A stretch of DNA of 64,000 nt, taken from NCBI RefSeq assembly GCF_900110555.1, contig NZ_FOEE01000014.1:62001-126000 (forward strand). Direction: 5' to 3'. This DNA comes from Trujillonella endophytica (GTDB lineage Bacteria > Actinomycetota > Actinomycetes > Mycobacteriales > Geodermatophilaceae). Of this stretch, positions 1-64,000 are shown piece by piece. The first letter of the stretch is position 1. Each line of letters begins with the position of its first letter. Made by a program: the position numbers and the translations under genes. A model generated the notes under the pieces. That model did not search any database. It worked only from the letters and a program-made list of their open reading frames with translations, and had not been told where the DNA came from.

Positions 1-473
1 GCAACCCCCCGCTGATGTTCTCCAACGCCTGCCACGCGGCGATCGTCGAGATCGACCGGGACACCGGCGCGGTGGAGATCAAGCGGTACGTGGTCAGCGA
101 GGACTGCGGCAACATGATCAACCCGATGGTCGTCGAGGGGCAGATCACCGGCGGCGTGGTGCAGGGCATCGGCGGGGTGTTCTACGAGCACTTCGTCTAC
201 GACGGCGACGGCAACCCGCTGACGACGACGTTCCTGGACTACCTGCTGCCGACCGCGGCCGACGTCCCCGACATCGAGATCGGTCACGTCATCACGCCGT
301 CCAACACACCGGGCGGGTTCAAGCCGATGGGCGAGGGCGGGGCGATCTGCTCGCCGCCGGCGCTGATCAACGCCGTCCGCGATGCGCTGGCCCCCTTCGG
401 GGGGCTGCCGAACGTGCAGCCGCTGACGCCGGAGGTCGTGCTCGACGTGATCGACGGGGTGCCCGCGGTCTGA
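1..473 (+). CDS. Molybdenum hydroxylase large subunit, C-terminal part (truncated by window edge)
   Basis: The reading frame is open from base 3, so the gene starts before the window and only about 157 C-terminal residues are seen. They match the molybdopterin-binding end of the xanthine dehydrogenase/CO dehydrogenase (CoxL) family: a VVQGIGGVFYEHF stretch and MGEGGAICSPPALINAVRDAL, where the Glu of the GEGG loop is the expected catalytic base. Such enzymes hydroxylate aldehydes or N-heterocycles with water as oxygen donor and need small FAD and Fe-S subunits, which must lie outside the window. The substrate cannot be predicted. Two strong hairpins follow the stop codon. Confidence 0.9.
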   Translation, partial: NPPLMFSNACHAAIVEIDRDTGAVEIKRYVVSEDCGNMINPMVVEGQITGGVVQGIGGVFYEHFVYDGDGNPLTTTFLDYLLPTAADVPDIEIGHVITPSNTPGGFKPMGEGGAICSPPALINAVRDALAPFGGLPNVQPLTPEVVLDVIDGVPAV

Positions 474-475
474 GG

Positions 476-504
476 GCGCCCGCAGGGTCGCACCCTGCGG
501 GCGC
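476..504. terminator. Hairpin terminator, 13-bp perfect stem
   Basis: GCGCCCGCAGGGT (476-488) pairs perfectly with 492-504 around a CGC loop and is followed by TTT. It begins 2 nt after the stop of the plus-strand oxidase gene and lies between convergent genes. Confidence 0.8.
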
Positions 505-505
505 T

Positions 506-547
506 TTCCGGACGTTGCCGGCGCGATCTGCCCGGCAACGTCCGGAA
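506..547. terminator. Second tandem hairpin, 16-bp perfect stem
   Basis: TTCCGGACGTTGCCGG (506-521) pairs with 532-547 around a 10-nt loop. It directly abuts the first hairpin and can act on the minus-strand transcript that ends at 590, so the two hairpins together insulate convergent units. Confidence 0.75.
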
Positions 548-589
548 CCCACCGGCACGGTGGCCGACCCCCGGCGGTCGCGCGCCGGG

Positions 590-1720
590 TCAGCCGCGAG
601 GGAGGCCGAGCAGGCGCTGGGCGACGATCTGCCGCTGGATCTGCTGGGTGCCGCCGTAGATCGACTGCGCCCGGGACCACAGGTACTCGGAGAACGGTCG
701 CTGGTCGCCCACGACGACCGCGGCGCCGAGCAGGTCGTCGACCACGTGGTAGAGCTCCTGCTCGACCCGCGTGGTCAGCAGCTTGTCGATCGAGCCGCTG
801 GAGCCGGGGTCGGCCGACTCCCGGTCGACCAGGGAGCGGGCGACGTGCCACGACAGCACCTGCGCGTCGACGGCGACCGCGGCCAGCCGGCGGCGCAGCA
901 CGTCGTCGGCGGGGAGGCGACCGCTGCGCACGGCCTCCTGGGCGGCGGCCAGCACATTGCCCAGCCGCCCGGTCCAGCCCATGTCGGCGGGACCGCGCTC
1001 GTAGGTGAGCATGTGCTGGGCGATCTTCCAGCCCTGCCCGCGCTCGCCGACCAGGTTCGCGGCGGGCACCCGGACGTCGTCGAAGAAGACCTCGGCGAAC
1101 TCGCGGCTGCCGTTGGCCAGCGTGATCTCCCGCCGGGTGATGCCCGGGGTGTCCATGTCGACGACGAGCATCGACAGCCCGCGGTGGCGCGGCTGGTCGG
1201 GCTCGGTGCGGCACAGCAGGAGGCAGCGGTCGGCCCACATCGCCCAGCTGGTCCAGATCTTCTGGCCGTTGACGACGAAGCCGCCGTCGGTCGCGGCCGC
1301 CGTGGTGGAGAGCCCGGCCAGGTCGGAGCCGGCGCCGGGCTCGCTGAACCCCTGGCACCAGCTCTCCGTGCAGCCGAGCAGGCCCGGCAGCACCCGGCCC
1401 TTCAGGTCGTCGGACGCGAAGTCGGCGACGGCGTGCGCGATGTGGCCGATCGGCGGCGGGGGAGGGGCGGCCGCGGCGGCGAGCTCCTCGTTGATCACCG
1501 CCTCGTACAGATCGGACAGGCCGCGCCCGCCGTACCGCGGGTCCAGCGACACCGCGACGTACCCCGCAGCGGCGAGTGCCCGGTGCCAGCGGTGGGTGGC
1601 CTCGACGCCCTCGGCGCTGTCGTAGGAGACGCCGTCGGCGTGCTCGGCCAGGTGCTCGGCCAGCCAGGCGCGCAGGTCGGCCCGGAACTCGGCGACCTCG
1701 GGGGAGTCGGAGAAGTCCAC
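590..1720 (-). CDS. Acyl-CoA dehydrogenase (alpha-type partner)
   Basis: 376-residue ACAD family flavoprotein: alpha,beta-desaturation of an acyl-CoA. Visible are the FAD/substrate loop GFSEPGAGSDLA (about residue 125), KIWTSWA, and the C-terminal YGGTQQIQRQIVAQRLLGLPR signature. The open frame reaches to 1969 but overlaps the upstream ACAD; the GTG at 1720, with GGGAG about 8 nt upstream, leaves only 2 nt after the upstream stop and begins VDFSDSPEVAEFRADLRAWL, a normal family N-terminus. It is co-transcribed with the ACAD at 1723-2751. The two probably form a mixed alpha/beta enzyme like the FadE/ChsE pairs of actinobacterial steroid degradation; this pairing is inference. Confidence 0.9.
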   Translation of the reverse strand: MDFSDSPEVAEFRADLRAWLAEHLAEHADGVSYDSAEGVEATHRWHRALAAAGYVAVSLDPRYGGRGLSDLYEAVINEELAAAAAPPPPPIGHIAHAVADFASDDLKGRVLPGLLGCTESWCQGFSEPGAGSDLAGLSTTAAATDGGFVVNGQKIWTSWAMWADRCLLLCRTEPDQPRHRGLSMLVVDMDTPGITRREITLANGSREFAEVFFDDVRVPAANLVGERGQGWKIAQHMLTYERGPADMGWTGRLGNVLAAAQEAVRSGRLPADDVLRRRLAAVAVDAQVLSWHVARSLVDRESADPGSSGSIDKLLTTRVEQELYHVVDDLLGAAVVVGDQRPFSEYLWSRAQSIYGGTQQIQRQIVAQRLLGLPRG

Positions 1721-1722
1721 GG

Positions 1723-2751
1723 TCAGGCTCCCGGAGCGAGGTCGAGGTCGGCCAGCACGGCCTGGTGGGTGTGCTCGTCGCCGAACGAGGTCCGGTCGGT
1801 CTGCGCCCGCCGCAGCCACACGTGGACCGGCGACTCCCAGGTCATGCCGATGCCGCCGAAGAGCTGGACGACGTCCTCGCACACCGCGACCCCGGCCCGG
1901 GAGGCGAACGCCTTGGCGACCCGCGCCGCCCGCAGCGCCTCCGCGGCCGGCAGCGCGTCGACCGCCCACGCGGAGTGGTACACGGCGCTGCGGGTCGCCT
2001 CGACCGAGACGAGGTCCTCGGCCGCGAGCTGCTGCACCGCCTGGAACGAGCCGATCGGCCTGCCGAACTGGGTGCGCGAGCGCGCGTGCTCGACCGCCGC
2101 GTCCAGCGCCGCCGACATCGTGCCGAGCAGGTCCGCGACCAGCAGCGTGAGCACGAAGGCGTGCAGCCGGTCGCGGTCGTCGTCGGTGGGCGGGCGCAGC
2201 TCCAGGGCCGCGGCCGGGACCGGCGACGTGGGACGGCGGACCGCACGGGTGACGTCGGCGGCGGGCAGCGGCTCGCCCAGCGCGTGGGCCGAGCCGTCGG
2301 GGGCGAAGGCCACCGTGGCGCCGGCCGAGTCCCAGGCGAGGGCGCCGTCGGCCGAGGGGGCGAAGTCGAGCAGGCGGGCGTCCAGCAGCGGCGCCACCCG
2401 CAGCTCGCCCGCGGCGATCGCCTCGAGGGTCGCGGCCGGGGCGCCGAGGGTCTGCAGCTGCTCGGCGGCGACGAGGGTGCCGAGCACGGGTGCGGCGACC
2501 GCGTGCCGCCCCAGCTGCTCCACCAGGACGGCGACGTCGACCGTGCCGGCGCCCAGGCCGCCGTTCTCCTCGCGCAGCCGCAGCGCGGGCCAGCCGGCGT
2601 CGGCGATCCGCGCCCAGTCCTTCTCGGACGGCTCGGGCGACCCGACGTCGTGCGGGCCCCGGCCCCGGTCCCAGCCGGCGGCCAGGTCGGCGGCGAGCGC
2701 GCCGGAGGCCCGCGCGAACGCGCGCTGCTCCGGGTCCAGGCCGATCTGCAT
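1723..2751 (-). CDS. Acyl-CoA dehydrogenase (short, beta-type partner)
   Basis: 342-residue ACAD homologue, shorter than the usual 380-400. The C-terminal half is typical (RTQFGRPIGSFQAVQQLAAE and LFGGIGMTWESPVHVWLRRA), while the middle is poor in conserved substrate-loop residues, as in the non-catalytic-type subunits of heteromeric FadE enzymes. Start ATG at 2751 (MQIGLDPEQRAFARASG); the much longer open frame upstream is antisense to other genes. First gene of a two-gene minus operon with the ACAD at 590-1720. Its promoter is shared divergently with the DapB-like gene at 2851 and holds an AT-rich element. Confidence 0.88.
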   Translation of the reverse strand: MQIGLDPEQRAFARASGALAADLAAGWDRGRGPHDVGSPEPSEKDWARIADAGWPALRLREENGGLGAGTVDVAVLVEQLGRHAVAAPVLGTLVAAEQLQTLGAPAATLEAIAAGELRVAPLLDARLLDFAPSADGALAWDSAGATVAFAPDGSAHALGEPLPAADVTRAVRRPTSPVPAAALELRPPTDDDRDRLHAFVLTLLVADLLGTMSAALDAAVEHARSRTQFGRPIGSFQAVQQLAAEDLVSVEATRSAVYHSAWAVDALPAAEALRAARVAKAFASRAGVAVCEDVVQLFGGIGMTWESPVHVWLRRAQTDRTSFGDEHTHQAVLADLDLAPGA

Positions 2752-2777
2752 CGCTTCCTCCACCGTCGTCGACGGGT

Positions 2778-2797
2778 CTATCCTATATAAGATTGGC
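2778..2797. promoter_or_regulatory. AT-rich near-palindrome in divergent promoter (site E)
   Basis: CTATCCTATATAAGATTGGC; the reverse reads AATCTTATATAGGATAG, with arms TCYT/ARGA. It lies between the ACAD gene (start 2751) and the DapB-like gene (start 2851) and resembles the elements at 4812 and 29336. It could be a shared -10 region or an operator for one of the local regulators. Confidence 0.5.
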
Positions 2798-2850
2798 TTC
2801 CGCGTCGTGGCGCAGGTCCCGACGCCCCGGACAGGACGGACACCGAACGC

Positions 2851-3894
2851 GTGACGCTCCGGATCGTGCAGTGGACCACCGGCCTCGTGGGCCGCAACGC
2901 CGTCAAGGCCGTCCTCGCCCACCCCGACCTGGACCTGGTCGGCGGCTACGCCTGGAGCGCCGACAAGGCCGGCCAGGACCTCGGCGTGCTCGCCGGCATC
3001 GACCCGATCGGCGTCGCCGCGAACGACGACGTCGGCGCCCTGATCGCCCTGCGGCCGGACTGCGTCCTCTACATGCCGCTGCAGTGGGAGACCGACCACA
3101 TGGTCCGGCTGCTGGAGGCCGGCATCAACGTCGTCTCCACGGCCAACTTCATCACCGGCCGGTCCTACGGCGACGAGGAGATGGCGCGCCTGGACGCCGC
3201 GGCCCGGCGCGGCGGGGTGTCGCTGTACGGCACCGGCGCCAACCCGGGCATGGCGAACACCCTCGGGCTGGCCGCCGCCGCGTTCTGCCGCCGGGTCGAC
3301 CGGATCTCGGTGCTCGAGTCCGTCGACGCCACCCACTACGCCTCGAAGGACACCTGGGTCTCCCTCGGCTTCGGCGGGCCGCCCGACGCCCCCGGCCTGG
3401 TCGAGAAGGTGCGGCAGCGGATGCTCGTCTTCCTCGACGCCGTGGAGATGATGGCCGGCGCCCTGGCCGTGGAGCTCGAGGACGTGCGCTTCGACGTCGA
3501 GTTCGCCACCGCCACCACCGACGTCGACCTCGGCTGGATGCAATTCCCGCGGGGCACCGTGTGCGGGCTGAAGGGCCGCTGGTCCGGGGTGTCCGGCGGC
3601 CGGGCGGTCATCGAGCTCGGCCTGCTGTGGCGGCTCGGATACGACATGGAGCCGGACTGGCCGGTCGAGCGCGGCTACGTCATCGACGTGGACGGCGTTC
3701 CGGACGTGCACCTGCGGGTCTCGGCGGAGAGCGCCGACCTCGCCGACTACGGGGCCAGCACCGCCGACCCGGCCGTCAACGCGATCCCCGCGGTGGTGGC
3801 GGCCGCGCCCGGGCTGGTCACGGCCGATCGGCTGCCGCTGGTGACCGCGCGCGGGCTGGTCGCTCAGAGCCGGGTCAGCACCCGGTCGGCGTAG
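2851..3894 (+). CDS. DapB-like NAD(P)-dependent dehydrogenase
   Basis: 347 residues with an N-terminal Rossmann start MTLRIVQWTTGLVGRNAVKAV resembling dihydrodipicolinate reductase and the amine/2,4-diaminopentanoate dehydrogenase family. True DapB proteins are about 250 residues and sit with lysine genes, so a lysine role is unlikely; members of this longer group are common in actinobacterial lipid and steroid regions without an assigned reaction. GTG start at 2851 with AGGACG upstream. Its 3' end overlaps the convergent LLM gene by 31 nt. Confidence 0.8.
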   Translation: MTLRIVQWTTGLVGRNAVKAVLAHPDLDLVGGYAWSADKAGQDLGVLAGIDPIGVAANDDVGALIALRPDCVLYMPLQWETDHMVRLLEAGINVVSTANFITGRSYGDEEMARLDAAARRGGVSLYGTGANPGMANTLGLAAAAFCRRVDRISVLESVDATHYASKDTWVSLGFGGPPDAPGLVEKVRQRMLVFLDAVEMMAGALAVELEDVRFDVEFATATTDVDLGWMQFPRGTVCGLKGRWSGVSGGRAVIELGLLWRLGYDMEPDWPVERGYVIDVDGVPDVHLRVSAESADLADYGASTADPAVNAIPAVVAAAPGLVTADRLPLVTARGLVAQSRVSTRSA

Positions 3895-4772
3895 CGGGCG
3901 ATCCACTCCTCGGCCCCGGCGAGCGTCGCCGTCGTCGGGGCGTTGACCACCAGCTGGGTCGCGCCGCAGGCCGCCAGCTCCCCGGCCAGCGGCACGTGCG
4001 CGTCCATCTCCTCGGCCGAGCCCGCTCCGGGCATCGAGTACATGATCCGGTCCGGTGCGGGTCGGCCCCGCTCGTCCGCGTACGCCCGCAGCTGCCCCAC
4101 GTAGCCGGCGAAGTCGTCCAGGCCGTCGAGGGCGCGTGACCGCAGCGCCGCCGAGGAGTCGCTCGGGTTCGGCATGGGCAGCCACCCGGCGCCGAGGTCC
4201 ACCACCCGGCGCAGGCTCAGCCTGCTGTTCCCCCCGATCCACAGCGGCGGCCCGCCCGGCTGGGGGGACGGCGGCACGGTGACCGTGCCCCGCGCGGAGA
4301 AGTGCAGCCCCGCGTGGGTGACCGGCTCGCCGGTCCAGGCCTGCCGCAGCACCGTGACCGCCTCGTCGAACAGTGCGTTGCGCTCGTCCCAGTCGACGCC
4401 GAGGGCGTGGAACTCCGCCTTGAGGTAGCCCGCCCCCACGCCGAGGTCGAGCCGGCCGCCGGACATCGCGTCCAGCGACGCCGTGGTCTTGGCCAGGTGG
4501 AACGGGTTCCGGTAGGGGAGCACCACGAGGTAGGTGAACAGCCGGATCCGGCTGGTCGCGGCGGCCGCGAAGGCCAGGCCGAGGAACGGGTCCACCGTGT
4601 CGTGACCGCCGTGCTCCCGCCACGCCTGGGACGGCGCCGGGTGGTCGGTCATCGTGAACCCGGCGAAGCCGGCCGCCTCGGCCACGGCGGCCAGCCGGCC
4701 GATCGCGGCGCCGTCGTAGAGCCACGCCGGCACCGGGGCACCGTGGTAGGGGGTGCCGTAGACGACGTCCAT
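3864..4772 (-). CDS. LLM-class F420-dependent oxidoreductase
   Basis: 302-residue luciferase-like TIM-barrel protein of the Rv2161c-like F420 group: TMTDHPAPSQAW near residue 40, FTYLVVLPYRNPFHLAKTTASLD, GRLDLGVGAGYLKAEF and LWIGGNSRLSLRRVV. Expected to use reduced F420 (or FMN) to oxidise or reduce a small organic substrate in the cytoplasm. The open frame runs far upstream, but ATG 4772 has a strong AGGAGG about 9 nt before it. It is a close relative of the N-terminal part of the fusion gene at 32628. It is divergent from another LLM gene at 4875 across a 102-bp gap. Confidence 0.88.
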   Translation of the reverse strand: MDVVYGTPYHGAPVPAWLYDGAAIGRLAAVAEAAGFAGFTMTDHPAPSQAWREHGGHDTVDPFLGLAFAAAATSRIRLFTYLVVLPYRNPFHLAKTTASLDAMSGGRLDLGVGAGYLKAEFHALGVDWDERNALFDEAVTVLRQAWTGEPVTHAGLHFSARGTVTVPPSPQPGGPPLWIGGNSRLSLRRVVDLGAGWLPMPNPSDSSAALRSRALDGLDDFAGYVGQLRAYADERGRPAPDRIMYSMPGAGSAEEMDAHVPLAGELAACGATQLVVNAPTTATLAGAEEWIARYADRVLTRL

Positions 4773-4811
4773 GCCGGTTCGCTCCTCCTGGGCACCCGAT
4801 TGGTCTTCCCA

Positions 4812-4832
4812 GGCAATGATATACAAGAAAGG
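4812..4832. promoter_or_regulatory. AT-rich element in divergent LLM/LLM promoter (site A)
   Basis: GGCAATGATATACAAGAAAGG; the reverse strand contains TTTCTTGTATA, the same 11 bases as the element at 29336. It combines the CTTGTAT core and the AATGAT core found in several other promoters of the window and lies midway between the starts at 4772 and 4875. Confidence 0.5.
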
Positions 4833-4874
4833 TCGTGGGGAGGTCCGGCCGGCGCACCCGGAGGAGGAGCGGGC

Positions 4875-5906
<1,032 letters not shown>

Positions 5907-5940
5907 GCCGGGGTGGGGCCCGGGCGGGCCCCGCCCCGGC

Positions 5941-6138
5941 TCAGCCCTCCGCCAGCTCCAGTGCCGCCACCGGGCACTCCGCGACGGCGTTGCGCACCGC
6001 CTCCGGATCCGCCTCCGGATCGCCGATCACCGCGACGACCGCGTCGTCCCCCACGGCGAAGACGCCGGGGGCGGTGTAGACGCAGGCCCCCGTCGCCAGG
6101 CACCGGTCGCGGTGGACCTCGACGCGCACCGCCGTCAC
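5941..6138 (-). CDS. P450-partner ferredoxin, 65 aa
   Basis: Very small Fe-S protein. Cys13 and Cys19 (CLATGAC) with Cys55-Pro (ECPV) give the Cx5C...CP pattern of the single-cluster 3Fe-4S/4Fe-4S ferredoxins that feed electrons to actinobacterial P450s. Position 16, a Cys in true 4Fe-4S proteins, is Thr, which favours a 3Fe-4S cluster. GTG start at 6138 overlaps the P450 stop as GTGA, so the two are translationally coupled. No ferredoxin reductase gene is seen in the window. Confidence 0.88.
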   Translation of the reverse strand: MTAVRVEVHRDRCLATGACVYTAPGVFAVGDDAVVAVIGDPEADPEAVRNAVAECPVAALELAEG

Positions 6139-7403
6139 GCGCCCGTGCGGATGGGCAGGCGGGTGATGCGCCGGGCGTTCCAGTGTCCGGAGTCGTACTC
6201 GACCTCGCCGTCGATCCGCGCGGTGTCGCCGAAGCGGCGGCGGAACTCGTCGAGCATGAGCTTGCCCTGCACCTTGACCAGGTTGAGGCCGATGCACAGG
6301 TGGGGGCCGGCGCCGAAGACGAGGTTGCCGGCGTGGCTGCGGGTGATGTCGAAGCGGCGGGGCTCGGCCCACTTGCGCCCGTCGATGAACGCGGTGGCGA
6401 ACAGGGGCATCACGAAGGAGCCCTTCTCCATGACCTGGCCGCCCAGCTCGACGTCCTCCAGCGGGAACCGCGGGATGCCGCCGAACTTGCCGTGGGCGCC
6501 CCAGCGCAGCACCTCGAGGATCGCGTCCTCCATGAGCTCGGGGCGCTCGCCGAGCAGGGCCCACTGGTCGGGGTGGGTCAGGAACGCCTGCAGGGCCAGC
6601 GTGTGCAGGTCGACGGCGGTGTCGGCGCCGGCGACGACCACGGCGATGACCACGGACACGATCTCCGCGTCCGACAGCCGCTGACCGTCGACCTCGGTGG
6701 CGACGAGCGTGCCGATGAAGTCGTCGCTGCCCCTGCCCGCCTCGGCGGCGGCGCGGTGCTCGGCGACGCTCTCGAACAGGTACTCGAGGCCCGGGATGGT
6801 GCCCTGGATGTAGGTGTCCCGGTCGGCGGCGTACATGGGGTTGGTGGCACGGACGGCGTTCCAGCCCAGGCCGTGCACGAACAGCGACTCCGCCTCGGCG
6901 GGGACGCCGACCATGCGGGCGATGGCCCGGATCGGGATCTTGTCCGCGATGCCGGTCGCCGCGTCGAACGCGGTCTGGTCGGGGAGCTCGTCGAAGACCT
7001 CGCCGATGTTGTCCCGGATGCGCGCCTCGATCTGGTCCATCACGCGGCGGGAGAACGCCGGGGCGGTGAGCCGGCGCAGCCGCTGGTGCTCGGCCGGGGA
7101 GACGTTGAGCATCGAGTGCTGCTGGACCTTCTCGTAGAGCGTCCACTCGGACTCCGGCGTGGATGCCGGGGCGTTGTTCCAGTCCGTCATCCTCGTGCTG
7201 AACCGTGGGCTGCGCAGCACCTCCTGGGCGTGCTCGTGGGAGGTCACGAACCACATGCCCATGTCGCGGTGGTAGGCGACCGGGTACTCGCGCAGGAGCC
7301 GGTCGAGGACCGGCCACGGGTCCGTGGAGAACTCCGGTGTGAACGGGTTGTACACGGAGAAGTCGATCTCGACCCGGTCGGTGCCGGCCATCGTCGCGGT
7401 CAT
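6135..7403 (-). CDS. Cytochrome P450
   Basis: 422-residue soluble bacterial P450. Oxygen-activating I-helix VVVAGADTAVD, K-helix ExxR as EVLR, and haem loop FGAGPHLCIG with ligand Cys370. Monooxygenase, electrons probably from the ferredoxin at 5941-6138, which overlaps its stop codon. ATG 7403 (MTATMAGTDRVEIDF) is chosen; an in-frame ATG at 7391 is possible and both have weak Shine-Dalgarno sites. Divergent from a TetR gene across 138 bp that contain inverted repeats, so TetR control is likely. Confidence 0.93.
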   Translation of the reverse strand: MTATMAGTDRVEIDFSVYNPFTPEFSTDPWPVLDRLLREYPVAYHRDMGMWFVTSHEHAQEVLRSPRFSTRMTDWNNAPASTPESEWTLYEKVQQHSMLNVSPAEHQRLRRLTAPAFSRRVMDQIEARIRDNIGEVFDELPDQTAFDAATGIADKIPIRAIARMVGVPAEAESLFVHGLGWNAVRATNPMYAADRDTYIQGTIPGLEYLFESVAEHRAAAEAGRGSDDFIGTLVATEVDGQRLSDAEIVSVVIAVVVAGADTAVDLHTLALQAFLTHPDQWALLGERPELMEDAILEVLRWGAHGKFGGIPRFPLEDVELGGQVMEKGSFVMPLFATAFIDGRKWAEPRRFDITRSHAGNLVFGAGPHLCIGLNLVKVQGKLMLDEFRRRFGDTARIDGEVEYDSGHWNARRITRLPIRTGA

Positions 7404-7496
7404 GCTCGCCCCAGTCGTCCTCGGCGGCCCGGCGGGGCCGCCTCCGGCGGATGGCGCGCGGTGCGCGCCGTTGTGACCCCCATCATGGTGATGATG

Positions 7497-7511
7497 GTTG
7501 ATTGAGTCAAC
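7497..7511. promoter_or_regulatory. Inverted repeat, candidate TetR operator
   Basis: GTTGA-TTGAG-TCAAC: perfect 5-bp arms around 5 nt, in the divergent gap between the P450 (start 7403) and the TetR gene (start 7542). A second small repeat CATCA-TGG-TGATG lies just upstream. Position fits autoregulation plus P450 control. Confidence 0.5.
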
Positions 7512-7541
7512 GCCGTTGGCAGAAAGGGCATACTCGGGTCC

Positions 7542-8138
7542 GTGACCGAGACCGACGCCCCGACGACGGTGCGCCGCGGGCCGGGGCGCCCGCCGTCGAC
7601 GCACGCCCAGGAGGCGATCCGGGTGGCCGCGCGGCGGCTGTTCTCCGCCAAGAGCTACGGCGGCGTCTCGGTGCGCGAGGTCGCCGCGGCGGCCGGGGTG
7701 GACCCCTCGCTGGTGATCCGGCACTTCGGCTCCAAGGAGGCCCTCTTCCTGCAGACGATGACCGTCGACGAGTCCTTCCGCGGGCTGGTCGAGGGGCCGC
7801 TGGAGGAGCTCGGGCGGCTCATCCTCGAGCGGCTGCTCACCGTCCGCGGAGGCGCGGCGGTCAGCACCTACGCCGCCCTGATCGGGGCGATCGACCGTCC
7901 CGAGGTGCGCAGCTACCTGGAGGCATCGGCCGACCGGCACGTGGTGCGTCCGCTGGCCGAGCGGCTGACCGGTCCCGACCGGCACCTGCGGGCCCGCCTC
8001 GTCGCGACCCAGGTCAACGGCCTGCTCTTCGACCTGCGCGGCCGCCCGGACGCCGGGCTGGCCGGCCGGCCGACGGCCGAGGTCCTCCAGGTCTACGCCC
8101 GCGCGTTGCAGGCGCTGATCGACGACCCGACCGCCTGA
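7542..8138 (+). CDS. TetR-family transcriptional regulator
   Basis: 198 residues. N-terminal helix-turn-helix: RRLFSAKSYGGVSVREVAAAAGVDPSLVIRHFGSKEALF (about residues 32-72), preceded by a basic RRGPGRPP tail. The C-terminal ligand domain is not assignable. GTG 7542 is the only reasonable start, with AAAGGG upstream. It probably represses the divergent P450/ferredoxin pair and itself. Confidence 0.9.
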   Translation: MTETDAPTTVRRGPGRPPSTHAQEAIRVAARRLFSAKSYGGVSVREVAAAAGVDPSLVIRHFGSKEALFLQTMTVDESFRGLVEGPLEELGRLILERLLTVRGGAAVSTYAALIGAIDRPEVRSYLEASADRHVVRPLAERLTGPDRHLRARLVATQVNGLLFDLRGRPDAGLAGRPTAEVLQVYARALQALIDDPTA

Positions 8139-8159
8139 CCCGTCGGCCGACCGCCCGAC

Positions 8160-9089
8160 TCACCGGCCGACCGCCTGCCGGAATGCCGCCACCAGCGGGC
8201 CGAGGACCTCCTCGACCGCGGCCTGACCCCCCGCGGGGAGCGGCACCTTGCCGCGCAGGTCCGTGTAGCCGGCCTCGGCCAGCGGCCCGATCGCGTCGAC
8301 GGTGGCCGGCACGTCCACCCGCCCGTCCGCCGTCGCCACGGTGGGCAGCGTGCCGACCACCTGCAGGCCCGCCGGGTCGCGGCCGAGCGCGGCCACGCCC
8401 TCCCGCATCCGCCCGATCGCGGCGGGGTCGGCGGCGTCCGGGCCCCAGGGGATCCAGCCGGTGCCGTACCGCGCGATCCGGCGCAGCACGGCGCCGTGCA
8501 GGGTGCCGCTGACCCAGATGGGCACACCGCCGGGCTGCACGGGCTTGGGCATCTGGTGGATGCCCTCGAACGACAGGTGGGCCGAGGAGTGCGAGGCCCG
8601 CTGGTCCCGCCAGAGCGTCGTGACGACGTCGAGGGTGTGGTCGAGCAGCTTTCCGCGACCCTCGAACGGCAGCCCGGCGGCCTCGTACTCCTCGCGCTGC
8701 CAGCCGGCGCCGACCCCGAGGTCCAGCCGCCCGCGGGAGAGGACGTCGAGCGTCGACGTCGACTTGGCCAGCACGACCGGCCGGCGGAGCGCGGCCACGA
8801 TGATGTTCGTGCCCAGCCGGACGGAGCCCGTCATCCCGGCGACCACCGAGAGCGTGGTCAGCGGTTCCAGCCACAGCCCGTCGGGGCCGGTCGGCTGGGT
8901 GCCCCCGGCGGCGCCGCCGATCTCCGGGCGGCCGTACTCCTCGAGGTTCTCCCCGAAGACGACGTGGTCGGACAGCACCACCCGGTCGACGCCCGTGACG
9001 TCGGCCGCGCGCGCGACGGCGAGCAGGTGCTCCCAGTCGCCGGGTGGCTCGGCGGCGTAGGAGGGGAGCGTGATCGACAGCTGGGTCAT
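8160..9089 (-). CDS. LLM-class F420-dependent oxidoreductase
   Basis: 309-residue luciferase-like protein: MTQLSITLPSYA, RVVLSDHVVFGENLEEYGRPE, RLGTNIIVAALRRPVVLAKSTSTLDVLSRGRLDLGVGAGWQREEYEAAG and PIWVSGTLHGAVLRRIARYGTGW, the standard F420-LLM landmarks. Last gene of a three-gene minus operon (SnoaL, SDR, LLM): its ATG at 9089 overlaps the SDR stop as ATGA. Catalyses an unknown F420/FMN redox step. Confidence 0.88.
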   Translation of the reverse strand: MTQLSITLPSYAAEPPGDWEHLLAVARAADVTGVDRVVLSDHVVFGENLEEYGRPEIGGAAGGTQPTGPDGLWLEPLTTLSVVAGMTGSVRLGTNIIVAALRRPVVLAKSTSTLDVLSRGRLDLGVGAGWQREEYEAAGLPFEGRGKLLDHTLDVVTTLWRDQRASHSSAHLSFEGIHQMPKPVQPGGVPIWVSGTLHGAVLRRIARYGTGWIPWGPDAADPAAIGRMREGVAALGRDPAGLQVVGTLPTVATADGRVDVPATVDAIGPLAEAGYTDLRGKVPLPAGGQAAVEEVLGPLVAAFRQAVGR

Positions 9090-9913
9090 GCGGGGTCCCC
9101 GCCGAGGATCGCGTCGCGGGGATCGGTCAGGGGGATCAGCCCCTCGTAGTCGACGAACGAGCGCAGGGTGTTGCCACCGTCGACGGCCAGCAGCTGGCCG
9201 GTGGTCCACGACGACTCGGGGCCGGCGAAGTAGCGGACCGCGGCGGCGACGTCGTCCGGCTCGCCGTGCCGTGCGATCGGTTGCTGCTCCAGGAAGGACG
9301 CCATCAGCGGCTCGTTCGCGAACGACCGCGCGGTCGACGGCGTGCGGGTCATCCCCGGCCGCACCGCGTTGACCCGGATGCCGTAACGGCCCAGCTCGTC
9401 GGCGGCCACCCGCACCAGCTGGTCGACGGCGGCCTTGCCGGCGCTGTACCCGGCCAGGTAGCGCGCGGAGAACGCGGCGGCGGTCGAGGAGATGGCCACG
9501 AAGGAGCCCGACCCGGCGCGCAGCATGGCCTGCCCGGCGTACTTCAGCAGCAGGAAGACCGGCCGCACGTTGCCGTCGACGTCGGCGCTGAACTCCTGGT
9601 CGCCGTAGAGCAGGACCGAGGACATCCGCGCCGTCCCGGGGACGACGACGGCGATGTGCAGCGCGCCCGCGTCGTCGGCCGCCGCGGCGACCGCGTTCCG
9701 GACCGAGCCGGCGTCCATCGCGTCGCAGACGACGGTCGCGACCTCGAGCCCCTCGCCGGCGAGCTCCTCGCGGGCGGCCTCGAGCTTCGTGGCGGTCCGT
9801 CCCGCCAGGGTGACCGTCGCGCCGTCGCGGGCGAGCAGCCGGGCGCTGGCGAGGCCCAGGCCGCTGCCGCCGCCGACGACGATGGCCCGCCGGCCGTCCA
9901 GCGCGCCGCTCAT
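9086..9913 (-). CDS. Short-chain dehydrogenase/reductase
   Basis: 275-residue classical SDR: nucleotide loop VVGGGSGLGLASA near residue 12, catalytic Ser in AISSTAAAFS, and YSAGK as the Tyr-x3-Lys pair. NAD(P)-dependent alcohol/ketone interconversion, possibly of a beta-hydroxyacyl-CoA. ATG 9913 overlaps the stop of the SnoaL-like gene (ATGA), and its own stop overlaps the LLM start, so all three are coupled. Confidence 0.9.
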   Translation of the reverse strand: MSGALDGRRAIVVGGGSGLGLASARLLARDGATVTLAGRTATKLEAAREELAGEGLEVATVVCDAMDAGSVRNAVAAAADDAGALHIAVVVPGTARMSSVLLYGDQEFSADVDGNVRPVFLLLKYAGQAMLRAGSGSFVAISSTAAAFSARYLAGYSAGKAAVDQLVRVAADELGRYGIRVNAVRPGMTRTPSTARSFANEPLMASFLEQQPIARHGEPDDVAAAVRYFAGPESSWTTGQLLAVDGGNTLRSFVDYEGLIPLTDPRDAILGGDPA

Positions 9914-10365
9914 GCGACGCCACCGGGGAGCGCGTCGACCGGCCGGGTCTCGGTCCACTCGATCCGGCCCACCCGCTCGGCGATCCGCCAGGCGCCGTCG
10001 TCCCCCCGGCGGTAGCGGTCCCGGTAGCGGAGGAACATCACCAGGTCCGTGCCGGCGGACCGGGACAGGTGGTGGGCCAGGCAGTAGACGAGGCCGGTCG
10101 CCTCGTCGCCGTCGGGCTCCGTGCCCACCTGGCCGAGCAGGTGGAACGTGCGGTCGAAGCGCTCCGCGAGCCGGCCGGGCACCGCGGTCAGCGCCCCGGT
10201 GCCCCGCAGGTCGGTCGACGGCCGGTCGCCGTCGGCGGGGTAGTGCACGGCCAGCCGGCCGTCGGGCGTGAAGACCGCGGCGAAGGCGGCGGCGTCCCCG
10301 TTGTCGGCGGCGGCGGCGTAGCGCCGGCTCAGGGCGCCGAGCTCGGCATCGGGGAAGGGAGGCAC
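9910..10365 (-). CDS. SnoaL/NTF2-like protein
   Basis: 151 residues with the cone-shaped NTF2/SnoaL pattern: LSRRYAAAADNGDAAAFAAVFTPDGRLAV, then YRDRYRRGDDGAWRIAERVGRIEWTE. Members are isomerases, hydratases, cyclases or non-catalytic partners. GTG 10365 is the start. First gene of the SnoaL-SDR-LLM minus operon, divergent from the SDR at 10416. One of four SnoaL domains in the window. Confidence 0.8.
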   Translation of the reverse strand: MPPFPDAELGALSRRYAAAADNGDAAAFAAVFTPDGRLAVHYPADGDRPSTDLRGTGALTAVPGRLAERFDRTFHLLGQVGTEPDGDEATGLVYCLAHHLSRSAGTDLVMFLRYRDRYRRGDDGAWRIAERVGRIEWTETRPVDALPGGVA

Positions 10366-10381
10366 ACCCCTGCCTATCCTG

Positions 10382-10399
10382 CCAATGATTGATGGTCAA
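10382..10399. promoter_or_regulatory. AATGAT-type element with inverted repeats
   Basis: CCAATGATTGATGGTCAA contains CAAT-G-ATTG and TTGA-TGG-TCAA. It lies in the 50-bp divergent gap between the SnoaL (10365) and SDR (10416) genes. The AATGAT core recurs at 4812, 42281, 44567 and 48709. Confidence 0.45.
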
Positions 10400-10415
10400 G
10401 GGAGGCGGCGGAGTG

Positions 10416-11174
10416 ATGACGAGGAACGGCCTGGACCTGTCCGGGCGGGTGGCACTGGTGACCGGGGCGGGGCGGACGGTGGGGCTGGGCATCGCGGAGG
10501 TCCTCGCCGGCCTCGGCGCGCGGGTGGCGGTCAACGACCTCGACCCGGCCTCCGCCGAGGCGGCGGCGGCGGGCATCCGGGGCCGGGGCGGCGAGGCGGT
10601 TGCCGTGCCCGCGGACGTCACCGACGACGCCGGCGTCCGGGCGATGGTCGCCGAGGTCGCGACGCGGCTGGGCCCGGTCGACGTCCTGGTCAACGCGGCG
10701 GGCATCCCCGTGGGCGCGGCGAACGGGCAGTTCGTCGACACCGACCGCGCCGAGTGGGACGCCTGGATCGACCTCAACCTGTACGCGCCGATGCAGGCCG
10801 CGCACGCCGTCCTGCCGGGCATGCGGGAGCGCGGCTGGGGCCGGGTGCTCTCGATCTCCTCGTACGCGTCGCGGGCGGCCAGCCGCAACGGGCTCGCCGT
10901 GTACGGGGCGGCGAAGGCGGGCCTGGAGTCCTTCACCCGGCACGTCGGGCTGGAGTCCGCGCCCAGCGGCATCACCGTGAACGCGATCGCCCTCGGCACG
11001 ATGTCCCACCTGCGCGGAGAGCCGGCGCCGCCCGAGCACGCCGCCGCCATCCCCGTGGGCCGCTTCGGGACGCCGGAGGACGTCGGCTGGACGGTCGGGT
11101 TCCTGGCGTCGGACCGGGCGGCCTGGATCACCGGTCAGACGATCCAGCTCAACGGCGGCGCGTACATGACCTGA
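10416..11174 (+). CDS. Short-chain dehydrogenase/reductase
   Basis: 252-residue SDR: TGAGRTVGLGIAEVL nucleotide loop, NAAG, ISSYAS catalytic Ser and YGAAK catalytic Tyr/Lys; C-terminal GRFGTPEDVGWTVGFLASDRAAWITGQTIQLNGG is typical. Start ATG 10416, with GGAGG 10 nt upstream; the GTG at 10413 is possible and a TTG at 10389 is unlikely because it lies inside the operator region. Followed after 45 nt by an enoyl-CoA hydratase that seems to have its own promoter. Confidence 0.9.
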   Translation: MTRNGLDLSGRVALVTGAGRTVGLGIAEVLAGLGARVAVNDLDPASAEAAAAGIRGRGGEAVAVPADVTDDAGVRAMVAEVATRLGPVDVLVNAAGIPVGAANGQFVDTDRAEWDAWIDLNLYAPMQAAHAVLPGMRERGWGRVLSISSYASRAASRNGLAVYGAAKAGLESFTRHVGLESAPSGITVNAIALGTMSHLRGEPAPPEHAAAIPVGRFGTPEDVGWTVGFLASDRAAWITGQTIQLNGGAYMT

Positions 11175-11206
11175 GCGCGGCGCTGGTCACCGGCAATCCG
11201 TTCATC

Positions 11207-11222
11207 TTTAATACGTTGCGTG
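11207..11222 (+). promoter_or_regulatory. Probable leaderless promoter of enoyl-CoA hydratase
   Basis: TAATAC at 11209-11214, within TTTAATAC, is followed by 5 nt and then the GTG start at 11220. No Shine-Dalgarno is visible. The spacing puts the transcription start at or next to the start codon, as in leaderless actinobacterial mRNAs. Confidence 0.5.
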
Positions 11223-12026
11223 ACCTCCTCTCCTGTCGACGGCCTGACGGTCACGCGCTCCGGTCGGGTGCTGCACGTGCAGCTGAGCAACCCGCGGCGG
11301 CGCAACGCCCTCACCGACACCTCCATGCGGGGGTTCGTCGACCTGCTCGAGGCGACGCAGAACGACGAGTCGGTGGGCGCGGTGCTGCTCAGCGGCGAGG
11401 GCGGCGACTTCTGCAGCGGCTTCGACATCGTCGGCCGCAACTCCGGTGACGGGGGGCGCCCGCGGGTCGGGGCCATCCAGCGCCGGCTGCCGTCGCAGGC
11501 CCACCGGCTGATCCCGCAGCTGTGCGCGCTGCAGGTGCCGGTGGTCAGCGCCGTCGCCGGCTACGCGGTGGGCCTGGGCATGCAGCTCGCGCTGGCCAGC
11601 GACTTCGTCGTCGCCGATGCGACGGCGACGTTCTGGCAGCCGTTCGTCAGCCGCGGGATGACCCCCGACGCCGGCGCCACCTGGCTGACCACCCGCGCTG
11701 TGGGGCCGCTGCGCGCGCGGCAGCTGCTGCTGCTCGGCCGCCGGCTGGACGCCGACACCGCCGCGGAGTGGGGGATCGTGCACGAGGCCGTGCCGGCCGG
11801 CGAGGCGGTCGAGCGCGGCACGGCGCTGGCCACCGAGCTCGCCGCCGGGCCGACGGTGGCCCTCGGGCTGACGAAGGCGCTGATCAACTCCGCCGCCGAC
11901 TCGACGCTGGCCGCGCAGCTGGCCGCGGAGGGCCTCTCGCTGGAGCTGTCCTCGCGCAGCCCCGACTTCAAAGAGGGCCTGGCCGCGTTCGTCGGCAAGC
12001 GCCCGCCGGAGTTCACCGGCCGATGA
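11220..12026 (+). CDS. Enoyl-CoA hydratase/isomerase family protein
   Basis: 268-residue crotonase-fold protein: NPRRRNALTDTSMRGFVDLL, the oxyanion-hole region SGEGGDFCSGFDI and AVAGYAVGLGMQLALASDFVVA. The two usual catalytic Glu positions are not clearly conserved (MTPDAGATWL where a hydratase has a Glu), so isomerase or other crotonase chemistry is possible. GTG 11220 seems leaderless. Its stop overlaps a possible ATG (12023) of the next gene. Confidence 0.85.
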   Translation: MTSSPVDGLTVTRSGRVLHVQLSNPRRRNALTDTSMRGFVDLLEATQNDESVGAVLLSGEGGDFCSGFDIVGRNSGDGGRPRVGAIQRRLPSQAHRLIPQLCALQVPVVSAVAGYAVGLGMQLALASDFVVADATATFWQPFVSRGMTPDAGATWLTTRAVGPLRARQLLLLGRRLDADTAAEWGIVHEAVPAGEAVERGTALATELAAGPTVALGLTKALINSAADSTLAAQLAAEGLSLELSSRSPDFKEGLAAFVGKRPPEFTGR

Positions 12027-12046
12027 CCACCGCTGAGAGGGGCGAC

Positions 12047-13648
12047 ATGGACGCGCTGACCGCGACGGAGCGGACCATCCCGCAGATGCTCTTCGCCGGC
12101 GCGGAGCGGTACGCCGACTCCCTGGCGGTGGCCGACGGGGACGTCCGGCTGACCTACGCGCAGCTGCGGGACCGGGCGCTGGAGTTCGGCCGCGGCGCCC
12201 TGGCGCTCGGCGTCCGGCGGGGCGACCGGGTGGGCCTGTGGGCCCCCAACACCCACCGCTGGGTGGTGGCCTCGCTCGGCCTGCACCTGGCCGGCGCGAC
12301 CGTGGTGCCGCTCAACACCCGGTACCGGGGGTCCGAGGCGCGGGAGATCCTCGCCCGGGTCCGCGCCCGGTTCGTCGTCGTCCAGTCCGGCTTCCTCGGC
12401 TACGACTACGCGACCGCCGCGCTCGAGGCGCTGGACGGGGACGAGTCGGTCCTCGACGACCTGACGGTCGTCGACCTGGGCGCCGAACGGGGCGACGTCG
12501 AGCGCGGTGTCCTGGGGTGGGAGGACCTGCGCGAGCGCGCCGCGACGGTTCCCGAGGACGAGATCCGCCGGGCCGCCGCCGAGGTCGAGCCGGACGACCT
12601 CAGCGAGATCATCTTCACCTCGGGGACGACCGGCCGGCCCAAGGGCGTGCTCATCCCGCACGGGCCGGCGCTGGACCTCTACGCCACCTACGCGCAGGTG
12701 TGGGGCCTGCGCGAGGGCGACCGCTACCTCGTGGTCCTGCCGTTCTTCCACACCGGCGGCAACAAGGCCGGGATGATCGTCAGCCTCCAGCACGGGCTCA
12801 CCGTCGTCCCCATGGCGGTGTTCGACGCCGACGAGGCGCTGCGGCTGATCGAGACCGAGCGGATCTCGATCATGAACGGCTCGCCGACGATCTACTACGC
12901 GCTGCTGGAGAGCCCGCGGCGGGAGTCCACCGACCTGTCGTCGCTGCGCCGGGCGGCGACCGGGGCGGCCGTGGTTCCGGTGGCGCTGATCGAGCGGTCG
13001 CGGGTCGACCTGCCGTTCGAGCGGCTGGTCACGGCCTACGGCATGACCGAGTGCATCGGGACGGCGACCATGTGCCGGGACGACGACGGCGACGAGGTCA
13101 TCGCGAACACCAACGGCCGCGCGGTGCCCGGGGTCGAGCTGCGGGTGGTCGACCGCGAGGGCCGCGACCTGCCGCCGGGGGAGTCCGGCGAGGTGCTGAT
13201 CCGCGGCGCCAACGTCACGCCCGGCTACTGGGAGGACCCCGACGCCACGGCGGCGGCCATCGACGCCGACGGCTGGCTGCACTCCGGCGACATCGGCCAC
13301 CTCGACGCCACCGGCAACCTGAAGATCACCGACCGGCTCAAGGACATGTTCATCGTCGGCGGGTTCAACGTGTCCCCGGCCGAGGTCGAGCAGGTGCTGG
13401 CCCGGCACCCCCTGGTGTCCGAGGTCGCGGTGGTAGGCGTGCCGGACGATCGGCTGGGCGAGGTGCCGCGCGCGTACGTGGTGCGTCGCCGCGGCGCCGA
13501 GGGCACCGCCGAGGAGCTCATCGGCTGGGCGAAGGAACGGCTGGCGAACTTCAAGGTGCCTCGGTCGGTCGAGTTCGCCGATGATCTGCCGCGCAACGCC
13601 AGCGGCAAGGTGCTCAAGCGCGAGCTGCGGTCCGCCGTCGGTGGGTGA
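12047..13648 (+). CDS. Acyl-CoA synthetase (AMP-forming, FadD-like)
   Basis: 533-residue ANL-family ligase. P-loop IIFTSGTTGRPKGV (about residues 189-202), AYGMTECIG, GWLHSGDIGHLD, DRLKDMFIVGGFNVSPAEVE and the C-terminal Lys in LPRNASGKVLKREL are all present, so it should be active. Activates a carboxylic acid to its CoA thioester. ATG 12047 has AGAGGGG about 6 nt upstream; an upstream ATG at 12023 overlaps the hydratase stop and is the alternative. In an operon with the hydratase and the thioesterase-like gene. Confidence 0.92.
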   Translation: MDALTATERTIPQMLFAGAERYADSLAVADGDVRLTYAQLRDRALEFGRGALALGVRRGDRVGLWAPNTHRWVVASLGLHLAGATVVPLNTRYRGSEAREILARVRARFVVVQSGFLGYDYATAALEALDGDESVLDDLTVVDLGAERGDVERGVLGWEDLRERAATVPEDEIRRAAAEVEPDDLSEIIFTSGTTGRPKGVLIPHGPALDLYATYAQVWGLREGDRYLVVLPFFHTGGNKAGMIVSLQHGLTVVPMAVFDADEALRLIETERISIMNGSPTIYYALLESPRRESTDLSSLRRAATGAAVVPVALIERSRVDLPFERLVTAYGMTECIGTATMCRDDDGDEVIANTNGRAVPGVELRVVDREGRDLPPGESGEVLIRGANVTPGYWEDPDATAAAIDADGWLHSGDIGHLDATGNLKITDRLKDMFIVGGFNVSPAEVEQVLARHPLVSEVAVVGVPDDRLGEVPRAYVVRRRGAEGTAEELIGWAKERLANFKVPRSVEFADDLPRNASGKVLKRELRSAVGG

Positions 13649-14453
13649 GCCGGCGGTGGCTGAGGCGGCGGCTGCCTGGCCCCTCGGGCCGCTGCCGGCG
13701 GTCGTCGGGGGAGAGGTCGCCGTCCCGATCGGGCCGGAGATCGCCAACTCGCGTGGTGCGCTGTTCGGTGGGTGGTTCCTCGGGCTGGTCACCGAGGTCG
13801 CGCAGGAGGTGACCGGGCGGCGGCTGCGCGACCTCGCGGTCAGCTACCTGCGGCCGGCGCCGGCGGGAGCCGACCTCGTCGTCCGGTCATCGGTCGTCGA
13901 GCCGGCGGGGTCGTTGGCGTCGGTCCGGATCGAGGCGCGCGCGGAGGGGGAGCTGGTGCTGGTCGCCGTCGCGCTGACGGGTCCGGTGCCGGATTCGCCT
14001 TCCGGCGCCTCGCCGCCCGCCGACGTCCCGCCACCGGACGCCTGCCCGCCGCGGACGTACGCGTCGGGGCCCGGGACGGGCGCGTCGGTGCTGCTCGACG
14101 TGCGGGTGGCGCGGGAGACGGTGGACGCTCGCGTCGGCAGCTCCGCGCTGCTGTGGGGACGGCTCCGCTGCCCGGTCGACGAGCAGGTGCGGCTCGCTGT
14201 GCTGAGCGACCACGTGCCCTACCTGCTGCGCCGGGCGCTGCCGGAGGTCGGCGGGGTGGCGACGGTCGCGGCGTCGGTCCGTGCGACCGGCGCGCCCGTG
14301 GGGGAGTGGGTGCTGCTGGACGTCGGCCTGGTGGCGCTCGACGAGCGGCTGGCGGTGGGCCGGGCGTCGATGTGGTCGGACGGCCGGCTGGTCGGGGTGG
14401 CCGAGCAGACGGCGCGGCTGTTCCGGCGGCGCTCGTCGCGGGTGCCGGGCTGA
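13641..14453 (+). CDS. Thioesterase-like double-hotdog protein
   Basis: 270-residue protein resembling TesB/PaaI-type acyl-CoA thioesterases: IANSRGALFGGWFLGLVTEVAQEVTGRRLRDLAVSYLRPAPAG looks like the first hotdog domain, and a second half (LLWGRLRCPVDEQVRLAVLSDHVPYLL to AVGRASMWSDGRLVGVAEQTARLF) like the second. Assignment is by pattern only. GTG 13641 overlaps the ligase stop by 8 nt; GTG 13656 is an alternative. Its 3' end is duplicated downstream (repeat at 14505). Confidence 0.65.
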   Translation: MGEPAVAEAAAAWPLGPLPAVVGGEVAVPIGPEIANSRGALFGGWFLGLVTEVAQEVTGRRLRDLAVSYLRPAPAGADLVVRSSVVEPAGSLASVRIEARAEGELVLVAVALTGPVPDSPSGASPPADVPPPDACPPRTYASGPGTGASVLLDVRVARETVDARVGSSALLWGRLRCPVDEQVRLAVLSDHVPYLLRRALPEVGGVATVAASVRATGAPVGEWVLLDVGLVALDERLAVGRASMWSDGRLVGVAEQTARLFRRRSSRVPG

Positions 14454-14539
14454 GCGGCTCGGCGGCGCTCATAGCGTGCGCCGCGCTCAGCGACTCGGCG
14501 GCGGTCGTCGCGGGTGCCGGGCTGAGCGACTCGGCGGCG
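14433..14539. repeat. 35-bp direct repeat, second copy duplicates the thioesterase 3' end
   Basis: Bases 14433-14467 recur at 14505-14539 with one mismatch (CGGCTC against CGACTC), offset 72 bp. The first copy spans the stop codon of the thioesterase-like gene. A weaker third echo (GGGCTCAGTAACTCGACGGC) follows near 14554. It looks like a local tandem duplication in the 284-bp gap before the HNH gene. Confidence 0.7.
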
Positions 14540-14624
14540 GCGCCAGGGCGCCGGGCTCAGTAACTCGACGGCCTCGTCGGGGCGCCGCGGTCTGCGATTC
14601 CGCGGCGGCGGCTTCCCTGCTCGT

Positions 14625-14666
14625 GCAATTGTGCGGAATTGCCCCTGGGCAATTCCGCACAATTGC
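14625..14666. repeat. 42-bp perfect palindrome (20-bp arms)
   Basis: GCAATTGTGCGGAATTGCCC (14625-14644) is the exact reverse complement of 14647-14666, with CT between. It contains repeated AATT steps in a GC-rich setting and lies 71 bp before the HNH gene start. It may be a terminator for the upstream operon (GTTT follows), a protein-binding site, or the edge of a 13E12-type repeat unit. Confidence 0.75.
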
Positions 14667-14718
14667 GTTTCGAGGAATCTGCAGGTCGCGTTAGCGAGGA
14701 CCCTGGAACTGTCGTACC

Positions 14719-14737
14719 TCGAACGTATGTTCGGGTC
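14719..14737 (+). promoter_or_regulatory. LexA SOS box overlapping a leaderless promoter
   Basis: TCGAAC-GTAT-GTTCGG (14719-14734) matches the actinobacterial LexA box TCGAAC-N4-GTTCGA in 15 of 16 defined or spacer positions. The overlapping TATGTT (14726-14731) is placed 6 nt before the ATG at 14738, as in a leaderless -10 box. LexA binding would cover the promoter and repress it until DNA damage. Confidence 0.8.
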
Positions 14738-16444
14738 ATGTCACGGATCGCCGGTTCGGTGTCGCTCGCGGAGGGCGTGCTGGTGGACTGGGCGGTCGGG
14801 GAGCCGGCGTTCCTGCCGCGGTTGCCGGTGGAGTTGTTGTCGCGGGAGCAGCTGGCGGTGGAGTTGGGGCGGGTGGTGGCGCAGGAGGCGCAGCTGGCCG
14901 CGTACAAGGCGGAGTTGGTGCTGGGGCTGGCGGATCTGTCGCCGGAGGCCGATGACCCGCCGCCGGGGGTGCGGGGTGGCCGCGGGTCGTGGGGGGCGGC
15001 GGCGCGGCCGGAGGGGGTGTCGGAGTTTCTGCCGGCGGAGTTGTCGATGGTGCTCAACTGCGGGCGGGGCGCGGCGGCAAGGCTGATCGGCCGGGCGTTC
15101 ACCTACCGGACCCGGTTGCCGGGCACGTGGGGGGCGCTGGCGGTGGGGGTGCTGGACGAGCCGCGGGCGAAGGTGCTGGCGGAGGTGTGTGAGCAGGCGT
15201 CGCCGGAGGTGGCGCGGGCGGTGGAAGCGGAGCTGCTGCAGGAGGCGACCGAGTTGTCGCTGCGCCGGTTGCGGGAGAAGGCGGCCGCCGCACTCGCCCG
15301 GCTGGACGCCGACGGGATGGACGCCCGGCGGGAGCAGGCGCAGAAGGCTGCGGATGTGCGGGTCTATTCCTCGCCGCGGGAGGGGATGGCGACGGTGGCC
15401 GTGGAGCTACCGGCCGACGAGGCGGCCGCGGTGCACGCGATGGTCGATGAGCTGGCGCGGATGCTGAAGGCCGACGGGGACGACCGGCCGATCGGGCAGC
15501 TGCGCACCCGGGTGCTGGCGGATCTGGTGCTGCGTCCGTGGGACACCTCCCGGCCGGCGGTGACCGCGCAGCTGCACGTGTGGGCGGCGCTGTCGGCGCT
15601 GGCCGGCACGTCGACGCAGGCGGGGGAGGTGAACGGGTCGGCCATCACCGCCGGCCACGTACGCGACCTGCTCCGCCGGTTGGACGCGCTCGGGGTGCGG
15701 CCGCCCGAAGGCGGATCGGTCACCGTCGGGGTCACCGACGAGGAGGGGGCGCTGCTGGCCACCGCCACGCTGGAGGAGCTGCGCCGGCTGGCCCGCCGCG
15801 GCTGCCCGCAACACCCCGATCGCCCCGACGCCGGCGGCACCGGCGGCCCTGGCGGCTCTGGCGGCTCTGGCGGCAGCGGTGACAGCAGCGGCAGCACGGG
15901 AACCGGAACCGGGGGCGGCGAGCCGGGTGGCTGCGGGTGCCCTGTGCTGGCGCGGCCGGCGGCGGTGGACCGGTACAGCCCGAGTGCGGCGCAGGACCGG
16001 TTCGTGCGCACCCGCGACCGCACCTGCCGGTTCCCCAACTGCGGGCAGCGGGTCGGCTGGGCCGACCTGGACCACGTGGTCCCGCACGCCTGCGACGGAC
16101 CGACCGACTGCACCAATCTGTGCTGCCTGTGCCGCAGCCACCACCGGCTCAAGACCTTCGCCCGCGGCTGGCACTTCCAGATGAGCCCCGACGGTGTGCT
16201 GACCGTGACCACCCCGACCGGGATCACCCGCACCACCCGCCCCCCGGCGATGCGGCCACTACCTGAACCACCCGCCGCGGACCCCGAGACCGAACACGGT
16301 GAGCAGGGGCAATCGGCCGGCGATGGAAGCCGACCGCCAGGCAGGGCCCGCCCGCTGAGCACCGGGGAACTGATCAAGAGATGGAAGAAGCCCGAGCCCC
16401 GCGGACCCGACACCCCGCCCGACGCCGACCCCGCGCCCTTCTGA
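14738..16444 (+). CDS. DUF222/HNH protein (13E12 repeat family)
   Basis: 568 residues. N-terminal DUF222-like helical region (about 20-360), a Gly/Ser/Thr linker (about 367-400), then an HNH nuclease domain: CRFPNC, DLDHVVPHACDGPTDC, NLCCLCRSHHRLKT (about 430-475). The zinc Cys pairs and the His-Asn-His residues are intact. Family members occur in many copies in actinobacteria and several mycobacterial ones are known LexA targets; the exact role is unknown. Here a LexA box ends 3 nt before the ATG. The open frame extends upstream through the palindrome, but the box and -10 fix the start at 14738. Confidence 0.9.
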   Translation: MSRIAGSVSLAEGVLVDWAVGEPAFLPRLPVELLSREQLAVELGRVVAQEAQLAAYKAELVLGLADLSPEADDPPPGVRGGRGSWGAAARPEGVSEFLPAELSMVLNCGRGAAARLIGRAFTYRTRLPGTWGALAVGVLDEPRAKVLAEVCEQASPEVARAVEAELLQEATELSLRRLREKAAAALARLDADGMDARREQAQKAADVRVYSSPREGMATVAVELPADEAAAVHAMVDELARMLKADGDDRPIGQLRTRVLADLVLRPWDTSRPAVTAQLHVWAALSALAGTSTQAGEVNGSAITAGHVRDLLRRLDALGVRPPEGGSVTVGVTDEEGALLATATLEELRRLARRGCPQHPDRPDAGGTGGPGGSGGSGGSGDSSGSTGTGTGGGEPGGCGCPVLARPAAVDRYSPSAAQDRFVRTRDRTCRFPNCGQRVGWADLDHVVPHACDGPTDCTNLCCLCRSHHRLKTFARGWHFQMSPDGVLTVTTPTGITRTTRPPAMRPLPEPPAADPETEHGEQGQSAGDGSRPPGRARPLSTGELIKRWKKPEPRGPDTPPDADPAPF

Positions 16445-16541
16445 CCCACCGCCGGATCAACCGGGAGCCCGGTCGAGGAGTCGCACGCGCACCGGACGGC
16501 TGCGCCCGAGGCGACACATCGCCGTGGCGACAGGTGCCCCT

Positions 16542-16571
16542 GGCGACACGTCCCCATGTCGACGTGTCGCC
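16542..16571. terminator. Hairpin between convergent genes
   Basis: GGCGACACGT (16542-16551) pairs exactly with ACGTGTCGCC (16562-16571) around a 10-nt loop. The surrounding sequence (16511-16571) has several GGCGACA copies. It lies between the HNH gene and the minus-strand lipoprotein gene; the rest of this 273-bp gap shows no gene. Confidence 0.55.
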
Positions 16572-16717
16572 CGCGGGTCTGCCGCCGGCTCGACGTGGAA
16601 AGGCGCCCGCCGGGCCCTGGCGCACGGGCACACTGCCGCGGTGACCACCCGGGCGGCGCGGGTCGGGGCGGGCGCGACCACCGGAGGCCGCACCCGCCCC
16701 CCGTCACGGGTGACGCG

Positions 16718-18292
16718 TCACTCGTTCAGCCACATCCCGTCGACGAGCACCGTCCCGGCGCCGGAGACGACCACCCCCTGCAGACGGTCCTCGCGGGTGA
16801 TGACGGTCTCCTCGGTCACGGCGACGAGCAGCACCGGGTAGATCTCCGCCGTCCGCTCCTCGGCCCGCTGGTAGGCATCCCGGCGCTCGGCCTCGTCGGT
16901 GGCCGCCCGAGCGGCGTCGAGCGCCTCGTCCAGCTCGGCGTCCTCGATGCCGCTGTAGTTGGAGAAAGACGACGAGTGCAGGTGTGCCCACCACTGCGGC
17001 TCGGGGTCGACGAACTGGACGCCGGCGGTGATCGCCTGGTGCGACTTGCCGGTCAGCGCTCCGGTGGCCCCCGCGAAGTCGCGGTTGTCGATCTCCACCG
17101 TCACGTCGTCGTAGGCGCTGAGCTGCGTCTGGAAGGCCTGCGCGATCCCGGTGGAGTCGGGGGTCGGGAAGGTGACGATGCTGAAGGACACCGGGGTGCC
17201 CTCGGCGGCCAGTTCGGCGAAGAGCTCCTCGGCCCGCTCGGGGTCCGGGCCGGGCAGGTGGTCGCCGGTGTGGAAGGGCGAGTCCTCGCCGAACCAGGAG
17301 GTCGGGACCGTCGCCTGCCCCTCCCAGACCGCCTGGCTGACCGCCTCGAGGTCGATGGCCTTGTAGACCGCCTCCCGCGCACGCGCGTCGTCGAAGGGCG
17401 CGACGGTCGTGTTGAACAGGAACTCGGTGCCGCCGTTGGGCGTGTTCTCGGCGGCGATGCCGAAGCCGGCCTCCTCGGCACGCGCGGTGATCTGCGTGCT
17501 GCCGTTGAGGATCGCGTCGGTGGCGCCGCTCTGCAGGCCGTTGTACCGCTGGTCGGCGTCGTTGGCCACGCTCAGCGTGAGCCCGTCGAGGTAGGGCTTG
17601 GGTGCGTCCCAGTACGCGTCGTTCCGAACTAGGCGCAGCTCGCCGCCGCGGGTCCAGTTCTCCAGCACGAAGGGCCCCGCTCCGATCGGGTTCGCGTCGA
17701 ACGCGGCCTGCCCCTGCGTCAGCGCCGCCGGCGAGCCGATCCAGTTGAGCGCGCTGGTGGTGATGGCCCCGCCGAAGTTCGGCGTCGGCCGGTTGAGCGT
17801 GAACTCGAAGGTCAGCGCGTCCACCGCCGTCAGGTCCCCGAGGCTGAGACCGACCGCGAGGACCGGGGCGCGCAGGCCGATGTCCTTGGCCCGGGCCCAG
17901 TTGGCCCGCACGGCCTCGGCGTCCAGCGGGCTGCCGTCGGAGAACGTCAGCCCCTCCCGGAGCGTCATCCGGTAGGTGCTGCCGCCGTCGGTGGTCTCCA
18001 GGCTCTCCGCCATGGAGGGGCTGAGCTCGCCGGTGACCGGATCCTGGGTGAACAGCGCCCCGAACAGCGCACTGCCCACCAGGGAGTTGGTGGTCAGGTT
18101 GTTGCCCAGGAAGGCTGGGTCCAGCGTCCGCGGCTCGGACACCAGCCCGATCATGGCGGTGCCGCCCGCCACCGGGTCGCCGACGGGTGCGCCGGCCGAG
18201 CCGCCCTCGTCGTCGTTCCCCCCGCCGCAGGCGCTGAGCGCCAGGGCAGCGGCGGCCAGCAGGGCCAGGGGGCGGTGCCATCTGCGGTGCAT
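16718..18292 (-). CDS. Peptide-type ABC solute-binding lipoprotein (orphan paralogue)
   Basis: 524-residue family-5 (DppA/OppA) binding protein. Signal peptide with lipobox LSAC (Cys about residue 21) and a Gly/Asp-rich tether, then GGTAMIGLVSEPRTLDPAFL, LTFSDGSPLDAEAVRANW and RNDAYWDAPKPYLDGLTL. Exported and lipid-anchored, it would capture a peptide or other organic solute. No permease or ATPase genes adjoin it. It is strongly similar along its length to the protein at 48859-50424 and may deliver substrate to the ABC importer encoded there. ATG 18292 has GAGGA upstream. Confidence 0.92.
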   Translation of the reverse strand: MHRRWHRPLALLAAAALALSACGGGNDDEGGSAGAPVGDPVAGGTAMIGLVSEPRTLDPAFLGNNLTTNSLVGSALFGALFTQDPVTGELSPSMAESLETTDGGSTYRMTLREGLTFSDGSPLDAEAVRANWARAKDIGLRAPVLAVGLSLGDLTAVDALTFEFTLNRPTPNFGGAITTSALNWIGSPAALTQGQAAFDANPIGAGPFVLENWTRGGELRLVRNDAYWDAPKPYLDGLTLSVANDADQRYNGLQSGATDAILNGSTQITARAEEAGFGIAAENTPNGGTEFLFNTTVAPFDDARAREAVYKAIDLEAVSQAVWEGQATVPTSWFGEDSPFHTGDHLPGPDPERAEELFAELAAEGTPVSFSIVTFPTPDSTGIAQAFQTQLSAYDDVTVEIDNRDFAGATGALTGKSHQAITAGVQFVDPEPQWWAHLHSSSFSNYSGIEDAELDEALDAARAATDEAERRDAYQRAEERTAEIYPVLLVAVTEETVITREDRLQGVVVSGAGTVLVDGMWLNE

Positions 18293-18424
18293 CGGGATCC
18301 TCGTCTTCTGCGAGAGGGGGCCGCCCGGGGCTGCGCCTCGGCCGGGGTGCTGCCCGGCGTCCCGCCGGGATCGAGCGACGCCGTCGATGCGTGGACGGCG
18401 GGGGAACGGATCAGCGCGCGGCGG

Positions 18425-19546
18425 TCAGCCGTGGACGACGACCCCGCGGATGTTGCGACCCGCGCGCATGTCGGCGAAGCCCTGGTCGAGGGTGTCCAGC
18501 GTGTAGCGGGCGGTGATCAGCTCGTCGAGCTTCAGGTGCCCCTGGCGGTACATCTGGAGCAGCGCCGGGATGTCCCGCGAGAAGTTGGACTCCCCGAACA
18601 GCGAGCCCTGGATGCGCTTCTGGAAGAGCGTGAGGTGCCGGGTGGACACGGGGAGGCTGTGGTCGTCGGCGGCCCGGGGGAGGCCGGTGAGGACGACGGT
18701 GCCGGCCTTGCGGATGGAGTCGACCGCCTGCGCGACCTGCTCGCCGGTGACGATGCCGACGCACACGACGCAGGAGTCGGCGCCCTGCCCGTTCGTGTAG
18801 CCGCGGGCGATCGCCGTCGCCTCCTCCATGGTCGCGGCACCGTGGGTCGCGCCGAACGAGCCCGCGACCTCCCGCTTCGCGTCGACGGGGTCGGTGGCGA
18901 TCACCACGGACGCCCCCGCGTGCGCCGCACCCTGGACGGCGTTCATCCCGATGCCGCCGACGCCCATGACGATCACCACGTCCCCGGGCCGCACGTCCGC
19001 CGACCGCACGGCCGAGCCCCAGCCGGTCGGGACGCCGCAGCCCAGCAGGGCGGCGACCTCGAGCGGGACGTCGTCCGGGATCTTCACGGCGGACTGCACC
19101 GACACGGTGGAGTGCCGGCTGAACGCGGCGACCCCCGCCGCCTGCCCGACCGGCGCGCCGTCGAGCGACAGCCGCCGCGTCCCGTCCGGCCGGACCCCGG
19201 CCAGCACGAGCGCGCCGTTGTCGCACAGGTTCTGCCTGCCCGAGGCGCACCAGCGGCACATCCCGCAGGCGGGCAGGAAGCTCATGACGACGCGGTCGCC
19301 GACCGACCACCCCGGCGTGTGCGGGCCGACCTCCTGGACCACGCCGGCCGCCTCGTGCCCGCCGGCCATCGGCAGGGCGCCGGGCGGGAGGACGAGGTCG
19401 CCGGTGGCCATGTGGTCGTCGGAGTGGCAGAGGCCCGCTGCGGCCATCTCCACCAGCAGCTTGCCCTGTCGCGGCGGTTCGAGGTCGAGGTCGACCACCT
19501 CCCACTTCCCGGGCTGTTCGAAGAGGACGGCTGCCTGGGTCCGCAT
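18425..19546 (-). CDS. Zn alcohol dehydrogenase, NDMA-dependent (nicotinoprotein) type
   Basis: 373-residue MDR-family enzyme. Catalytic zinc residues Cys39 (CHSDDHMATGD) and the GGHE motif; structural zinc CGMCRWCASGRQNLC; cofactor loop GVGGIGMNAVQGA. The CHSD-H--TGD pattern is characteristic of NDMA-dependent alcohol dehydrogenases, which hold NAD(H) tightly and pass electrons to another carrier. Oxidises a primary or secondary alcohol. ATG 19546 begins MRTQAAVLFEQPGKWEV. The 288-bp gap upstream contains an AT-rich element at 19799. Confidence 0.9.
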   Translation of the reverse strand: MRTQAAVLFEQPGKWEVVDLDLEPPRQGKLLVEMAAAGLCHSDDHMATGDLVLPPGALPMAGGHEAAGVVQEVGPHTPGWSVGDRVVMSFLPACGMCRWCASGRQNLCDNGALVLAGVRPDGTRRLSLDGAPVGQAAGVAAFSRHSTVSVQSAVKIPDDVPLEVAALLGCGVPTGWGSAVRSADVRPGDVVIVMGVGGIGMNAVQGAAHAGASVVIATDPVDAKREVAGSFGATHGAATMEEATAIARGYTNGQGADSCVVCVGIVTGEQVAQAVDSIRKAGTVVLTGLPRAADDHSLPVSTRHLTLFQKRIQGSLFGESNFSRDIPALLQMYRQGHLKLDELITARYTLDTLDQGFADMRAGRNIRGVVVHG

Positions 19547-19798
19547 GGGCGGGCACTCCTCGGTCGCTCATGGTCCGGCGCCGTCCCGGGTGGACGGCGC
19601 GGGTGGTGCACGGGCTGGGCCCGGGGCGGGTCGGCTCGCGGGACCGCGGTGGGGGAACGGGTCAGGACGGATCGGAGCCGGGGCGCGCGGGGGGAGCCGA
19701 CGACGGGGCGACCGGAGCCGCCCGGCCTACGGCGAGGCCCACGGCGGGGGTGCCGGAGGCACTGGGCACGTCGACCGACGTGTTCCGTGGATCACACT

Positions 19799-19823
19799 GC
19801 ATTGGATACTGTATACGGAAGCG
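19799..19823. promoter_or_regulatory. AT-rich element (site D)
   Basis: Short AT-rich segment centred on GGATACTGTATACGGAA, in an otherwise GC-rich 288-bp gap. It lies 253 nt upstream of the alcohol dehydrogenase start and 12 nt from the stop of the upstream LLM gene. The reverse strand (CTTCCGTATAC) loosely resembles the CTTGTAT elements elsewhere. A promoter here would give the alcohol dehydrogenase a long leader. Confidence 0.35.
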
Positions 19824-19834
19824 GGTGGCAAGGG

Positions 19835-20791
19835 TCACCGGCGCGTGCCGCGTCCGGGCGCGGAGCGGACGGCCGGGGCGACCGTCGTCAGCAGCGCCCG
19901 CAGATGGTCGGCGTCGCGGCGGCAGGGGAGCAGCACCAGCTCGTCGGCCCCGGCGGCGACGTACTCGCGCAGCCGGGCCGCAACCTGCGCCGGCGTGCCC
20001 ACGGCCGCGATCCGGTCGAGCATCGGATCGAGGTCCTGCCGGTAGGTGCCCCCGAGGAAGGCCGCGGCGTCGCGTCGGGCCCGCTGCGCGTCGTCGTCCA
20101 CGCACACCGGCACGTACGCGAGCCAGCGGAACCCGGTGAGCTCGCGGCCGGCCTCCTCCGCCACCCGCCGGATCGCGGCGACCGACTCGGCGTACCGGCG
20201 TGGGGAATACATGTACGGGATCCAGCCGTCGCCGAGTAGTGCGGCGCGGCGCATCGCCGGAGCCTGCCGCCCGGCGACGACGATCGGCGGGCCGCCTGGC
20301 GTGACCGGCGGCGGCTGCAGCCTCACCCCGGTCATCGGGAAGGCCGGCCCCGCGTGGTCGACCGGGAACCCCGACCACAGCCGCCGCATCAGCGGGATCG
20401 CCTCGTCCGTCCGCCGGCCGCGCTCGGCGAGGGGTACCTGGACCGCGGAGAACTCCGCGGGGTACTCCCCGCCGACGCCGATTCCGAGCACCACCCGACC
20501 GCCGGTGATCCGGTCGAGGTCGGCGAGCTGCTTGGCGACGAGCGCGGGCGGATAGAGCGGCAGCAGCAGGACGGCGGACCCGATGGCCACCCGCTCGGTC
20601 TGGCCGGCCAGCCGGTGCAGCCAGGCCAGCGGTTCCACCCCGGCGTTGACCGAGGCGAGGTGGCCACCGACCCAGAGGGAGTCGGCGCCGAGCGTCTCCG
20701 CCTCGCGCACCAGGGCCGCGTCCCCGGGGGCGACGAGCCCGATGCGCGGCCGCGGCCCGGCGGGGACGGCACGCGCGTCAGGGGCGGTCAT
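19835..20791 (-). CDS. LLM-class oxidoreductase
   Basis: 318-residue luciferase-like protein: RIGLVAPGDAALVREAETLGADSLWVGGHLASVN, GSAVLLLPLYPPALVAKQLADLDRITGGRVVLGIGVGGEYPAEF and PIVVAGRQAPAMRRAALLGDGWIPY. Probably F420- or FMN-dependent. Last gene of the minus run that begins with the P450 at 25793; 27 nt downstream of the GntR gene, so probably co-transcribed with it. Confidence 0.87.
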   Translation of the reverse strand: MTAPDARAVPAGPRPRIGLVAPGDAALVREAETLGADSLWVGGHLASVNAGVEPLAWLHRLAGQTERVAIGSAVLLLPLYPPALVAKQLADLDRITGGRVVLGIGVGGEYPAEFSAVQVPLAERGRRTDEAIPLMRRLWSGFPVDHAGPAFPMTGVRLQPPPVTPGGPPIVVAGRQAPAMRRAALLGDGWIPYMYSPRRYAESVAAIRRVAEEAGRELTGFRWLAYVPVCVDDDAQRARRDAAAFLGGTYRQDLDPMLDRIAAVGTPAQVAARLREYVAAGADELVLLPCRRDADHLRALLTTVAPAVRSAPGRGTRR

Positions 20792-20818
20792 CGACGACCG
20801 ACCCCGGGAGCGGACCGC

Positions 20819-21529
20819 CTACCGGCCGGGGTCCTTGGTGATCAGGCCCCGTTCGGCGAAGAGCTCGACAGCCGCCTCGGCGGCCCTGCGGTAGGTCTTG
20901 GTCAGGATGCGTTCGGCGCCCTCCCCGTCGCCGCGCACGACGGCGTCGTAGAGCTTCTGCACGACCGCCTTCTGGGCCGGCGTCGCCTCGGGGATCTCGA
21001 CGAAGTAGTTGTTCGGGATCAGCGTGCCGCTCATCAGGCGGCTCACGGCGGACAGCCGCGAGGACCGCGCCGCCGCGACCAGCCCCCGGAAGAAGGCCGT
21101 GTTGGCCCGCCAGAAGTCGTCGGGGTCCGTGGCTTCCTGGACCGCCCGGTTGAGCGATTCGAGCGACGTCACGTCGGCCTGCCGCTCGGTCAGCCGGCGC
21201 GCGGCGAAGGCGTAGAAGACCCCGATCAGCTCGTAGTGGTCCCGGATCGAGTTCTCGTCCAGGCCGTTCACGTACGCGCCGCGGTGCGCCTCGATGCGCA
21301 CCCAGCCCTCGCGGTCGAGCGCGATGATCGCCTCGCGGATGGGGACGCGGCTGACCCCCAGCTGCTCGGCCAGCTCCTCCTGCCGGATCCGCTCCCCGGC
21401 GGGCAGCGTGCCCTCGAAGATCAGCCGACGGATGGCCAGCGCGACGCGCTGCGACGTGGTCTGCCGGAGGCTGCCGGGGGTGCTGCCGTCGTCCCACCCG
21501 CTCCAGGCGGCGTACGGCTCCTCGGTCAT
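20819..21529 (-). CDS. GntR-family regulator (FCD type)
   Basis: 236 residues. Winged helix at about 20-90: RQTTSQRVALAIRRLIFEGTLPAGERIRQEELAEQLGVSRVPIREAI, a textbook GntR signature, followed by an all-helical FCD-like effector domain. ATG 21529 preferred (AGGA close upstream); ATG 21541 is in frame. Located inside the P450-thiolase-LLM run it probably controls; FCD regulators often sense organic acids or acyl-CoAs. Confidence 0.9.
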   Translation of the reverse strand: MTEEPYAAWSGWDDGSTPGSLRQTTSQRVALAIRRLIFEGTLPAGERIRQEELAEQLGVSRVPIREAIIALDREGWVRIEAHRGAYVNGLDENSIRDHYELIGVFYAFAARRLTERQADVTSLESLNRAVQEATDPDDFWRANTAFFRGLVAAARSSRLSAVSRLMSGTLIPNNYFVEIPEATPAQKAVVQKLYDAVVRGDGEGAERILTKTYRRAAEAAVELFAERGLITKDPGR

Positions 21530-21664
21530 CGGTCCTCGCATCCGCTCGGGTCGGCGCCGGGCGACGACCGCCCGTCCCGTCCGCCGACCGCGACAATGTA
21601 CGGGACCCCGGCCCGGTGGAACCGCGGGTCGCCGACCCCTCGGGCGGGCTCCGGTGGGCCCCCG

Positions 21665-22741
21665 TCACAGCGACGCGGGCGAGAGCGCGTCATGGTCGTC
21701 GGCCGCGGTCCCCAGGCGGGTCAGCAGCTCGGTCGTGATCGGCGGCGCCACCTTGAGGGTGATCGCCCAGAGGTAGAAGCCGTGCACGATGCCCCGCCGG
21801 ACCAGGCGCCGGGCCTCGTCCTCCGCAGGCGGGTCCACGCCGTGGGAGGCCAGCGCGTCGAGGTAGTGCCGCAGCAGGTCGCGCTCGGCCCCGCGCCGCT
21901 GCTCGGCCGGCAGCGACGAGGCGATGTGGTAGCCGACGTCGAGGTACCAGGGCCCGCGCTGGACGATCTGCCAGTCGACGAGGCAGGACCGCCCCTCGGC
22001 GTCCAGGAACAGGTTGCCCACGTGCGCGTCGCCGTGGACCACCGCCCACGGCGACGCGGTGGCCGCCTCGCCCGCGACGAGGGCGTAGGCGTCCTGCAGG
22101 CGCTGCGCGTCGCGGGTCGGGGCCGGAACCCCGGCCCCGATCGGCCCGTCGAAGTTCCCCCGGATCACCGGGACCCCCCGCCCGTGCAGCACGGTGGGCA
22201 GCCAGGTGTCCAGCCAGCGCCGGTGCTCGAGGTCGGGGTCCAGCCAGGTCGCGGCGTGCAGCTGGGCGTACTGCTCCAGGCTCTGCGCGACCTGGTCCGG
22301 GGTGTAGTCGGCCAACGGGTCCAGGAAGGACCCGCCCTGGGCCTCGACGTCGACGGTGACGACGATGCTCGCCCGGGTCGCCACGTCGGCGTCGGCGTAG
22401 ACCGACCGCAGGGTGCGGACCCCCGTGCGGTCGGCGACGGAGCCGTAGAACAGCGCCTCGGACATGCCCACCGGGTCGGCCGAGCCGTCGCCGGCATCGG
22501 TGAAGTACCCCTTCACGTACAGGTCGCGGGGCAGGTCCGCCTCGGAGACCCCCGTGCAGCCGATGCGGAACCGGGCGTTGGTCGACACGCGGCTGATCAC
22601 CGGGCCCGCCTCGACCTCGTGCACCTCGACGTCCGGGAACCGGGTGCGCAGCGCCGCGGTGAGCCAGGCCGGCGACAGCGCCTCGGCCAATGTCCCCGGG
22701 ATGGGCGGCGACGCGACGGCCGCCTCGGTTCCCGCGCTCAT
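21665..22741 (-). CDS. Phosphotransferase (APH/ecdysteroid-kinase-like)
   Basis: 358-residue kinase-fold protein. Catalytic loop VVHGDAHVGNLFLD (HGD-x2-x-N) and metal-binding SCLVDWQIVQRGPWYLDVGYHIA. This resembles the aminoglycoside/choline/ecdysteroid kinase superfamily. Actinobacterial members near steroid-like catabolic genes are of unknown substrate; I do not infer antibiotic resistance. ATG 22741 has a strong GGAGGTGG 7 nt upstream. Between the thiolase-like gene (gap 99 nt) and the GntR gene (gap 135 nt). Confidence 0.85.
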   Translation of the reverse strand: MSAGTEAAVASPPIPGTLAEALSPAWLTAALRTRFPDVEVHEVEAGPVISRVSTNARFRIGCTGVSEADLPRDLYVKGYFTDAGDGSADPVGMSEALFYGSVADRTGVRTLRSVYADADVATRASIVVTVDVEAQGGSFLDPLADYTPDQVAQSLEQYAQLHAATWLDPDLEHRRWLDTWLPTVLHGRGVPVIRGNFDGPIGAGVPAPTRDAQRLQDAYALVAGEAATASPWAVVHGDAHVGNLFLDAEGRSCLVDWQIVQRGPWYLDVGYHIASSLPAEQRRGAERDLLRHYLDALASHGVDPPAEDEARRLVRRGIVHGFYLWAITLKVAPPITTELLTRLGTAADDHDALSPASL

Positions 22742-22840
22742 GCCGCCACCTCCGCCGGCTGCTCGGTCCGCGGGTGCTGGCTCATCGCCGATCACGTCCT
22801 CGACTCGTGGGGGTGGGTCTCGTGGGTGGGGGCCGGCGGG

Positions 22841-24052
22841 TCACACGCCGGCCCCCGGCTGCGCGCTGTAGACGAGTGCGCCGCCGAGATGGGGGGAGGA
22901 GTGGCAGGAAAGGGCGGTGGTGACGCCCGGTCGCTGACGGTCGCCGGCGCGGCCGGAGACCTGCAGGTAGCACTCGAGCAGTTGCGGGACGCCGTGCATG
23001 CGGCCGTTGCCGAGGGAGCCGCCGGAGAGCAGCACGGGGTCGGCGCCGGGCCGGTCGCTGTCGATGCCGCCGTCGCGGACGTACCGGTGCGCCTCGCCGA
23101 CCGGGCAGCGCCCGAGCGCCTCCAGCCAGAGGTAGACCAGCGGGGAGAAGCCGTCGTAGACCTGCACGAGGTCGATGTCGTCCAGCCCCATGCCGGCACT
23201 GGCCCACAGCCGCTCGGCCGTCGTGGCCCCCGCGGCCATGAGGTCGTCGAGCGGCCAGTGGGCCGGCAGCCGCCGCCGCGGGGGCGCGCCGGTCGCGTAG
23301 CCGGAGACGTGCACCGGCCGGTGCGGCAGGTCGCGGGCGCGCTCGGCCGTGGTCAGGACGAAGGCCGCCGCGCCGTCGACGGGGATGTCGCAGTCGAGGC
23401 GGCCGATCGGATCGGCGAGCATCGGCTCGGCCAGGTACTGCTCGACCGACAGCGGCCGGCCGGACCAGTGGGACCAGGGCAGCCGGGCGCCGTTCTTGCG
23501 GGCCTCGACGACGACCTCGGCCAGCGCCTCGCGGGAGGCCCCGTACCGCTGCACGTACTCGGTGTAGGTCATCCCCATCATCGCCAGGGGGCCGAAGAAC
23601 CCCTGGGGGGCCGTCCACTGCAGGCCGCCGCGGAACTCCGCCGCGCCGGTGTCGTGGTAGCTGCCGGCCGGGTTGTACAGGGCCCGGTGCACCAGCACGT
23701 GCTCGGCCGCGCCGCCGGCCACCGCGTTGACCGCCAGCGCCATCGACCCGGGGATCTGGCCGAGCCCGGAGAAGCCGGCCGCGTACCGCGGGTTCGGGTT
23801 CAGCCGGGCGGCCAGCCAGTCGGCGGACACCACGCTCACCCCGTCGACGACCGCGTGCGCACCCGAGGTGGGGAACAGGGTGGCGGTCACGAACCCGTCG
23901 ACCTGCTCGGGGGTGAGCCCGGCGTCGGCGATGGCGGCGCGGGCGGTCTCCACGGTGAGCGCGCCGAGGCTGCGGTCGGCGTGCCGGGTGACCGGGCTCT
24001 GCGCGTAGCCGACGATCGCGACCTGGTCCCGGGCGCGGAAACGGCCGCTCAC
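22841..24052 (-). CDS. Thiolase-like/lipid-transfer protein (Ltp2-type), pair 1
   Basis: 403 residues of the non-decarboxylating thiolase/SCP-x group: RDQVAIVGYAQSPVTRHADRSLGALTVETARAAIADAGL at the start and VQVYDGFSPLVYLWLEALGRC, GGSLGNGRMHG in the second half. The family includes Ltp2, an aldolase that cleaves steroid side chains with the DUF35 domain of ChsH2. The gene overlaps a DUF35 gene (GTGA at 24049-24052), the same arrangement. GTG 24052 is the start. Acts on a CoA ester, probably releasing a short acyl-CoA; substrate inferred only by class. Confidence 0.88.
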   Translation of the reverse strand: MSGRFRARDQVAIVGYAQSPVTRHADRSLGALTVETARAAIADAGLTPEQVDGFVTATLFPTSGAHAVVDGVSVVSADWLAARLNPNPRYAAGFSGLGQIPGSMALAVNAVAGGAAEHVLVHRALYNPAGSYHDTGAAEFRGGLQWTAPQGFFGPLAMMGMTYTEYVQRYGASREALAEVVVEARKNGARLPWSHWSGRPLSVEQYLAEPMLADPIGRLDCDIPVDGAAAFVLTTAERARDLPHRPVHVSGYATGAPPRRRLPAHWPLDDLMAAGATTAERLWASAGMGLDDIDLVQVYDGFSPLVYLWLEALGRCPVGEAHRYVRDGGIDSDRPGADPVLLSGGSLGNGRMHGVPQLLECYLQVSGRAGDRQRPGVTTALSCHSSPHLGGALVYSAQPGAGV

Positions 24053-24489
24053 GACGCGGCCAGCTCGAAGGCGGGGACGGCGAGGTCCGGGGATAGCTGC
24101 TCGAACGCCACCCGGACCGCGGCACCGGCCGCCAGCGGAGCGTCGACGCCGTCCAGCAGCCGCCCGACGAGGCGCACGTCGGGCTGCCCGGCCAGCGCCG
24201 GGTCCACCAGCTGGACGTCGACCAGCACGAACGGCACCAGGTCGGCGAAGCCGGGCAGGAACGACTGCCGGACGACCGTCCACGACCGCACCGCCCCGCG
24301 ACCGTCGACCGGGGTGGCGGTGAACCGCGGGTCGGTGCTGCCGCAGGCGTCGCAGACGACGTCGGGCGGGTGGGTGAGCGTGCCGCAGTCCGAGCACCGC
24401 GACAGGGTCAGCACGTGCCGGGCGGCGGCCTCCCAGAAGGGTGCCGACAGTGGGTCGGGCACGGGCAGCGGGCGCCCGGACGACGTCAC
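24049..24489 (-). CDS. DUF35 / OB-fold Zn-ribbon protein, pair 1
   Basis: 146 residues: zinc ribbon LSRCSDCGTLTHPPDVVCDACGS (CxxC...CxxC), then an OB-fold (AVRSWTVVRQSFLPGFADLVPFVLVDVQL). DUF35 proteins bind acyl-CoA and form obligate complexes with thiolase-like aldolases such as Ltp2. GTG 24489 with GAGGAG about 10 nt upstream. Its stop overlaps the thiolase-like start, and it follows the P450 gene by 59 nt. Confidence 0.9.
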   Translation of the reverse strand: MTSSGRPLPVPDPLSAPFWEAAARHVLTLSRCSDCGTLTHPPDVVCDACGSTDPRFTATPVDGRGAVRSWTVVRQSFLPGFADLVPFVLVDVQLVDPALAGQPDVRLVGRLLDGVDAPLAAGAAVRVAFEQLSPDLAVPAFELAAS

Positions 24490-24548
24490 GGGACTGGATC
24501 TCCTCACGACCGGGGGCTCGTCTCGTCGGGTGGGTCGATCGGGGCCGG

Positions 24549-25793
24549 TCAGCTGTCGAAGAGGACGGGGATGGCCGTGGCGCCGCGCTCGTAGAAGCCC
24601 ACGTACCGCGGGGCCTCCGCGTCGGGGTCCAGGCGCAGGCCCGGGAGCCGGTCGAGCAGGGCGCCGATGCCGACCAGCATCTCGGCGCGCGCGACGTGCA
24701 TGCCCAGGCAGATGTGCGGGCCACCGCCGAAGGACAGCATCGGACGGGGCGGGCGGTGGATGTCGAACTCGTCGGGTCGCTCGAAGCGCGCCGGGTCGCG
24801 GTTGGCCGCGCCGAGGTTGATGTGCATGACCGCACCCCGGGGCACCGGCACGCCGTGGAACTCCGTGTCGCGGGTGACGAACCGGGCGAAGCACGGGTCC
24901 GTCGGCTGCCAGCGCAGGGCCTCCTCGATCGCCGGACGCAGCAGGGCGCGGTCCGCGCGGACCGCCGCCAGTGCCTCCGGTCGCTGCAGCAGTGCGGTGA
25001 GGGTGATGCCCATCTGCTTCCACGTCGTCCCGGAGCCGGCCGCGAGCAGGAGCATGCAGAAGGAGTAGATCTCGGGGTCCGAGAGGCGGTGCACGGTGCC
25101 GTCCTCCTCCGTGAGCTCGGCCTGCACCAGCACGGTGAGCAGGTCGTCGCCGGGCTCCTCACGACGTGCCGCCACGAGCGGCGCGATGATCTGGATGGTC
25201 TGCATCGGGTCGTTGGCCGCCCGCAGGTCGAGCGCCTGGGCGACCGGGATACCGAAGGCCCCGGTGATGGTCAGGAGGGGGATGGCGGCGCAGAAGTCGA
25301 CGTTGAGCTCGGCCCGGCCCCGGTCCTGCACATGGTCGACGAGGGCGTGCACGATCTCGTCGATCGACTTCCGGATCCACCACTCCACCTGCTTGGGGGC
25401 GAACCTCGGCTGGACGAGCGCCCGGTAGCGGCGGTGCTGCTGGCCGCCCATGTTCAGCAGGGTGTTGTTGGGGCTCGCCTGGGTGAGGTCGATGGCGTCG
25501 GCGTTCGAGGCGAACAGCTCGGCGTCCCGGTAGATGTCATTGCAGGCGGCGTAGCCGAACGCGGTGTAGTGCGGCCGGTCGGGCTCGGGCAGGCCCTGGA
25601 AGAAGTAGTCGCCGGGGAAGTCCGACAGGTCGTGCAGGGCTCCCTCGTGGACGGGTGCCTGCTCGCGCAGCCGTCCCCAGAGCGGGTACGGGTCGCCCTC
25701 GTAGCCGCCCCCCATCCGGGCCATGTAGCTGCCCCGGAGGTCGAAGAGCTCGCGCACCCGGGCGGGGTCGAGCAGCGGCGCGGTGTCGGTCAT
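24549..25793 (-). CDS. Cytochrome P450
   Basis: 414-residue P450. I-helix LLAAGSGTTWKQMG, K-helix EEALRW, haem loop FGGGPHICLG with ligand Cys362. The I-helix has Gly in place of the usual acid before Thr-Thr (AGSGTT), which is uncommon but seen in the family. ATG 25793. First gene of a run of P450, DUF35, thiolase-like, kinase, GntR and LLM. No adjacent ferredoxin; it may use the one at 5941 or one outside the window. Confidence 0.92.
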   Translation of the reverse strand: MTDTAPLLDPARVRELFDLRGSYMARMGGGYEGDPYPLWGRLREQAPVHEGALHDLSDFPGDYFFQGLPEPDRPHYTAFGYAACNDIYRDAELFASNADAIDLTQASPNNTLLNMGGQQHRRYRALVQPRFAPKQVEWWIRKSIDEIVHALVDHVQDRGRAELNVDFCAAIPLLTITGAFGIPVAQALDLRAANDPMQTIQIIAPLVAARREEPGDDLLTVLVQAELTEEDGTVHRLSDPEIYSFCMLLLAAGSGTTWKQMGITLTALLQRPEALAAVRADRALLRPAIEEALRWQPTDPCFARFVTRDTEFHGVPVPRGAVMHINLGAANRDPARFERPDEFDIHRPPRPMLSFGGGPHICLGMHVARAEMLVGIGALLDRLPGLRLDPDAEAPRYVGFYERGATAIPVLFDS

Positions 25794-25999
25794 CGCTGGG
25801 CACTCCTGTCGACCGGCTCGGGGCGCCGGTCACCGTCGGGACGGGGCGGGGCGGGACGCAGGTCGACACCGGTCGTCGGGTCGGGTCGGGGCGGCGACGG
25901 CGGGTCGCGGATCCGGCCGGACAGGACCGGGGGGCTCGTTCGTCGAACCGACTGTGGCACAGGCCACTACCCGCCCGATAGGCCTGGAGGAGCCTTTTT

Positions 26000-26016
26000 A
26001 TCCAATATACGAAGAT
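26000..26016. promoter_or_regulatory. AT-rich element upstream of P450 operon (site C)
   Basis: ATCCAATATACGAAGAT, preceded by CTTTTT; the reverse strand reads ATCTTCGTATATTGGAT, an imperfect palindrome with ATC/GAT ends. It is about 207 nt upstream of the P450 start and partly resembles the CTTGTATA elements at 4812 and 29336. Confidence 0.4.
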
Positions 26017-26126
26017 GGATCCCCGGCGGAGCGCGGGGCACCACGACGCCGAGTCACTCCTCGCCGACCGCGTCGACGCGGCCGGCGTTCGTGCCGAGGG
26101 AGTCCTCCGGCCGGACGTCCCACGCC

Positions 26127-26208
26127 GGGTCGCGTGGCCACGTCAGGTCCGGTGACCGCGGCAGGTCGGGTCGCGTGGCCACGTCAGGTCCGGCGGCTGC
26201 GGCAGGTC
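26127..26208. repeat. 41-bp tandem repeat, two copies
   Basis: Unit beginning GGGTCGCGTGGCCACGTCAG at 26127-26167 and again at 26168-26208, differing only around TGACC/CGGCT. The unit contains the palindrome CGTGGCCACG. Function unknown; may have grown by slippage or unequal crossing-over. Confidence 0.75.
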
Positions 26209-26342
26209 CGGTGAGCGGGCAGGGAGGAGCCCGGCGCGGGGTCGTGCCCGAGGCCGAGGGCGGACTTCGGGGGCCGGCAGAGGAGCAGCCGCTCCCGGTG
26301 CGGGAACTCCCGGCGGGAGCGCTGCTGGTGGAGTCGGGTGGC

Positions 26343-27167
26343 TCAGGCGTCGCGGGCGTCGGCCGGAGCGCGGTCGGCGCCGAGCCCCAGCTCCGCGCCG
26401 TCGAGGACGCTGGTGCTCACGCCGCGCGTGAGGTTCGGGCTGGAGGCGCGGGCGGCCGCGAGGTGACCGGACGCCAGGGCGACGGCGCGGTCGACGTCGC
26501 CGGCCTCGATCGCCGCGAGCAGCTTCTCGTGGTCGCGCAGCGCCGCCCGGCGGGACTTGCGGGCCAGCGGGGAGGACTCGTCGAGCTCGCCGTCCGGGGC
26601 CGACACCTCGGCCCAGGCGGTGGACTCGTGCGCCGTCCAGACGGTCTCCAGCGACCCGATGATCACGATCATCGTCTCGTTGCCGCACTGGCTGACCAGC
26701 GTCTCGTGGAACCGGCGCGCCAGGGCCGGGTACTGCGACGGGTCGTCGAACGCGGCCTGCTGCGCCTCGATCACCTCGCGCAGCTTCGGGACGACGGTCT
26801 CGGCGCGGTCGGGACGGGCCGCGCACAGCGCCGCGCAGGCGGGCTCCAGGTGCAGCAGAGCGCCGCTGACGTCGCCGAGGGTGGTGCTGCGGACCTGCAG
26901 CACCATGCTGATCATCCGGGCGATGCGCTGGCTGGTCGGCAGGTGCACGACCGCGCCGCCGACGTTGCCGCGCCGCACGGAGATGAGGCCCTCGGTCTCG
27001 AGGATCCGCATGGCCTCGCGGACAGCGGGCAGGCTGACGCGGAACTGGGTGAACAGCTGCTCCTGGCGGGGGAGGCTGTCGCCCTCCTTGAGCTTTCCGC
27101 TCAGGATGTCGTCGCGCAGGCTCGCGGCGACGATCTCGGCGAGCCTCGGCTGGCGCAGCTGTCTCAC
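26343..27167 (-). CDS. FadR-type GntR regulator
   Basis: 274 residues. Winged helix SLRDDILSGKLKEGDSLPRQEQLFTQFRVSLPAVREAMRILETEGLI (about 18-65), then RRGNVGGAVVH and an FCD helical domain with possible metal ligands in RRFHETLVSQCGN. GTG 27167 has GGGAGAGAG about 6 nt upstream; the open frame runs to 27230, but that would translate the apparent promoter at 27183-27202. Lies 99 nt downstream of the ACAD gene at 27267 and is a good candidate regulator of the divergent hydratase/ACAD operons. Confidence 0.9.
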   Translation of the reverse strand: MRQLRQPRLAEIVAASLRDDILSGKLKEGDSLPRQEQLFTQFRVSLPAVREAMRILETEGLISVRRGNVGGAVVHLPTSQRIARMISMVLQVRSTTLGDVSGALLHLEPACAALCAARPDRAETVVPKLREVIEAQQAAFDDPSQYPALARRFHETLVSQCGNETMIVIIGSLETVWTAHESTAWAEVSAPDGELDESSPLARKSRRAALRDHEKLLAAIEAGDVDRAVALASGHLAAARASSPNLTRGVSTSVLDGAELGLGADRAPADARDA

Positions 27168-27182
27168 GGTCTCTCTCCCAAC

Positions 27183-27202
27183 GATTGCACTGTTAGCCAG
27201 TC
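27183..27202. promoter_or_regulatory. AT-rich promoter/operator of GntR gene
   Basis: The segment ATTGCACTGTTAGCCAGTCT carries TTAG-(5 nt)-CTAA on the minus strand (TTAGACTGGCTAA) just before the GntR start at 27167. TTGCACTGTTAGCCA matches TTGCAATGTTAGCGA at 58081 in 13 of 15 positions. Likely promoter and possible autoregulatory site. Confidence 0.4.
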
Positions 27203-27266
27203 TAATGGCGGGAGCGCGGGGATCCGTCACGGCGAGCGGGCGCCTCCCTCGCCGGGAGGAGACGCC

Positions 27267-28562
27267 TCAGCTGCGCGGGAGCTCCCGCCACGGCCGGCCC
27301 TTGTAGGGGTCGGCCTCCTTGGGCAGTCCGAGCACCCGCTCGGCGATGACGTTCTTGTTGACCTCGGTGGTGCCGCCCTCGATGGTGTTCGCCCGGCTGC
27401 GGAGCATCCCGCGCACCTCGGCCGGCGCGCTCTCCCAGAACTCCTGCGGCGAGCGCACCGCGCCGTCCCAGGCGATCCCGTCCGGGCCGAGCAGCTCGGC
27501 GGCCAGCGACTGGATCCGCTGGTTGAGGTCGGTGCCCTGCACCTTGCCGATCGAGGCCTCGGGGCCCAGGGTCCGCCCCTCGGCGATGGTCGACCGGATG
27601 CGCTGGTTGGTCCACCGGCGCGCCTGGTCCTCGGCCCACAGCCGGACGATGCGGTCGCGCACCGCTGGGTCGTCCCAGCCGCCCGGCCGCCCCTCGGCGG
27701 ACCGCCGGCGCGCCAGCCGCACCAGGTGGGTGGGCCCCGTGCCGCCGATGCGCTCGACCCCGCCCACGCCCGCACCGGTCACCATCTGGCGCTCGGCGTT
27801 GAGCATCGTCTGGGTGATCGCCCAGCCGTCGCCCACCTCGCCGATCCGGTGGTCGTCGGGGATGCGGGCGCCGTCCATGAACGTCTCGAAGAAGTCCGTC
27901 TCCCCGCCGATGTGGGGGAGTGGCCGGACCGTCACGCCCGGCTGGTGCATCGGCAGGAAGAAGAAGGTGAGGCCGGCGTGCTTGGCGACGTCGGGGTCGG
28001 TGCGGGCGAGCAGCACGGCGAAGGAGGCCTGGTCGGCCCACGTCGTCCACACCTTCTGGCCGTCGACCACCCACCCGTCGCCGTCCCGCTCGGCGCGGGT
28101 GGCCAGGGACGCGAGGTCGCTGCCCGCACCGGGTTCGCTCAGCAGCTGGCACCACAGCTCCTCGGCCCGCACGATCGGCGGCAGGAACCGCCGCCGCTGG
28201 TCCTCGGTGCCGTGGGCGAACAGCACCGGCGCGGCCAGGTTCAGACCGAGCGGGTTGAGCCGCGGTAGGTGGTAGGGCCGCAGGACGGCCTCGGCCGCCG
28301 CGGCCGCGGACCGGCTCCAGCCGAGCCCGCCGTGCTCCACGGCCCAGGTCGGTGCCACCAGGCCGGAGTGCCCGAACGCCGGATACCACTCGCGGTAGTC
28401 CGCCGGTGTCCGGACGGTGCGGACCGCCCGGGGGCCGCCCCGCTCCGCCGCCTCGCGCCAGGCCGCCGGGATGGCGTCGGCCACGAACCGCCGGGCGGCG
28501 TCCGCCGCGGCCTCGGGTGCGGTGTCGCGGCCGGCGAGCCCGGCGAGCGTCGGGTCGGTCAC
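27267..28562 (-). CDS. Acyl-CoA dehydrogenase (alpha-type partner)
   Basis: 431-residue ACAD: LLSEPGAGSDLASLATRAER substrate loop, KVWTTWADQASFAVLLARTDP, and the C-terminal ANTIEGGTTEVNKNVIAERVLGLP signature. GTG 28562 follows GGAGG and overlaps the stop of the upstream enoyl-CoA hydratase (GTGA). No beta-type ACAD lies in this operon; the one at 30670-31788 in the divergent operon is its likely partner. Alpha,beta-desaturation of an acyl-CoA. Confidence 0.9.
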   Translation of the reverse strand: MTDPTLAGLAGRDTAPEAAADAARRFVADAIPAAWREAAERGGPRAVRTVRTPADYREWYPAFGHSGLVAPTWAVEHGGLGWSRSAAAAAEAVLRPYHLPRLNPLGLNLAAPVLFAHGTEDQRRRFLPPIVRAEELWCQLLSEPGAGSDLASLATRAERDGDGWVVDGQKVWTTWADQASFAVLLARTDPDVAKHAGLTFFFLPMHQPGVTVRPLPHIGGETDFFETFMDGARIPDDHRIGEVGDGWAITQTMLNAERQMVTGAGVGGVERIGGTGPTHLVRLARRRSAEGRPGGWDDPAVRDRIVRLWAEDQARRWTNQRIRSTIAEGRTLGPEASIGKVQGTDLNQRIQSLAAELLGPDGIAWDGAVRSPQEFWESAPAEVRGMLRSRANTIEGGTTEVNKNVIAERVLGLPKEADPYKGRPWRELPRS

Positions 28563-29311
28563 GGGGAGGCCTCCGGGGGGACGACGGGGTGGACCGGCCG
28601 TGTGGCGTCCAGGGCGGCGGTGAGGCCGAGCTCCTCGCTGCGCCACAGTGCGCGCTTGCGGGCACGGGTGGCGGCCGGGTCGGCCTCGGCGATGCGTTCG
28701 GCGAGTTCCTGGGCCGCGGTCTCGAGCTCTTCCGGGGCGACGACCTGACCGACCAGGCCGTACCGCAGGGCGCTCGCGGCGTCCATCCGCTCGTGCGCCC
28801 CCAGCAGGGCCAGCCGGGCGGCGATCTGCGCGGGCATGCGGTGCACCATCCCGACCGCCTCCCAGTTGCTCGCCTGCCCGACGCTGACGTGCGGATCGGT
28901 GAACGACGCGGCGGTGGAGGCGATCGCGACGTCGGCATCGACGACGAAGTGCAGACCGCCCCCGGCGCAGATGCCGTTGACCGCGACCACGACCGGCGTC
29001 TCCACGCCCAGGTGCCAGCCGGTCAGGGCCAGGTCGGCGTCGCGGGTCCGGCGGCTCTGCTCGCGCAGGCCCGCGCGGTCCCGCGCCAGGGCTACGACGT
29101 CCAGGCCGGTCTGGAAGGCGCGCCCGCGGCCGGTCACGACGATGCAGCGGACCGCGGGATCGGCGTCGAGCTCCCGCCAGGCCGAGGGGAGCTCCGCCAT
29201 CATCACCGCGTCCATGGCGTTGCCGACCCGGGGCCGGTCGAACACCAGCCAGCCCACCGGCCCGCGCCGCTCGACCGCGAGGGTCGCGTACCCAGGGGTC
29301 ACCGTGCCCAT
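28559..29311 (-). CDS. Enoyl-CoA hydratase/isomerase family protein
   Basis: 250-residue crotonase: ERRGPVGWLVFDRPRVGNAMDAVMM, TGRGRAFQTGLDVVALARD and AVNGICAGGGLHFVVDADVAIAS. It is clearly paralogous to the hydratase at 31801-32601 (shared GRAFQTG and GGGLHFV-DAD stretches). ATG 29311 has AGGGGCGG upstream. First gene of a minus operon with the ACAD (4-nt overlap) and perhaps the GntR gene. Confidence 0.88.
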   Translation of the reverse strand: MGTVTPGYATLAVERRGPVGWLVFDRPRVGNAMDAVMMAELPSAWRELDADPAVRCIVVTGRGRAFQTGLDVVALARDRAGLREQSRRTRDADLALTGWHLGVETPVVVAVNGICAGGGLHFVVDADVAIASTAASFTDPHVSVGQASNWEAVGMVHRMPAQIAARLALLGAHERMDAASALRYGLVGQVVAPEELETAAQELAERIAEADPAATRARKRALWRSEELGLTAALDATRPVHPVVPPEASP

Positions 29312-29335
29312 CGCCGCCCCTCGACGCCCGGTCCG

Positions 29336-29358
29336 CTTTCTTGTATAAGATAGCAACG
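29336..29358. promoter_or_regulatory. AT-rich palindrome in divergent promoter (site B)
   Basis: The core TTTCTTGTATAAGATAGCAA contains TCTT-GTAT-AAGA, a 4-bp-arm inverted repeat. The first 11 bases equal the reverse strand of the element at 4812. It lies between starts at 29311 (minus) and 29384 (plus), placed to control both operons. Confidence 0.55.
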
Positions 29359-29383
29359 TACGCAGCACAATCGGAAGGGCGTC

Positions 29384-30673
29384 ATGCCGGACAGCGTTGT
29401 AGGGGCCCCGGCCGAGAAGACCGAGCCGCAGATCACCGACGAGGGGATCGCGCGGCTCCGGCAGCGGATCGGCATCCCGCAGGCCAACCCGGTACCTCCG
29501 CACTACCTGCGTCCCGGCACCGACGCCTTCCGCACGGTGGCCTGGTCCTACGGCGACGACAACCCGCTGTGGGCGGACCCGGAGTACGCGGCGGCCTCCC
29601 GCTGGGGTGGCCCGATCGCGCCGCCGCCGCTGATCGGCGGCGACAGCATCATCGGCGAGGACGTGCTGACCGAGGCGGAGCTGGCCCGGCAGGGCGAGCT
29701 GAAGGGCGACCCGCTGCGCGGCGTCCACGCCTTCTACTCCGCCTCGCAGCGCGAGTGGTGGGCCCCGCTGCGCGCCGACACGGCGGTGCGCCGGCGCAAT
29801 GCCCTGGTCGGCGTGCTGGACAAGCCGAGCGAGTTCAGCGGCCGGGCGGTGCACGAGTGGAACGCCAACGTCTTCGCCGACGCCGACGGGACCCCGTTGG
29901 CCGGCCAGTACCGGCTGATGATCCGCACCGTGCGGTCGGAGTCGCGCAAGCGGAACAAGGACAAGGTGTTCGAGGCGGCGCAGTGGACCGAGGAGCAGCT
30001 CGCCGAGGTCGACGCGACCTACGCCGCTGAGGGGCCGCGGGGTGCCGAGCCGCGCTGGTTCGAGGACGTCGAGGTGGGCGAGCAGCTCCGCCCCATGGTC
30101 AAGGGGCCGCTGACGGTCACCGACATGGTCTGCTGGCACGTCGGCATGGGCATGGGGATGTACGGCGTCGCCCCGCTGCGCCTGGCCCACCGGAACCGGC
30201 AGCGCGTGCCGCGCTTCTACCACCGCGACCCCCAGGGCGTGCCCGACGCGATGCAGCGGGTGCACTGGGACCCGGAGTACGCCCGCCGGGCCGGTAACCC
30301 GACCACCTACGACTACGGGCGCATGCGCGAGGTCTGGGCGATCCACGCCCTCACCGACTGGATGGGCGACGACGCGTGGCTGTGGAAGCTGCGGGTGGAG
30401 TTCCGGAAGTTCAACTTCGTCGGTGACGCGCAGTGGATCACCGGCAGCGTCGTCGGCAAGCACCTCGCCGAGGACGCGCACGGCGTGCACCCCGCCGTCG
30501 ACCTAGAGCTCGCGGTGACCAACCAGCGGGGCGAGGTGACCGCGCCGGTCACCGCCTCCGTGCTGCTGCCCAGCCGCGAGCACGGCCCGGTCGTGCTGCC
30601 CGCGCCGATGGGTGGCGCCACGACGCTGGACGGCACCCTCGAGGCGGCCGTCGCGCACTTCGCCCGGACATGA
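29384..30673 (+). CDS. MaoC/FAS1-like dehydratase, double hotdog
   Basis: 429 residues. N-terminal part resembles the FAS1-like (MaoC_dehydrat_N) hotdog: TVAWSYGDDNPLWADPEYAAASRWGGPIAPPPL; the C-terminal half (YDYGRMREVWAIHALTDWMGDDAWLWKLRVEFRKFNFVGDAQWITGSVVGK) resembles the second MaoC-like hotdog. Probably hydrates or dehydrates an enoyl-CoA, the job done by ChsH1/H2 in steroid side-chain degradation. ATG 29384 with GGAAGGG upstream. First gene of a plus operon with ACAD (4-nt overlap), hydratase and LLM-SnoaL fusion. Confidence 0.85.
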   Translation: MPDSVVGAPAEKTEPQITDEGIARLRQRIGIPQANPVPPHYLRPGTDAFRTVAWSYGDDNPLWADPEYAAASRWGGPIAPPPLIGGDSIIGEDVLTEAELARQGELKGDPLRGVHAFYSASQREWWAPLRADTAVRRRNALVGVLDKPSEFSGRAVHEWNANVFADADGTPLAGQYRLMIRTVRSESRKRNKDKVFEAAQWTEEQLAEVDATYAAEGPRGAEPRWFEDVEVGEQLRPMVKGPLTVTDMVCWHVGMGMGMYGVAPLRLAHRNRQRVPRFYHRDPQGVPDAMQRVHWDPEYARRAGNPTTYDYGRMREVWAIHALTDWMGDDAWLWKLRVEFRKFNFVGDAQWITGSVVGKHLAEDAHGVHPAVDLELAVTNQRGEVTAPVTASVLLPSREHGPVVLPAPMGGATTLDGTLEAAVAHFART

Positions 30674-31788
30674 CGACCGAGACCTCCCAGACCTCGCTCG
30701 CCGAGCTGGCCGAGTTCGGCGCGAGCATCCGCGCGGCGCTGGCCACGCTCAGCGGCTCGGAGCAGGTGCGCGACGCCTTGTTCGCCGACCCCGACCCGCG
30801 GGCCTGGGCAGTCCTGGCCGGTCAGCTGGAGCTGCCCGGCATGCTGCTGCCCGAGGAGCACGGCGGCGGCGGGCTGACGACGGTCGAGGCCGTCGTCGCC
30901 TTCGAGGAGGCCGGCCGCGCGCTGCTGCCGGGGCCGCTGTTCGGCACCGCCGCCCTCGCCGTCCCGCTGCTCGTTGCGCTGGGCGACGCCGACGCGCTCG
31001 CCCGGTACGGGCCGGCGATCGCGTCCGGCGAGCTGACCGCCACCGTCGCGCTGGCCGAGGACGACGGCGCCTGGTCCCCGGCCGCCGTCACCGCCCGGGC
31101 GCTTCCCGACGGCAACGGCTGGCGGCTCACCGGCGGCAAGCACCTCGTGGTGGACGGCGCCGACGCGGGGTTGCTGCTGGTCCTCGCCCGGACGCCGGAC
31201 GGCGGGCTCGGCGCCTTCGCCGTCGAAGGCGGCGCCGGCGGGCTGGGTCGCACCGCGCTGGTGACCCTCGACCTCACCCGGCGGATGGCGCGACTGACCC
31301 TCGACGGGGTACCCGCCGTCCGCGTGGGCGGGGACGCCGGGGCGGCCGTCGAGGCCGCGTCCGACGTCGCCCGGCTCCTGCTGGCCGCCGAGCAGGTCGG
31401 TGGGGCGCAGCGCTGCCTGGACATGGTGGTCGGCTACGCCGGCCGGCGGATCCAGTTCGCCCGCCCGATCGGCTCCTTCCAGGCGATCAAGCAGCGCCTG
31501 GCCGACGCCCTGGTGCAGATCGAGTCCGCACGCTCCGCCGTCCAGGCCGCCGCCCGGTCCACCGGTCGCGACCTGGCCCGTGACAGCCGGGTGGCCGCGC
31601 TGCTGGCCACCGAGGCCTACACCTCCATCTCCGCGCAGAACATCCAGCTGCACGGCGGCATCGGCTTCACCTGGGAGCACGACGCCCACCTGTACTTCAA
31701 GCGGGCGCGGACCAGCGCACAGCTGCTGGGCGCCCCGGGCGACCACGTGGCCGCGCTGGCCGACGTCCTCGCGACCGAGATCGACTGA
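30670..31788 (+). CDS. Acyl-CoA dehydrogenase (beta-type partner)
   Basis: 372-residue ACAD homologue of the short type: LLPEEHGGGGLTTVEAVVAFEEAGRALLPGPLFG, RIQFARPIGSFQAIKQRLADALVQ and LHGGIGFTWEHDAHLYFKRAR. Like the proteins at 1723 and 52399 it resembles the partner subunit of heteromeric FadE enzymes. ATG 30670 overlaps the upstream stop (ATGA). The matching alpha-type subunit is probably the one at 27267-28562 across the divergent promoter. Confidence 0.9.
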   Translation: MTTETSQTSLAELAEFGASIRAALATLSGSEQVRDALFADPDPRAWAVLAGQLELPGMLLPEEHGGGGLTTVEAVVAFEEAGRALLPGPLFGTAALAVPLLVALGDADALARYGPAIASGELTATVALAEDDGAWSPAAVTARALPDGNGWRLTGGKHLVVDGADAGLLLVLARTPDGGLGAFAVEGGAGGLGRTALVTLDLTRRMARLTLDGVPAVRVGGDAGAAVEAASDVARLLLAAEQVGGAQRCLDMVVGYAGRRIQFARPIGSFQAIKQRLADALVQIESARSAVQAAARSTGRDLARDSRVAALLATEAYTSISAQNIQLHGGIGFTWEHDAHLYFKRARTSAQLLGAPGDHVAALADVLATEID

Positions 31789-31800
31789 GGGGAAGGGCCC

Positions 31801-32601
31801 ATGACCTCGTACGAGCACCTCGAGCTCCGCCGCGAGGGGCGCGTCGGCTGGTTGATCTTCGACCGACCCGACCAGCTCAACGCCATGAACAACGCGATGC
31901 GCGACGAGCTCGCCGACGCCTGGCTGGAGCTCGACCGCGACCCCTCGGTGCGGGTGATCGTCAACACCGGCAACGGCCGGGCGTTCCAGACCGGCGCCGA
32001 CATGACCGAGATCGCCGGCGACGGCGTCGGCATGGAGCGCTACCGCGACGACATGATGGACTTCACCCTCCACTTCACGTCGTGGCACCAGAACGTCGCC
32101 AAGCCGGTCATCGCGGCGATCAACGGGACGGCGGCCGGCGGTGGCCTGCACTTCGTGGCCGACGCCGACATCTGCATCGCCGCCTCGAACGCCACCTTCC
32201 TCGACCCGCACGTGAGCGTCGGCCAGGTCACCGCGATCGAGGCCATCGGCCTGGCGAAGAAGATCCCCTTCGAGGCGGTCATGCGGATGGCCCTGGTCGG
32301 CCGGCACGAGCGGATGAGCGCCCAGCGCGCCTACGAGCTCGGCCTGGTCAGCGAGGTCGTCGACCCGCCGGAGCGGCTGCGGGAGGCCGCGCAGGAGCTC
32401 GCCGAGAAGGTGGCCCGCAACTCGCCGGTGGCCATGGCCGCCACGAAGAAGGCGCTGTGGGGGGCCCTGGAGATGGGCCTGACCGACGCCTGCCGGGTGG
32501 GCGCCCAGCACCTCGTCGGCGTGTGGGGCCACCCCGACCAGAACGAGGGGCCGCTGGCCTTCGTGGAGAAGCGCGAGCCGAAGTGGGAGCCCCTGACCTG
32601 A
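31801..32601 (+). CDS. Enoyl-CoA hydratase/isomerase family protein
   Basis: 266-residue crotonase: LRREGRVGWLIFDRPDQLNAMNNAMRDEL, GNGRAFQTGADMTEIAGDG, AINGTAAGGGLHFVADADICIAASNATFLDPHVSVGQVTAIEA. Paralogue of 28559-29311. GGGAAGGG precedes ATG 31801; 12 nt after the ACAD stop, so co-transcribed. Confidence 0.9.
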   Translation: MTSYEHLELRREGRVGWLIFDRPDQLNAMNNAMRDELADAWLELDRDPSVRVIVNTGNGRAFQTGADMTEIAGDGVGMERYRDDMMDFTLHFTSWHQNVAKPVIAAINGTAAGGGLHFVADADICIAASNATFLDPHVSVGQVTAIEAIGLAKKIPFEAVMRMALVGRHERMSAQRAYELGLVSEVVDPPERLREAAQELAEKVARNSPVAMAATKKALWGALEMGLTDACRVGAQHLVGVWGHPDQNEGPLAFVEKREPKWEPLT

Positions 32602-32627
32602 CCTGACCCCGACGAGGAGGACGGACC

Positions 32628-33938
32628 GTGCGGTTCTCGCTGACCTACCCGACGGTGATGCTCGACCCGCCGGCGGAGCTGCTGACCGCCGAGGGCCTGG
32701 CGTCGATCGCGGCGGCCGCGGAGGAGGCCGGCTTCGCCGGGATCGGGTTCCCCGAGCACCCGGCGACCCCGCAGAGCTGGCGGGACGGCGCCGGGCACGA
32801 CTCGGTCGACCCGTTCCTCGCGCTGACCGTGGCGGCGACGGCCACCGCCGGCCTGCGGTTGCTGACCTTCCTGGCCGTCCTGCCGTACCGGAACCCGTTC
32901 CTGCTGGCCAAGACGACGGCGACGCTGGACCGGCTCTCCGGCGGGCGGCTGACCCTCGGCGTGGGTACCGGGTACCTGGAGGGCGAGTTCGCCGCCCTCG
33001 GTGTCGACTTCGGCGAGCGCAACGCGCTGTTCGACGAGGCGCTGGAGGTGCTGCGGCTGGCCTGGACCGGCGAGCCGGTCGACTGGCAGGGCCGCTCCTT
33101 CACCGCCGACGGCGCCGTCAGCCGCCCGACACCGGTCGCCACCCCTCGGCCGCCGGTCTGGATCGGCGGCAACTCCCGGCTCACCCGGCGGCGGGTCGCG
33201 GCCCTGGCCGAGGGCTGGGCGCCGGTGCCGACGAGCCCCGCACAGGTGCTGCGGCGCAGGACCGCCCCGCTGGAGTCGCTCGACCGGCTCGCCGGGTGGA
33301 TCCGCGAGCTGCAGGAGGAGCGGGAGCAGCTCGGCCGCCTCGCCCCGGCCGACGTGCTCTACATGGTGACCGACGCCGACCCGATCGCCGATCCGGAGCG
33401 CTATCTCGACAGCGTGCAGCGGCTGGCCGACATCGGGGTCACCTGGCTCTCCCTCGGTGTGCGCGGGAGGTCGGTCGCCGAGGTCACCGACCGGCTGGCC
33501 GAGGTGGGGGAGCGGGTCCTCGCCCGCGTCGGCGCGCCGGCGCCCCCGCCGTGCGCCGACGCCGACGTCCGCGCGGTCGTCGCGCTGCACCGCACCTACG
33601 CCGACGCGCTCGACCGGCGCGAGTTCGACCGGCTCGACCGGGTGTTCACCGCCGACGTCGTCGCCGGCTACCCCGGACACGAGCGCATCGTCGGGCTCCC
33701 GGCGCTGGTCGCGTTCATGCGCGATTCGCACGCCGACGTCGCCCGCACGGTCCACCGGGTGGTCGACGTGGCGGTGACGGTCGACGGCGACATGGCCACC
33801 GGCACCGCGGCCAAGCGCAACGATCTCCTGCGCGCCGGGGACGACGGGCAGACCGTCGTGACCGGGCGCTACACCGACGAGCTCGTCCGCACGCCCGAGG
33901 GGTGGCGGATCCGGTCCCGGCGCTCGACCCACGCGTGA
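32628..33938 (+). CDS. LLM oxidoreductase fused to a SnoaL-like domain
   Basis: 436 residues. Residues 1 to about 300 are an Rv2161c-like F420-LLM (MRFSLTYPTVM, FLAVLPYRNPFLLAKTTATLD, GRLTLGVGTGYLEGEF, VWIGGNSRLTRRRV), closely related to the gene at 3864. After a Pro-rich hinge (APAPPPC, about residue 303) comes a SnoaL/NTF2 domain: VVALHRTYADALDRREFDRLDRVFTADVVAGYPG to TGRYTDELVRTPEGWRIRSRRSTHA. The frame is continuous and has no internal Shine-Dalgarno start. GTG 32628 follows GAGGAGGA. Last gene of the operon from 29384. The extra domain may process the LLM product. Confidence 0.88.
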   Translation: MRFSLTYPTVMLDPPAELLTAEGLASIAAAAEEAGFAGIGFPEHPATPQSWRDGAGHDSVDPFLALTVAATATAGLRLLTFLAVLPYRNPFLLAKTTATLDRLSGGRLTLGVGTGYLEGEFAALGVDFGERNALFDEALEVLRLAWTGEPVDWQGRSFTADGAVSRPTPVATPRPPVWIGGNSRLTRRRVAALAEGWAPVPTSPAQVLRRRTAPLESLDRLAGWIRELQEEREQLGRLAPADVLYMVTDADPIADPERYLDSVQRLADIGVTWLSLGVRGRSVAEVTDRLAEVGERVLARVGAPAPPPCADADVRAVVALHRTYADALDRREFDRLDRVFTADVVAGYPGHERIVGLPALVAFMRDSHADVARTVHRVVDVAVTVDGDMATGTAAKRNDLLRAGDDGQTVVTGRYTDELVRTPEGWRIRSRRSTHA

Positions 33939-34126
33939 GCCGACGCCGGGCACGCGCGGGCTCCTCGGGCGGCGGCGGCGCCGACCCGCGCGAACTCGTG
34001 GTGATCGCGGCTCGATGGCCACGAGAACGCAGGACTCGGGCCGGTGCGCTGCGCCGTTGCGAGGTGGGCCACATCCGCGGGAGGCTGCACTGGTAAAGAT
34101 TGACACTTAGGGGTGGGGGACGCGCT

Positions 34127-35647
34127 GTGGCGTACGACGAGATCGTGGTCGGTTCCGGGGCCGGGGGAGCGGTGGTCGCCGCCCGGCTGAGCGAGGACGG
34201 CACCCGCTCGGTGCTGCTGCTGGAGGCCGGCCCCGACTTCGGGTCCGTCGACGCGCTGCCCGAGCCGCTGCGCGACCCCTTCGTCACCTTCACCGGTGCC
34301 GACTGGGGCTGGACGGCGAACATGACCCCCGAGCGCGTGCTGCCCTACCCCCGCGGCAGGACCCTCGGTGGGTCGACCGCGGTCAACGCCGCCGTCGCCA
34401 TGCGCCCGACCCCCGGCGACCTGGACCGCTGGGTGCGGGCCGGTGCGCCCGACTGGAGCCTCGAGGCGTGCCTGCCGTACTTCCGACGCCTGGAGTCCGA
34501 TCCCGCCGGTGACCCGGCGGTGCACGGGACCGGGGGGCCGATCCCGATCCGCCGCCAGCCCCGGGACGGCTGGCAGCCGATCACCCGCGCGTTCGCCGAG
34601 GAGATGGCCGCGACCGGGCACCCGGTCATCGAGGACCACAACGACCACCGTGTCGTGGGCGCCGGGCCGACCGCGCACAACGTCCGCGACGGCATCCGGT
34701 GGTCGACCGCCTCGGCCTACCTGGAGCCCGCCCGGAGCCGGTCCAACCTGACGATCCGCGCCGGAGTGCTCGTCGACCGGTTGCTGCTCGACGGCGACCG
34801 GGTCGTGGGCGTGGAGGCCCTGACCGGCGAGGGCCGCACCGAGCGGTTCGAGGGCGCCCGCGTGACCCTCGCGGCCGGCGCGGTGGCCACGCCGCCGATC
34901 CTGCTCCGCTCGGGGATCGGCCCGGCCGACGACCTGCGCGGGCTGGGGATCCCCGTCGTCCTCGACGTCCCCGCCGTCGGCCGCAACCTGCAGGACCACA
35001 CCGGCGCCTTCGTCACCGCCCTCGCCCGGCCGGGCGTCGAGCAGGACCCCGACAACTACTTCGCCTTCTACTCGCGCAGCGAGACCGAGCCGTGGTTCCT
35101 GGCCCTGCTCGCGCTGTTCAGCCCGCAGGCGCTCGGCTCGTTCTACGGCGACCCGTCCGCGGACCCGGTCATCGCCATCTCCGCCGGCCTCGCCCGTCCG
35201 CACTCGCGCGGAACGGTGACCCTGGCCGGCCGGGACCCGCAGGTGCAGCCGGTCATCGACCTGGACTTCCTCTCCCACCCGCAGGACCAGGCCGACATCC
35301 GTGCCGGGGCCCGGGCCGCCTGGGCCGCCCTGCACGGCGAGCACCTGTGCCCCCTGGTCAAGGAGGTCTCGCCGGCCGTTGCAGCGGTGATCGACGACGA
35401 CGACGCGCTCCTCGCCCACGCGCGGGCGAACTGCGGCAGCGGGTTCCACCCGGTGGGGACGGCGCGGATGGGGGCCGAGCCCGGTCCCGACGTCGTCACC
35501 GACCAGGAGGGGCGGGTCTTCGGGGTGCCGGGACTGCGGATCGCCGACGCCTCGCTGATACCGCTGCAGGTCAGCTCTCCGACGAACCTGACCTGCCTCA
35601 TGATCGGCGAGCGGATCGCCGACTCGCTGCTCCACGACGCTGACTGA
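34127..35647 (+). CDS. GMC-family FAD oxidoreductase
   Basis: 506 residues. Dinucleotide loop VVGSGAGGAVVAARLSEDGTRSVLLLEAG, GRTLGGSTAVNAAVAM, SGIGPADDLRGLGIPVVLDVPAVGRNLQDH and C-terminal FHPVGTARMGAEPG, FGVPGLRIADASLIP. The active-site His (FHPVG) and Asn (PTNLTC) are present. Oxidises an alcohol using FAD (choline, cholesterol and similar oxidases share the family). GTG 34127 (VAYDEIVVGSG) is preferred over TTG 34100. Alone in its 188-bp/181-bp gaps. Confidence 0.92.
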   Translation: MAYDEIVVGSGAGGAVVAARLSEDGTRSVLLLEAGPDFGSVDALPEPLRDPFVTFTGADWGWTANMTPERVLPYPRGRTLGGSTAVNAAVAMRPTPGDLDRWVRAGAPDWSLEACLPYFRRLESDPAGDPAVHGTGGPIPIRRQPRDGWQPITRAFAEEMAATGHPVIEDHNDHRVVGAGPTAHNVRDGIRWSTASAYLEPARSRSNLTIRAGVLVDRLLLDGDRVVGVEALTGEGRTERFEGARVTLAAGAVATPPILLRSGIGPADDLRGLGIPVVLDVPAVGRNLQDHTGAFVTALARPGVEQDPDNYFAFYSRSETEPWFLALLALFSPQALGSFYGDPSADPVIAISAGLARPHSRGTVTLAGRDPQVQPVIDLDFLSHPQDQADIRAGARAAWAALHGEHLCPLVKEVSPAVAAVIDDDDALLAHARANCGSGFHPVGTARMGAEPGPDVVTDQEGRVFGVPGLRIADASLIPLQVSSPTNLTCLMIGERIADSLLHDAD

Positions 35648-35685
35648 CGGTCGGGTCCGCCGTGGCCATCCCGACGTGTTCGGTC

Positions 35686-35698
35686 GGACTATTAGTCC
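35686..35698. promoter_or_regulatory. Perfect palindrome, candidate operator 1 of the thiolase operon
   Basis: GGACTA-T-TAGTCC, 6-bp arms. Lies 131 nt before the operon start at 35829. Its reverse strand contains CTAATAGTC, repeated at 35777. Confidence 0.55.
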
Positions 35699-35774
35699 AA
35701 TCGTCCGCGGCCTTGGTACGGGCTTGTCCCGCCGTCCAGTGCGGCGGCGCTCTTGACCGGGCGGTGAAACATAG

Positions 35775-35788
35775 TTCTAATAGTCTCG
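35775..35788 (+). promoter_or_regulatory. Second CTAATAGTC copy, candidate operator/-10
   Basis: TTCTAATAGTCTCG shares CTAATAGTC with the reverse strand of the palindrome at 35686, 89 bp away centre to centre. The TAATAGT could also serve as a -10 region for the operon starting at 35829. Confidence 0.5.
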
Positions 35789-35828
35789 TCCGTTCGAGAG
35801 CTGGGTCACTCGTCGCTGGGGGTCGTGC

Positions 35829-36992
35829 ATGCCGGGGACGGACCGCCGGGCAGCGATCGTCGGCGTGGCGAACACCGCCCAGGCCCGCCGCCTGGAGGGG
35901 GCGACCTCCCGCGGGCTGGCCGTCTCCGCCGCGCTCGCCGCGCTCGACGACGCCGGCCTGACCCTCGACGACGTCGACGGGATCAGCGGGGACGCGACCG
36001 CCGCGGCGCTCCTCTACGACCTCCGCCTCGGCCCGGCCTGGCTGGGCCGCCAGTTCGGCATCCAGGCGGTCACCGAGGCGGTGCACGCCGTCGAGGCGGG
36101 TGAGGCCGACGTCGTCCTCGTCGTCGCGGCGGAGGCGGGCGGCTACACCGACCGGTCCGCCACGGCCCCCTGGACCCGGCCGGAGAACGAGTTCGTCGTG
36201 CCCTTCGGGCTGTTCACCGCCGCCGAGTTCGCGCTGATCGCCCGCCGGCACATGATCACCTACGGCACCACGCCCGAGCAGCTGGCGCGGGTCGCGGCGA
36301 CCATCCGCACCCACGGCTCGACCACCCCGGGCGCGGTCTACGCCGGCCGGGGCACCGTCACGGCCGAGGACGTCCTGGCCTCGCGGATGATCGCCGACCC
36401 CTTCCACCTGCTGGACTGCTCGATGACCAGCGAGGGCGGGTGCGCGCTGGTGATCGCGGCGGCGGACCGCCTCGCCGACGCCCCCCAGCCGCCGGTGCAC
36501 GTCCTCGGCTCGGGCTCGGACCACATGGGCCCCTCCTACCGGAACCCCCCGGCCTGGGACCTCGCCGGACGGCGCGGCGGGCCGGTGCTCGGCCGCATCG
36601 GCGAGCGGGCGGTCGGGCGCGCCTTCGCGAGCGCCGGTCTGGACCGGGCCGACGTCGACGTGCTCGAGCTCTACGACCCGTTCTCCTTCGAGGTGATCCG
36701 CCAGCTGGAGGCCTTCGGGTTCTGCGGCCCCGGCGAGGGCGGCCCCTACGTCGAGGACGGCCACATCGAGCTCACCGGGCGCACCCCCGTGACCACCGAC
36801 GGCGGCACGATGGCCTTCAGCCATGCCGGCGCGGCGCCGCAGATGTTCCAGCGGGTGGTCCGCGGCGTGCAGCAGCTGCGCGGGCAGGCCGGGCCGAACC
36901 AGGTGCCCGGCGCCCGGGTGGCGCTGTGCAGCGGCGGCGGCGCGGGTGCGCTGTTCACCACCGTCGTCCTGCTCGGGACGGACCGGGCATGA
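35829..36992 (+). CDS. Thiolase-like/lipid-transfer protein (Ltp2-type), pair 2
   Basis: 387 residues: RRAAIVGVANTAQARRLEGATSRGLAVSAALAALDDAGL, FHLLDCSMTSEGGCALVIAAADR, DVLELYDPFSFEVIRQLEAFGFCGPGEGGPYV and FSHAGAAPQMFQRVVRGVQQLRGQAG. The YDPF motif corresponds to YDGF and YDCF in the two other pairs. Followed by a DUF35 gene with an ATGA overlap, so an acyl-CoA aldolase or thiolase complex is likely. ATG 35829 with a modest GGGGG upstream. First gene of a five-gene coupled operon. Confidence 0.88.
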   Translation: MPGTDRRAAIVGVANTAQARRLEGATSRGLAVSAALAALDDAGLTLDDVDGISGDATAAALLYDLRLGPAWLGRQFGIQAVTEAVHAVEAGEADVVLVVAAEAGGYTDRSATAPWTRPENEFVVPFGLFTAAEFALIARRHMITYGTTPEQLARVAATIRTHGSTTPGAVYAGRGTVTAEDVLASRMIADPFHLLDCSMTSEGGCALVIAAADRLADAPQPPVHVLGSGSDHMGPSYRNPPAWDLAGRRGGPVLGRIGERAVGRAFASAGLDRADVDVLELYDPFSFEVIRQLEAFGFCGPGEGGPYVEDGHIELTGRTPVTTDGGTMAFSHAGAAPQMFQRVVRGVQQLRGQAGPNQVPGARVALCSGGGAGALFTTVVLLGTDRA

Positions 36993-37423
36993 CCCTGCAC
37001 CCCCAGCGCCACGCCCTGCCGCACGCGCCGCCGGGCGGGGTGAGCGCCCCCTTCTGGGCCGGCTGCGCCGCGGGCGAGCTGCGGTTCCAGCGCTGCCGCT
37101 CGTGCGCCGCGGTGCAGTTCCCGCCCGCCGAGCACTGCAGAGAGTGCCTCGCCGCCGACCTCGTCTGGGCGGTCAGCTCCGGCCGCGGGACCGTCTACAG
37201 CTGGACGGTCGTGCACCGGCCCGCGACGCCCGCGTTCGAGGTGCCCTACGCACCCGCGATCGTCGACGTCGCCGAGGGCTTCCAGCTGCTCACCAACCTG
37301 GTCGACGTCGCCCCGGAAGAGATCGCCGCCGGCATGCCGGTCGCCGTCCGCTTCGTCGCCGTCCCGGGCGACCTCACGCTCCCGTACTTCGCCCCCGCAC
37401 CCTCCGAGGAGACCCCGCCGTGA
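36989..37423 (+). CDS. DUF35 / OB-fold Zn-ribbon protein, pair 2
   Basis: 144 residues: FWAGCAAGELRFQRCRSCAAVQFPPAEHCRECLAADL gives the zinc ribbon (CxxC...CxxC), then VYSWTVVHRPATPAFEVPYAPAIVDVAEG forms the OB-fold. Partner of the thiolase-like protein encoded just upstream; ATG 36989 overlaps its stop, and its own stop overlaps the amidohydrolase GTG. Confidence 0.9.
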   Translation: MTLHPQRHALPHAPPGGVSAPFWAGCAAGELRFQRCRSCAAVQFPPAEHCRECLAADLVWAVSSGRGTVYSWTVVHRPATPAFEVPYAPAIVDVAEGFQLLTNLVDVAPEEIAAGMPVAVRFVAVPGDLTLPYFAPAPSEETPP

Positions 37424-38745
37424 ACAAGGACGACCTCATCCTGGTCAGCGTCGACGACCACATCTCCGAGCCCGCGGACATGTTCGACGCGCACGTGCCG
37501 GCCGCGTACCGGGACCGGGCGCCGCGGGTGGTCGTGCAGGAGGACGGCACGCAGCAGTGGTTCTACGGCGACCTGAAGGGCCGCAACCTCGGCCTCAACG
37601 CGGTCGCCGGCAAGCCGCGGGAGATGTTCAACGTCGACGTCCTGCGCTACGACGAGATGCGGCCGGGCTGCTTCAACGTCGACGAGCGCGTCCGCGACAT
37701 GAACGCCGGCGGCCAGCTCGCCGGCCTCAACTTCCCCAACTGGACCGGCTTCTCCGGCCAGGTGCTCAACCAGGGCCCCGACCGCGACACCAACCTCGTG
37801 ATGATCCGGGCCTACAACGACTGGCACGTCGACGAGTGGTGCGGCGCCTACCCGGGCCGGTTCATCCCCTGCGGCATCCTCCCGCTGTTCGACGTCGAGG
37901 AGGCGGCGAAGGAGGTGCGGCGGCTGGCGGACAAGGGCTGCCACGCGGTCACCTTCTCGGAGAACCCGCAGGCGCTGAACATGCCGAGCATCCACACCGA
38001 CTACTGGTACCCGCTGTTCGCCGCGGCGTCGGAGACGAACACGGTGCTGTGCACGCACGTCGGCTCGTCGTCGCGCACGCCGGCGGTGTCGCACGACGCG
38101 CCGCCCAGCGTCGGCATGGCGTCGTCGTCGATGATGAGCATGTTCACGCTGGTCGAGATGCTGTGGGCCGGGTTCTACAAGGACTTCCCCGACCTCAAGT
38201 TCTCCCTCACCGAGGGGGACGTCGGCTGGATCCCCTACTTCCTGTGGCGCGCCGAGCACGTGCACGACCGGCACTCGGGGTGGACCAAGCACGAGTTCCC
38301 GCCCGGCTACTCGGGCCCCGCCGACGTGTTCCGCAGGCACTTCTACACGTGCTTCATCAGCGACAAGGTCGGCGTCCGGCTGCTCGACTGGTTCAACGAG
38401 GACGCCCTGTGCTGGGAGTCGGACTACCCGCACTCGGACACGAGCTGGCCGTTCGCGCCGGAGGACGTCATCGAGACCATGGGCTTCCTCGCCGACGAGC
38501 AGATCGACAAGATCACGCACCTGAACGCGATGAAGGCCTACTCCTTCGACCCGTTCCGCTACATCCCGAGGGAGCAGGCCACCGCCGGCTACCTGCGCAG
38601 CCAGGCCACCGACGTCGACGTCGTCACCCGGGTCGGCCGGGAGGCCGGCGAGCGCGACCTCGAGGCGTGGGGCCGGATGACCCAGGTGGGCCAGGCCGCC
38701 AAGGCCGCCGCGGAGGCGGCCGCGAAGGCCGCCGCCGGGAAGTGA
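37420..38745 (+). CDS. Amidohydrolase-family (PF04909-type) metal hydrolase
   Basis: 441 residues. N-terminal LVSVDDHISEP carries the D-x-H metal pair; TVLCTHVGSSSRTP supplies a His and CWESDYPHSDTSWP the final Asp. These match amidohydrolase-2/decarboxylase-type TIM barrels, which hydrolyse C-C or C-N bonds or decarboxylate ring acids. An Ala/Lys-rich C-terminal tail (QAAKAAAEAAAKAAAGK) is probably helical. GTG 37420 after CGAGGAG. In actinobacterial catabolic islands such proteins may open rings or hydrolyse CoA intermediates; the reaction here is unknown. Confidence 0.88.
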   Translation: MNKDDLILVSVDDHISEPADMFDAHVPAAYRDRAPRVVVQEDGTQQWFYGDLKGRNLGLNAVAGKPREMFNVDVLRYDEMRPGCFNVDERVRDMNAGGQLAGLNFPNWTGFSGQVLNQGPDRDTNLVMIRAYNDWHVDEWCGAYPGRFIPCGILPLFDVEEAAKEVRRLADKGCHAVTFSENPQALNMPSIHTDYWYPLFAAASETNTVLCTHVGSSSRTPAVSHDAPPSVGMASSSMMSMFTLVEMLWAGFYKDFPDLKFSLTEGDVGWIPYFLWRAEHVHDRHSGWTKHEFPPGYSGPADVFRRHFYTCFISDKVGVRLLDWFNEDALCWESDYPHSDTSWPFAPEDVIETMGFLADEQIDKITHLNAMKAYSFDPFRYIPREQATAGYLRSQATDVDVVTRVGREAGERDLEAWGRMTQVGQAAKAAAEAAAKAAAGK

Positions 38746-41060
38746 CCGCGGCCCGGCCGGTGCCGCTGGCCGGCGTCCGCGTCGTCGAGTTCTCCGCCGG
38801 GGTCTCCGCGGCCTACGGCGGGCGGCTGTTCGCCGACGCGGGCGCCGACGTGGTCCTGGTCGAGCCGCTCGGCGGCTCGCCGCTGCGGGCGCGCGGCCCG
38901 CTGTTCGGGTTCCTGGCCGCCGGCAAGCGGTCGGTGTCGGCCGGCCCGGGGACGGCGGAGCTGCTGGCCGACGTCGACGTGGTCCTCACGGACGGGTCGC
39001 ACGGCGAGCTGGTCGCGGACGTCGACCTGCGCCGCCACCCGGCGACGACGGTCGTCTCGGTGACGCCGTTCGGGACGACCGGGCCCTACGCGGGCCTGCC
39101 CGTCAACGAGTTCGTGCTCCAGGCGATGTGCGGCTCGCTCGGCACCCGCGGCTGGCCGGGGGAGGAGCCGCTGCAGGCGGGCGGGCGGATCGGCGAGTGG
39201 GTGGCCGGCGTCTACGCCGCGGTCGCCGGCGCGGCCGCGCTGCGCCGGGCCCGGCGGACCGGGCGGGGCGACGCCGTCGACGTGTCGGCGTTCGAGGCGA
39301 TGGTCGTCACGATGGGCGGGCTCGGCGCCGTCCAAGGGCAGCTGCTCGGTCCCGACCTGGCGCCGTCCCCGCGGATGCTCGAGCTGCCCAGCATCGTGCC
39401 GACCGCCGACGGGCTGGTCGGCTTCTGCACCGTCACCGCGCAGCAGTTCGCCGACTTCCTCGTGCTGATCGGCCGGCCCGAGCTGATCGGGGACCCGGGG
39501 CTGGCGTCGTTCGGCTCGCGGGTGGCCCGGCGGCACGAGTTCCTGCCGATGGTCGAGGACTGGGCGGCGACCCGCACCACCGCGGAGATCGTCGAGTTCG
39601 CCGGCGCGCTGCGGATCCCGGTGGCGCCCATCGGCACGCCGGCCACCGTGGCCGGCATCGACCACTTCCGCGAGCGGGGCGTGTTCGTGCGCAACCGCGA
39701 GGGGCTGCTGCAGCCGCGGGTGCCCTACCGCAGTGACGCCTTCGCGACGGTGCCGCCGGGGGAGGTCCCGGCGGTGGGTGGGGACCTGCCGGACTGGCCG
39801 GCGCGGCCCCGGCCGGTGGCCGACGCCGCGCCGGACCGGCCGCTCGCCGGACTCCGGGTCGTCGATCTCACCGCCTTCTGGGCCGGTCCGGCCGGCACGC
39901 ACACGCTGGCCGCGCTCGGCGCCGACGTCGTCAAGGTCGAGGGCCTGGCGCGCCCCGACGGCATGCGGTTCTCCGGCACCCGGCCGGCCACCGAGGACCT
40001 GTGGTGGGAGACCGGGCACCTGTTCCAGGCCTCCAACAGCGGCAAGCGCGGGGTCACCCTGGAGCTCGGTCGGAACGAGGCGCGGGAGCTCGCGCTGCGG
40101 CTGATGGCCGGCGCCGACCTGGTGATGGAGAACTTCTCGCCGCGAGTGCTGGGCAATCTCGGGCTGGAGTACGACGACATCCGGGCGGCCAACCCGCGCG
40201 CCGTCGTCGTCCGGATGCCGGCCTTCGGGCTGGACGGGCCGTGGCGGGACCGGGTCGGCTTCGCCCAGACCATGGAGCAGGCCAGCGGCATGGCGTGGAT
40301 GACCGGCCGCGCCGACGGGCTGCCGCTGATCCCGCGCGGGGTGTGCGACCCGCTGGCCGGGCTGCACGCCGCGTTCGCGGCGATCGTCGCGCTCGAGGTC
40401 CGCGACGCCACCGGCGCCGGCATGCAGGTGGAGGCGACGATGGTCGAGACGGCTCTCACCGTCGCCGTCGAGGCCTTCCTGGCGGCGCAGCTCGGCGCCG
40501 AGCCACGGCGCGACGGCAACCGCGGCCCCGGCGCCGCGCCGCAGGGGGTCTACCGCTGCGCCGGCGACGACGAGTGGGTGGCGGTCGCGGTGCTGGACGA
40601 CGCGGCGTGGCCGCGACTGGCCGCCGTCCTGGGCCGGGAGGACCTGGCCGCCCGCGCGGACCTGGCCACCGAGGCCGGCCGGCGCGCGGCCGCCGACGAG
40701 CTCGACGGGGTGCTCCGGGCGTGGGCCGCGGGTCGGGAGGTCGCCGACGCCGAGTCCTGCCTGCGCTCGGCCGGCATCGCGGCGGCGCGGGTGGCCGCGC
40801 CGGCGGACCTGGTCGCCGACCCGCAGCTGGCGGCGCGCGGGTTCTGGGAGGAGGTCGAGCACCCGGTGCTCGGCACCTTCGCGACGACGGCGATGCCCTT
40901 CCGGTTCGCCGGCCTGCCGGGCCCGTGGATCACCGCGGCGGCGCCGACGCTCGGCCAGCACAACGACGACGTCCTCGGCGGGGAGCTCGGGCTCGACGCG
41001 GGCGAGCTGGCGCGGCTGGCCGAGGCCGGCGTCGTCGGCACCCGGCCGGCGGGGCTGTGA
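38742..41060 (+). CDS. Tandem CaiB/BaiF (family III) CoA-transferase fusion
   Basis: 772 residues made of two CaiB-like domains. Domain 1 (about 1-350): PLAGVRVVEFSAGVSAAYGGRLFADAGADVVLVEP. Domain 2 (about 365-772): PLAGLRVVDLTAFWAGPAGTHTLAALGADVVKVEG. The position expected to hold the catalytic Asp is Asp536 in domain 2 (GVCDPLAGLHAAFAAI) but Glu152 in domain 1 (RIGEWVAGVYAAVAG), so domain 1 may be inactive. Family III enzymes move CoA from one acyl-CoA to another acid; single-domain forms dimerise as interlocked rings. GTG 38742 overlaps the amidohydrolase stop. Confidence 0.9.
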   Translation: MTAARPVPLAGVRVVEFSAGVSAAYGGRLFADAGADVVLVEPLGGSPLRARGPLFGFLAAGKRSVSAGPGTAELLADVDVVLTDGSHGELVADVDLRRHPATTVVSVTPFGTTGPYAGLPVNEFVLQAMCGSLGTRGWPGEEPLQAGGRIGEWVAGVYAAVAGAAALRRARRTGRGDAVDVSAFEAMVVTMGGLGAVQGQLLGPDLAPSPRMLELPSIVPTADGLVGFCTVTAQQFADFLVLIGRPELIGDPGLASFGSRVARRHEFLPMVEDWAATRTTAEIVEFAGALRIPVAPIGTPATVAGIDHFRERGVFVRNREGLLQPRVPYRSDAFATVPPGEVPAVGGDLPDWPARPRPVADAAPDRPLAGLRVVDLTAFWAGPAGTHTLAALGADVVKVEGLARPDGMRFSGTRPATEDLWWETGHLFQASNSGKRGVTLELGRNEARELALRLMAGADLVMENFSPRVLGNLGLEYDDIRAANPRAVVVRMPAFGLDGPWRDRVGFAQTMEQASGMAWMTGRADGLPLIPRGVCDPLAGLHAAFAAIVALEVRDATGAGMQVEATMVETALTVAVEAFLAAQLGAEPRRDGNRGPGAAPQGVYRCAGDDEWVAVAVLDDAAWPRLAAVLGREDLAARADLATEAGRRAAADELDGVLRAWAAGREVADAESCLRSAGIAAARVAAPADLVADPQLAARGFWEEVEHPVLGTFATTAMPFRFAGLPGPWITAAAPTLGQHNDDVLGGELGLDAGELARLAEAGVVGTRPAGL

Positions 41061-41064
41061 CCGG

Positions 41065-41406
41065 ATGAGCGCGCCCCTGCTGCCGACCACCCTCTGCGTG
41101 CCGCCGCGGCCCGGGGAGCTGTGCGCCCCGGTGACCGTCGAGCTGGCCGGCCCGCAGACCTTCCTGGAGCTCACCTCCCGGCACCGGATCACCGCGGCGG
41201 TGCCCGACGAGGCCGCGGGCACGGTCGCGGTGACGATCGAGTTCACCGACCCGGCGGGATCGCGCTCGGTGCACGTCCGCTTCGACCTGGTGGCCGACGA
41301 CGAGGAGGTCTCCTCCCGCAGCCGGCTGCTGGCGCGGTACGCGCACGACGGCCGGCCGATGGCCGCCTACGGCACCTACCTGGGCGTCGTCTCCGACGAG
41401 AACTGA
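41065..41406 (+). CDS. Hypothetical protein, 113 aa
   Basis: Not recognised. It begins 4 nt after the CoA-transferase stop, so it is the last gene of the thiolase operon. The protein has no membrane segment; HRITAAVPDEAAGTVAVTIEFTDPAGSRSVHVRFDLVADDEE looks like a small beta-sheet fold. ATG 41065 lacks a clear Shine-Dalgarno and probably depends on coupling. A 16-bp hairpin follows. Codon bias agrees with its neighbours. Confidence 0.7.
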   Translation: MSAPLLPTTLCVPPRPGELCAPVTVELAGPQTFLELTSRHRITAAVPDEAAGTVAVTIEFTDPAGSRSVHVRFDLVADDEEVSSRSRLLARYAHDGRPMAAYGTYLGVVSDEN

Positions 41407-41443
41407 GGACTCGCCCGGCCTGCCGGGTGTTGACCCGCGCGGC

Positions 41444-41481
41444 CGACCGTGGAGCCGCGTCGTGGCGCGGCTCCACGGTCG
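41444..41481. terminator. Hairpin terminator, 16-bp stem
   Basis: 41444-41459 (CGACCGTGGAGCCGCG) pairs with 41466-41481 around TCGTGG. It lies between the convergent ends of the CoA-transferase operon and the PadR gene. Confidence 0.75.
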
Positions 41482-41558
41482 CCGGCGCGGCTCGACCCGC
41501 GGCCGGGTGCCGGCGCGGCTCGACCCGCGGCCGGGTGCCGGCGCGGCTCGACCCGCGG
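41481..41558. repeat. 28-bp tandem repeat, 2.8 copies
   Basis: Unit GCCGGCGCGGCTCGACCCGC plus GGCCGGGT at 41481-41508, 41509-41536 and a partial copy 41537-41558. It ends directly at the PadR stop codon (41559) and starts inside the terminator stem. Confidence 0.85.
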
Positions 41559-42227
41559 CTACTCCTCGCGGGGCGGGCGGCGGCGGAGCTCGCCGCGGGG
41601 GCGGGTGACCCGCAGGCCGGGTCGTTCGGGGTCGGCGTCGGCGATGGCGTCCCGCAGCTGGCGGACGTTGCCCTGCTCGAAGTGCGCGGCACGCAGCAGG
41701 TAGTCGCCCAGGGCGAGGCGGTGCCGCAGGTCGGGCTCGGCGTCCAGGCCCAGCTCGTGGGTGCGGCGCCGGCTCCACACGAGGTCGGCGATCTGCTCCT
41801 CGAGCTGCGCCAGCCGGCGGTCGAGCATGCCGACGAGCTCGTGCGGCTGCGTGAAGTGCCCGAAGTACACCCGCAGCAGCGCCGGGTCCTTGAGCACCGC
41901 CGGCTCGTCGACCGCGGGCGCGGCCGCCCAGCGGCGGACCAGCTCCTCGCCCGGCCCGGTGGTGCGGTAGACGACGCTGCGGCGCAGGCGCCCCAGGGGG
42001 ACCTCCCGCTCGGTGACCAGGCCGAGGTCCCGCAGCCGGAACAGCTCGCGGCGGATGTGGCTGACCGCCGGCGACCAGTAGAACCAGCGCAGCGTGTAGT
42101 CGCAGCGCTTCTTGATCTCCGCGGCCGTCAGCTCCTCGTCGAGCGTCGCCAGGATGCCCAGCACCGTGTAGGCGGTGGTGGGCAGTCCCTCCGCGGGCGC
42201 GCTCCCGGCGGACGACGGATCGGCCAT
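41559..42227 (-). CDS. PadR-family transcriptional regulator
   Basis: 222 residues. N-terminal winged helix TTAYTVLGILATLDEELTAAEIKKRCDYTLRWFYWSPAVSHIRRELFRLRDLGLV (about 17-70), then a helical Vir-like C-terminal region (VYFGHFTQPHELVGMLDRRLAQLEEQIADL). PadR proteins repress genes for phenolic-acid or xenobiotic responses. ATG 42227; 101-bp divergent gap with the AMP-ligase, which it probably regulates. Confidence 0.85.
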   Translation of the reverse strand: MADPSSAGSAPAEGLPTTAYTVLGILATLDEELTAAEIKKRCDYTLRWFYWSPAVSHIRRELFRLRDLGLVTEREVPLGRLRRSVVYRTTGPGEELVRRWAAAPAVDEPAVLKDPALLRVYFGHFTQPHELVGMLDRRLAQLEEQIADLVWSRRRTHELGLDAEPDLRHRLALGDYLLRAAHFEQGNVRQLRDAIADADPERPGLRVTRPRGELRRRPPREE

Positions 42228-42280
42228 CCCGCCAGCGTAGGGCCGGGGCGGATCGGCGTCGCCGCCCACTGCCCATCTTC

Positions 42281-42303
42281 ACCATCATTGGCTAGATTGC
42301 ACC
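42281..42303. promoter_or_regulatory. AATGAT-type element in PadR/ligase promoter
   Basis: CACCATCATTGGCTAGATTG; the reverse strand contains CCAATGATGG. TAGATT (42292-42297), after TGGC, can act as an extended -10 for the ligase. The AATGAT core recurs in four other promoters here. Confidence 0.45.
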
Positions 42304-42328
42304 CACAAGGCGACGAGGAGGTCCCCGC

Positions 42329-43816
42329 GTGGAGAGCAGCACCGCCACCGACTTCAGCACCCTCATCCGCGAACGGCTCGCCGGTTACGGCGCCGACCCG
42401 GTGATCGAGTTCGAGGGGGTCTGGTACACCGGCGAGGACCTGGCCGGCATCAGCTCCCGGATCGAGGAGCTCGCCCGCGCCGCGGGGGTGCCGGAGGACG
42501 CGCCGGTCGCCCTCGTCGTCCGCAACCGGGTCCCGCACGCCGCGGCGATGATCGGGCTGGTCGGCGCCGCGCGCTCGTTCGCCCTCGTCTACGCCTTCCA
42601 GTCGGCCGAGGCGATGGCCCGCGACGTCGACCGGCTGCGGCCGGCGGTGCTCGTCGCCGACCGTGCGGACTGGACGCCGCCCGTGGTCGAGGCGGCCCGC
42701 CGCTGCGGGACCGTGGGGATCGCGCTGACGCTGGACGGCGAGCGGGTCACGGTCGTCGACGGGCTGGACGTCCTCGGCCCCGGCCCGTTCGCCGAGCCGC
42801 CGCCCGAGCCGTCGGTCCAGGTGCTGACCAGCGGCACGACGGGCCCCCCGAAGCGGATCGCCATCCGGATGCCGGTGCTCGAGCGAGCCGCCCAGAGCGC
42901 CCTGATGGCCCGCCCTGCGGGAGAGCCGACGCCGTCGGTGCTGTTCGCGCCGTTCGGCGGGATCAGCGGGGTGTGCAGCCTCATCGCGGTGCCGTTCTCC
43001 GGCGGGCGCACGGTGCTGCTGGAGAAGTTCTCCGTCGAGGAGCTGGTGAGCAACGTCAAGCGGTTCGGGCTCAAGGCGCTCGGCGGCCCGCCGGCGGTGA
43101 TCCGGATGATCCTCGGCGCCGGCGTGCCGCGCGAGGACCTTGCGTCGGTCCAGCTGTACATGGGCGGTGCCGGACCGCTGGAGCCGGAGCTCAAGCAGCG
43201 GTTCGAGGAGGAGTACGGCATCCCGGTGCTGTGGTCCTACGGCGCCACCGAGTTCGCCGGCGGGGTGCTCACCTGGACCTGGGACCTGTACCAGCAGTTC
43301 GGCGCGGCGAAGCGAGCCAGCTCGGGCAAGCCGTACCCCGGCGTGCAGGTGCGCATCGTCGACCCGGCCACCGGTGCGGAGGTGCCGATCGGGGAGCGGG
43401 GGATCCTGGAGGCCGCGGTCGAGATGCTCGGCCCGGACTGGATCCGCACCAACGACTTCGCCTCGCGGGACGAGGACGGCTTCTTCTACCTGCACGGGCG
43501 GGCCGACGGGGCGATCAACCGCGGCGGCTTCAAGGTGCTGCCCGAGACGGTGATCTCGACGCTGGTCGAGCACCCCGCGGTGCAGGACGCCGGCGTCGTG
43601 GGCACCCCGGACGAACGGTTGGGGGAGGTGCCCTTCGCCGCCGTGGAACTCGTCGACGGAGCGGAGCCGCCGACGGAGGAGGAGCTCAAGCAGTTCGTCC
43701 GGGACCGGCTGCCGGCCTACTGCGTCCCGACCCGGGTCCGTGTCGTCGACCGGCTCCCGCGCACCGGCTCGCTCAAGGTCAGCGTGGAGGGCATCCGCGC
43801 GCTGGTGTCGACCTGA
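42329..43816 (+). CDS. AMP-dependent acyl/aryl-CoA ligase
   Basis: 495-residue ANL-family enzyme, shorter than the FadD at 12047. P-loop QVLTSGTTGPPKRI (about 168-181; the usual PKG is PKR here), LWSYGATEFAGG, TNDFASRDEDGFFYLHGRADGAINRGGFKV and C-terminal LPRTGSLKVSVEGIR with the acylation Lys. Activates a carboxylic acid to its CoA ester. GTG 42329 follows GAGGAGG. Flanked by a divergent PadR gene and followed by a TetR gene 40 nt downstream. Confidence 0.9.
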   Translation: MESSTATDFSTLIRERLAGYGADPVIEFEGVWYTGEDLAGISSRIEELARAAGVPEDAPVALVVRNRVPHAAAMIGLVGAARSFALVYAFQSAEAMARDVDRLRPAVLVADRADWTPPVVEAARRCGTVGIALTLDGERVTVVDGLDVLGPGPFAEPPPEPSVQVLTSGTTGPPKRIAIRMPVLERAAQSALMARPAGEPTPSVLFAPFGGISGVCSLIAVPFSGGRTVLLEKFSVEELVSNVKRFGLKALGGPPAVIRMILGAGVPREDLASVQLYMGGAGPLEPELKQRFEEEYGIPVLWSYGATEFAGGVLTWTWDLYQQFGAAKRASSGKPYPGVQVRIVDPATGAEVPIGERGILEAAVEMLGPDWIRTNDFASRDEDGFFYLHGRADGAINRGGFKVLPETVISTLVEHPAVQDAGVVGTPDERLGEVPFAAVELVDGAEPPTEEELKQFVRDRLPAYCVPTRVRVVDRLPRTGSLKVSVEGIRALVST

Positions 43817-43856
43817 TCCGGGGTCCGGGGGACCGGGCGCGTGCGATCCTGGCCGC

Positions 43857-44504
43857 ATGGCCACGCCTCTCCCGGACGGCGCCTCCGGGGACGTGCCGCG
43901 CCCCGACCGGCGTCCGCGGATCGAGGCCAGCCGGGACGAGGTGCTCGACACCGCCGAGGAGTTGTTCGGTGCGCGGGGCTACCGCGGCACCAGCCTCCAG
44001 CAGGTCGCCCAGCGGTGCGGGTTCTCGGTCGGGGCGGTGTACCTGTTCTTCACCAACAAGGAGGACCTGTTCGCCGAGGTGCTCCGCCGGCGCGGGGGGC
44101 GGCTGGCCGAGCTGACCAGCGCGTGCGCGGAGCGGGCCGGGCCGGCGATCGACGTCCTCGTCGACTGGGTCGACGTCGTCATCGGCTTCCACCGGCAGCA
44201 TCCCGGCTTCGGCCAGCTGTCGGCCCGCATGGTGGCGCCCGGGGGAGCCGAGGAGTTCCCCCGTCAGCTCGGGGTGTTCGCGGAGCGGCGCGACGAGGCG
44301 CTCGCCCCGGTCGTCGAGCTCATCGCCCGCGGGCAGCGGCAGGGCAGCATCCGGGCCGGGGACCCCCTGGTCCTCGTCCGCCTGCTGTCGGCGCTGGTGA
44401 CGGCCCACCACGGCATGGACCCGACCCTGCTCGGTACGTCGGTGGTCGTGGACGACGACGAGTTCCGCGCCTTCGTGCGGGACTCCTTCGCCGCCCCGCG
44501 GTAG
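43857..44504 (+). CDS. TetR-family transcriptional regulator
   Basis: 215 residues. HTH region: EVLDTAEELFGARGYRGTSLQQVAQRCGFSVGAVYLFFTNKEDLFAEVL (about 27-75). ATG 43857; the open frame further upstream overlaps the ligase and lacks a start site. It follows the ligase by 40 nt and may be co-transcribed with it, and precedes the ABC importer promoter. Confidence 0.9.
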   Translation: MATPLPDGASGDVPRPDRRPRIEASRDEVLDTAEELFGARGYRGTSLQQVAQRCGFSVGAVYLFFTNKEDLFAEVLRRRGGRLAELTSACAERAGPAIDVLVDWVDVVIGFHRQHPGFGQLSARMVAPGGAEEFPRQLGVFAERRDEALAPVVELIARGQRQGSIRAGDPLVLVRLLSALVTAHHGMDPTLLGTSVVVDDDEFRAFVRDSFAAPR

Positions 44505-44566
44505 CCGGGCGCCCCGGAGTCGAGCTGCCCGCTCGTCGGGGCCGGGCGCCTCCCGCCCGTTTGTCA

Positions 44567-44583
44567 ATCATTACTGCTTTAGC
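44567..44583 (+). promoter_or_regulatory. Element shared by the ABC operon and its binding-protein gene (copy 1)
   Basis: ATCATTACTGCTTTAGC lies 136 nt before the ABC operon start and matches 48709-48725 at 14 of 17 positions. Reverse strand has AATGAT. A common operator or promoter element is likely. Confidence 0.55.
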
Positions 44584-44719
44584 GTTGACAGTCGTGAAGC
44601 CGTGTTCAATGCTGTGACCCACGTCGCAGCTCCCCGGCGACCCGGGTCCTCCCCGCACCTCCCGGGGGACCACCGCGCACCGGAGCACTCCCGAACGGCG
44701 ACACGGAGGAACCCGTCCG

Positions 44720-45730
44720 ATGACCGAGCCGCTGCTCCTGGTCTCCCACCTGCACATGCACATCGGCAGCGCCCGCGGCGCGGTGCGCGCGGTGGACGAC
44801 GTCTCGCTCGCCATCGGCGCCGGTCAGGCGCTCGGGGTGGTCGGCGAGTCCGGCTCGGGCAAGTCGATGCTCGCCCGGGCCATCATGGGCCTGCTCCCTC
44901 CGCGCGCCGTCCGGTCGGGCTCGATCCTCTTCGAGGGTCGCGACCTGATGGCGCTGCCGGTCAAGCAGCAGCGTGACCTGTGGGGCAAGCGGATCGGCAT
45001 GGTGTTCCAGGACCCGGGCCGCTCCCTGAACCCCGTCGTCCGGGTCGAGCGACAGCTCACCGAGGGCATGCGGCGACACCTCGGCGTCGGTCGCGCGGAG
45101 GCGCGCACCCGCGCCGTGACGCTCCTGGACGAGGTCGGTGTCCCCGATCCCGAACGCCGGCTGGGCAACTACCCGCACCAGATGTCCGGGGGCATGCGGC
45201 AGCGCGTCATGCTGGCGATCGCCCTGGCCTGCGAGCCGGACCTGCTCATCGCCGACGAGCCGACGACCGCGCTCGACGTGACCATCCAGCGGCAGATCCT
45301 CGACCTGCTCCGCCGGGTGCAGCGCAGCCGGGGCATGGCGATGATGCTCATCAGCCACGACCTCTCGGTCGTCGCCGGGCGCACGGACCGCGTCGCCGTC
45401 ATGTACGCCGGCAGGCTCGCGGAGACCGGGGCCACGCGCGAGGTCTTCGCCGCGCCCCGCCACCGCTACACGCACGCGCTCCTCGACGCGACGCCGACGC
45501 TCCACCAGGAGCGGCACGCCCGCCTGCGCGTGATCGAGGGCAGCCTGCCCGATCCCACGGCGCCGCCACCGGGCTGCCGGTTCCACCAGCGGTGCACCGC
45601 CGCCGTGGAGGGCTGTGCCGGCGGCCCGATCGAGATGGAGTCGGTCGGCGTGGACCACCGGATCGCCTGCCTGAACCCGGTCGTCACCTCGCACCTGGTG
45701 GGCGCGGGTGGTGCGCACGATGGCCGGTAG
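44720..45730 (+). CDS. ABC transporter ATPase, DppD/OppD type
   Basis: 336 residues. Walker A GESGSGKS, signature MSGGMRQRV, Walker [14 protein letters not shown]-loop ISHDLSVV. The C-terminal oligopeptide-transporter extension has the Cys cluster PGCRFHQRC...GC...IAC seen in this family. Cytoplasmic ATPase of a peptide/nickel-type importer. ATG 44720 after CGGAGGAACCC. Overlaps the second ATPase gene. Confidence 0.95.
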
Positions 45731-46781
45731 CGGGGTCGCGCACCTGCGCGGGGACGAGGCGCTGCTGCGCGTCGAGGACCTGGTCGTCGAGTACCGGACG
45801 TCGGCCGGCGTCGTCCAGGCGGTGTCGAAGGTCAGCTTCGACGTCCTGCCCGGGGAGACGCTGGGGATCGTCGGCGAGTCCGGCTGCGGCAAGTCGACGA
45901 CCGGCCGGGCGGTGCTCCGCCTCGACACGGTCACCTCGGGGAGGATCCGCTTCCGCGAGCGCGCCATCGAGGACCTCGACGAGCGCGAGATGCGGGCGCT
46001 ACGCCGGGAGATGCAGATGATCTTCCAGGACCCGGTCGGGTCGTTGAACCCGCGTCGTCCGGTCCGCGAGCTCGTCGTCGAGGGCCTCGACATCGCCGGC
46101 GCCTCCAGGAAGGAGCAGGAGGCGGCGGCCGGCCGGGTCCTGGCGGCGGTCGGGCTGTCCGACGAGCGGTTCCGCGACCTGCTGCCCCGCCGCCTCTCCG
46201 GAGGTCAGGCCCAGCGCGTGGCCATCGCCCGCGCACTCGCCGTGGAGCCGCAGCTGCTGATCTGCGACGAGCCGGTGTCGGCGCTCGACGTCTCCGTCCA
46301 GGCCCAGATCCTCAACCTGGTCGAGGACCTCAAGCGGGACCTCGGCCTGACGGTGGTCTTCATCGCCCACGACCTGAACGTCGTCCGGACGGTCAGCGAC
46401 CGGGTGCTGGTCATGTACCTCGGGAAACTCTGCGAGTTCGGTACGCCCGAGGCCGTGTACGCGTACCCCGCCCACCCCTACACGCGAGCCCTGCTGGACT
46501 CCGTGCCGCAGCCCGACGCCGTCGACGGCTTCTCCGGACCCGCTCTCGAGGGGGATCTGCCCTCCCCGCTGTCCCCGCCGACGGGCTGCCGGTTCCGCAC
46601 CCGGTGTCCCCGGGCGGACGAGCTGTGCGCGAGCGAGGAACCCCAGGTGGCCGAGGTGCGCCCGGGGCAGTTCGCCGCCTGCCACCACCCGCTGCCCGTC
46701 CCGGAGGTCCCGACGGGCTCCGGCGATGCCGCGCTCCCGATCCCCGTCCCCGTCCCCGTCCCCGCGAGGAGCACCGCGTGA
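45720..46781 (+). CDS. ABC transporter ATPase, DppF/OppF type
   Basis: 353 residues. Walker A GESGCGKST, signature LSGGQAQRV, Walker B LLICDEPVSALDV, IAHDLNVV, and the C-terminal Cys-rich extension (TGCRFRTRCPRADELC). ATG 45720 overlaps the upstream ATPase by 11 nt; GTG 45708 and 45711 are alternatives. The C-terminus is IPVPVPVPVPA, encoded by a (TCCCCG)4 microsatellite. Its stop overlaps the permease GTG. Confidence 0.94.
   Translation: MAGSGVAHLRGDEALLRVEDLVVEYRTSAGVVQAVSKVSFDVLPGETLGIVGESGCGKSTTGRAVLRLDTVTSGRIRFRERAIEDLDEREMRALRREMQMIFQDPVGSLNPRRPVRELVVEGLDIAGASRKEQEAAAGRVLAAVGLSDERFRDLLPRRLSGGQAQRVAIARALAVEPQLLICDEPVSALDVSVQAQILNLVEDLKRDLGLTVVFIAHDLNVVRTVSDRVLVMYLGKLCEFGTPEAVYAYPAHPYTRALLDSVPQPDAVDGFSGPALEGDLPSPLSPPTGCRFRTRCPRADELCASEEPQVAEVRPGQFAACHHPLPVPEVPTGSGDAALPIPVPVPVPARSTA
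46741..46764 (+). repeat. Hexamer microsatellite (TCCCCG)x4
   Basis: Four exact TCCCCG units encoding Val-Pro pairs at the end of the second ATPase. Copy changes keep the frame, so only the tail length would vary; it ends 13 nt before the permease start and is close to its Shine-Dalgarno (GAGGAG). Confidence 0.85.
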
Positions 46782-47734
46782 CCCTCCTCGGCACGCTCCG
46801 CAAGGTGGCGCGCAGCCTGCTCGTCGTCCTGCTCGTGACCTTCATGGTCGTGGCGCTGCTGAGCCTGGCTCCCGGCTCCGTGGCCACGGTCATCCTCGGC
46901 CCCGCCGCCACCCCGGAGTCCGTCGCCGCGCTCAACGAGGAGCTCGGCCTGAACGACTCCGTGTTCGTGCAGTACTGGGACTGGCTGACCAACGCGCTGC
47001 ACGGCGACCTCGGCACGTCCCTGCTCACCGACCTGCCGGTGACGGAGACGATCTGGGAGCGCCTCCCCGTCACCCTCGAGCTGGCCCTCCTGGCGCAGGT
47101 CATCGCCCTCGGGATCGCCGTCCCGCTGGCGATCGCGGCGGCGGCGCGTCCGGGCAGCGTGGTCGACCGGTTCACCAGCGCGATCTCCTCGGCCTCGCTC
47201 TCGATCCCCGCGTTCGTGGCGGCGCCGATCCTCGTCTACTTCCTGGCCCTGCAGCTGGACCTCTTCCCGGTCTCCGGCTGGAACGACCTCTCCGAGGGGA
47301 TCGGCCCCAACCTGGAGAGCGCGCTGCTCCCGGCGTTCGCCATCGCCCTGGCGGAGATCGCGGCGTTCCAGCGGCTGCTGCGGACCGACCTCGTCAGCAC
47401 GCTCCGCGAGGACTACATCGCGGCCGCCCGCGCGAAGGGCATGTCGCCGACCTTCGTGATGCTGCGGCACGCGCTGCGGCCGTCGTCCTTCTCGCTCATC
47501 ACGCTGCTGGCCATCAGCACCGGCCGGCTGCTGGGCGGCACGGTCATCGTGGAGACGCTGTTCTCCCTGCCGGGGCTGGGCTCGCTCGTCGTCAACTCCA
47601 TCACCTCGCGGGACGTGGTCGTGGTCCAGGGTGTCGTGGCCTTCATCGCCGTCGTCTACGTGGCGCTCAACACCGCGGTCGACGTGGGCTACGGCCTGCT
47701 CGACCCCCGCGTGCGCAAGGAGGCCAGGGCGTGA
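46778..47734 (+). CDS. ABC transporter permease, DppB/OppB type
   Basis: 318-residue integral membrane protein with about six segments; the first is LLVVLLVTFMVVALLSLAPG. The EAA loop DYIAAARAKGMSPTFVMLRHALRPS contacts the ATPases. GTG 46778 overlaps the ATPase stop (GTGA), with CGAGGAG upstream. One half of the translocation channel. Confidence 0.94.
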   Translation: MTLLGTLRKVARSLLVVLLVTFMVVALLSLAPGSVATVILGPAATPESVAALNEELGLNDSVFVQYWDWLTNALHGDLGTSLLTDLPVTETIWERLPVTLELALLAQVIALGIAVPLAIAAAARPGSVVDRFTSAISSASLSIPAFVAAPILVYFLALQLDLFPVSGWNDLSEGIGPNLESALLPAFAIALAEIAAFQRLLRTDLVSTLREDYIAAARAKGMSPTFVMLRHALRPSSFSLITLLAISTGRLLGGTVIVETLFSLPGLGSLVVNSITSRDVVVVQGVVAFIAVVYVALNTAVDVGYGLLDPRVRKEARA

Positions 47735-48633
47735 CCCAGATCGACTACCTCGACCAGACCGGCGGGGTGCTGGCGGAATCGGGTCCCCACGAGCCCGTCG
47801 TGCCGGTCGTGCGCCGGCGCCGCTCGCTGTCGGTGGGCCTTGCCTACTCCTGGCTCGCCCTCGTCGTGGTGCTGGCCGCCCTGGTGCCGCTGCTGCCGGT
47901 GAGCGACTTCGACATCGCGGCCGGCCCGCCGCGGACGACCCCCGGCTTCGGCGACGGGCTGGACCTGCTGCTGGGGACCGACAACTTCGGCCGCTCGGTC
48001 CTCTCGCGCATCCTGTACGGCGGTCGGGTGTCCCTGGTCGTGGGCCTGGTCGCCGGGACCGTGGCCTTCGTGATCGGGACGTTCCTCGGGTTGCTCGCCG
48101 GGTACTTCGGGCGCTGGGTGGACGCCGTCATCACCTACGTGACCGACGCGCTGCTCGCGTTCCCCCCGCTGATCCTGCTCCTGTCGATCTCGGCGGTCAC
48201 CAAGCCCAGCCTGTTCACCCTCACGGTGGGGCTGACCATCCTGGTCATCCCGTCGTTCGTCCGGTTGTCCCGCGCGAACACCATCGCCTGGCGGTCCCGG
48301 GAGTTCGTCCGGGCGGCGCGCAACATGGGCGCCACCAGCCCCCGGATCATCCGGCGCGAGATCCTGCCCAACGTGCTGCCGACGGTGGCCTCCTACCTGC
48401 CGCTGGTGATCGCGTCCCTGATCGTCGCCGAGGGCTCGCTGAGCTTCCTGGGGCTCGGCATCCCGGCTCCCACGCCCAGCTGGGGCGGGATGATCGCCGA
48501 CGGCAAGGACTCCCTCGACGACGCCGCGTACCTGGTGCTCGTGCCGGCGGTGGTCGTCTTCCTCACGGTGTTCGCCCTCAACCAGATCGGCGACTCGCTG
48601 CGCGCCCGGTTCGACCGCACGGCCGGCGACTGA
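47731..48633 (+). CDS. ABC transporter permease, DppC/OppC type
   Basis: 300-residue membrane protein: cytoplasmic N-terminus, then YSWLALVVVLAALVPLLPV, a LLGTDNFGRSVLSRILYGGRVSL motif typical of DppC, EAA loop EFVRAARNMGATSPRIIRREILPNVLP. GTG 47731 overlaps the partner permease stop. Completes the importer with the binding protein 225 nt downstream. Confidence 0.94.
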   Translation: MTQIDYLDQTGGVLAESGPHEPVVPVVRRRRSLSVGLAYSWLALVVVLAALVPLLPVSDFDIAAGPPRTTPGFGDGLDLLLGTDNFGRSVLSRILYGGRVSLVVGLVAGTVAFVIGTFLGLLAGYFGRWVDAVITYVTDALLAFPPLILLLSISAVTKPSLFTLTVGLTILVIPSFVRLSRANTIAWRSREFVRAARNMGATSPRIIRREILPNVLPTVASYLPLVIASLIVAEGSLSFLGLGIPAPTPSWGGMIADGKDSLDDAAYLVLVPAVVVFLTVFALNQIGDSLRARFDRTAGD

Positions 48634-48708
48634 GCCGACCCGCCACGGGACGCGGACGCCTGCCCGGGCGCCGCGCGGGCCCGGCACCGCTGTTACGCAA
48701 TAGTTACC

Positions 48709-48725
48709 ATCATTACTAGTTTGGC
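48709..48725 (+). promoter_or_regulatory. Shared ABC/binding-protein element (copy 2)
   Basis: ATCATTACTAGTTTGGC, 14 of 17 identical to 44567-44583, lies 134 nt before the binding-protein start at 48859, almost the same distance as copy 1 to its operon (136 nt). Confidence 0.55.
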
Positions 48726-48858
48726 TGTGGCGTGCCTCACCGGTGCCACGTCACACTTCTGTGAACGCCCGCTCAATCGAGCACTCGCCGGGCCGGCCGC
48801 GCAGTTCCGCGGATGACGCCCTGCCCGTACCCCCGTCCCCGATCGAAGAGGTCCCGCG

Positions 48859-50424
48859 ATGCACCGCAGACGGAACTCCCTGGTTGCACTGGCCGTCACC
48901 GCGGCACTGGCGCTCACCGCCTGCGGCGGCGGGGACGACGACGGAGGCGGCTCCGCCGGCTCGGGCTCCGGTGAACCGGTGGCCGGCGGCACCGCGGCCA
49001 TCGGCATGGTCAGCGAGCCGCGGACGCTGGACCCCGCCTACCTGAGCAACAACCTGACGACCAACTCGCTCGTCGGCAACGCGCTCTACGGCGCGCTGGT
49101 CACCAACGACCCCGTGACCGGCGAGGTCAGCCCGTCGATGGCGGAGAGCGTGGAGACGACCGACGGGGGGACGACGTACCGGTTGGTGCTCCAGGAGGGG
49201 CTGACGTTCTCCGACGGCACCCCGCTGGACGCGGCGGCGGTGCAGGCCAACTGGGACCGCGACCGCAGCATCGAGCTCCGGGCGCCGGTCATCGCGGTCG
49301 CGATCAACATCAGGACGACGACGGTGGTGGACCCCCGGACGCTGGAGTTCACGCTCAACACGCCGACGCTCGCGTTCGACCAGACGGTCGCCACCAGCGC
49401 GCTCAACTGGATCGCCTCGCCTGCGGCGCTCGAGGGCGACCAGGCCTCGTTCGACGCGGCTCCCATCGGCGGGGGTCCGTTCGTCCTCGAGAGCTGGAGT
49501 CGTGGCGGCGCGATGGAGCTGGTCAGGAACGACGCCTACTGGGATGCGCCCAAGCCCTACCTCGACGGCCTGACGCTCACCGCGCAGAACGACGCGCAGC
49601 AGCGGTTCAACACGCTGCAGAGCGACCAGGTGGACGCCATTCTCAACAACAGCCCGGTGATCACCCAGCGTGCCGAGGAGGCCGGCATCACGGTCGCGGT
49701 GCCGAGCCGGCCCAACGGTGGCAGCACCGTCGTCTTCCAGACGCAGGTCGCCCCGTTCGACGACCCCCGCGCGCGGGAGGCGGTCTACAAGGCGATCGAC
49801 CTCGACGTCGTCCAGAGCGCGGTCTTCAACGGCGAGGGCACCGTGCCGCTGTCGCTGTTCGGCGAGGACTCGCCGTTCTACACCGGGGAGTACCTCTCGG
49901 GCGCCGACCCCGAGCGGGCGCAGGAGCTGTTCGACGAGCTCGCCGACGAGGGCAGTCCGGTCGAGTTCACCATGGTCACCTTCCCGACCACGGAGTCCCT
50001 GGCCGTCGCCCAGTCCATGCAGTCGCAGCTGGCGGCGTTCGACAACGTCACCATGGAGATCGACAACCGCGACTTCGCCGGCGCCCAGGGTGCGCTGACC
50101 GGTGGCCAGTTCCAGGCCAGCATCGCCGGCCTGCAGTTCGTCGACCCCGAGCCGCAGCTGTACTCGGGCCTGTACTCGACGTCGTTCCTCAACTTCTCCA
50201 AGATCTCCGACCCGGAGATCGACGAGGCGCTGGACGCGGCCCGGGTGGCGACGGACGACGAGGCCCGCGTCCAGCTCTACCGGTCGGTGGAGGAGCGGGT
50301 GGCCGAGCTCTACCCGTTCATCATCTGGAGCGCGACGCGCGAGAACGTCCTCGGCGACCTGCAGGGCGTCGGGCTCTACGGAACCGGTTCGGTGCTCCTC
50401 GACGGGGCCTGGCTGGCCCCGTAG
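48859..50424 (+). CDS. Peptide-type ABC solute-binding lipoprotein
   Basis: 521-residue family-5 binding protein. Signal peptide with lipobox LTAC, an Asp/Gly/Ser tether, then GGTAAIGMVSEPRTLDPAYLSNN, LTFSDGTPLDAAAVQANW and RNDAYWDAPKPYLDGLTL. Lipid-anchored on the outer face of the membrane; supplies substrate to the permeases at 46778-48633. Separated from them by 225 nt with its own promoter, which allows higher expression. Very similar to 16718-18292. Confidence 0.94.
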   Translation: MHRRRNSLVALAVTAALALTACGGGDDDGGGSAGSGSGEPVAGGTAAIGMVSEPRTLDPAYLSNNLTTNSLVGNALYGALVTNDPVTGEVSPSMAESVETTDGGTTYRLVLQEGLTFSDGTPLDAAAVQANWDRDRSIELRAPVIAVAINIRTTTVVDPRTLEFTLNTPTLAFDQTVATSALNWIASPAALEGDQASFDAAPIGGGPFVLESWSRGGAMELVRNDAYWDAPKPYLDGLTLTAQNDAQQRFNTLQSDQVDAILNNSPVITQRAEEAGITVAVPSRPNGGSTVVFQTQVAPFDDPRAREAVYKAIDLDVVQSAVFNGEGTVPLSLFGEDSPFYTGEYLSGADPERAQELFDELADEGSPVEFTMVTFPTTESLAVAQSMQSQLAAFDNVTMEIDNRDFAGAQGALTGGQFQASIAGLQFVDPEPQLYSGLYSTSFLNFSKISDPEIDEALDAARVATDDEARVQLYRSVEERVAELYPFIIWSATRENVLGDLQGVGLYGTGSVLLDGAWLAP

Positions 50425-50440
50425 GGCTCACCCCGCCCGG

Positions 50441-50475
50441 GCGGGCGCGGCTCCCTCGCCGGGAGCCGCGCCCGC
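50441..50475. terminator. Hairpin terminator, 15-bp stem
   Basis: GCGGGCGCGGCTCCC (50441-50455) pairs with 50461-50475 around TCGCC. It lies between the binding-protein stop (50424) and the convergent TetR stop (50502). Confidence 0.8.
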
Positions 50476-50501
50476 TCCGCGTCGCGGGGAGGCGGGAGCG
50501 G

Positions 50502-51143
50502 TCAGGCGTCGGCGCAGACGCCGGCGCAGGTCATCCGACCCAGCCAGCGACCGACCGCGGCCGGGTCCCGGACGTCGACCGAGCGCAGGCCGGTGAGCGA
50601 ACCGACCTGCGCCACCCCGAGGGCGATCCACTCCTCGGCCTCGGTGGCCGACACCCCGGCGCGCAGCTCGCCGGCCGCGTCGGCCCGCCGCACGTACGGC
50701 CGGATCAGCTCCGCCACCCGCTCCCGCTCGCGGCCCAGGCGCAGCGCCAGGAAGCGGGCCAGGCTCTCGTCACCGGCGGCCAGGTGCTCGCCCATGCGGT
50801 AGCGGGTGCCGGTGGCCGCCAGCACCTCGGCCACCACCGCGACCGCCTCGGCCAGGGTGCGGGTGCGCTCGGCCCGCTCGGTGATCAGGGCCAGGTCGCG
50901 CTCCCGCTCGAACTCGCGGATGCCGTTGAACAGCGCGCCGCGGTCGGCGAAGTGGCGGTAGAGGGTCGCCCGGGACAGCCCGGCGGCGGCGGCGACGTCC
51001 TGCATCGTGGTCTTCGCCCGCCCGAACCGGGTGACGCACTCCATCCCGGCCCGCAGGATCCGGTCGCGGGTGTCGGCGTCGGTCGGGACGGCGTCGGTCG
51101 GGGGGGTGTCCTGTGCGGTGCCGGGTTCCACGCCGGTAATCAT
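50502..51143 (-). CDS. TetR-family transcriptional regulator
   Basis: 213 residues. HTH: RDRILRAGMECVTRFGRAKTTMQDVAAAAGLSRATLYRHFADRGALF (about 26-72). ATG 51143 overlaps the stop of the ACAD gene (ATGA), so it is the last gene of an ACAD-ACAD-TetR operon and probably regulates it and the divergent thiolase operon at 53680. Confidence 0.9.
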   Translation of the reverse strand: MITGVEPGTAQDTPPTDAVPTDADTRDRILRAGMECVTRFGRAKTTMQDVAAAAGLSRATLYRHFADRGALFNGIREFERERDLALITERAERTRTLAEAVAVVAEVLAATGTRYRMGEHLAAGDESLARFLALRLGRERERVAELIRPYVRRADAAGELRAGVSATEAEEWIALGVAQVGSLTGLRSVDVRDPAAVGRWLGRMTCAGVCADA

Positions 51144-52402
51144 GCGGGCCGGGTGTTCTGCCGCAGCTGCCGGAACGGGACGACGCGGTCGTCGCTCGGC
51201 TCCCGCGGCAGGCCCAGCAGGCGCTCGGCGATGGCGTTGCGCTGCATCTCCGTCGTCCCGCCGCCGATGCCGTGGCTGGACAGCCGGTGCAGGCCCCAGA
51301 GCTCCCCGCCGCCGGCCGGCGCGGCCGCGGCGCGGACGCCGGCGACGGCGAGGTCGATCTCGCCCCTGCGGACGGCGGTCGCGCCGGACATCGCCTTGAG
51401 GATCGCCGCGGCCGGCCCGGGCAGGTCGCCGGCGGCGATGGCGGCGCCGACCCGCTTGGTGGTCGCGGCCATCACCGCCTCGAGGACCCAGCGCTCGCCG
51501 ATCAGGGCGCGCACCGACGGGTCGGTGTCGCGGCCGAGCTCGCGGGCCAGGTCCAGCAACTCGGGGGCCAGGCCGATGCCGGTGTCGGCCTGCTGCCCGC
51601 GCTGTCCGCCCAGCGACCAGCCCCGGCCGATCGCGCTGCGCTCGTTCACCATCAGCGTGGTCGCCACGCGCCAGCCGTCGTCGACCTCGCCGACGACGTT
51701 CTCCGCCGGCACGAAGACGTCGTCGATGTGCTCCTGGCAGAAGTCGGCGCTGCCGTCGAGCAGCCGCACGGGGGCGATCTCGATGCCGGGGGTGCGCATG
51801 TCGACGACGAACATGGTCAGGCCCGCGTGCTTGGGGACGTCGGGGTTGGTGCGGGCCAGGCAGATGGCCCGGTCGGAGTAGTTGCCGCCGGTGGTCCAGA
51901 TCTTGGCGCCGTCGAGCACGAAGCCGCCCTCGGTGCGCTCGGCGCGGGTGAGCAGCCCGGCGAGGTCGGAGCCGCCGCTGGGCTCGGAGAGGAACTGGCA
52001 CCAGATGTCGTCGCCGCGCAGGATCCGTGGGATGTGCCGGCGCTTGAGCAGCTCGCTGCCGTGCGTCAGGAGCGTGGGGATCACGACGTTGAACGCGTTG
52101 CCGAAGTTCTCCGGCATCCGGTACTCGGCGGCCTCCTCGCGGAACGCCTCCTGGTGGGCCGCCGACAGCCCGAGGCCGCCGTACTCGCGGGGCAGGTGCA
52201 CCCCGGCGATGCCGCCGTCCCAGAGCGAGCGCTGGATCGCGCGGTCGCGGGCCACGCCCTCGTCATCCCACTGCAGGAACGGCTCACCGGGCGACTCGAG
52301 CGGCACGTGCGCGGCCAGCCAGGCCCGCGCCCGCGCGCGGAACTCCGGCACCGTCTCGTGCTCGGGCGCCTCCTGCCGGGGCACCTCCACCTGCTCGGTC
52401 AC
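51140..52402 (-). CDS. Acyl-CoA dehydrogenase (alpha-type partner)
   Basis: 420-residue ACAD: FLSEPSGGSDLAGLLTRAERTEGGFVLDGAKIWTTGGNYSDRAICLARTNPDVPKHAGLTMFVVDM and C-terminal HGIGGGTTEMQRNAIAERLLGLPRE. GTG 52402 overlaps the stop of the beta-type ACAD (GTGA), and its stop overlaps the TetR start. Likely heteromeric FadE enzyme with 52399-53532. Confidence 0.92.
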   Translation of the reverse strand: MTEQVEVPRQEAPEHETVPEFRARARAWLAAHVPLESPGEPFLQWDDEGVARDRAIQRSLWDGGIAGVHLPREYGGLGLSAAHQEAFREEAAEYRMPENFGNAFNVVIPTLLTHGSELLKRRHIPRILRGDDIWCQFLSEPSGGSDLAGLLTRAERTEGGFVLDGAKIWTTGGNYSDRAICLARTNPDVPKHAGLTMFVVDMRTPGIEIAPVRLLDGSADFCQEHIDDVFVPAENVVGEVDDGWRVATTLMVNERSAIGRGWSLGGQRGQQADTGIGLAPELLDLARELGRDTDPSVRALIGERWVLEAVMAATTKRVGAAIAAGDLPGPAAAILKAMSGATAVRRGEIDLAVAGVRAAAAPAGGGELWGLHRLSSHGIGGGTTEMQRNAIAERLLGLPREPSDDRVVPFRQLRQNTRPA

Positions 52403-53532
52403 GCCGCGGCCTCCTCTGCGATGTCGACCAGCGCGCGCTGGTGCTGGTCGGGGCTGCCGAGCAGCACCTCGTTGCTGATGACCCGCCGGAAGTACAGGTG
52501 CAGGTCGTACTCCCAGGTCATGCCGATGCCGCCGTGCAGCTGGATGCAGTCGTGCAGCGTGGCGGTGCTGCGCCGACCCACGTGCGCCGCGGCCACCCGG
52601 GGCGCGATCGCGGCGTCGGGGCGGTCCAGCGCGACGGCGCGGGCGGCGTGCGCGGTGATCGCCGCCGAGCCCTCCAGCCACATCCGGTGGTCGGCCATCC
52701 GGTGCTTGAGCGCCTGGTAGGAGCCGATCGGCCGGCCGAAGGCGACCCGGTCCTTCGCGTACTGGACGGTCATCGCCAGGCCGCGGGCCGTCGCCCCGGT
52801 GGTCTCGGCGCACTGCAGCACGAGGGCGACCCGCAGCTGGTGCTCGAGGTCGCCCGCCGCCCCGCCGACGGTGCCGACGACGGTCTCCGGGCCGGCCGCC
52901 ACGCCGGTGAACCGCACGCTCGCCAGGCGCCGGGCCAGGTCGAGGGTCTCCAGCGGCTGGACCTCGATGCCGGGGGCGTCGCGGGGCAGGAGGAACTGCG
53001 CCGGGCCGTCGGGGGTGGTCGCGCTGACCAGGAGCAGATCGGCGGCCGCGGCGTCGGGCACGTAGGAGGCCACGCCGTCGAGCCGGTGACCGGCGCCATC
53101 CGGGACGGCGGTGACGGGCGGCTCGGCGGGCAGCGCGTCGTCGGGGCCGGCGAACGCCCATGTGGCGACCAGCTCGCCGGCGGCGATGCCCGGCAGCACC
53201 CGCTCTGCCAGCTCGGGAGACGCCGCCCGCGCCAGGCCGGCGGCCACCACGTTCGTGACGAGCGCGGGGCCCGGGTGCACCGACCGGCCGAACTCCTCGG
53301 CCACGATCGCGGCGTCCACGAGCGCCTCCCCGGAGACGCTGCCGCCGCCGAGCTCCTCGGGGACGAACATCGCGGTCCAGCCCAGCTCCGCGCCGGCGGC
53401 CCACGTCGCGCGGTCGAACCCGACCGGGTCGTCGAGCAGCTCGCGCACCCGCTCGACCGGCGCCCGTTCCTGCAGCGCCCTCCGGCAGGTGGACCGGAAC
53501 AGCTCCTGGTCGTCGCTCAGCCCGAAGGCCAT
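52399..53532 (-). CDS. Acyl-CoA dehydrogenase (beta-type partner)
   Basis: 377-residue ACAD homologue: MAFGLSDDQELFRSTCRRALQE, FVPEELGGGSVSGEALVDAAIVAEEFGRSVHPGP, RVAFGRPIGSYQALKHRMADHRMW and LHGGIGMTWEYDLHLYFRRV. ATG 53532 with GGAGGAGG. First gene of the operon; divergent from the thiolase operon at 53680 across 147 bp with an AT-rich element. Confidence 0.92.
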   Translation of the reverse strand: MAFGLSDDQELFRSTCRRALQERAPVERVRELLDDPVGFDRATWAAGAELGWTAMFVPEELGGGSVSGEALVDAAIVAEEFGRSVHPGPALVTNVVAAGLARAASPELAERVLPGIAAGELVATWAFAGPDDALPAEPPVTAVPDGAGHRLDGVASYVPDAAAADLLLVSATTPDGPAQFLLPRDAPGIEVQPLETLDLARRLASVRFTGVAAGPETVVGTVGGAAGDLEHQLRVALVLQCAETTGATARGLAMTVQYAKDRVAFGRPIGSYQALKHRMADHRMWLEGSAAITAHAARAVALDRPDAAIAPRVAAAHVGRRSTATLHDCIQLHGGIGMTWEYDLHLYFRRVISNEVLLGSPDQHQRALVDIAEEAAA

Positions 53533-53601
53533 GCCCGCCTCCTCCGTGGATGCCGGGCCCGCCCTCCGCGCCGGACGCGCCGGGGCCCTTGCCGCCGGGA
53601 C

Positions 53602-53622
53602 GATACGTGCGATACAAGTTCG
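53602..53622. promoter_or_regulatory. AT-rich element in divergent promoter (site F)
   Basis: ATACGTGCGATACAAGTTCG has GATAC twice, 9 bp apart counted start to start, and ATACAAG as in the forward strand of 4812 and the reverse strand of 29336. A CAAGT repeat follows. Likely promoter/operator for the starts at 53532 and 53680, perhaps bound by the TetR protein from 50502. Confidence 0.45.
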
Positions 53623-53679
53623 GTAGCAAGTGTCTCATCCGTCCCGCCGTCGATGGCGGGCATCGAGAGGTGGAACCCC

Positions 53680-54849
53680 GTGGCGCGACCCAGGCAGGCG
53701 GCGATCGCCGGCGTCTACACGACCAAGCAGGGCAAGCTGCCCGACCGCACCTCGTTCTCCCTCCAGCTGGAGGCGATCAAGGGCGCCTGCGACGACGCCG
53801 GCATCCCGGTCGAGGAGGTCGACGGGATCATCCCGTTGAGCATGTCCGACCACCTGCCCGGCACGACCGCGACGCAGTTCTGGGCCGCGCAGCTGGGTGA
53901 GCGGCCGCTGGGCCTGATGGAGACCGGGGGGGCCTCCGGTGCGCTGGCGAAGGCGGCGCTGGCCATCGAGAACGGCATGTGCGAGGTCGTCGTCCTCTTC
54001 TACGGCAAGGCCGGCTCGCTGGTCGGCCCGCGCGGCACCGCTGCCGCCGACAAGGCGCCGCGAGTGCCGGACTGGAGCTTCTACCAGTCGGGCGCCTACA
54101 TGACGACGTGGTACGCGCTGTGGGCCCAGCGCTACATGCACGAGTTCGGCGCCACCCACGCCGACCTGGCCGAGGTCGCCGTCTTCACCCGCTACCACGC
54201 GACGCTCAACCCGAACTCGATCATGGGCCGCAAGGGCGAGATCACCGTCGAGGACGTGCTGAACAGCCGGCCCATCTGCGAGCCGCTGAACCTGCTCGAC
54301 TGCTCGCTGGACAACGACGGTGGCTACGCGATCGTGATGACGTCGGCGGAGCGCGCACGGTCGGCGAAGTCCAAGCCCGTCTGGGTGCTCGGCGGCGCGG
54401 AGTCCACCTACACGGACTTCTACACCACGATCAACGACCCGTGGTTCCCCGAAGAGGGCAAGGCGGTGCGCCGTGCCGCGAACCGGGCGTTCGACATCTC
54501 CGGCATCGGCCGCGACGAGATCGACGTCGCCGGGCTCTACGACTGCTTCACCATCACCACGATCCGCGACCTCGAGGAGATGGGCTTCTGCAAGCTCGGC
54601 GAGGGCGCGGAGTACGTGAAGGAGGGCCACTGCCGCCTCGGTGGCTCGATGCCGACCAACACCGACGGCGGGCTGCTCTCCAACAGCCACGCGGGCGACC
54701 CGGCGGGCATGCACACGATCGAGGTCGTCCGCCAGCTGCGCGGTGAGTGCGGTGAGCGGCAGGTGCCGAACGCGAAGATCGGCGTCTCGCTCCAGCAGGG
54801 CTGGGCGGTGCACGGCATGGCCGGTGTCCTCGTCATGGCCGCCGACTGA
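53680..54849 (+). CDS. Thiolase-like/lipid-transfer protein (Ltp2-type), pair 3
   Basis: 389 residues: RQAAIAGVYTTKQGKLPDRTSFSLQLEAIKGACDDAGI, EPLNLLDCSLDNDGGYAIVMTSAER, DVAGLYDCFTITTIRDLEEMGFCKLGEGAEYV and LSNSHAGDPAGMHTIEVVRQLRGECG. Same family as the genes at 22841 and 35829. GTG 53680 has AGAGGTGG about 9 nt upstream; ATG 53653 is in frame but less well placed. Followed by a DUF35 gene, then the fused ACAD. Probable acyl-CoA aldolase/thiolase. Confidence 0.9.
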   Translation: MARPRQAAIAGVYTTKQGKLPDRTSFSLQLEAIKGACDDAGIPVEEVDGIIPLSMSDHLPGTTATQFWAAQLGERPLGLMETGGASGALAKAALAIENGMCEVVVLFYGKAGSLVGPRGTAAADKAPRVPDWSFYQSGAYMTTWYALWAQRYMHEFGATHADLAEVAVFTRYHATLNPNSIMGRKGEITVEDVLNSRPICEPLNLLDCSLDNDGGYAIVMTSAERARSAKSKPVWVLGGAESTYTDFYTTINDPWFPEEGKAVRRAANRAFDISGIGRDEIDVAGLYDCFTITTIRDLEEMGFCKLGEGAEYVKEGHCRLGGSMPTNTDGGLLSNSHAGDPAGMHTIEVVRQLRGECGERQVPNAKIGVSLQQGWAVHGMAGVLVMAAD

Positions 54850-54881
54850 GCCCCCCGCACCCGGACCCCCGAGGAGTCGAG

Positions 54882-55361
54882 ATGACCTACCGCAAGCCCC
54901 TTCCGCAGATCGAGCCCGCCAACCAGCCCTTCTGGGACGGCCTCGCCGCCGGCGAGTTCCGCGTCCCGAAGTGCGACAACTGTGGCCACTACAACTGGGT
55001 GCCGTTCCCGGCCTGCCGCTCCTGCCTGAACGAGGCGCAGACGTGGACGCCGGTCAGCCGGGACGCGACCGTGTGGAGCTTCAGCATCGTCCACCGCGGC
55101 CCCGGCGCCTTCAACGAGGAGGTGCCCTACGCCGTCGTCCTCGCCAAGCTGGCCGAGGAGCCGCGCGGCTGCATCGTCATCGGCAACACCGTCGGCATCG
55201 ACCCGGCCGACCTCTACGTCGGGATGCCGCTGCGGATCGTGTTCGAGACGATCGAGGGCGAGGACGTGACCGTCTTCCGGTTCGCCGCGGCCGACGCCGC
55301 CGAGCCCGACGAGGCCGACGCCGCGCTCAGCGTGGAGAACCAGCCGGCCACGGTGGCCTGA
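54882..55361 (+). CDS. DUF35 / OB-fold Zn-ribbon protein, pair 3
   Basis: 159 residues: FWDGLAAGEFRVPKCDNCGHYNWVPFPACRSCLNEAQ zinc ribbon (CxxC...CxxC), then VWSFSIVHRGPGAFNEEVPYAVVLAKL OB-fold and an acidic C-terminal tail (AADAAEPDEADAAL). ATG 54882 with GAGGAG. Expected partner of the thiolase-like protein 32 nt upstream. Confidence 0.92.
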   Translation: MTYRKPLPQIEPANQPFWDGLAAGEFRVPKCDNCGHYNWVPFPACRSCLNEAQTWTPVSRDATVWSFSIVHRGPGAFNEEVPYAVVLAKLAEEPRGCIVIGNTVGIDPADLYVGMPLRIVFETIEGEDVTVFRFAAADAAEPDEADAALSVENQPATVA

Positions 55362-55363
55362 CG

Positions 55364-57637
55364 GTGGACCTCTCCCTCACCGACGACCAGGCCGCGCTCC
55401 GGGAGTCGGTCGCCGAGCTGTTCGAGAAGCAGGCGACCCCCGAGCGGGTCCGGGCCGCGGAGGCCCGCGGCCACGACGACGCGCTCTGGCGGGTGCTCGT
55501 GCAGTCCGGGATCCCGACGATGGGCGCGCCCGAGGAGGTCGGCGGCGGGGGTGCGACCGTGTCCGACCTGGTCGTCGTCGCGATCGAGGCGGGCCGGCGG
55601 GTGGCCCCGGTCGAGCTGCCCGGGGCCTGGGCGGCGGTGCACCTCCTGGCCTGCTCGGCCGCCGGCCGGGAGGTGCTCGACGGGGTCGGCGAGGGTGCCG
55701 TCGTCCCGGCGTTCGCGCTGCGGCCGCTGCGGGCCGGCTCCGCCGGCCCCGTGCCGGGCGCGGCGGCGGCCGACCTCGTCGTCGCCCTCGACGGCGACGA
55801 GCTGGTGGCGCTCACGCGTCCGGAGGGGACGGTGGCGGAGCTGCTGCCCAACCTCGGCTCGGCCGCGCTGGCCGAGGTGAGGACGGGGGTCTGGTCGCAG
55901 CGTCGCGTGCTGGCGACCGGCGAGGAGGCGCACCGGGCGCACGCGGACGCCGTGTCGCTGTGGCGGGTGCTCACCGCCGCGGCGCTGGAGGGCGTGCGGC
56001 GGGAGGCGCTGCGGCTCGGCGTCGACTACGTCAAGGAGCGGCACGCCTTCGGCGTCCCGATCGCCTGGTTCCAGACGGTGCAGCACCGGCTGGCCGACGA
56101 GGCCACGGCCGGAGACGGGGCCGAGCTGCTGGTGCAGGAGGCGGCCTGGGCGCGCGACACCGGGGACGCCCGGGCGGTGGCCCTGGCCCGGATGGCCCTG
56201 CTCTTCGCCGGTGAGACCGCGTTCTCCACCGCCGCCGCGAGCCTGCACTTCCACGGTGGCTACGGCTACACGCTCGAGTACGACATCCAGCTGTACTACC
56301 GGCGGGCCAAGGCCTGGCCGCTCGCGCTGGGCGCTCCCCGGCACGAGCTGCGGGCGCTCGCCACCGACCTGTTCGCCCCCCGTGGCCTCAGCAAGGACCT
56401 CCCTGCCCCCCACCACTCGCAGGCTCGCGGCGGGCCCCTGCAGGGAGGCCGGACGACCCGGCCTGGCCCGGACTTCACCGAGCACGACTCCCTCGCGGAG
56501 TTCCGCAGGTCGGCGCGGGAGTGGGCCGACGAGCACGTGGACCCCGCGTGGGCCGACCTGGAGCACGCCACGGGCACCCACCACAACGCGGACCTGCACG
56601 CGCTGCTCGGGCGGCAGGGGCTGCTGGGTGCCGGCTGGCCTGCGGAGTACGGCGGCACCGACGTCGACCCCGGCTACGCGCTGGCGGTCTTCCAGGAGAT
56701 CGGCGCGCGCGGGCTGCGGATGGACGGCTGGGTGACCACCGAGATGGTCGCGCGCACGATCCTGCACGTGGCCACCGAGGAGGCCAAGCAGGAGATCGTC
56801 CCGGCCGCGCTGCGCGGTGAGGTCGTCATCGTGCTCGGCTACACCGAGCCCGGCTCCGGCTCCGACGCCGCAGCCGCCAGGATGCGCGCCGTCCGCGACG
56901 GCGACGAGTGGGTGGTCAACGGCTCGAAGATGTTCACCAGCACCGCGCACATGGCCACCCACGTGTTCCTGCTGACCCGCACGAACACCGAGGTCCCCAA
57001 GCACAAGGGGCTGACCCTCCTGCTGGCCCGGCTCGACGCCCCCGGGGTCGAGGTGCAGCCGGTGCACACCCTCGGCGGCCAGCGCACCAACGCGACCTTC
57101 TACTCCGACGTGCGGGTGCCGGACGCGATGCGGATCGGCGACGTCGACGGCGGCTGGGGCGTCATGCGGGTGGCCCTGGTGCACGAGCGGGGCACCGCCA
57201 CGGCCCCGGGTGGACCGACGCTGGTCGAGCAGGTGGCCGCCTGGGCGCGGGAGACCCCCGGGGGCGACGGCGAGGTGCTCCTCGCCGACCCGACGGTCGC
57301 CGAGCACCTGGCCAGGCTCGCCCTCGACGAGGAGATCGGCCGGCTGCTGGGCCTGAAGGTCCGCTGGGTCGCCTCGACCGGCGGGCTGCCCGGCATCGAG
57401 GGGTCGATGCAGAAGCTGTACGCCAGCGAGGCCGAGCAGCGCCGGGTCGACGTCCTCACCGACCTGCTGGGGGAGCAGGCGCTGCTCGCCGGCGACGCGG
57501 GGCCGCTGCACGGCGCCGTCGAGTGGGCGCTGCGCAAGGCCCCGGTGAGCACCATCTACGGCGGCAGCAGCGAGGTCATGCGGGAGATCGTCGCCGAGCG
57601 GCGGCTGGGGCTGCCACGCAGCCGGCCGACCGGGTGA
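55364..57637 (+). CDS. Fused double acyl-CoA dehydrogenase
   Basis: 757 residues in one frame with two complete ACAD domains. Domain 1 (about 1-340) is beta-type: VDLSLTDDQAALRESVAELF to FHGGYGYTLEYDIQLYYRRAK. A Pro/Gly/His-rich linker (about 341-370) follows. Domain 2 (about 371-757) is alpha-type: SLAEFRRSAREWADEHVDP, YTEPGSGSDAAAARM, and C-terminal STIYGGSSEVMREIVAERRLGLPR. Elsewhere in this window the same two types are separate genes, so this is a natural fusion of a heteromeric enzyme. GTG 55364 is 2 nt after the DUF35 stop. Catalysis probably resides in domain 2. Confidence 0.9.
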   Translation: MDLSLTDDQAALRESVAELFEKQATPERVRAAEARGHDDALWRVLVQSGIPTMGAPEEVGGGGATVSDLVVVAIEAGRRVAPVELPGAWAAVHLLACSAAGREVLDGVGEGAVVPAFALRPLRAGSAGPVPGAAAADLVVALDGDELVALTRPEGTVAELLPNLGSAALAEVRTGVWSQRRVLATGEEAHRAHADAVSLWRVLTAAALEGVRREALRLGVDYVKERHAFGVPIAWFQTVQHRLADEATAGDGAELLVQEAAWARDTGDARAVALARMALLFAGETAFSTAAASLHFHGGYGYTLEYDIQLYYRRAKAWPLALGAPRHELRALATDLFAPRGLSKDLPAPHHSQARGGPLQGGRTTRPGPDFTEHDSLAEFRRSAREWADEHVDPAWADLEHATGTHHNADLHALLGRQGLLGAGWPAEYGGTDVDPGYALAVFQEIGARGLRMDGWVTTEMVARTILHVATEEAKQEIVPAALRGEVVIVLGYTEPGSGSDAAAARMRAVRDGDEWVVNGSKMFTSTAHMATHVFLLTRTNTEVPKHKGLTLLLARLDAPGVEVQPVHTLGGQRTNATFYSDVRVPDAMRIGDVDGGWGVMRVALVHERGTATAPGGPTLVEQVAAWARETPGGDGEVLLADPTVAEHLARLALDEEIGRLLGLKVRWVASTGGLPGIEGSMQKLYASEAEQRRVDVLTDLLGEQALLAGDAGPLHGAVEWALRKAPVSTIYGGSSEVMREIVAERRLGLPRSRPTG
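56398..56447. other. Inverted repeat inside the fused-ACAD linker
   Basis: CCTCCCTGC (from 56398) and GCAGGGAGG (to about 56447) are reverse complements that bracket about 30 bp within the linker-coding DNA. It looks like an intergenic hairpin now translated in frame. Confidence 0.6.
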
Positions 57638-58077
57638 GGGGGGACGCCGCCGACGTCCTGGCGGTCATCGGCGTGCTCAACCGGTACGCGTGGGCGCTGG
57701 ACACCCGGGACTGGGAGGGGCTGTGCGAGGTCTTCGCCGAGGACCTCCGCGCGGACTACGGCGCGTTCACCGTGACCGGCGTCGGCGACATGGTCGAGCG
57801 GATGCGGGAGTCGCACGCGCACGTCGACTCCACCCAGCACCTGATCGGCGGGCACGACGTGCAGGTCGACGGGGACGTCGCGCGCAGCCGCTGCCAGGTG
57901 ATCGCCACCCTGCGCCGGGCCGGCCGGCCGTCGCGCATCTACCGGATGGGCGGCTGGTACGCCGACGAGCTGGTGCGCACGCCGGCCGGCTGGCGGATCG
58001 CCGTCCGCACCGCGCACGGGTTGTGGCAGGAGGGTGACCGCGCCGTGCCCCGCCCGCCGGACGTCGCCAACAGCTAA
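57634..58077 (+). CDS. SnoaL/NTF2-like protein
   Basis: 147 residues: DVLAVIGVLNRYAWALDTRDWEGLCEVFAEDLRADYGAFTVTG, DSTQHLIGGHDVQVDGDVARSRCQVIATL and RMGGWYADELVRTPAGWRIAVRTAHGLWQEG. The Asp/His pattern resembles SnoaL-like isomerases and hydratases. GTG 57634 overlaps the fused-ACAD stop. Similar in sequence style to the C-terminal domain of the LLM fusion at 32628. Confidence 0.87.
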   Translation: MRGDAADVLAVIGVLNRYAWALDTRDWEGLCEVFAEDLRADYGAFTVTGVGDMVERMRESHAHVDSTQHLIGGHDVQVDGDVARSRCQVIATLRRAGRPSRIYRMGGWYADELVRTPAGWRIAVRTAHGLWQEGDRAVPRPPDVANS

Positions 58078-58093
58078 TCTTTGCAATGTTAGC
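58073..58093. promoter_or_regulatory. Imperfect palindrome before the P450 gene
   Basis: GCTAA at 58073-58077 and TTAGC at 58089-58093 flank TCTTTGCAATG, with TTGCAA near the centre. The first arm overlaps the SnoaL stop codon. TTGCAATGTTAGCGA resembles 27184-27198. Candidate operator or promoter for the P450 at 58121. Confidence 0.45.
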
Positions 58094-58120
58094 GAGACGA
58101 CCTTCTGAGGAGCGGATGAG

Positions 58121-59434
58121 ATGACGACGTCGGAGACCGCCGGGCCGTGCCCGGTGTCGACCCGGTCCCTCGAGGACGGCGCGGCGCCGCGGCCGGTCAT
58201 CGACCTGGACGTGCACGGCGAGCGCTTCTCCGCGCAGAACTACGACATCTACCGCGAGCTCCTGCAGACGGCTCCGGTCGCGTGGGACCGGCGCAACGGC
58301 GGCTTCTGGATGCTCACCGGCTACCAGCCGGTCTTCGAGGCCACCAAGGACGACGACCTGTTCCTCTCCTCGCCCGGCACCGGCCTCCCCAGGGACGGCG
58401 CGGAGGGTGGCATGCCGGAGGGGACCGGTCCCATCCCGATCGAGATCGATCCGCCGCAGACCCAGCAGTACCGCAAGCCGGTGCTGGGGCTGCTGTCGCC
58501 GAAGTCGGTGTCGGCGATGGAGCCGGGGATCCGGGCGGCGGCCGACGAGTTGATCGACGCGTTCGTCGAGTCGGGCGAGGGGGACCTCGTCCAGCAGCTC
58601 AGCACGCCGCTGCCGGCGCTGATGGCGCTGCGCATCCTCGGCATGGACGAGAGCCGTTGGCCGCAGTTCGTGCACTGGATCCACACGATCATCCACGGCG
58701 ACCGGGCCGAGGCCGGCGAGGCGCAGATCGCGCTCTTCGGCGAGGTGTCCCGGGCCCTGGAGGAGCGGGCGGCGCTGGCGGACAAGCCCGACGACGTCCT
58801 GACCGCGATCGTCACCTGCCAGGTCGACGGCCAGACGATCGGCTTCATGGAGCAGGTCCGCTACGTCTTCCTGGTGATGCTCGGCGGCATGGACACGACC
58901 AGCGGCCTGACGGGCAACAGCCTCGAGCGGATCGCCCGCGACCCGGCGCTGCGGCAGCGGCTGATCGAGCGCCGCGACCTGCTGGACCGCGCCACCGAGG
59001 AGTTCCTCCGGGTGGGGACGCCCACGCAGGGCCTGGCCCGCACGCTGTCGCGCGACGCGGAGTTCCACGGCCAGCAGATGAAGGCGGGGGAGCGGGTGAT
59101 GCTCATGTGGGCCGCGGCCAACTACGACCCCGCCGAGTTCGACGACCCGCACACGGTCGACGTCGAGCGGTGGCCCAACCGGCACATGGCCTTCGGCGTC
59201 GGCATCCACCGCTGCCTGGGGTCCAACCTCGCGCGGACGATGTTCCAGGTCATGATCGACCGGGTCCTCGACCGGCTGCCGGACTTCGAGCTGACGGTCG
59301 ACGAGGTGCCGCGCTTCGAGGACGCCGGCAACGTCTACGCGCCGACCAGCTTCCCCGTCCGCTTCACGCCCGGTCCGCGGGTCGGGCCGTCGGCCGGGCC
59401 GGCAGCCCCGGGCGTGCCCTCGACCGTGGAGTGA
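58121..59434 (+). CDS. Cytochrome P450
   Basis: 437-residue P450. I-helix VMLGGMDTTSGL, K-helix EEFLRV, haem loop FGVGIHRCLG with ligand Cys365, and a Pro/Gly-rich C-terminal tail. ATG 58121 with GAGGAG upstream. 43 nt after the SnoaL stop and 27 nt before the MFS gene. No adjacent ferredoxin. Confidence 0.93.
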   Translation: MTTSETAGPCPVSTRSLEDGAAPRPVIDLDVHGERFSAQNYDIYRELLQTAPVAWDRRNGGFWMLTGYQPVFEATKDDDLFLSSPGTGLPRDGAEGGMPEGTGPIPIEIDPPQTQQYRKPVLGLLSPKSVSAMEPGIRAAADELIDAFVESGEGDLVQQLSTPLPALMALRILGMDESRWPQFVHWIHTIIHGDRAEAGEAQIALFGEVSRALEERAALADKPDDVLTAIVTCQVDGQTIGFMEQVRYVFLVMLGGMDTTSGLTGNSLERIARDPALRQRLIERRDLLDRATEEFLRVGTPTQGLARTLSRDAEFHGQQMKAGERVMLMWAAANYDPAEFDDPHTVDVERWPNRHMAFGVGIHRCLGSNLARTMFQVMIDRVLDRLPDFELTVDEVPRFEDAGNVYAPTSFPVRFTPGPRVGPSAGPAAPGVPSTVE

Positions 59435-59461
59435 GGCTGCGGTCCCCACGATGATGGCCGG

Positions 59462-60955
59462 GTGAGGTCCCGACGGCGACGCGACCTGCCGCCGTTGGGG
59501 GCGGCCGCGTTCGTGCTCAGCCTGGTCATGCTCCTGGTGTCGATGACGCTCTCGAGCATGAACGTGGCGCTGCCCAGCGTGCAGGAGGACCTGGGGCTGT
59601 CGGAGGACTCCCTCCAGTGGGTGGTGACCAGCTACTCCCTGCCCTTCGGCGGCCTGCTGCTGCTGGGCGGCCGTGCCGGGGACCTGCTGGGCCGGCGCCG
59701 GGTCCTGCTGGCCGGCGTCGCCCTCTTCACCGGCGCCTCGCTGGCGACCGCCCTGGCCACGGGGCCGGCGTTCCTCTTCGCCGCCCGCGCGGTCCAGGGG
59801 GTCGGCGCCGCGCTGGCCGCGCCCAGCGCCCTGGCGCTGATCACCGAGCAGTACGCCGAGGGCTCGCCGCGCAACCGGGCCCTCGGGGTGTACGCGGGCG
59901 CGGCCAGCGCCGGCGCCGCGGTCGGGCTCGTCCTCGGCGGCGCGCTCACCGTGCTCAGCTGGCGGGCGACGGCGCTGTTGAACGTGCCGTTCGGCGTCCT
60001 CGTCTGCCTCCTGGCCCCGCGGCTGGTCGCGGAGACCGCGCGGCAGGGCCGCCGGCTCGACCTGACCGGGGCGGTGACCGGGACCCTGGGGCTCTCGGCG
60101 CTGGCGTTCGCGCTGTCCCAGGCCTCCCGGTACGGCTGGACGGACCGGCAGACGTGGGTCCCCGCCGTCGCGGCCGTCGTCCCGCTGGCGGGGTTCGGCG
60201 TGCGCGAGGTGCTCGCCCGCGAGCCCCTGTTGCCGCTGCGGCTGTTCCGCGACCGGTCGCGGGCCGGGGCCTACGCCACCACCCTGCTCGTGGTGGCCTA
60301 CCAGGGCGTCAGCTTCCTGTTCCTGGCGCAGTACGTGCAGCGGGTGCTCGGCTACAGCCCGCTGGAGGCGGGACTGATCTACCTTCCGGCCACCCTGGCC
60401 AACACGTTCCTGCCGGTGGTCTGGGCGCGCCTGATGACCCGGTTCGGGGGCCGGGCGCTGGTCGTGGCCGGCGTGACCTGCTCGGCGATCGGTCTCGCGG
60501 GCCCGGCGCAGCTCGACACCGACACGCAGTACCTCACCGGACTGCTGCCCTTCATGGTCTTCACCGCGGCCGGCGCCGGGCTGACCTTCCTCCCGCTGAC
60601 CCTCGTGGCGGTGCACGGCGTCGAGTCCCGGGACGTCGGCATCTCCTCGGGCGTGCTCAACGCCCTGCAGTCCGTGGGCGGCGCCCTGGGCATCGCCGCC
60701 GTCGTGTCGCTGGCGGCGGCGGTGACCACGGGCGAGCTGGGCGGGGCGCCGGCCGCGGGTGCGGAACTCGCGGCGGCGCTCGTCGCCGGGTACCGGACCG
60801 CGTTCTGGATCTGCTGCGGCCTGGCCGTCTGGGCGTTGCTGGTCGCGCTGCCCACGATCGGCCCCGTGGGACGCCGGCCGCGCGAGGCCGACGTCCCCGG
60901 CGCCGTCGTCGACCCCGCGCTGGTCCCGCCGCCGTCGGGCCGTCAGCCCTCGTAG
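59462..60955 (+). CDS. MFS transporter, EmrB/QacA (DHA2) type
   Basis: 497 residues, about 14 membrane segments. Motif-A loop GGRAGDLLGRRRVLLAG, motif-C-like GAASAGAAVGLVLGGALT. DHA2 transporters are proton antiporters that export hydrophobic compounds; here it could export substrate or toxic intermediates of the pathway. GTG 59462 (the nearby ATGs are out of frame or stop at once). Its 3' end overlaps the convergent SnoaL gene by 13 nt. Confidence 0.92.
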   Translation: MRSRRRRDLPPLGAAAFVLSLVMLLVSMTLSSMNVALPSVQEDLGLSEDSLQWVVTSYSLPFGGLLLLGGRAGDLLGRRRVLLAGVALFTGASLATALATGPAFLFAARAVQGVGAALAAPSALALITEQYAEGSPRNRALGVYAGAASAGAAVGLVLGGALTVLSWRATALLNVPFGVLVCLLAPRLVAETARQGRRLDLTGAVTGTLGLSALAFALSQASRYGWTDRQTWVPAVAAVVPLAGFGVREVLAREPLLPLRLFRDRSRAGAYATTLLVVAYQGVSFLFLAQYVQRVLGYSPLEAGLIYLPATLANTFLPVVWARLMTRFGGRALVVAGVTCSAIGLAGPAQLDTDTQYLTGLLPFMVFTAAGAGLTFLPLTLVAVHGVESRDVGISSGVLNALQSVGGALGIAAVVSLAAAVTTGELGGAPAAGAELAAALVAGYRTAFWICCGLAVWALLVALPTIGPVGRRPREADVPGAVVDPALVPPPSGRQPS

Positions 60956-61494
60956 GTCCAGGGGGTGCGCGGCTCCTGCGGGGGCAGCGGGTTGAGCGTG
61001 CCGCGGAACTCCTCGAGCGGCGCCGAGAAGCCGCCCTCGATCGTGGTCTTGCGGATCCGCCAGCCCTTCTCGGTGCGGACGAAGTCGTTGATGCGCTTGG
61101 ACAGCGAGATCACCGGCTGGTTGTCGCGGTGCCAGAACATCCCGAGCATGTTGGAGTACTGCACCGCGGTGTCCCCGGAGACGACGACCTTGTCGGCGAC
61201 GCTCGTCTGGAACACGTAGGGCAGCGGGCCGTCGTCGCCGTAGAAGTAGTGCCAGTACTGCGCGACCGCCTCGCGCCCGCGGGGGCCCTTGCCGGGCTCG
61301 TGCAGTTGCTGGACCTCGATCGTCGCGTCGTCGGTCAGGCAGTCGAGGGCCTCCATCCGGCCGGCCTGCAGGCCGTTGAACCCGCCGGTGCAGGCGTGGT
61401 GAAACTCGTAGAAGACCTCGGTGATCTCGCGGACGTCCTCGAGCTCCTGGAGCCGGGCGGCCAGGGCGGCGTACTGCGGGTCGGTGGTGGACAC
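60943..61494 (-). CDS. SnoaL/NTF2-like protein
   Basis: 183 residues: LQELEDVREITEVFYEFHHACTGGFNGLQAGRMEALDCLTDDATIEV, YWHYFYGDDGPLPYVFQTSVADKVVVSG and KRINDFVRTEKGWRIRKTTIEGGF. SnoaL-like fold with unknown reaction. GTG 61494 with GAGGAG. A perfect operator-like palindrome lies 19 nt upstream. 3' overlap with the MFS gene. Confidence 0.85.
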   Translation of the reverse strand: MSTTDPQYAALAARLQELEDVREITEVFYEFHHACTGGFNGLQAGRMEALDCLTDDATIEVQQLHEPGKGPRGREAVAQYWHYFYGDDGPLPYVFQTSVADKVVVSGDTAVQYSNMLGMFWHRDNQPVISLSKRINDFVRTEKGWRIRKTTIEGGFSAPLEEFRGTLNPLPPQEPRTPWTYEG

Positions 61495-61513
61495 GGGGCT
61501 CCTCGGTGCGATG

Positions 61514-61530
61514 ACTGAACGGTGTTCAGT
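61514..61530. promoter_or_regulatory. Perfect inverted repeat, candidate TetR operator
   Basis: ACTGAAC-GGT-GTTCAGT, 7-bp arms. Lies between the SnoaL (start 61494, minus) and aldehyde dehydrogenase (61664, plus) genes. The TGAAC/GTTCA arms are typical of TetR-family operators; the 3-nt spacer differs from the 2-nt spacer of the KstR steroid-regulator site. Confidence 0.65.
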
Positions 61531-61663
61531 ACGCTAGGTCGGAACGCCCGGCACGGTCAATGGCAGCGGTGTCTTGTGGTCACTCGGAGCGTCCGGTAGA
61601 CCGTTCACTACCTATCTTTGATCTGATGGGCGCGCACCCCGGCCCGTCGCACCTGGAGACCTC

Positions 61664-63115
61664 ATGCCCCCCGCAGCCGTCGACCGCTCCGTCCTGCCCG
61701 AGCCCGGGTTCCTCATCGGCGCCGAGAAGATCACCACCCACGACGGGGAGGTGTACGAGCACCGCTACGCCGCCACCGGCGAGGTCACGTACGCCGTGCC
61801 GCTGGCCGGCCAGCAGGAGGTGGACGCCGCGGTCGCCGCCGCCCGCGCCGCACTCCCGGCCTGGAAGCGGATGCCCGGCAACGAGCGCCGGCGGCTGATG
61901 CTGGCGTTCGCCGCGGCCGTCCGGGCCAGCGAGCACCTCGCGCCGATCATCACGGTGGAGAACGCCTACCCGCTCGCGTTCACCCCGTACTTCACCAACT
62001 GGGTCGCCGAGCTCTTCGAGTTCAACGCGGGCTACGCGGACAAGATCGGCGGCGAGGTGGTCGCCACCTTCCCGGGGCCGGCGTTCGACTACACCCTCGA
62101 CGAGCCCTACGGCGTGGTCGCGGTCATCGTGCCGTGGAACGGGCCGTTCGTCTCCTTCGGCCAGTGGCTCGCCCCGGCGCTCGCGGCCGGCAACACCATC
62201 GTGATCAAGCCCCCGGAGATGGCGCCCTACACGTGCCTGGCGCTGGCCGAGCTCGCGGTCGAGGTGGGCTTCCCGCCCGGCGTCATCAACGTCGTCCCCG
62301 GTGGGGCGGTGGCCGGGACGGCCCTCACCAGCCACCGCGACGTCAACAAGATCTGCTTCACCGGCAGCGGCGGCACGGCCAGCCGGATCGTCTCGGCCTC
62401 GGCGCCGAACCTGACCCCCACCGCCTTCGAGCTCGGTGGCAAGTCGGCGCGCATCGTCTTCGCCGACGCCGATCTCGACGAGGCCGCCCGGCGCACGCTG
62501 CTCGGCACCGGCCAGGCGTGCATCGCCGGCAGCCGGGTGCTGGTCGAGGCGCCCGTCTACGACCGGCTGGTGGAGATGTCGGCGGCACTGGCCGCCCAGG
62601 TCCCCATGGGCGACCCGTTCGACCCGGGCACGTTCGTCGGGCCCGTCATCAGCCAGGGCCACGCCGACCGGATCCTCGGCTTCGTCGACCGGGCGAAGGA
62701 GGCGGGCACCGGCCGCCTGGTCACCGGGGGTGAGCGACTCGGCGGCGAGCTGGCCGACGGCTACTTCCTCGCGCCGACGATCTTCGCCGACGTCGACAAC
62801 TCGGCCGAGATCGCCCAGGAGGAGATCTTCGGGCCGGTCACCGCCTTCATGCGGTTCGAGACCGAGGAGGAGGCGGTGGCGATCGCCAACGACTCCGAGT
62901 ACGGGCTCGCGGCGCACCTGGAGACCAACGACCTGCGCCGGGCGCACCGAATGGCGCGCGACCTGGACGCCGGCACCGTGTGGGTCAACGGCTTCGTCGA
63001 CCTGCCGGTGGGCGCCCCGTTCGGAGGCGTGAAGCGCTCGGGCTACGGCCGTCAGGGCGGCATCTGGGGCATCAGGGAGTTCGTGCAGGCGAAGAACGTG
63101 TGGATGCCCCTCTGA
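61664..63115 (+). CDS. NAD(P)-dependent aldehyde dehydrogenase
   Basis: 483 residues. PWNGPFVSFGQWLAPALAAGNTIVIKPPE, FTGSGGTASRIV nucleotide loop, catalytic Glu in FELGGKSARIVFADADLD and nucleophile Cys in GTGQACIAGSRVLVE. C-terminal FGGVKRSGYGRQGG is normal. Oxidises an aldehyde to an acid, which a CoA ligase could activate; fits as the step after the alcohol dehydrogenase at 18425. ATG 61664 with GGAGA. Confidence 0.94.
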   Translation: MPPAAVDRSVLPEPGFLIGAEKITTHDGEVYEHRYAATGEVTYAVPLAGQQEVDAAVAAARAALPAWKRMPGNERRRLMLAFAAAVRASEHLAPIITVENAYPLAFTPYFTNWVAELFEFNAGYADKIGGEVVATFPGPAFDYTLDEPYGVVAVIVPWNGPFVSFGQWLAPALAAGNTIVIKPPEMAPYTCLALAELAVEVGFPPGVINVVPGGAVAGTALTSHRDVNKICFTGSGGTASRIVSASAPNLTPTAFELGGKSARIVFADADLDEAARRTLLGTGQACIAGSRVLVEAPVYDRLVEMSAALAAQVPMGDPFDPGTFVGPVISQGHADRILGFVDRAKEAGTGRLVTGGERLGGELADGYFLAPTIFADVDNSAEIAQEEIFGPVTAFMRFETEEEAVAIANDSEYGLAAHLETNDLRRAHRMARDLDAGTVWVNGFVDLPVGAPFGGVKRSGYGRQGGIWGIREFVQAKNVWMPL

Positions 63116-63120
63116 GTCCG

Positions 63121-63158
63121 CGCGGGCGCCCGGCCTCTCCGAGTGTCGGGCGCCCGCG
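63121..63158. terminator. Hairpin terminator, 12-bp stem
   Basis: CGCGGGCGCCCG (63121-63132) pairs with 63147-63158 around 14 nt, 5 nt after the aldehyde dehydrogenase stop and before the convergent SDR gene. Confidence 0.75.
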
Positions 63159-63204
63159 TACGGCCGGGCCGGGGCCCATGGGTGATGCGCGGCGGGACGG
63201 GCGG

Positions 63205-63972
63205 TCAGCGCAGGTAGGCGCTGCCGCCGTCGAGCGGGAGGGTGGCGCCGGTCAGGTAGGCAGAGTCCGGCCCGACGAGGAAGACGACGGCGCGGCCGAT
63301 GTCCCGCTCCGGGTCGCCGATACGGCCGAGCGGGACCTGCGCCTCCACGGCGGAGGCGTGCTCGGGCTCGGCGGCGAACCACGCCTCGACGGCCTCGGTC
63401 CGGGCCAGCGGCATGATCGTGTTCACCCTGATCCCGTCGGCCGCCCACTCGGTGGCCGCGGCGCGGCTGAGTGCGTCGAGGGCGGACTTGACCATCGCGT
63501 AGGCGAACCGGTTGGGCGCCGAGCCGGCCTTGCTGATCCCGGACGAGACGTTGACGACCACGCCGCCGTCGCGCAGGTGCGGGTGGCAGCGGCGCATCAG
63601 CCGCCAGGTCGCCACCGGCCCCGCGGCCCAGGCCGCGTCCACCAGCTCCTCCGATGCCTCCAGGAGGGAGCCGTGCGGGACCAGCGCAGCGTTGTTCACC
63701 AGGACGTCGATGCCGCCGAACAGGCCGAGGGTCGCTGCGATGCAGGCGTCGACCTCCTCGCTGACGGTGATGTCGCAGACGGCAACCGCCGCGCGACCAC
63801 CGCGGTCCTCGATCAACTGCCTGGTTCCCTCGAGCGTCGCTGCCGTCCGGCCGGCGACGACCACCGATGCGCCCTCGCCGGCGAGGGCCAGGGCGATGCC
63901 CCGGCCCACCCCGTTCCCCCCGCCGGTGACCAGAGCGGTGCGCCCCTCCAGGATGCCCGTGCCGATCGTCAT
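63205..63972 (-). CDS. Short-chain dehydrogenase/reductase
   Basis: 255-residue SDR: TGGGNGVGRGIALAL nucleotide loop, NNAALVPHG, NVSSGISKAG catalytic Ser, and YAMVK as Tyr-x3-Lys. C-terminal GRIGDPERDIGRAVVFLVGPDSAYLTGATLPLDGG. NAD(P)-dependent alcohol/ketone step. ATG 63972 is close to the window end, so upstream operon members may be missed. Confidence 0.92.
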   Translation of the reverse strand: MTIGTGILEGRTALVTGGGNGVGRGIALALAGEGASVVVAGRTAATLEGTRQLIEDRGGRAAVAVCDITVSEEVDACIAATLGLFGGIDVLVNNAALVPHGSLLEASEELVDAAWAAGPVATWRLMRRCHPHLRDGGVVVNVSSGISKAGSAPNRFAYAMVKSALDALSRAAATEWAADGIRVNTIMPLARTEAVEAWFAAEPEHASAVEAQVPLGRIGDPERDIGRAVVFLVGPDSAYLTGATLPLDGGSAYLR

Positions 63973-64000
63973 CGGGTCGGCACGACGATGATGCGCGCCG

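Follow-up and report, generated by a model that had tools for sequence, protein, structure and literature searches.

A fused beta-alpha acyl-CoA dehydrogenase gene in Trujillonella endophytica with a dispersed REP-like element at its domain junction

Results

A two-domain gene and its neighbors

The window, meaning the whole 64,000-nucleotide stretch of Trujillonella endophytica DNA analyzed here, carries at 55364..57637 a fused two-domain acyl-CoA dehydrogenase (ACAD) gene of 757 codons plus stop, recognized by ORF scan, Pfam and a codon-usage caller (spans written in this way are all on the forward strand). Its single frame runs from the GTG at 55364 to the TGA at 57635-57637 without an internal stop. 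Domain 1 (residues 1-340, 55364..56383) is of beta type by Pfam, curated-family and solved-structure matches. It has the N- and C-terminal ACAD domains of Pfam, with no match to the middle domain at E 0.001; its top curated family is IpdE2, far under cut-off (133.9 of 450 bits), and the solved relative Tcur3481 aligns over its full length. Domain 2 (56471..57637, stop included) is of alpha type by Pfam and solved-structure matches, with N, middle and C domains; among solved structures Tcur3483 matches it best (E 5e-66), and chain A of 4x28 (ChsE4-ChsE5 complex) comes next. A VIA-align comparison with the PDB, which covered mostly residues 367-752 and barely touched domain 1, places 6wy9_A (Z 30.4), 6wy8_B (28.6), 8hk0_A (Fic32-33 complex, 28.3) and 4x28_B (26.6) in the top rows for domain 2. 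A chance open frame is excluded, because homologues are found for each half along its entire length and because the codon-usage caller, trained without the fused gene, returns 55364-57637 as one gene (score 419.7). The stop-free frame and the Pfam domains of both halves thus confirm what a preliminary description had claimed, a beta-type and a full alpha-type ACAD in one open frame of 757 residues. The separate ACAD pairs that it listed at 590/1723 and 51140/52399 also exist.

Upstream lie genes for a thiolase/lipid-transfer-protein-like protein (53653..54849; family and Pfam matches) and for a DUF35/ChsH2-type zinc ribbon and OB-fold protein (54882..55361; Pfam). Downstream are a SnoaL-like gene (57634..58077; Pfam) and a cytochrome P450 gene (58121..59434; Pfam and solved-structure matches, with CYP125/CYP142 as the top solved relatives). 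The operon at 53653-59434 looks mosaic. Its thiolase is 98% identical to that of Blastococcus endophyticus and 91-92% to those of genomes G001 and G002, while the corresponding values for its P450 are 83% and 90-91%.

Relatives with separate genes

In all four of the closest relatives examined, beta and alpha are separate genes that overlap as TGATG. These are B. endophyticus (L060); two same-genus genomes, G001 (L140) and G002 (L141); and the more distant G046 (L142) of the same order. Beta is 79% identical to that of the window in L060, 83% in L140, 82% in L141 and 55% in L142; for alpha the values are 90%, 87%, 92% and 60% in the same order. The order thiolase-DUF35-beta-alpha-SnoaL-P450 is common to the window, L060, L140 and L141. 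A search of 112 genomes of the family finds matches at E 1e-120 or better only in the window's own genome, G001 and G002; L060 comes from a different collection.

Among 80 loci of the genome collection, 53 have collinear beta-alpha pairs by our own collinearity filter, 44 of them split and 9 fused. Two-ACAD architectures thus occur elsewhere, in these nine loci and in the described enzyme CasC, whose build is shared by FadE34/ChsE3. The window's own genome holds a second, distant fused two-ACAD gene (G000:C14:14492-16546, here L010) of CasC/FadE34-like build. A mostly proteobacterial clade (L063-L068 and L070) and an acidimicrobial MAG (L061) have the same two domains fused, and on the tree they do not group with the window.

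That tree is a quick maximum-likelihood tree with SH-aLRT support only. It has 54 rows, from 64 pairs minus 11 (two duplicates, nine partial or far) plus one pair for the window. The fused state requires five changes on it, the same count being obtained with starred branches only; the count does not distinguish gain from loss. The window is the only fused member of a clade that is otherwise split (SH-aLRT 100). The branches of L010 and L108 are long and uncertain, and the fused or split label of L108 is the least sure because its alpha match begins late. Descent of the window gene from the CasC/FadE34 fused lineage is strongly disfavored by the five changes and the split clade, with L010, assigned by build and distance, as the lineage's only representative.

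The preliminary description had raised the question whether the fused form clusters with thiolase and DUF35 genes, and such clustering is not supported. Three split relatives share the gene order, the split mycobacterial loci L062 and L098 have both a thiolase and a DUF35 gene, and none of the seven other fused loci checked (of nine found) has a match to the thiolase or DUF35 protein of the window in the flanks available.

The junction

The two domains are connected by residues 341-369 (56384..56470), a linker predicted to be disordered (pLDDT below 50). Most of it is encoded by a copy of a REP-like palindromic element at 56389..56454, a covariance-model match of 85.4 bits, in which a repeat scan finds the left arm CCTCCCTGC (56398..56406) and the right arm GCAGGGAGG (56440..56448) of an outer inverted repeat. 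That the extra junction DNA belongs to a dispersed repeat went unmentioned in the preliminary description. No match to the element model occurs at the beta/alpha junction of L060, L140, L141 or L142. The matched domains lie 96 bases apart in the window, versus 47 in L060, 26 in L140 and L141, and 17 in L142. At the site of the alpha start, the four relatives read TGATGGACTTC and the window reads CCTGGCCCGGACTTC. On alignment, the CCG of Pro369 (56468..56470) stands where the alpha gene of these relatives begins with ATG, and the earlier proposal of an ancestral start, its Met changed to the Pro of PDFTEHDSL, holds. The TGATG overlap is absent from the window; beta has lost its stop, alpha has lost its ATG, and the two frames are aligned. 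With loss of a stop, loss of a start and a change of frame all present, more than one step was possibly involved.

The junction is 80% GC, the element copy is stop-free in all six frames, and no forward frame has any stop between 56213 and 56732. The last of these observations speaks against a single indel as the cause of the fusion, and also means that a one-base indel error alone could not bring back two genes. A single substitution that opens the frame, TGA to TCA next to the element, is also rejected, since that triplet lies outside the beta frame.

Two polypeptides might nevertheless persist, either by cleavage of the linker or by an internal alpha start at GTG 56537 or CTG 56438, a reading that we consider improbable. 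The GTG (56537..56539) is in frame and is the sole in-frame ATG, GTG or TTG found between 56300 and 56650 by a start-codon scan, making it a possible but unlikely separate start; the CTG falls within the linker, and separate genes are the commoner state among the collinear pairs. However, no in-frame stop precedes 57635, so a free beta protein of normal length would require cleavage. The 22 alpha codons ahead of the GTG are identical to those of L060 at 18 positions, of L141 at 16 and of L140 at 9, and the amino acids that they encode differ from L060 at 3 positions and from L141 at 4, though from L140 at 10. An alpha protein begun at the GTG would also miss its first predicted helix (residues 375-391).

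A dispersed REP-like element

The element is a palindrome of about 60 bp with 101 covariance-model matches in the window's own genome at E 0.01 (these E-values being rough). The junction repeat has at least 40 strong BLAST matches there, with 40 of 152 candidates scored. Among the own-genome copies scored, none of the others exceeds 95% identity to the junction copy. A copy in G022, from another genus of the family (C1:1011338-1011397), equals it at 60 of 60 bases. Element matches are found in 24 of the 35 family genomes searched, not all of which are complete, and in one of 24 other genomes of the order. Aligned copies conserve the hairpin, with paired changes on both sides at 7 of the 15 pairs of the outer stem; taken alone, the RNA fold of the window copy is not more stable than shuffles (z -0.31). 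Ten element loci match no Rfam family at the gathering threshold. A search of the genome for the Y1 transposase (PF01797) gives 0 matches, while the control search is positive in 5 of 14 genomes; since no RAYT-type Y1 transposase is found, we call the element REP-like and do not file it as REP.

Copies tend to adjoin stop codons. Placement relied on a home-made ORF caller trained on 12 genes of the window (10 for the recount without the fused gene), which classes 26 of 32 copies as intergenic. Twenty-two of the 36 other own-genome copies begin no more than a few bases from the stop codon of a gene in the same orientation, as do 18 of 33 in relatives, and a separate count of own-genome copies puts 17 of 31 others at stop codons. 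A placement scan, in which 6 of 30 loci were not placeable, covers 24 loci including that of the window; the left end lies near a coding stop in 14 of them and the right end in 3 more. The chance rate of stop adjacency (-3 to +2), with copies treated as independent, is 0.003 over all positions and 0.012 over intergenic ones. Read-through with coding on both sides is seen in one of 37 own-genome copies, that of the window, and in 0 of 33 in relatives, so that no second gene joined by the element appears among these copies. Taken together, the copies suggest a repeat family that adjoins stop codons and has spread through much of one bacterial family.

A search for empty orthologous sites of other own-genome copies found only partial flanks. 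In B. endophyticus, a copy at L060:11841-11906 lies directly after a stop codon, and a convergent MFS frame appears to run through it; the same site in the window (about 60930-60945) has no copy, and copies are thus gained or lost between close relatives. In the open-licence literature, no title or abstract opening names this repeat in Geodermatophilaceae or a gene fusion made by such an element.

The main risk to our account is that the fusion is known from one genome and that its junction is very GC-rich, and so bad for sequencing. The fused frame could be a sequencing or assembly error in the hairpin, the true genome having two genes with the element between them. The hairpin arms at the junction and the many copies that sit at stops without joining genes agree with such an error, but it has little probability in our judgment. 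With zero stops in the forward frames across the junction, several separate errors would be needed, including removal of both a stop and a start. The limited identity of the junction copy to other own-genome copies also speaks against it, though the G022 copy is identical, and a repeat-driven misassembly is unlikely because the flanks keep the operon order of the relatives.

Selection, structure and likely function

By NG86, comparisons of the window with its relatives give dN/dS values of 0.27-0.35 (beta) and 0.16-0.26 (alpha), against 0.20-0.32 and 0.15-0.22 among the relatives themselves. Such values are rough at this GC content; as rough signs, they make both halves look to be under purifying selection. 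Lineage-specific amino acid changes in beta number 16 in the window, 7 each in L140 and L141, and 24 in L060. In alpha the window has 10, versus 19, 4 and 7 in three relatives. That the gene is instead decaying, the fused frame being a non-functional accident in a broken pair before its loss, strikes us as very improbable. None of the relatives seen shares the fusion, and the beta changes in the window exceed those of L140 and L141, though not those of L060. On the other side, 2.3 kb have been kept without frameshift or stop, Glu608 is intact, and the dN/dS range of the window comparisons (0.16-0.35) is close to that among the relatives (0.15-0.32).

Glu608 (codon 57185..57187), the putative catalytic base, lies in the motif VHERG and aligns with the Glu of the Tcur3483 HER motif. 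The relatives shown, fused and split alike, retain it, the column being Glu in 15 of 15 rows. We take this position to be that of the catalytic base. The conserved Glu at this place agrees with the earlier assignment of catalysis to domain 2. In a sequence alignment to Tcur3481, a catalytic-type Glu is not seen at the matching stretch of beta. An AlphaFold2 model of the fused chain, built from 46 rows (an alignment without L087 and without the alpha sequence of L081), has a pLDDT of 88.5 and a pTM of 0.89, with residues 341-369 below 50. Domain packing is judged from pTM. The model supports the covalent beta-alpha pair that had been proposed, and by analogy with solved complexes the protein is most likely a covalent alpha-beta heterodimer that dehydrogenates a bulky, steroid-like acyl-CoA. 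Its kin and its neighbors, namely the CYP125/142-like P450, the thiolase and the DUF35 protein, point to an acyl-CoA with a bulky steroid- or terpenoid-like group as the probable substrate. Domain 1 may help to shape the pocket, as the preliminary description proposed. Overall, the earlier interpretation is partly supported.

Discussion

Origin of the fusion

The routes by which adjacent subunit genes become one gene are seldom visible, because old fusions keep no traces. Here the split relatives, the intact synteny and the recognizable repeat in the linker make the fusion event readable and open to bench testing. We consider it likely that a junction rebuilt around the element turned separate beta and alpha genes into a one-chain ACAD that packs as the old heterodimer did and acts on a steroid- or terpenoid-like substrate. 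The starting point would be an ancestral operon in which the beta and alpha ACADs had a gene each and the two genes overlapped, stop on start, as TGATG. In the window lineage, the junction would have been rebuilt around one copy of the dispersed palindromic REP-like element. Beta lost its stop, and alpha lost its start and came into the beta frame; these changes can be read directly from the alignment. The gene would then be translated as a single chain, in which the element plus its borders encode a predicted flexible linker of about 29 residues. By analogy, domains 1 and 2 would pack like the former alpha-beta heterodimer, with Glu608 supplied by domain 2 and one FAD bound at the domain interface, and two fused chains would pair to replace the alpha2beta2 tetramer.

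Several observations sit poorly with this best explanation: a simple insertion leaves part of the junction unexplained, L140 shares only 9 of the 22 codons at the start of alpha, the beta dN/dS is somewhat above that of the relatives, the window copy by itself folds no better than shuffles, and the genome search found no Y1 transposase able to move the element. More tentatively, at a little under even chances, a palindromic element family of one actinobacterial family that settles at stop codons may amount to a ready-made in-frame linker. Landing on a TGATG overlap of co-translated subunit genes, it could yield, in a single step or a few, a covalent heteromer that works, and the window would then be a natural, recent example of how CasC-like enzymes arise.

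Comparison with known systems

The architecture itself is already known from CasC. What is new is the origin: among the relatives seen, the fusion is found in one genome, where it coincides with a repeat copy. The visible likely cause and the repeat family, rather than the architecture, make the case interesting. REP elements of the GTAG and CGTC families are, in the sections of PMC3733652 drawn on here, short many-copy palindromes near the 3' ends of upstream genes that sometimes supply stop codons and sometimes lie inside genes, and the sections used of PMC10969869 describe Rickettsia palindromic elements as in-frame inserts. The element family found here resembles both as short palindromes in many copies, and REP also in its position near the 3' ends of genes. 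It differs in that the window copy joins two genes, a type of junction that does not appear in those sections of either paper.

The separate-chain complexes Tcur3481-Tcur3483 and ChsE4-ChsE5 are among the top solved relatives of the window halves, but are only 32-37% identical to the window in the alpha domain. Such alpha2beta2 steroid ACAD complexes have the Glu in one of their subunits and bind FAD at the subunit interface, as given in the portion of PMC8399759 used here. The fused ACADs of Pseudomonas, Herbaspirillum, Cellvibrionales and a deltaproteobacterial MAG (L063-L068, L070) and of the acidimicrobial MAG (L061) have the domain order of the window at 36-50% identity and are collinear throughout. 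The linkers of L063, L065, L067 and L070 are shorter than that of the window. A search for the element in three of these fused genes gives nothing in L061 and unconvincing matches in L063 and L064, at E 0.8.

The nearest counterpart in build is CasC of Rhodococcus jostii RHA1, which likewise has two ACAD domains per chain; the likeness to the window protein is one of description. According to the same portion of PMC8399759, only the C-terminal domain of CasC has the catalytic Glu and FAD binding needs the N-terminal domain, and CasC shows that fused enzymes of this kind work. PMC6678751, in the part used, names FadE34 by its reaction. The window protein differs from CasC in that its nearest kin are split pairs and its linker holds a repeat element.
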